This document shows positions 1 to 14,580 of a stretch of DNA of 14,580 bases, in pieces; position 1 is the first letter of the stretch; each line of letters starts with the position of its first letter. The translations under genes and the position numbers were made by a program. Origin of the DNA: Betaproteobacteria bacterium (GTDB taxonomy: Bacteria > Pseudomonadota > Gammaproteobacteria > Burkholderiales > Rhodocyclaceae); the NCBI GenBank assembly GCA_028868235.1, contig JAGWUW010000022.1, positions 1 to 14,580 on the forward strand. Direction: 5' to 3'. The notes beneath the pieces are model-generated. The model did not search any database and was not told the DNA's origin. It was given only the letters and a program-made list of their open reading frames with translations.

Positions 1-41
1 GTTGTGTACATCAACTTATTCACTCCATCTTGGTGGCTAGA

Positions 42-407
42 ATGGGAACAACAAATTGCCAGAAGAATCGGCGTGAAATTTCAGATAGAAGATGCAGAGA
101 CCTCGGACCGCCCCCAGGAACCGAGGATAGAAGAAAGTTTCGCGCCGAACTCCGAAATATCCAGATAGCCCCACTCTCCTTAGCCAAATGGGCTGAGTTA
201 GCATCGGACTACTACTATCATCATCCTCCTCCCGAAAGAATTGATCGTCGCATACGCGCCGACAGAAGAATTATTGATAGAGGTCCACCTGCCCAGGTAG
301 CCGAAAGAAGAGTGCATCCTGAGAGACGCTACATCCGCGTTGAGGAAGCATCTATTGCATCATGGGCTGATGCAATGTCGAATTACTATTACCACTTTCA
401 TTTCTAA
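42..407 (+). CDS. Arg-rich small protein with two tandem DRR/GPP repeats, function unknown
   Basis: I do not recognise a named family. The product is 121 residues from ATG 42, which has GGTGG about 5 nt upstream. TTG 30 and GTG 33 are alternative starts, and the frame stays open to the window edge, so the true start could lie further left. It holds two copies of one unit, residues about 10-61 and 69-120. Each copy reads [KR]R-x3-DRR-x4-GPP-x4-[DE]RR, then 17-18 residues to a Trp, then a YYYH run. The same unit occurs once in the small gene at 14230-14409. There is no signal peptide or membrane segment, so it is probably cytoplasmic and strongly basic. About a dozen Arg codons are AGA, unlike the CGN-dominated neighbours, which suggests a different origin or late acquisition. 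The internal repeat and the distant copy with the same spacing make a chance ORF very unlikely. Function is unknown. Confidence 0.75.
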   Translation: MGTTNCQKNRREISDRRCRDLGPPPGTEDRRKFRAELRNIQIAPLSLAKWAELASDYYYHHPPPERIDRRIRADRRIIDRGPPAQVAERRVHPERRYIRVEEASIASWADAMSNYYYHFHF

Positions 408-450
408 TCTCAAAACCAGAAAAAATAGTCGAACAATTCATCGACTTGGT

Positions 451-617
451 GAGCTTGCTTCAACGTATCCAAACTCGCTTGCTTGGCACATCGGACCGGA
501 CAAGAAGTGAAGTGACGATTTGTGGGACGGCTCCGTTACATTAGCAATCGGCGGCCATTGACCGAGAACATTCGAGCTTGCTTCCACATGAATTGGCGAG
601 AAGTAGAAAGCTCGAAT
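451..617. repeat. Short direct repeat and inverted repeat in gene-poor stretch
   Basis: GAGCTTGCTTC occurs at 451-461 and again at 574-584, 123 nt apart. The second copy overlaps a perfect 10-bp inverted repeat, ATTCGAGCTT at 570-579 and AAGCTCGAAT at 608-617, with a 28-nt spacer. No convincing gene lies between 408 and 653; a 60-codon minus-strand frame there starts at TTG without a ribosome binding site. The stretch may be a remnant of mobile or rearranged DNA, but no transposase or insertion-sequence end is recognisable. Confidence 0.45.
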
Positions 618-653
618 CAACTTCTGTACAGGCTGCCCCTCAAGGAAAACATA

Positions 654-1011
654 CTAGCCCTTTACCCAGGGCGCTAGTAGCAAGCGCAAAGCACCTTCGC
701 TCCAACCCCTGATCACCTCGTCGCCAACCACGATCAGGGGTACGCCGTTGCCGCCCAGCTTGTGGTGCTCCTTGAGCGCCTCCAAGCTTTTCTCGATGTC
801 GTATTCCGTATAGTGGATGCCGCGGGTCATCTTGCAGTAACTACACCAGTCGGTTACGTAAAACCGGACTTCGGGCTGGCTGGTAGCGGCTATTCAGAAG
901 CAGCGAACTGCCGACCCTGATGTAAGCCTTCTCGCAGGATGGGCACTGCCAGTCCGGGGCGATGCCATCGGACTTCCGGAAGTAATTGAAGTGTGGGCAG
1001 ATCCGGCTCAC
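654..1011 (-). pseudogene. Decayed zinc-ribbon/glutaredoxin fusion protein gene
   Basis: Two parts of one protein can be read on the minus strand in different frames. From a possible GTG at 1011 the first frame gives a zinc-ribbon-like start containing ICPHFNYFRK, then APDWQCPSCEKAY. A one-base frame change in the linker, around 880-900, leads to a second frame with FYVTDWCSYCKMTR, GIHYTEYDIEKS and NGVPLIVVGDEV, ending at TAG 656-654. That second part is a glutaredoxin fold with its CxxC. Such zinc-ribbon plus glutaredoxin proteins are known in proteobacteria. Three lesions are visible: the frameshift (the first frame hits TAG soon after), one zinc-ligand Cys replaced by Phe (CPHF instead of CPxC), and a loss of about 6-9 residues between MTR and GIHY. 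It lies 24 nt downstream of the algR-like gene on the same strand. The family reading is confident; non-functionality is inferred from the lesions. Confidence 0.75.
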
Positions 1012-1035
1012 GTCGTTATCTCGTCTGGATCGGTT

Positions 1036-1815
1036 TCAGGAATTCCTGATCAGCGCCTTGGCCGGCGCCCACTGCCGGCGGCTGACCGGCAATTTTTCCG
1101 GAATACCACGCAGCAAAGCCCAACCGTAGGCTTCAGCATCGTCTCCCGCCGCCTTCTCGAAGCCAGCCAGTGCTGTCTTGGCGACCAGCACGGCGCGGTG
1201 CAGGCGCATGAAACGGTCGGCAAATTCGGTTTCGAGGTGGGTCAACGCCTCGTCGAACAGGTATTCGCGCTCAGCGGTACGGGCCATCACATACTTGAGA
1301 TCGGCCTTGAAATAGAGGATTTCGCCAACCGGGACAAGCAGCAGCCGACCGCGTTCATGGCAGGAGAGATGGGTGCGTCCACCGCCGCGCATTTCTTGGC
1401 CGATCCCGGCCAGCAAGGTGGCATCCGGATGCTGCACCGGCACTTTCTGTAAGGCAGCCAGCAGGCGTTGGGCGCGCACCGGCTTGAGCAGGTAATCGAC
1501 AGCATTCAGATCGAAGGCCTGGACAGCGTAATTATCATAGGCGGTTGTGAATATGACAGCAGGTGGCTTTTCGAGGCGACCAAGGTGGGTCGCCAGTTCA
1601 ATGCCATCCATACTTGGCATGCGGATATCAGCAAGCACAACGTCGACCGGATGGTTGCGCAGGAAGTCGAGAGCCTGCAGGCCATTGGCCGCCTCGCCGA
1701 CGACTGCGGCGGCCGGCAGTTGCACAGACAGATCGGACAGCAGGGCACGCAAGCGGTCGCGCGCCAGTGGCTCGTCATCGACGATCAGGATTTTCAGCGG
1801 GCTTTCTGTTGACAT
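1036..1815 (-). CDS. algR: LytTR-family response regulator (AlgR-like)
   Basis: This is a DNA-binding response regulator of 259 residues. The N-terminal receiver (about 8-125) has the acidic pair Asp13/Asp14, phospho-acceptor Asp63 in LADIRMPSMDG, Thr90/Thr91 and Lys111 in LLKPV. The C-terminal LytTR domain (about 145-255) carries the typical ILYFKADLKYV and FMRLHRAVLV strands that bind direct-repeat sites. AlgR is about 248 residues in Pseudomonas, so the length fits. Its start overlaps the end of the upstream kinase gene by 22 nt, implying translational coupling and a cognate pair. The ATG at 1815 begins MSTESPLKILIVDDE as expected. Family members control surface behaviour such as type IV pili or exopolysaccharide, but the targets here are not visible. 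A LytR-type name would be equally acceptable; orthology to Pseudomonas algR is inferred from the argH/algZ context. Confidence 0.88.
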   Translation of the reverse strand: MSTESPLKILIVDDEPLARDRLRALLSDLSVQLPAAAVVGEAANGLQALDFLRNHPVDVVLADIRMPSMDGIELATHLGRLEKPPAVIFTTAYDNYAVQAFDLNAVDYLLKPVRAQRLLAALQKVPVQHPDATLLAGIGQEMRGGGRTHLSCHERGRLLLVPVGEILYFKADLKYVMARTAEREYLFDEALTHLETEFADRFMRLHRAVLVAKTALAGFEKAAGDDAEAYGWALLRGIPEKLPVSRRQWAPAKALIRNS

Positions 1816-2807
1816 GGCAGAATAATACGCACCTCGTAGTGGCTGTCTTCAATCACGGTTTCCAGGCGGGCTTCGAGATCGTAATACAGGGCGAGCCGTT
1901 CATGGATATTGGTCAGGGCCATTCGGTTGCCTGCGGCATGCTGTACCTGACCGGTGGTCGGATTGGCAATGGCAATGTGCAATTCGTCGCCCCGCCGCTC
2001 TATGGCAATGCGTACGATACCGCCTTCCGGTGACGGCTCGATGCCGTGATAGACGGCATTCTCGAGCAAGGGCTGCAGCATCAGAGGCGGGATAGGCAAA
2101 TCCATAGCTACGCTCCCCACCTGCCAGTCGACATTCAAGCGGTCGCCCAGACGCAATTTCTCTAACTCCAGGTACTGGCGCCCGAGGGCGATTTCATCGG
2201 CCAGGCAGACCATCTCACTCGGATCGCGCATCGCTGCCCGAAACAGGTCGGACAAGGACTCCAGTGCCTCCTCGGCTTGCTGAGGGCGAGCGCGAATCAA
2301 CGACAGGACTGCGTTCAACGAGTTGAACAAAAAATGGGGTCGGATACGGGCATTCAGAGCGGCCAACCGTGCCTCGGCCTGGGCAGGCGACAACGCCCGC
2401 GAGCGCAATTCGAAATAACCGAGCAGCAATACAGCCGTTGCCATAGCCAACAAAACCGCGCGCAAGGCAGTCCCCGACTCGATCATCGCCAGACTACGGG
2501 CATAGAGAAACATGCTGGCGGCCAACCCACCGGCCAGCGCGATAATAGCGGACTGGCCAACGCGCAGCGGCAGGCGCCACAGCACATCACGTAGCAGGAA
2601 CAGCCCCCCCAGTTCGATCAGGAGCAGCGGTTCAACGATAGCTGCCAATTGCAAATAGTTGTCCAACCATTTCCCAATATCGCTGGACAGAAGCAGAGCT
2701 GCCAAGGCAGCCAGCCCATTGACCCCGAGCAGCACGCGCAGCATCACGCCAAAATTGCGCCAATCGGGCAAGGGGTGCGTGGCCGGAAAGTGCCGTATAC
2801 TTGTCAT
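1794..2807 (-). CDS. algZ: Membrane sensor histidine kinase, LytS/AlgZ (HisKA_7TM-less, His_kinase PF06580) type
   Basis: This is the sensor kinase partner of the LytTR regulator, 337 residues from ATG 2807. About four hydrophobic segments (roughly 20-41, 50-72, 85-104 and 114-133) anchor it in the inner membrane. The His_kinase domain follows, with phospho-acceptor His158 in RIRPHFLFNSLN and the ATP-binding N box QPLLENAVYHG (245-255). The open frame continues upstream far into the argH antisense strand to 3623, but that part is only a shadow of argH; Met at 2807 gives a normal N-terminus close to AlgZ/FimS length (about 358). No strong ribosome binding site is seen, so the start is moderately certain. 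The gene is divergent from argH with 57 nt between starts, the arrangement known for argH and fimS/algZ in Pseudomonas. There is no recognisable extracytoplasmic ligand domain, so the signal is unknown. Confidence 0.87.
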   Translation of the reverse strand: MTSIRHFPATHPLPDWRNFGVMLRVLLGVNGLAALAALLLSSDIGKWLDNYLQLAAIVEPLLLIELGGLFLLRDVLWRLPLRVGQSAIIALAGGLAASMFLYARSLAMIESGTALRAVLLAMATAVLLLGYFELRSRALSPAQAEARLAALNARIRPHFLFNSLNAVLSLIRARPQQAEEALESLSDLFRAAMRDPSEMVCLADEIALGRQYLELEKLRLGDRLNVDWQVGSVAMDLPIPPLMLQPLLENAVYHGIEPSPEGGIVRIAIERRGDELHIAIANPTTGQVQHAAGNRMALTNIHERLALYYDLEARLETVIEDSHYEVRIILPCQQKAR

Positions 2808-2864
2808 CTTTGTGCGGGTTTCTTCGAAATTCGTCGCCGATCTGCCCCATTCTAGACCAGAGTC

Positions 2865-4253
2865 ATGACTTCCAACGCCAATCAATACACTTGGGCTGGC
2901 CGCTTCTCCGAGCCGGTATCCGATCTCGTCAAACGCTATACGGCCTCGGTCGATTTCGACAAACGCATGTGGCGCCAGGACATCCGGGGTTCGCTGGCGC
3001 ACGCCAAAATGCTGGCCAAGCAAGGCATCATCAGCCCCCAGGACTTCGCCGACATCGAGCGCGGCATGGCCATCGTCGCCCAGGAAATCGAGTCCGGCCA
3101 ACTGGAATGGTCGATCGACTTGGAAGATGTGCATCTCAACATCGAGAAGCGCCTGACCGCCCTGGTCGGCGATGCAGGCAAGCGCCTGCACACAGGCCGT
3201 TCGCGCAATGACCAGGTAGCTACCGACATCCGCCTCTACCTGCGCGACGCCATTGACGATATTCAAGTCCTGCTCAAGGCCTTCCGTTCGGCCCTGGTCG
3301 ACCTGGCCGACAAGGAGGCCGCCACGCCGATGCCCGGCTTCACCCACCTTCAGGTTGCCCAACCAGTAACTTTCGGTCACCACATGTTGGCCTACTTCGA
3401 AATGTTCGGTCGTGATAGCGAACGGTTTGCCGATTGCCGCAAGCGTGTCGCCCGCCTGCCACTCGGCGCCGCGGCACTGGCCGGCACCACCTACCCGATC
3501 GACCGTGAATTCGTGGCCCGCGAACTGGGCTTCGAGGGCGTCTGCGAAAACTCGCTCGATGCTGTCTCCGATCGCGACTTCGCCATTGAATTCACCGCTG
3601 CCTGTTCGCTGCTCATGATGCACATCAGCCGCCTCTCCGAGGAACTGGTAATGTGGATGAGCCCGCGCGTCGGCTTCATCCAGATTGCCGACCGCTTCTG
3701 CACCGGCTCGTCGATCATGCCGCAGAAAAAAAACCCGGACGTACCGGAACTGGCGCGTGGCAAGACCGGCCGCGTCTACGGCCAGCTGATGAGCCTATTG
3801 ACCCTGATGAAGTCGCAGCCACTGGCCTATAACAAGGACAATCAGGAAGACAAGGAACCGCTGTTCGACGCTGTCGACACCGTGACCGACACGCTGCGAA
3901 TCTTCGCTGACATGGCCGGCGGCATCACCGTCCGCGCCGACAATATGAAGGCTGCACTGACTCAGGGCTTCGCCACTGCCACCGACCTCGCCGACTACCT
4001 GGTCAAAAAGGGCTTGCCCTTCCGTGACGCACATGAAGCGGTCGGGCATGCCGTCAAGGCAGCGGAAGCCAAGGGCGTCGACCTACCGCAACTTACCCTC
4101 GACGAAATTCGCGCCTTCTGTCCTCAAGTCGAAAGCGATGTTTTCGCCGTGCTAACCGTCGAAGGTTCGTTAGCCAGCCGCAACCACATCGGCGGCACCG
4201 CCCCCGAGCAGGTCAGAGCCGCCGTCGTCCGCGCCCGCCAGCGCCTCGGCTAA
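2865..4253 (+). CDS. argH: Argininosuccinate lyase
   Basis: ArgH catalyses the last step of arginine synthesis, splitting argininosuccinate into arginine and fumarate in the cytoplasm. The 462-residue product matches family length. Visible landmarks are WAGRFSEP near the start, the [13 protein letters not shown] substrate loop (109-121), [10 protein letters not shown] with the conserved Thr160-His161, and the fumarase/lyase superfamily signature [11 protein letters not shown] (281-291), whose Ser282/Ser283 is in the mobile catalytic loop. Members of the family are homotetramers with active sites made from three subunits. The start ATG 2865 gives the standard N-terminus, although the upstream Shine-Dalgarno is weak. 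It is divergent from the AlgZ-like kinase gene and ends before a strong intrinsic terminator, so it is probably transcribed alone. No lesions are seen. Confidence 0.97.
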
Positions 4254-4272
4254 TCTACGTCGCCCACCTGTT

Positions 4273-4301
4273 AAACCGCCGGCAAGACCGGCGGTTTTTT
4301 T
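4273..4301 (+). terminator. Intrinsic terminator of argH
   Basis: A perfect 10-bp stem, AAACCGCCGG (4273-4282) with CCGGCGGTTT (4288-4297) around the loop CAAGA, runs directly into seven T residues (4295-4301). It starts 19 nt after the argH stop codon. Confidence 0.93.
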
Positions 4302-4339
4302 GCGCCTTTTGAATTAGCGGTTTAATATATAAGTGTTCG

Positions 4340-4369
4340 TTGATATACAAACAGCAACTTACCGATAAA
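4340..4369 (+). promoter_or_regulatory. Possible sigma-70 promoter of the OsmC-like gene
   Basis: TTGATA (4340-4345) and GATAAA (4364-4369) are separated by 18 nt and lie 21 nt before the ATG at 4391, in an AT-rich pocket just after the argH terminator. The -35 is a good match and the -10 moderate (4 of 6). This is judged by eye. Confidence 0.35.
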
Positions 4370-4390
4370 ATCAAACTCAGGACGCACAGC

Positions 4391-4768
4391 ATGTACACCA
4401 CCGTGGTCGATAACACACCGCTCATTAAGGTGAGCAGCGCCAAACACGAGGCCAGCTATGCCGTAAATGGCTCCCTGATGAACCCACTGGAAGCCTTCTA
4501 CGCTTCGCTGGCCGGTTGCGCTGCCGTCTATGCCAAAAAAGCCTGCAAGGAACTTGGTGTGCCTGCCGAGGGCATTGCAATTGCTTGCAAGCCCTTTGCC
4601 GGCTCCGGAGGTCCACTGACGCTCGCCAGATTCCGCAGCGAAGTCAGCTTTCCCGCCCATTTCACTGTCGAACAGAAAGCCAAGATACTCGACAGTATCG
4701 CCCATTGCGCGGTAAAAGAAATCGTCATTGACGGTGCAAGTATCGACTTTCAGGTAACGGAAGTTTGA
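4391..4768 (+). CDS. OsmC/Ohr-family protein, small
   Basis: This is a probable OsmC-like thiol protein of 125 residues. Family members reduce organic hydroperoxides or related oxidants with a Cys pair. Here the first Cys (Cys43) lies in the conserved helix of FYASLAGCAAVYA and the second (Cys106) in DSIAHCAVKEIV, the positions expected for the redox pair. The segment MNPLEAFYASLAGC is the family signature. It is a little shorter than typical OsmC (about 140). The start ATG 4391 is preceded by AGGA at 8 nt spacing; the open frame reaches further upstream, but that extension is not family-like. The gene is monocistronic, between the argH terminator and a bidirectional terminator. The actual substrate is unknown; YhfA-like members of this superfamily have no settled role. 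Confidence 0.85.
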   Translation: MYTTVVDNTPLIKVSSAKHEASYAVNGSLMNPLEAFYASLAGCAAVYAKKACKELGVPAEGIAIACKPFAGSGGPLTLARFRSEVSFPAHFTVEQKAKILDSIAHCAVKEIVIDGASIDFQVTEV

Positions 4769-4787
4769 TTCGGCCAAAAGTTGACGT

Positions 4788-4819
4788 AAAAAAACCGGGG
4801 GAAGCCCCGGTTTCGTTTT
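4788..4819. terminator. Bidirectional terminator between the OsmC-like gene and grxD
   Basis: The stem AAACCGGGG (4792-4800) and CCCCGGTTT (4805-4813) closes on a GAAG tetraloop. An A-run on the left (4788-4794) gives a U-tract to minus-strand transcripts from grxD, and TTTCGTTTT on the right serves plus-strand transcripts. It sits 20-45 nt past the OsmC-like stop and 16 nt past the grxD stop. Confidence 0.9.
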
Positions 4820-4834
4820 GTCCACAGTGGAAAA

Positions 4835-5155
4835 TCAGGCAGCAATGCCTTCCAGCAGTTGCTGCAGTTCGCCAGACTGGTACATCTCCTTCATGATGTC
4901 ACAGCCGCCCACGAACTCGCCCTTAATATAAAGTTGCGGAATGGTCGGCCAGTTGGCATATTCCTTGACGCCTTGGCGGACTTCCTCGTCGGCCAGCACA
5001 TTGACGGTGACGAAGTCGTTCACGCCGCACACCTTGAGGATTTGGACGGCAGTAGCAGAAAACCCGCACTGCGGAAAGCGAGCATCGCCCTTCATATAGA
5101 GAACGACAGGGTTGTTGGTCACGGTTTCGTGAATGCGTTTTTGAACGTCGGACAT
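4835..5155 (-). CDS. grxD: Monothiol glutaredoxin, Grx4 family
   Basis: This is a 106-residue class II glutaredoxin with the monothiol active site CGFS (Cys30-Ser33), preceded by the conserved Lys22 in LYMKGD and followed by the cis-Pro region [19 protein letters not shown] that binds glutathione. Family members carry glutathione-coordinated [2Fe-2S] clusters, often with BolA proteins, and act in Fe-S trafficking rather than as reductases. The start ATG 5155 has AGGAG at normal spacing. It lies 12 nt after prmC on the same strand, so it is probably the last gene of prfA-prmC-grxD, ending at the bidirectional terminator. The sequence FPQCGFS differs slightly from the E. coli context, but all key residues are present. 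Confidence 0.95.
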
Positions 5156-5167
5156 GCTATCTCCTGA

Positions 5168-5989
5168 TTACAGATGAGCGCCTGAGACGCGGTCAATACC
5201 GGCCAGGTCGGGATGAGTGAATGCGTTTTTGAACCCGGCAGCGGTCAATAAGTTCCTACTAGCCTCGCCCTGATCGTAACCGTGCTCGAACAGCAGCCAT
5301 CCGCCGGGCCGCAAATGGGTCGCCGCATCGGCGACGATACGCCGAATGCAGGCCAGTCCGGTGCCGCCGGCTTCCTGGTCGGTCAAGGCCATACGCGGCT
5401 CATGAGGCAGGCCGTTCAGTTCCAGATGCGGATCGCCTTCGGCCACATAGGGCGGATTGGAAACAATCAGGTCGAAGCGCTGCCCGGCCAGAGGAGTGAA
5501 CCAGTCGCCAACAAAAAAGACGACGCCCGCCCCCAATCGGCCGGCATTATTTCGGGCCACTGCCAAAGCGCCAGGAGACAGATCAACAGCCGATACGATA
5601 GCGCCTGGATATTCCAGGGCTAGCGAAATGGCAACAATGCCCGAGCCAGTGCCCAGATCGACGATGGCAGGAGATTTTTGTCCTGCCAGCTTACCCCGTG
5701 CCAAATCGATCAACACCTCGGTTTCCGGGCGCGGGATCAGCACGTCAGGCGACACTTGGAAAACCCGCCCGCGAAACTCTGTCTCACCGACAAGATATGC
5801 CAGCGGCTCGCCGGCAGCACGGCGCGTTACCCATTCGGAAAATTGGTCGAAAGCCGGCCCGACAACCGGTGTTTCGGGCCGTGCGAGCAGATCGGCATGA
5901 GAGCAGCCGGTAGCGTATTGCAGCAGCAAGCGGGCGTCGAGTCGATCAATCTGCTGGCGCGCGAAGGCCAGCGCTTCGCCGAGGGTCAT
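5168..5989 (-). CDS. prmC: Release factor glutamine methyltransferase
   Basis: PrmC (HemK) methylates the glutamine of the GGQ motif in release factors, using S-adenosylmethionine. The product is 273 residues, close to the E. coli 277. An N-terminal helical release-factor-binding domain (1-80) is followed by a Rossmann methyltransferase domain with DLGTGSG (111-117), an acidic motif at SAVDLSPGAL, and the catalytic NPPY (178-181) in IVSNPPYVAEG. The ATG at 5989 lies 2 nt after the prfA stop, which implies translational coupling. The same frame is open further upstream inside prfA, but that part is a shadow. Being next to its own substrate gene prfA is a widely conserved arrangement. Confidence 0.96.
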   Translation of the reverse strand: MTLGEALAFARQQIDRLDARLLLQYATGCSHADLLARPETPVVGPAFDQFSEWVTRRAAGEPLAYLVGETEFRGRVFQVSPDVLIPRPETEVLIDLARGKLAGQKSPAIVDLGTGSGIVAISLALEYPGAIVSAVDLSPGALAVARNNAGRLGAGVVFFVGDWFTPLAGQRFDLIVSNPPYVAEGDPHLELNGLPHEPRMALTDQEAGGTGLACIRRIVADAATHLRPGGWLLFEHGYDQGEASRNLLTAAGFKNAFTHPDLAGIDRVSGAHL

Positions 5990-5991
5990 AC

Positions 5992-7074
5992 TCAGTTCTG
6001 TTCTGCCAGTTCGGCCAACTGGTCGGCCTGATGTTCGGACGCCAGCGCCCCAAGCAACTCGTCCATGTCGCCGTCCATGATGGCGGCGATCTTGTACAAC
6101 GTCAGGTTGATGCGGTGGTCGGTGATGCGTCCCTGCGGGAAGTTGTAGGTACGGATACGTTCGGAGCGGTCGCCGGAACCGATCAGGCTCTTGCGGGTGC
6201 TGGCGATGGCGTTCTGCTGGGCGCGCACCTGAACATCCTTGATACGTGCGGCCAGTACGCGCATGGCCGACGCCTTGTTGGCATGCTGCGAACGGCCATC
6301 CTGACATTCCGCGACGATGCCGGTCGGAATGTGCGTGATGCGCACGGCTGAATCGGTCTTGTTGATGTGTTGGCCACCGGCGCCGGAGGCACGGAAGGTG
6401 TCGATGCGCAGGTCGGCAGGGTTGAGATTGACGTCCTCAACCTCGTCGGCTTCCGGCATCACGGCGACGGTGCACGCCGAGGTGTGGATGCGGCCCTGAG
6501 TTTCGGTTTCCGGCACGCGCTGCACGCGGTGACCGCCAGACTCGAACTTCAGGCGCGAATAGGCACCATTGCCGGCCAGCCGGCAGATGATTTCGCGGTA
6601 GCCACCGAGCTCCGATTCGCTAGCCGAAAGAATTTCGACCTGCCAACGCTGGCGTTCGGCGTAGCGCGAATACATACGGAATAGATCACCGGCGAACAGT
6701 GCCGATTCGTCGCCCCCGGTGCCAGCCCGGATTTCGAGCAGAACGCTTTTTTCGTCGTTGGGATCCTTGGGCAGCAGCAGTTTCTGCAGCTCGATCTCAA
6801 GTTCCGGCAGGCGTGCTTTGGCTGCCACCATTTCCTCCTCGGCGAACTCGCGCATGTCCGGGTCAGCCAGCATGGCCTCTGCTTCGGCCAGATCATTTTC
6901 TGCTTGGCGGAAGGCATTGAACTGAATGGCCACCGGCTCGACCTCGGCGCGTTCGCGCGACAGGCGACGGAACTGTTCCATGTTGTCTGCTGCATCAGGT
7001 GCCGACAACATGCGGTCGATTTCATCGAGTCGATCGACCAGCAACTCCAGTTTTTGGCGGATGCTCGATTTCAT
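5992..7074 (-). CDS. prfA: Peptide chain release factor 1
   Basis: RF1 recognises UAA and UAG in the ribosomal A site and triggers peptide release. From ATG 7074 the protein is 360 residues, the same length as E. coli RF1. The codon-recognition tripeptide is PET (188-190) in [13 protein letters not shown], a member of the RF1 PxT type. The catalytic GGQ is at 233-235 in [14 protein letters not shown], with Gln235 the expected target of PrmC. The upstream extension of the frame to 7155 is not family-like. The ribosome binding site is weak. It heads prfA-prmC-grxD; the upstream neighbour in many proteobacteria, hemA, is here separated by a plus-strand signalling gene. Confidence 0.97.
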
Positions 7075-7154
7075 TTTTCGGTGTGCTGTCTGATAAAGGG
7101 ACAAAGGGGGCGATATGGTACCCGAGAACACCGCTCGTCGGCGATGGAAGGCCA

Positions 7155-7183
7155 TTGCCAGCGCCTACATATAACGCAATAAT
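7155..7183 (+). promoter_or_regulatory. Sigma-70-like promoter of the diguanylate cyclase gene
   Basis: TTGCCA (7155-7160) and AATAAT (7178-7183) each match consensus at 5 of 6 positions and are separated by an ideal 17 nt. The predicted start near 7190 leaves a leader of about 18 nt before ATG 7208. This supports independent transcription of the gene. Confidence 0.55.
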
Positions 7184-7207
7184 CACAGGCTTATCGGCTG
7201 ACCCTTC

Positions 7208-8833
7208 ATGCAAGAAGTCTCCCACTCCCTCATCGCCTTGGCGAAAACACTCGAATTGCGCTGGCAGAACTACCGCAGCAGCAACGAATTCGACCAGTTC
7301 GTTGAGTTCACACTGTCGCTGAATGGATTGACTGAGCGACTGAATCAGCAGAATCTGCCCGGTCTAGCCAGCGCCTGCCAGGAATTGGAAAACCGGGCCC
7401 TCGCTTTTTTCACCGACCACACGCTACGTCCGGTATCTGAAGAACAGACCGAAGCGATCAGCCAGCAGTTGAACACCATTCTGCAAGTACTACATCGTCA
7501 CGAAACGCCGGCTGTCATCACCAAGCGCCTGTCGGATGCGACCGATGCCGAACGCGACCCCTGGGTACGGCAGCGCAACGTACTGATCGTGTCCCGCCAG
7601 GGGCACCCGTGGAGCGCAGCGCTGGTCGAGCAACTATCGTTCTACGGCTTCCGACCACATGCTCTTGACTGGGAAGGGGATCCAGAACTGGATGAAGCAC
7701 CGCTGGCAGTCATCCTGGTTCCTGATCAGGAAAACAGCGGCTACCCACAGCATGCACTGGCCTCGCTGCAACGCCTCAAGCAGCGCTATGTCGCCAGCTA
7801 TGTCTATTGCCTGTCGGTACCGTCGGCACTGGAAGCAATTGTCAGTTTGCAACGGGCAGGTGCCAACGTCTGCATCCCGGCCGAGGTCAAGCTGAGTGAT
7901 ATTTTGTCGCGCATCCTCGACCTGGTGGAAAGCCGCGAGCAGGAAGCTCATCGAGTCCTCATCGTTGAGGACTCGAAAACCGCCGTCGCCCACATCCAGC
8001 GCGCCCTCGATCTTCACGGCATCGATAGCCGCGCCATCCACACCCCGCTATCGCTGCTTCAGGCTTGTGCAGAGTATCGGCCTCACGCCATCCTGATGGA
8101 CATGTACATGCCCTTCTGCACCGGCGTCGAGGTCACCCGCGCCTTGCGCCAGATTCCGGAAGACCACTCGCTGCCGGTTATTTACCTCTCGGGCGAGACC
8201 GACATCGCGCAACAAGTTGAAGCCCTACGCCTGGGGGGCGACCAGTTCCTGACCAAACCAGCCAATCCGATCATTCTGAGTGCCGTGGTCAAGACCAAGA
8301 TTGAGCGTTACCGCGACATGCTGCGCTCCGGCCGCCACGACAGCCTGACCGGACTACTCAACCACTCCGCATCGAAAGGTCAACTGGAACAAATGCTGCG
8401 CCGGGCACTACCGGCTGGCCAGTTGGCCGTGGCGATGATCGATATCGACCGTTTCAAATCGATCAATGACAACTACGGACACCCTGTCGGCGATCAGGTT
8501 ATCCGCAGCCTGGCCTGGCTGCTGCGCGGGCGCCTGCGCAATACTGATCTGATCGGACGCTACGGTGGCGAGGAATTCATCGTCGCGTTGAGCGGCGTTG
8601 AAATTGGCCAGGCCATGACCCTGCTCGACCGAATTCGCGAGGACTTCGCGCAACTGCCTCACGCCCATGGCCGTGGCGCGCTGCGCGCCAGCTTCAGTTG
8701 CGGCATAGCCGCCGTGCCTAGCCATGTCACCGGTAGTTCGCTGATCGAGGCGGCCGACGAAGCGCTATTGGAGGCCAAGCGGGAAGGACGCAACCGAATC
8801 GTTACCGCCAGTCGCAAGCGACTGATGCAGTAA
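7208..8833 (+). CDS. Response-regulator diguanylate cyclase (helical domain, degenerate REC, REC, GGDEF)
   Basis: This is a probable cyclic-di-GMP synthase of 541 residues. Residues 1-115 are helical and unassigned. Residues 122-242 resemble a receiver domain (RNVLIVSR to LSDILSRILDLVE) but lack the acidic pocket and phospho-acceptor, so this copy looks degenerate. Residues 248-365 are an intact receiver with Glu254-Asp255, Asp298 in LMDMYMP, Ser328 and Lys350. Residues 378-535 are a GGDEF domain with DSLTGLLN, the active-site GGEEF (453-457) and an inhibitory RxxD site (RNTD, 444-447) exactly five residues upstream. It should therefore be active and product-inhibited. There is no membrane segment. 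No histidine kinase lies next to it. The start has a poor Shine-Dalgarno but a good promoter lies upstream. It is divergent from prfA and convergent with hemA, with only 3 nt between stop codons. Confidence 0.92.
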   Translation: MQEVSHSLIALAKTLELRWQNYRSSNEFDQFVEFTLSLNGLTERLNQQNLPGLASACQELENRALAFFTDHTLRPVSEEQTEAISQQLNTILQVLHRHETPAVITKRLSDATDAERDPWVRQRNVLIVSRQGHPWSAALVEQLSFYGFRPHALDWEGDPELDEAPLAVILVPDQENSGYPQHALASLQRLKQRYVASYVYCLSVPSALEAIVSLQRAGANVCIPAEVKLSDILSRILDLVESREQEAHRVLIVEDSKTAVAHIQRALDLHGIDSRAIHTPLSLLQACAEYRPHAILMDMYMPFCTGVEVTRALRQIPEDHSLPVIYLSGETDIAQQVEALRLGGDQFLTKPANPIILSAVVKTKIERYRDMLRSGRHDSLTGLLNHSASKGQLEQMLRRALPAGQLAVAMIDIDRFKSINDNYGHPVGDQVIRSLAWLLRGRLRNTDLIGRYGGEEFIVALSGVEIGQAMTLLDRIREDFAQLPHAHGRGALRASFSCGIAAVPSHVTGSSLIEAADEALLEAKREGRNRIVTASRKRLMQ

Positions 8834-8836
8834 GGT

Positions 8837-10087
8837 TTACTCGCCTGCGTGCAGGTGGAACAGGCGTGCCGCAGCGGACTGGAGTTCGCCACGTTCGCCA
8901 CCATCCGCCGAATTCAGTGTCTGGGTCGGTGCGTGCAGGAACTTGTTGGTCAAGCGGTGCGACAGATGTTCGAGCACCTTTTCCGGATTTTCGCCCTTGG
9001 CCAGCAGTTTCAGCGCATGCTCCATCTCGTGGCGACGCATACGCTCAGCCGTATCGCGCAGCGAACGGATGACCGGCACTGTATCGCGCGACTCCAGCCA
9101 GCCGAGGAAATCCTTGACTCGATTGGCGATGATGTCCTCGGCTTCGACCACGGCTGCTTGCCGCGATTCCAGACCGCTTTCGACAACCTGTGCTAGGTCA
9201 TCGACGGTATAGAGAAAGATGTCGTCGAGCTTGCCGACCTCCTCCTCGATGTCGCGCGGCACTGCCAGATCGATCATGAACATCGGCCGGTGGCGCCGCG
9301 CTTTGATGGCCCGCTCGACCATGCCCAAGCCGATAATCGGTAACGGGCTGGCGGTGCAAGAAACGACGATATCGTGCTGCGCCAGATGCTCGCCCAGTTC
9401 ATCGAGGCGAATGGCCGTCCCACCATATTGCTCGGCCAGCACCCGCCCCCGCTCCAGCGTTCGATTGGCGATCGTCACCTGCTTCGGCTTCTGCGCACAG
9501 AAATGCGCGGCACACAATTCAATCATTTCGCCAGCGCCGATGAACAAGATGCGCTGATCGGCAATCGACTCGAAAATACGTTCGGCAAGGTGCACGCCAG
9601 CTGCCGCCATGGACACGATATTGGCGCCGATCGCCGTCGTGCTTCGCACCTCCTTGGCGACTGAGAAGGAGCGCTGAAATAGCTTGTGCAACTGGGTGCC
9701 AAGGGTACCGTTTTCCTCGGCTGCGCGTACCGCATCCTTCATCTGGCCGAGAATCTGCGGCTCGCCGATAACCATGGAATCGAGGCCGCTGGCCACGCGG
9801 AAAGCGTGGCGGATCGCTGCGGGCTGATCGTGTGTGTAGATGTAAGGGGTTAGCTCGTCGCGGGCAACCTGATGGTAGTGCGCTAACCAATCGACCACGA
9901 CATCTGGCGACTCCGCGGCACAGTAGATCTCGGTGCGGTTGCAGGTGGACAGAATCGCCACCTCGCGCACCGGCCGGTCCCGGGTCAGGTCGGCCAAGGC
10001 ATGACCAAGCTTGTCAGCGCCAAACGCCACCCGCTCGCGGATGGCGAGCGGCGCGGAATGGTGGTTGATGCCGAGGGTAAATATCAC
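8837..10087 (-). CDS. hemA: Glutamyl-tRNA reductase
   Basis: HemA reduces glutamyl-tRNA(Glu) to glutamate-1-semialdehyde, the first step of tetrapyrrole synthesis by the C5 route. Landmarks are [10 protein letters not shown] at the N-terminus, the catalytic-Cys motif [28 protein letters not shown], and the NADPH-binding stretch [14 protein letters not shown]. The C-terminal dimerisation helices follow. I chose GTG 10087 (416 residues) because it aligns with the usual start just before LGINHH. The frame also allows TTG 10108 (423 residues), which adds seven residues and would lie about 5 nt from the predicted transcription start. Neither has a Shine-Dalgarno. It is monocistronic here: a diguanylate cyclase gene in the opposite direction separates it from prfA. 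Product confidence is very high; the start is uncertain. Confidence 0.95.
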
Positions 10088-10119
10088 CGGGTTAGGCTGG
10101 GCGGTCAAAGTGGGGGCCG

Positions 10120-10128
10120 ATTATAACA
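10120..10128 (-). promoter_or_regulatory. Extended -10 promoter of hemA
   Basis: On the minus strand this reads TGTTATAAT, a perfect -10 hexamer with the extended TGn element. No good -35 is visible 17 nt upstream, which is common for extended -10 promoters. Transcription would start near 10113, giving a leader of about 5 nt to TTG 10108 or about 26 nt to GTG 10087. Confidence 0.6.
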
Positions 10129-10513
10129 CCCGCTCCCGACAGCCCGATTTGCCCCGGATCAGAACGGGAAGGCCCGCTTCCCGAGCTAGCCCCCTGCTCC
10201 GCGCACCTGAATCAGCTTCAGATAAAGCCAGACTGATCGGGCAACTACCAGTTTCAGGCGCTGCGTGGCTCGCACAACAGCGTGACTTTCACATATTCGT
10301 TTAGCAACCAGCGCCGGAACACTTGACGCTACCGAGAAATACAGATTGGTGGGCAGCAGGCACCGAAGATTGACGGCAGTCGTAGTAGCCCACGCCCCCG
10401 GGGGCCGACCCTCCGCCAAGCAAAATCCTCCTCACTCCATACGCTCCACACCTGTTCGCCAGTCAAGCAAGCGGCTATCATGTGACATTCTTCAAGCCGC
10501 CAAAGATTACGCG
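10129..10513. other. Gene-free stretch between hemA and the Pal-like lipoprotein gene
   Basis: No supportable gene or tRNA was seen in about 385 nt. It contains two GC-rich inverted repeats without U-tracts: CGGGAAG and CTTCCCG around 10163-10185, and the palindrome GCCCCCGGGGGC around 10396-10407. A weak promoter-like TATCAT at 10476-10481 lies upstream of the lipoprotein gene but has no matching -35. Confidence 0.4.
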
Positions 10514-11086
10514 ATGCGCGCCTCACTGTCTGCCACCCTACTGCTCTCCGCCCTGCTTGCTGCCTGCTCTACCAAAGGTGACATTCCGCCGAGCAAGCAT
10601 ATTTCGCAAAGCGGCCCACTCCGTGTTCACCCCGGCTTGCTCGGCAAGCCAGTGCCGGCCGAATTGCAACAAGAAACACCTACAGCGACTGCGAAGCCGG
10701 CAGCCGCGACAACCGAAACGCAGATCAAGATGGATGCTGTCGGCCTGCGAACCCAGCGCAGCGTCTATTTCGACATAAACAGCGCTGACATCAAATCCGA
10801 CTACGATCCCGCTCTACGCGCCCATGCCCGCTATCTGGCCGAACATCCGACTGCACGAGTACGCATCGAGGGCAATGCCGACGAACGGGGCAGTGCTGAT
10901 TACAACCAGCGCCTAGGCCTGAAGCGTGCCGAAAATGTCCGCGCCACCCTGATCTCGCAGGGTGCCGCAGACAACCAGGTCAAGATAAAGAGTTTAGGCG
11001 AGGCAAAACCAAAGCTGACCGGCCACGACGAGTCCTCGTGGTCTGAAAACCGTCGCGCCGACGTGGTGTACGAAGTCGAAAACTGA
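10514..11086 (+). CDS. OmpA/Pal-family peptidoglycan-binding lipoprotein
   Basis: This is a probable outer-membrane lipoprotein of 190 residues. The signal peptide MRASLSATLLLSALLAAC ends in the lipobox LAAC with the lipidated Cys18. A Thr/Ala/Pro-rich linker (about 50-75) leads to an OmpA_C domain (about 85-188) with YFDINSADI, the peptidoglycan-contact motif GNADERGSADYN, and GHDESSWSENRRADVVYE, which is close to Pal. Pal anchors the outer membrane to peptidoglycan with TolB, but no tol genes are in the window, so this may be a Pal paralogue rather than Pal itself. I chose ATG 10514 because it starts the signal peptide; the frame opens at 10346 without family-like sequence. The ribosome binding site is weak. 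It stands alone on the plus strand. Confidence 0.88.
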   Translation: MRASLSATLLLSALLAACSTKGDIPPSKHISQSGPLRVHPGLLGKPVPAELQQETPTATAKPAAATTETQIKMDAVGLRTQRSVYFDINSADIKSDYDPALRAHARYLAEHPTARVRIEGNADERGSADYNQRLGLKRAENVRATLISQGAADNQVKIKSLGEAKPKLTGHDESSWSENRRADVVYEVEN

Positions 11087-11705
11087 TCCAGCGGGGGGCA
11101 TGTCCCTTCATTGATCGCCAGTCCAACCGGCCTCGCGCGGATCTCCAAAACACGGCAATTCAGTTGTCGAAAGGGTAGTACTTCTGATTCAGCCAGGGAG
11201 CTACACAGCTTTCCCCGGCTCACGCCAGTTGCCATAACCAGATCGACGCTACCCCAAGGGATCTCGGCAACAGCCAGTTGCGACGGGAGAAATTGCGGGG
11301 AAAACCAGAGTATCCTCATTGGAAACTCCCATAGCCCAACAACTAGCTGCCTCACTCCGTCCGGAATCGCCTGTTCGAACGGTTAATAAACTCCACCGAA
11401 ATACTCGCGGCTTCAATCTGGAGCACCGGACTCCGACTCGCCATGCCCAGACAGCCAAACCGTGCTGCCACCTTGCATTCGAGCCGATCGTAAGCCTAGT
11501 GTACGTAGATTTTGGGGCCGAACCGTACCGGTGACTCGCTGGCCTATCGCCAAGGTGCAACTCGACTCCGTTGCAAAGAACAGGCGCGACGCGCATGCCC
11601 ACGCCTGCCGTTCTAGCAGGCTAGGCGATAGCAAGGCCGTCACAGGGCGACTTAGTGGTCTTCCTGCAACTCCAACGCGCAAGTGTGCTCCAGCCGGTAC
11701 GCACC
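11087..11705. other. Gene-free stretch after the Pal-like lipoprotein gene
   Basis: About 620 nt carry several overlapping open frames on both strands, none with a ribosome binding site, recognisable domain or plausible composition. No terminator with a U-tract was found for the lipoprotein gene. The sequence could be decayed coding DNA, but no protein family could be recognised in any frame. Confidence 0.4.
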
Positions 11706-11810
11706 TCAGCGGTGCGTGTGTCGCCCTTGAAACCAGCTCCACAGCGCCTCGCCGAGATAGGGCAAAATCGCCACACAACCCAGCAGGACAAGCGTTTCAT
11801 CGGTAAGCAT
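11706..11810 (-). CDS. 34-residue single-span membrane peptide downstream of fccB
   Basis: This small gene is supported by GGAGGT placed 7 nt before ATG 11810, the best ribosome binding site in the window. The peptide begins MLTDETLVLLGCVAILPY and continues to LGEALWSWFQGRHTHR. Residues 6-27 are hydrophobic and form one likely transmembrane helix containing a Cys and a Pro, followed by a basic, His-containing tail (inside-positive orientation likely). It lies 106 nt downstream of fccB on the same strand, so it could be the last gene of the sulfide-dehydrogenase unit, although a possible hairpin lies between them. Small one-helix peptides often stabilise membrane redox complexes; that role here is only inference. 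The stop codon lies in the loop of a 7-bp hairpin (11699-11717). No family is recognised. Confidence 0.6.
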   Translation of the reverse strand: MLTDETLVLLGCVAILPYLGEALWSWFQGRHTHR

Positions 11811-11874
11811 GATTGCCACCTCCAGAGATAGGATGGAGATGGCTATCCGTCAAGCATAGGTCGTGCCGAAACAG

Positions 11875-11894
11875 AAAAGGCCGCTAGCGCGACC
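11875..11894 (-). terminator. Possible weak terminator or attenuator after fccB
   Basis: On the minus strand GGTCGC and GCGGCC pair around the loop GCTA (one G-T wobble), followed by TTTTCTGTTT. The hairpin starts 22 nt after the fccB stop. The U-tract is short and interrupted, so partial read-through into the 34-residue gene is plausible. Confidence 0.4.
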
Positions 11895-11916
11895 CTGGTT
11901 TGCTGCCGAGAGACGT

Positions 11917-13206
11917 TCAGGCCAGCATATCCGCCCAGATGTTCTTGGCCCAGCCCAGAGCGACCTTAGCCTCCAACTCGTTGCGTGCAACCGAGACACC
12001 GCCGGCCCCCTTGACCGGTTGCACGCTCTTGGTAACGGCATCGTATTGGTGCACTGACGACACGTGAATGACGCTCTGAGCGTCAACGAAGCTGTAGCAG
12101 GTATTCATCACTACCGGTTCCGGGTTCGGGTCCAGACCGGAAAGCATGTTCAGGATCGCTGCTGCAGCCAGCTTGCCTTGCTGATTGGCCATGTGCCCGG
12201 ATTTTGGCATGGCGGGGGCTGGGAAAATGGCATCTCCCAGGACATGAATGCCCGGCGTATTGGTCGATTCCATCGATAGCCAATTGATGTCCACCCAGCG
12301 GGTGTTGATCAACTTGATGCCGGAAGTGCGCGCGATATCGCCAGCCCGGTGTGGCGGTATGACGTTGAGCACGTCCGCCTTGAACTTGTCGAATTCGAGG
12401 ATGGCAGTATTGCTGCCGGCCTCGACATCCTTGACCTCGCTATTGTTGCGGTATTCGATAATGCCTTTGTAGAGATCGCTCCATGCCTTGGTGAACAGAC
12501 CCTTCTTGGACGTCACCTCCTCATTGGCATCAAGAATGACAACCTTCGATTTAGGCTTGCTCTGCTTGAAATAATTAGCCACCAAGCAGGCACGCTCGTA
12601 AGGTCCGGGCGGGCAGCGGTAGGGCGCCTTGGGGATGGCAATGGCGTAGACACCGCCATTCTTCATGCTCTCCAATTGCTTGCGCAACGCTATGGTCTGC
12701 GGGCCAGCCTTCCAGGCATGCAAGACTTTGCTCTGGGCTTCGGCACTCTTTAGCCCGGGCATCTCATCCCACATGAAATCGACGCCTGGCGACAATACTA
12801 GGCGGTCGTAGCTCAACGCACTACCGCCTTTCAGGGCGATCGTTTTCTTGGTGGCATCGACAGCAACTACGTCGTCCTGGATCACGCGCACGCCCCACTT
12901 GCTGCGCAGGGCTTCATAGCTGATCGTGATATCTTCCATCGTCTTCTGACCGCCGATGACCAGATTGGAGATTGGGCAAGAAATAAAGGTCGGGTTGCGT
13001 TCGACCAGCGTCACCTGAACCCCCCCCTCGCTCCACATGCGCAGGTACTTGGCGACCGTGGCACCGCCGTAGCCGCCACCAACCACAACAACGTGGCCGC
13101 TAGCCTTAGCGCCGGCGGCACAGCCATAGATGGATGCCATCGCACCAGCTGCTGCACCGATTTTCAGAAAATCACGTCTTTTCATCAGCATCATGGCGGT
13201 TCCCAT
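11917..13206 (-). CDS. fccB: Flavocytochrome c sulfide dehydrogenase, flavoprotein subunit
   Basis: FccB (SoxF) oxidises sulfide in the periplasm with a covalently bound FAD and passes electrons to its cytochrome subunit. The product is 429 residues. A Tat signal with RRDFLKIGAAAG (10-21) exports it folded. The FAD-binding VVGGGYGG is at 41-48. Cys77 in FISCPISN matches the FAD-linking Cys of the family, and Cys198 (YRCPPGPYERAC) and Cys370 (MNTCYSFV) match its redox disulfide. The second FAD motif is HVLGDA (321-326). The C-terminal FCSD domain follows. The first ATG (13206) overlaps the fccA stop as TAATG; Met5, Met6 or Met8 could also serve as start, and Met8 would give the tightest Tat signal. 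Sulfide specificity is inferred from the three Cys and the partner. Confidence 0.93.
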   Translation of the reverse strand: MGTAMMLMKRRDFLKIGAAAGAMASIYGCAAGAKASGHVVVVGGGYGGATVAKYLRMWSEGGVQVTLVERNPTFISCPISNLVIGGQKTMEDITISYEALRSKWGVRVIQDDVVAVDATKKTIALKGGSALSYDRLVLSPGVDFMWDEMPGLKSAEAQSKVLHAWKAGPQTIALRKQLESMKNGGVYAIAIPKAPYRCPPGPYERACLVANYFKQSKPKSKVVILDANEEVTSKKGLFTKAWSDLYKGIIEYRNNSEVKDVEAGSNTAILEFDKFKADVLNVIPPHRAGDIARTSGIKLINTRWVDINWLSMESTNTPGIHVLGDAIFPAPAMPKSGHMANQQGKLAAAAILNMLSGLDPNPEPVVMNTCYSFVDAQSVIHVSSVHQYDAVTKSVQPVKGAGGVSVARNELEAKVALGWAKNIWADMLA

Positions 13207-13511
13207 TATTTTTGTGCGGCGAAATAAGTGGCGATCAAATCAAGTTGGGCATCGGTGTAGCCCTTACTGATCTGATGCATGATTGAAGCGGGCTTGTCGC
13301 CGCTCTTGTAGTCGGCCAACTTCTGCAGGATCTTGGCTTTTTCCATGCCGGCCAAGGTATCCATGCCTGAGCCCTTGACGGCCTGGCCATTGGTGCCATG
13401 GCAGTTGGCACAAGTGGCAGCCAGATTGCGGCCGAGATTGGGATCAGCGGCGTGTGCCGTAGCGGCAGTTGCCAGCAAACAGGCTGCAACCAGTGGCGAT
13501 AACAATTTCAT
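13206..13511 (-). CDS. fccA: Monoheme cytochrome c, probable cytochrome subunit of sulfide dehydrogenase
   Basis: This is a periplasmic class I cytochrome c of 101 residues. A Sec signal peptide (1-21, cleavage after AHA) precedes one heme site CANCH (Cys34, Cys37, His38). Met78 in SIMHQISKGY is the likely sixth ligand. With a mature size of about 80 residues it resembles the monoheme FccA of green sulfur bacteria rather than the diheme form of Allochromatium. AGGAG lies 8 nt before ATG 13511. It is directly followed by fccB with a TAATG junction, so the two are translationally coupled and probably form the electron-transfer pair. The upstream gap shared with the divergent ArsR gene must hold the promoter. 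Confidence 0.9.
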   Translation of the reverse strand: MKLLSPLVAACLLATAATAHAADPNLGRNLAATCANCHGTNGQAVKGSGMDTLAGMEKAKILQKLADYKSGDKPASIMHQISKGYTDAQLDLIATYFAAQK

Positions 13512-13525
13512 TGGGACATCTCCTT

Positions 13526-13537
13526 CCTCACGTGAGG
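13526..13537. promoter_or_regulatory. 12-bp palindrome in the fccA leader
   Basis: CCTCACGTGAGG is a perfect palindrome lying 15-26 nt upstream of the fccA start, just before its ribosome binding site. It could be an operator or a leader element; no known factor is assigned. Confidence 0.3.
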
Positions 13538-13640
13538 TTGCTTGTTATCTCGCCGAAGTGTTTTGATTTGGCGAAACCAGCATCGTACAAAGCTTATCGG
13601 CCTTTGACACACAAAGTATGTTGCTACGCAAAACATTAGT

Positions 13641-13685
13641 TTTTGACCATATAAGCATTCGGTTATAAATTGTTCCTGGTCAAAA
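13641..13685. promoter_or_regulatory. Promoter of the ArsR gene framed by a 9-bp inverted repeat
   Basis: TTTTGACCA (13641-13649) and TGGTCAAAA (13677-13685) are perfect inverted copies with a 27-nt spacer. The left arm includes a -35-like TTGACC (13643-13648), and TATAAA (13664-13669) is a -10 candidate, although the 15-nt spacing is short. The right arm then lies at the expected transcription start, 6 nt before the ATG. Inside is a second inverted repeat, TATAA-n8-TTATA (13650-13667), of the type bound by ArsR/SmtB proteins. Auto-repression is a reasonable inference. Confidence 0.5.
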
Positions 13686-13691
13686 TTAAAA

Positions 13692-14021
13692 ATGAGCAAC
13701 ATGGACAGAACTTTGCAGGTCTTCGAGCAGGTGGCACACTACTTCGGATTACTGGCCGACCCAACGCGCTTACGCATTCTGTCCAGCCTATGCGCCGAGG
13801 AACGTCCGGTTCATGAAGTTGTGGAAAAAATTGGCCTGACACAAGCCAACATCTCCCGGCACCTGAACATCCTGTATCGAGCCGGTGTAGTCGAACGGCG
13901 GCGAGAAGGCAGTACGGTGTATTACCGGGTCATCGATCCCAATTTCGTCGACATCTGCCGGACGGTCAGCATCAGGGTAGCAAGCCGTGACCTGGGCCGC
14001 GAGTTGGGCATGGGCAAGTAA
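13692..14021 (+). CDS. ArsR/SmtB-family transcriptional repressor, possible sulfide or redox sensor
   Basis: This is a winged-helix repressor of 109 residues with LADPTRLRILSSL at the start of the domain, the recognition helix TQANISRHLNILYRAGVV (50-67) and the beta-wing RRREGSTVYYRV. It has two cysteines, Cys34 in SSLCAEERPV and Cys89 in VDICRTV. The classical metal motif ELCVCDL is absent at helix 3. Sulfide and persulfide sensors of this family (BigR, SqrR) use a Cys pair, but the spacing here (55) is shorter than I recall for them, so sulfide sensing is inference from the neighbouring fccAB genes. ATG 13692 is used; ATG 13701 is an alternative, and neither has a good ribosome binding site. 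It is divergent from fccAB across a 180-nt gap that carries palindromes. Confidence 0.88.
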   Translation: MSNMDRTLQVFEQVAHYFGLLADPTRLRILSSLCAEERPVHEVVEKIGLTQANISRHLNILYRAGVVERRREGSTVYYRVIDPNFVDICRTVSIRVASRDLGRELGMGK

Positions 14022-14061
14022 TTCGCACCAACGACCATACTCGGAAGGGTGGATCTTTATG

Positions 14062-14081
14062 GTTGATTTTATAAAATCAAC
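14062..14081. promoter_or_regulatory. Perfect 20-bp palindrome downstream of the ArsR gene
   Basis: GTTGATTTTA followed by TAAAATCAAC is an uninterrupted perfect palindrome, starting 41 nt after the ArsR stop. It has no T-run and no unpaired loop, so it fits a dimer-binding site better than a terminator. TTGAT and ATCAA half-sites are present but 8 nt apart, not the 4 nt of an FNR box. Confidence 0.5.
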
Positions 14082-14159
14082 GGTGGAGCAACTATCCGAG
14101 TTCAAGTGGCTCAAGCGGGACAAGGCAAAGATACATCCCCACAGCAAGCGGGGCCACAT

Positions 14160-14192
14160 AACAAAAATAAACCCCCGGTTGAGGTCCGGGGG
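14160..14192 (-). terminator. Intrinsic terminator of the right-hand Arg-rich small gene
   Basis: On the minus strand CCCCCGG (14192-14186) and CCGGGGG (14178-14172) pair around a 7-nt loop and are followed by a T-rich tract, TTTATTTTTGT (14171-14161). It lies about 38 nt after the stop codon at 14230. Confidence 0.85.
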
Positions 14193-14229
14193 CTATACGG
14201 AGCGCCGTTAGCTGGCGAGTTGCTGCCGA

Positions 14230-14409
14230 TCAATGCTGTTCGACGACATCCCGCGCTGGCACGTGCGCAAGCCATTCGGAAAAGGGAATTTCGCGTACTT
14301 CAGGAACTCGCCGCTCAACCGTTTTCCGGCGATCACGCCAGCCATTCGGCGGCCCGACCTCCTTTTCACGGCGATCCATCCCTGAGCGCTTGTCATTCTT
14401 GAAGGTCAT
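14230..14409 (-). CDS. Arg-rich small protein with one DRR/GPP unit, function unknown
   Basis: No named family is recognised. From ATG 14409, which has GGAG at 6 nt spacing, the product is 59 residues. ATG 14427 and GTG 14448 are upstream alternatives with weaker sites. It contains KR-x3-DRR-x4-GPP-x4-DRR, then 17 residues to Trp46 in PFSEWLAHV. This is the same unit, with the same spacing, as each of the two repeats in the protein at 42-407. Here the Arg codons are mainly CGC, CGT and CGG, as in the core genome, in contrast to the AGA-rich left copy. There is no signal peptide or membrane helix. It is a complete transcription unit: CRP-like site upstream, good ribosome binding site, terminator downstream. 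The charged [DE]RR clusters suggest binding to an anionic partner, but that is speculation. Confidence 0.82.
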   Translation of the reverse strand: MTFKNDKRSGMDRREKEVGPPNGWRDRRKTVERRVPEVREIPFSEWLAHVPARDVVEQH

Positions 14410-14473
14410 TCGAAACTCCGACTCCATTGTTTTTCCATACAGCTTCACCTTATCGAAAAGCCTGCTCGTCTTC

Positions 14474-14489
14474 AGTGAAAAAAATCACA
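14474..14489. promoter_or_regulatory. CRP/Vfr-like site upstream of the right-hand Arg-rich gene
   Basis: On the minus strand this reads TGTGA-T6-TCACT, matching 9 of the 10 conserved positions of the CRP consensus TGTGA-N6-TCACA. It lies 65-80 nt upstream of ATG 14409, a position suited to activation. No clear sigma-70 hexamers were picked out between it and the gene. Confidence 0.5.
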
Positions 14490-14493
14490 CGCG

Positions 14494-14522
14494 AAAAAAA
14501 TGGCCCGACTGTCTCGGGCCAT
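14494..14522 (-). terminator. Intrinsic terminator of a minus-strand gene beyond the right edge
   Basis: ATGGCCCGA (14500-14508) and TCGGGCCAT (14514-14522) form a perfect 9-bp stem around CTGTC. Read on the minus strand it is followed by seven T residues (14500-14494). It should end a minus-strand transcript entering from the right and so insulate the Arg-rich gene. The remaining 58 nt to the edge show no identifiable coding end. Confidence 0.85.
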
Positions 14523-14580
14523 TCGTGAATCAAATCTGATCGCAATAAATAAAGTCTGTCGGAACCATTCCTCAGGAAGC

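Follow-up and report, generated by a model that had tools for sequence, protein, structure and literature searches.

What do the small arginine-rich proteins encoded at both ends of this contig do, and does the motif that they share, DRR-x4-GPP-x4-[DE]RR, provide a binding surface? The window, i.e. the whole stretch of DNA that was analysed, is an entire contig of 14,580 bases (G000:C314) from a genome that is 70% complete. At its left edge, a two-unit gene (42–407, forward strand; ATG at 42, stop codon at 405–407) encodes 121 residues, and the translated frame confirms the two tandem units, 59 residues apart, that had been noticed in a preliminary description. Unit 1 (69–191, forward strand; RR-x3-DRR-x4-GPP-x4-DRR-x18-W) begins at residue 10 and unit 2 (246–365, forward strand; RR-x3-DRR-x4-GPP-x4-ERR-x17-W) at residue 69; they match the family profile A2 with E-values of 2.0e-17 and 4.2e-17, respectively, and each is followed by an aromatic YYYH tail, read as a motif in the translated frame (210–221, residue 57, and 384–395, residue 115). 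At the right edge, a single-unit gene (14230–14409, reverse strand; ATG at 14409–14407) encodes 59 residues behind a GGAG at 14419–14416 that we read as the ribosome-binding site; its unit (14272–14391, reverse strand; KR-x3-DRR-x4-GPP-x4-DRR-x17-W; A2, E = 2.8e-20) begins at residue 7. Directly past this gene lies a terminator-like hairpin with a T run (14170–14194, reverse strand; consensus match only), while consensus matching found no promoter-like site in 14020–14580.

Between the first [KR]R and the second [DE]RR the three units are spaced alike, and the match of the single unit extends beyond the point to which it had been followed, as its W also stands 17 residues past the second [DE]RR (18 in unit 1, 17 in unit 2). 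The core [DE]RR-x4-GPP-x4-[DE]RR occurs three times in the six frames of the window, which equals the number of units. Homologues bear out both start codons (42 and 14409): P0021 (51% identity) and P0022 (46%) share the two-unit layout, and 59-residue proteins of Dechloromonas and Azonexus correspond to the single-unit protein. All three copies being paralogues within one family, they are not the independent copies that had been proposed. At the left end, positions 1–78 equal the last 78 bases of another contig of the same genome (G000:C228:3574-3651; L013) save two mismatches; because of this overlap, C228, in which a pepN-like and an RNase H-like gene can be read, is probably the left neighbour of the window, with strain variation as a possible cause of the break in the assembly at the junction.

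The unit genes form a genuine protein family that is subject to purifying selection, in line with part of what the preliminary description had claimed. Searches with the single-unit and the two-unit frame returned 20 and 2 relatives, respectively, and a 32-row profile matched 256 proteins; the organisms named among the matches listed, taken from the best 120 of the 256, are Dechloromonas, Azonexus, Ferribacterium, ‘Rhodocyclales’, ‘Betaproteobacteria’ and, once, ‘Bacteroidota’ (a metagenome bin). For the group-1 genes, represented by the 26 of 37 regular-expression matches that have the modal length, pN/pS is 0.28 (mean pS 0.63, mean pN 0.18; 300 pairs, 25 distinct gene stretches), and variability is 0.383 at third codon positions versus 0.137 and 0.109 at the others. 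The core was found in 125 of 21,362 stop-to-stop frames (1.99 million residues), none of which scored below 20 bits with A2; these frames stem from loci fetched around family members and thus bound chance matches rather than representing a random genome sample.

No named family fits the units. Neither window protein matches a Pfam or NCBIfam model, hence neither a CheY-like receiver domain nor PilZ, and PHROGs yielded no significant match (three families of function-unknown type at E = 0.27, 0.4 and 8.7). Pfam applied to 32 A2 members gave nothing significant and no PilZ, two models being touched by one member each (E = 0.08 and 0.45); profile A4 found no solved structure at E ≤ 1, and among phages and plasmids the single-unit protein had no match at E ≤ 0.01. 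Two structures of short cysteine-rich peptides, reported for A2 in a search at E ≤ 10 (E = 1 and 1.6), were taken as chance. The earlier statement that the pattern belongs to no named family thus holds as far as Pfam, NCBIfam and PHROG models are concerned; it must be qualified in that the core equals that of a class of protein tails related to the Cle arginine-rich region, discussed below.

Within the genus, 34 of 40 genomes were matched by profile A1 at E ≤ 0.1, with 117 matches in total, some of them weak; copy number, which had been singled out for inspection, ranges from zero to eight matches per genome. The sister-subfamily profile A7 matched 33 of the 40 genomes at E ≤ 1e-4, in many cases through the same genes. 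Beyond the genus, A2 (E ≤ 1e-3) detected the unit in 16 of 121 genomes of the family, 8 of 200 of the order and 4 of 398 of the phylum, the own genome being counted each time; these counts are lower bounds, as scoring reached only some of the first-look candidates. In the phylum sample, the four consist of the own genome, a second member of its order and two others, including that of the receiver protein L077. The own genome holds four family genes with five units, two genes in the window and the others at C534:7655-7822 and C414:9330-9419, and a two-unit protein of the window type (L099) is found in genome G497.

Of 106 distinct frames that a profile matched at E ≤ 0.01, 75 contain the exact core and 71 GPPxG, and six have more than one matched stretch, some of these weak. 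In a 77-row alignment, R13, R27, R28, R33, R34, G19 and P21 are invariant; each unit carries three to four RR pairs, most of them preceded by an acidic residue, in rigid spacing. The C-terminal tails differ between subfamilies: PFSEWL, EWxxYFG followed by a VFDRVRD-like end, NIERRLFNL, FDDHIEIG, and YYYH-like ends in the two-unit proteins. The unit is modular, occurring singly, in tandem or behind ankyrin repeats, the latter in L053 and L180 (ankyrin repeats called by Pfam) and in L057, L160, L188, L189 and L190 (by eye); in two further cases (L181:2307-2954 and L191:2678-3097) it is fused behind a domain without a Pfam match (ALRILLEALTTISYL...). A reading frame at L086:1405-1800 (reverse strand) contains repeated DRR and GPPERR/GSPERR elements and may represent an intermediate form linking the unit with GP[DE]RR motifs. 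The selected fold that had been expected from the spacing found no support: AlphaFold2, given the 77-row alignment, predicts the single-unit protein with a mean pLDDT of 69.2 and a pTM of 0.26, with helices at residues 24–27 and 43–49 only and no strands. In this model, the protein is a peptide without a globular fold and with one short confident C-terminal helix (pLDDT 88 for residues 41–50, which include FSEWLAH).

The closest functional precedent is provided by the Cle proteins of Caulobacter. According to PMC5677366, these bind c-di-GMP via a 28-residue arginine-rich region (ARR) with tandem [YF]xGP[DE][RK]R motifs; when transplanted, the ARR suffices to confer binding on E. coli CheY and, in the case of most Cle proteins, on SUMO. 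For CleD, the same paper gives a Kd of 86–212 nM and states that binding is greatly weakened or lost with the ARR exchange R156A; of the 302 ARR proteins tallied there, 294 are alphaproteobacterial, and 91% are single-receiver CheY homologues and 5% lack known domains. The structure of a CleD peptide has been solved (PDB 6sft). The units resemble Cle, and CleD in particular, in being short peptides in which arginine pairs follow an acidic residue (DRR), in having a GP element and in the character of a graftable module; the second RR pair lies 12–14 residues from the first in the tails read for this comparison and 14 in the window units. Unlike the Cle proteins, they have no receiver domain and no [YF]xGP ahead of the first DRR, place GPP in mid-loop instead of directly ahead of the second [DE]RR, carry extra RR pairs on both sides and a C-terminal helix of their own, and occur in Rhodocyclales with up to eight matches per genome. 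PilZ, a c-di-GMP receptor domain, likewise has paired arginines, near its N-terminus; the units differ from it in having no Pfam PilZ match and no predicted strands.

The profile comparisons do not support the canonical ARR as a direct relative of the unit. The tandem [YF]xGP[DE][RK]R is absent from the window proteins, and of the 106 profile-matched frames only L044 (YTGPERR) and L077 have [YF]xGP ahead of the first DRR. Ten canonical ARR rows failed to match the unit profile, their score of 12.3 being equalled or exceeded in 7 of 200 column shuffles; 127 family proteins scored below their own shuffles with a canonical ARR HMM and, tail by tail, none of the ten canonical ARR tails stood clear of its own shuffles.

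A connection emerges at one remove, through receiver proteins of another bacterial class than that of the window. In genome G298, the match of the unit profile (E = 9.9e-4) proved to be the receiver protein L077 (PF00072), with the tail YCGPDRRVKALGPPVGMKGRR; a search with the whole protein found relatives, more canonical ones included, in 73 of 80 genomes of its family at E ≤ 1e-12. Of 31 tails read (the best 29 loci of this search plus L163 and L176; the proteins other than L077 are termed receivers because they match it over most of their own length), 29 contain the exact DRR-x4-GPP-x4-xRR after YxGPDRR, the Cle signature. These GPP-type tails (L257–L285, L163) have the same core as the units, often with GPPxG, and all three window units possess it. 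The tails differ from the units in their position C-terminal to a receiver-type domain, in keeping YxGPDRR and a following Asp (invariant three residues past the second RR in 19 tails, where the units have x3-ERR or similar) and in a FliM-like motif further on. This motif, SQDxIDxLL by a loose pattern, lies 36 residues past the start of YxGPDRR in 29 of the 31 tails; it may dock to or self-inhibit the receiver. In PMC5677366, FliM's CheY-binding motif reads LSQxEIDxLL.

In single profile–profile comparisons, 19 of the 29 distinct tails matched the unit profile A2 with E = 4e-8 (probability 95, 22 gapless columns) and A4 with E = 9e-7, neither score being reached by any of 150 column shuffles; with a mixed set of 14 tails the comparison yielded E = 4.9e-5 (0 of 200 shuffles). 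Individually, 28 of the 29 distinct tails outscored all 200 of their own shuffles (scores of 15.1 to 23.6), and 26 of these 28 lie above the best scores obtained from 1.99 million residues after reversal (15.6) or shuffling (16.8); the bridging tails form one related class, first met via the unit profile, and do not count as independent events. The same 19 tails align with the ten canonical ARR rows (E = 2.8e-10) over residues 1–19 only, ending just past the first DRR, so that the alignment misses the GPP half, the part common to the units. Because it covers the front half only, confidence in the c-di-GMP adaptor reading given below is slightly lowered. In the own genus, no receiver-like tail was seen among the GP-type-motif frames examined from 30 loci; the tail profile A6 matched 33 places in 25 of the 40 genomes at E ≤ 0.1, one of which is a family gene, weakly (G034:C1:583671, E = 0.012).

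Judging from this shared sequence, the units may be stand-alone c-di-GMP-binding adaptor peptides, the most probable reading in our view, at roughly 46%; that the motif serves as a binding surface, as had been suggested at the outset, is likely. In this picture the unit would lack a fold of its own; c-di-GMP, probably in the form of an intercalated dimer, would be held by its arginine pairs (DRR ... GPP ... [DE]RR-x3-ERR), and the conserved short C-terminal helix, specific to each subfamily (FSEWL, EWxxYFG, EISFxEWASHF and others), would dock on a partner. The small proteins would thereby act as c-di-GMP-responsive adaptors, the tandem protein holding two sites, and the helix would be the output, the counterpart of the receiver domain in Cle proteins. 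We infer c-di-GMP binding, the helix as output and one partner per subfamily; the subfamily-specific tails and the ankyrin fusions fit a graftable module.

Much of the anatomy would equally suit peptides that dock proteins without any small ligand, the Arg/Glu pairs binding one partner and the C-terminal helix a second, in the manner of a small scaffold. The missing globular fold with its one confident helix, the subfamily-specific tails and the fusion to ankyrin repeats, a protein-binding fold, all point this way, as does the background frequency of GGDEF genes nearby (see below); this scaffold is nevertheless unlikely, since it leaves the recurrence of the exact DRR-x4-GPP-x4-xRR in tails with the Cle signature without explanation. 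Arginine-rich peptides that bind RNA or DNA, acting as small post-transcriptional regulators, come to mind in view of the three to four RR pairs per unit and the small, self-standing genes. Most of these pairs, however, follow an acidic residue in rigid spacing, which is unlike nucleic-acid-binding arginine-rich motifs, and no convincing Pfam match to a nucleic-acid-binding domain was obtained (one member touches DBD_HTH, E = 0.45), which makes this role improbable.

The core evidence for adaptors would serve as well for sinks that merely buffer the free second messenger and have no partner. A sequestering peptide has a precedent: according to a review (PMC9062693), an MBP fusion of the CleD-derived peptide CSP2 inhibited biofilm formation in P. 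aeruginosa, whereas CSP4 binds but did not. A sink would have no need of a conserved tail, yet each subfamily conserves its own C-terminal motif; the diversity of the tails therefore argues for adaptors rather than sinks, and pure buffering appears the least probable role of all.

The genomic context bears on the adaptor reading in both directions. In its favour, all 40 genus genomes have GGDEF matches, 11–65 each; against it, the six genomes without an A1 match, one of which (G021) has the sister subfamily, still have 27–56. Family size and GGDEF number do not correlate (rho 0.12, p = 0.47), and around family genes GGDEF genes occur at no more than background frequency: 12 frames, 11 of them distinct, were counted over 0.99 Mb of non-redundant sequence, versus about 11.2 expected from the genus. 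The window itself contains, at 7208–8833 (forward strand), a gene for 541 residues with receiver-like parts and a GGDEF-type end (RYGGEEF), with close relatives in L119, L121 and L122; judged by sequence, its product is likely a diguanylate cyclase. An inspection of neighbours, as had been proposed, brought no common theme and no operon partner to light; the recurring ones, which we take to be mfd, lut, sulfate transport and soxB-like genes, are explained by ortholog position. In L049, L071, L072 and L041, two family genes stand in tandem, one of the EISFxEWASHF and the other mostly of the NIERRLFNL subfamily, and in the first three of these loci the pair is divergent from an mfd-like gene. 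Elsewhere in the window, genes for a flavocytochrome c sulfide dehydrogenase flavoprotein and a cytochrome c lie beside that for an ArsR-type regulator (11917–13511, reverse strand, and 13692–14021, forward strand; Pfam).

To our knowledge, the receptors that read c-di-GMP in this genus are poorly known, and in searches limited to open-licence PMC papers, stand-alone ARR peptides from Rhodocyclales did not come up. It may be, at a probability little below that of the adaptor reading, that the units are previously undescribed free-standing c-di-GMP receptors of about 60 residues with many paralogues in Rhodocyclales, in which an arginine-rich peptide sensor is combined with an exchangeable helix output and is also used in tandem or as a tag on ankyrin repeats, alongside a GPP-type Cle class with a FliM-like docking motif of its own. 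Should these peptides, which have no Pfam or NCBIfam model, prove to bind c-di-GMP, they would rank with the smallest natural receptors of this messenger; the arginine-rich module would then not be tied to receiver domains, and the family would constitute a directly testable set of adaptors.
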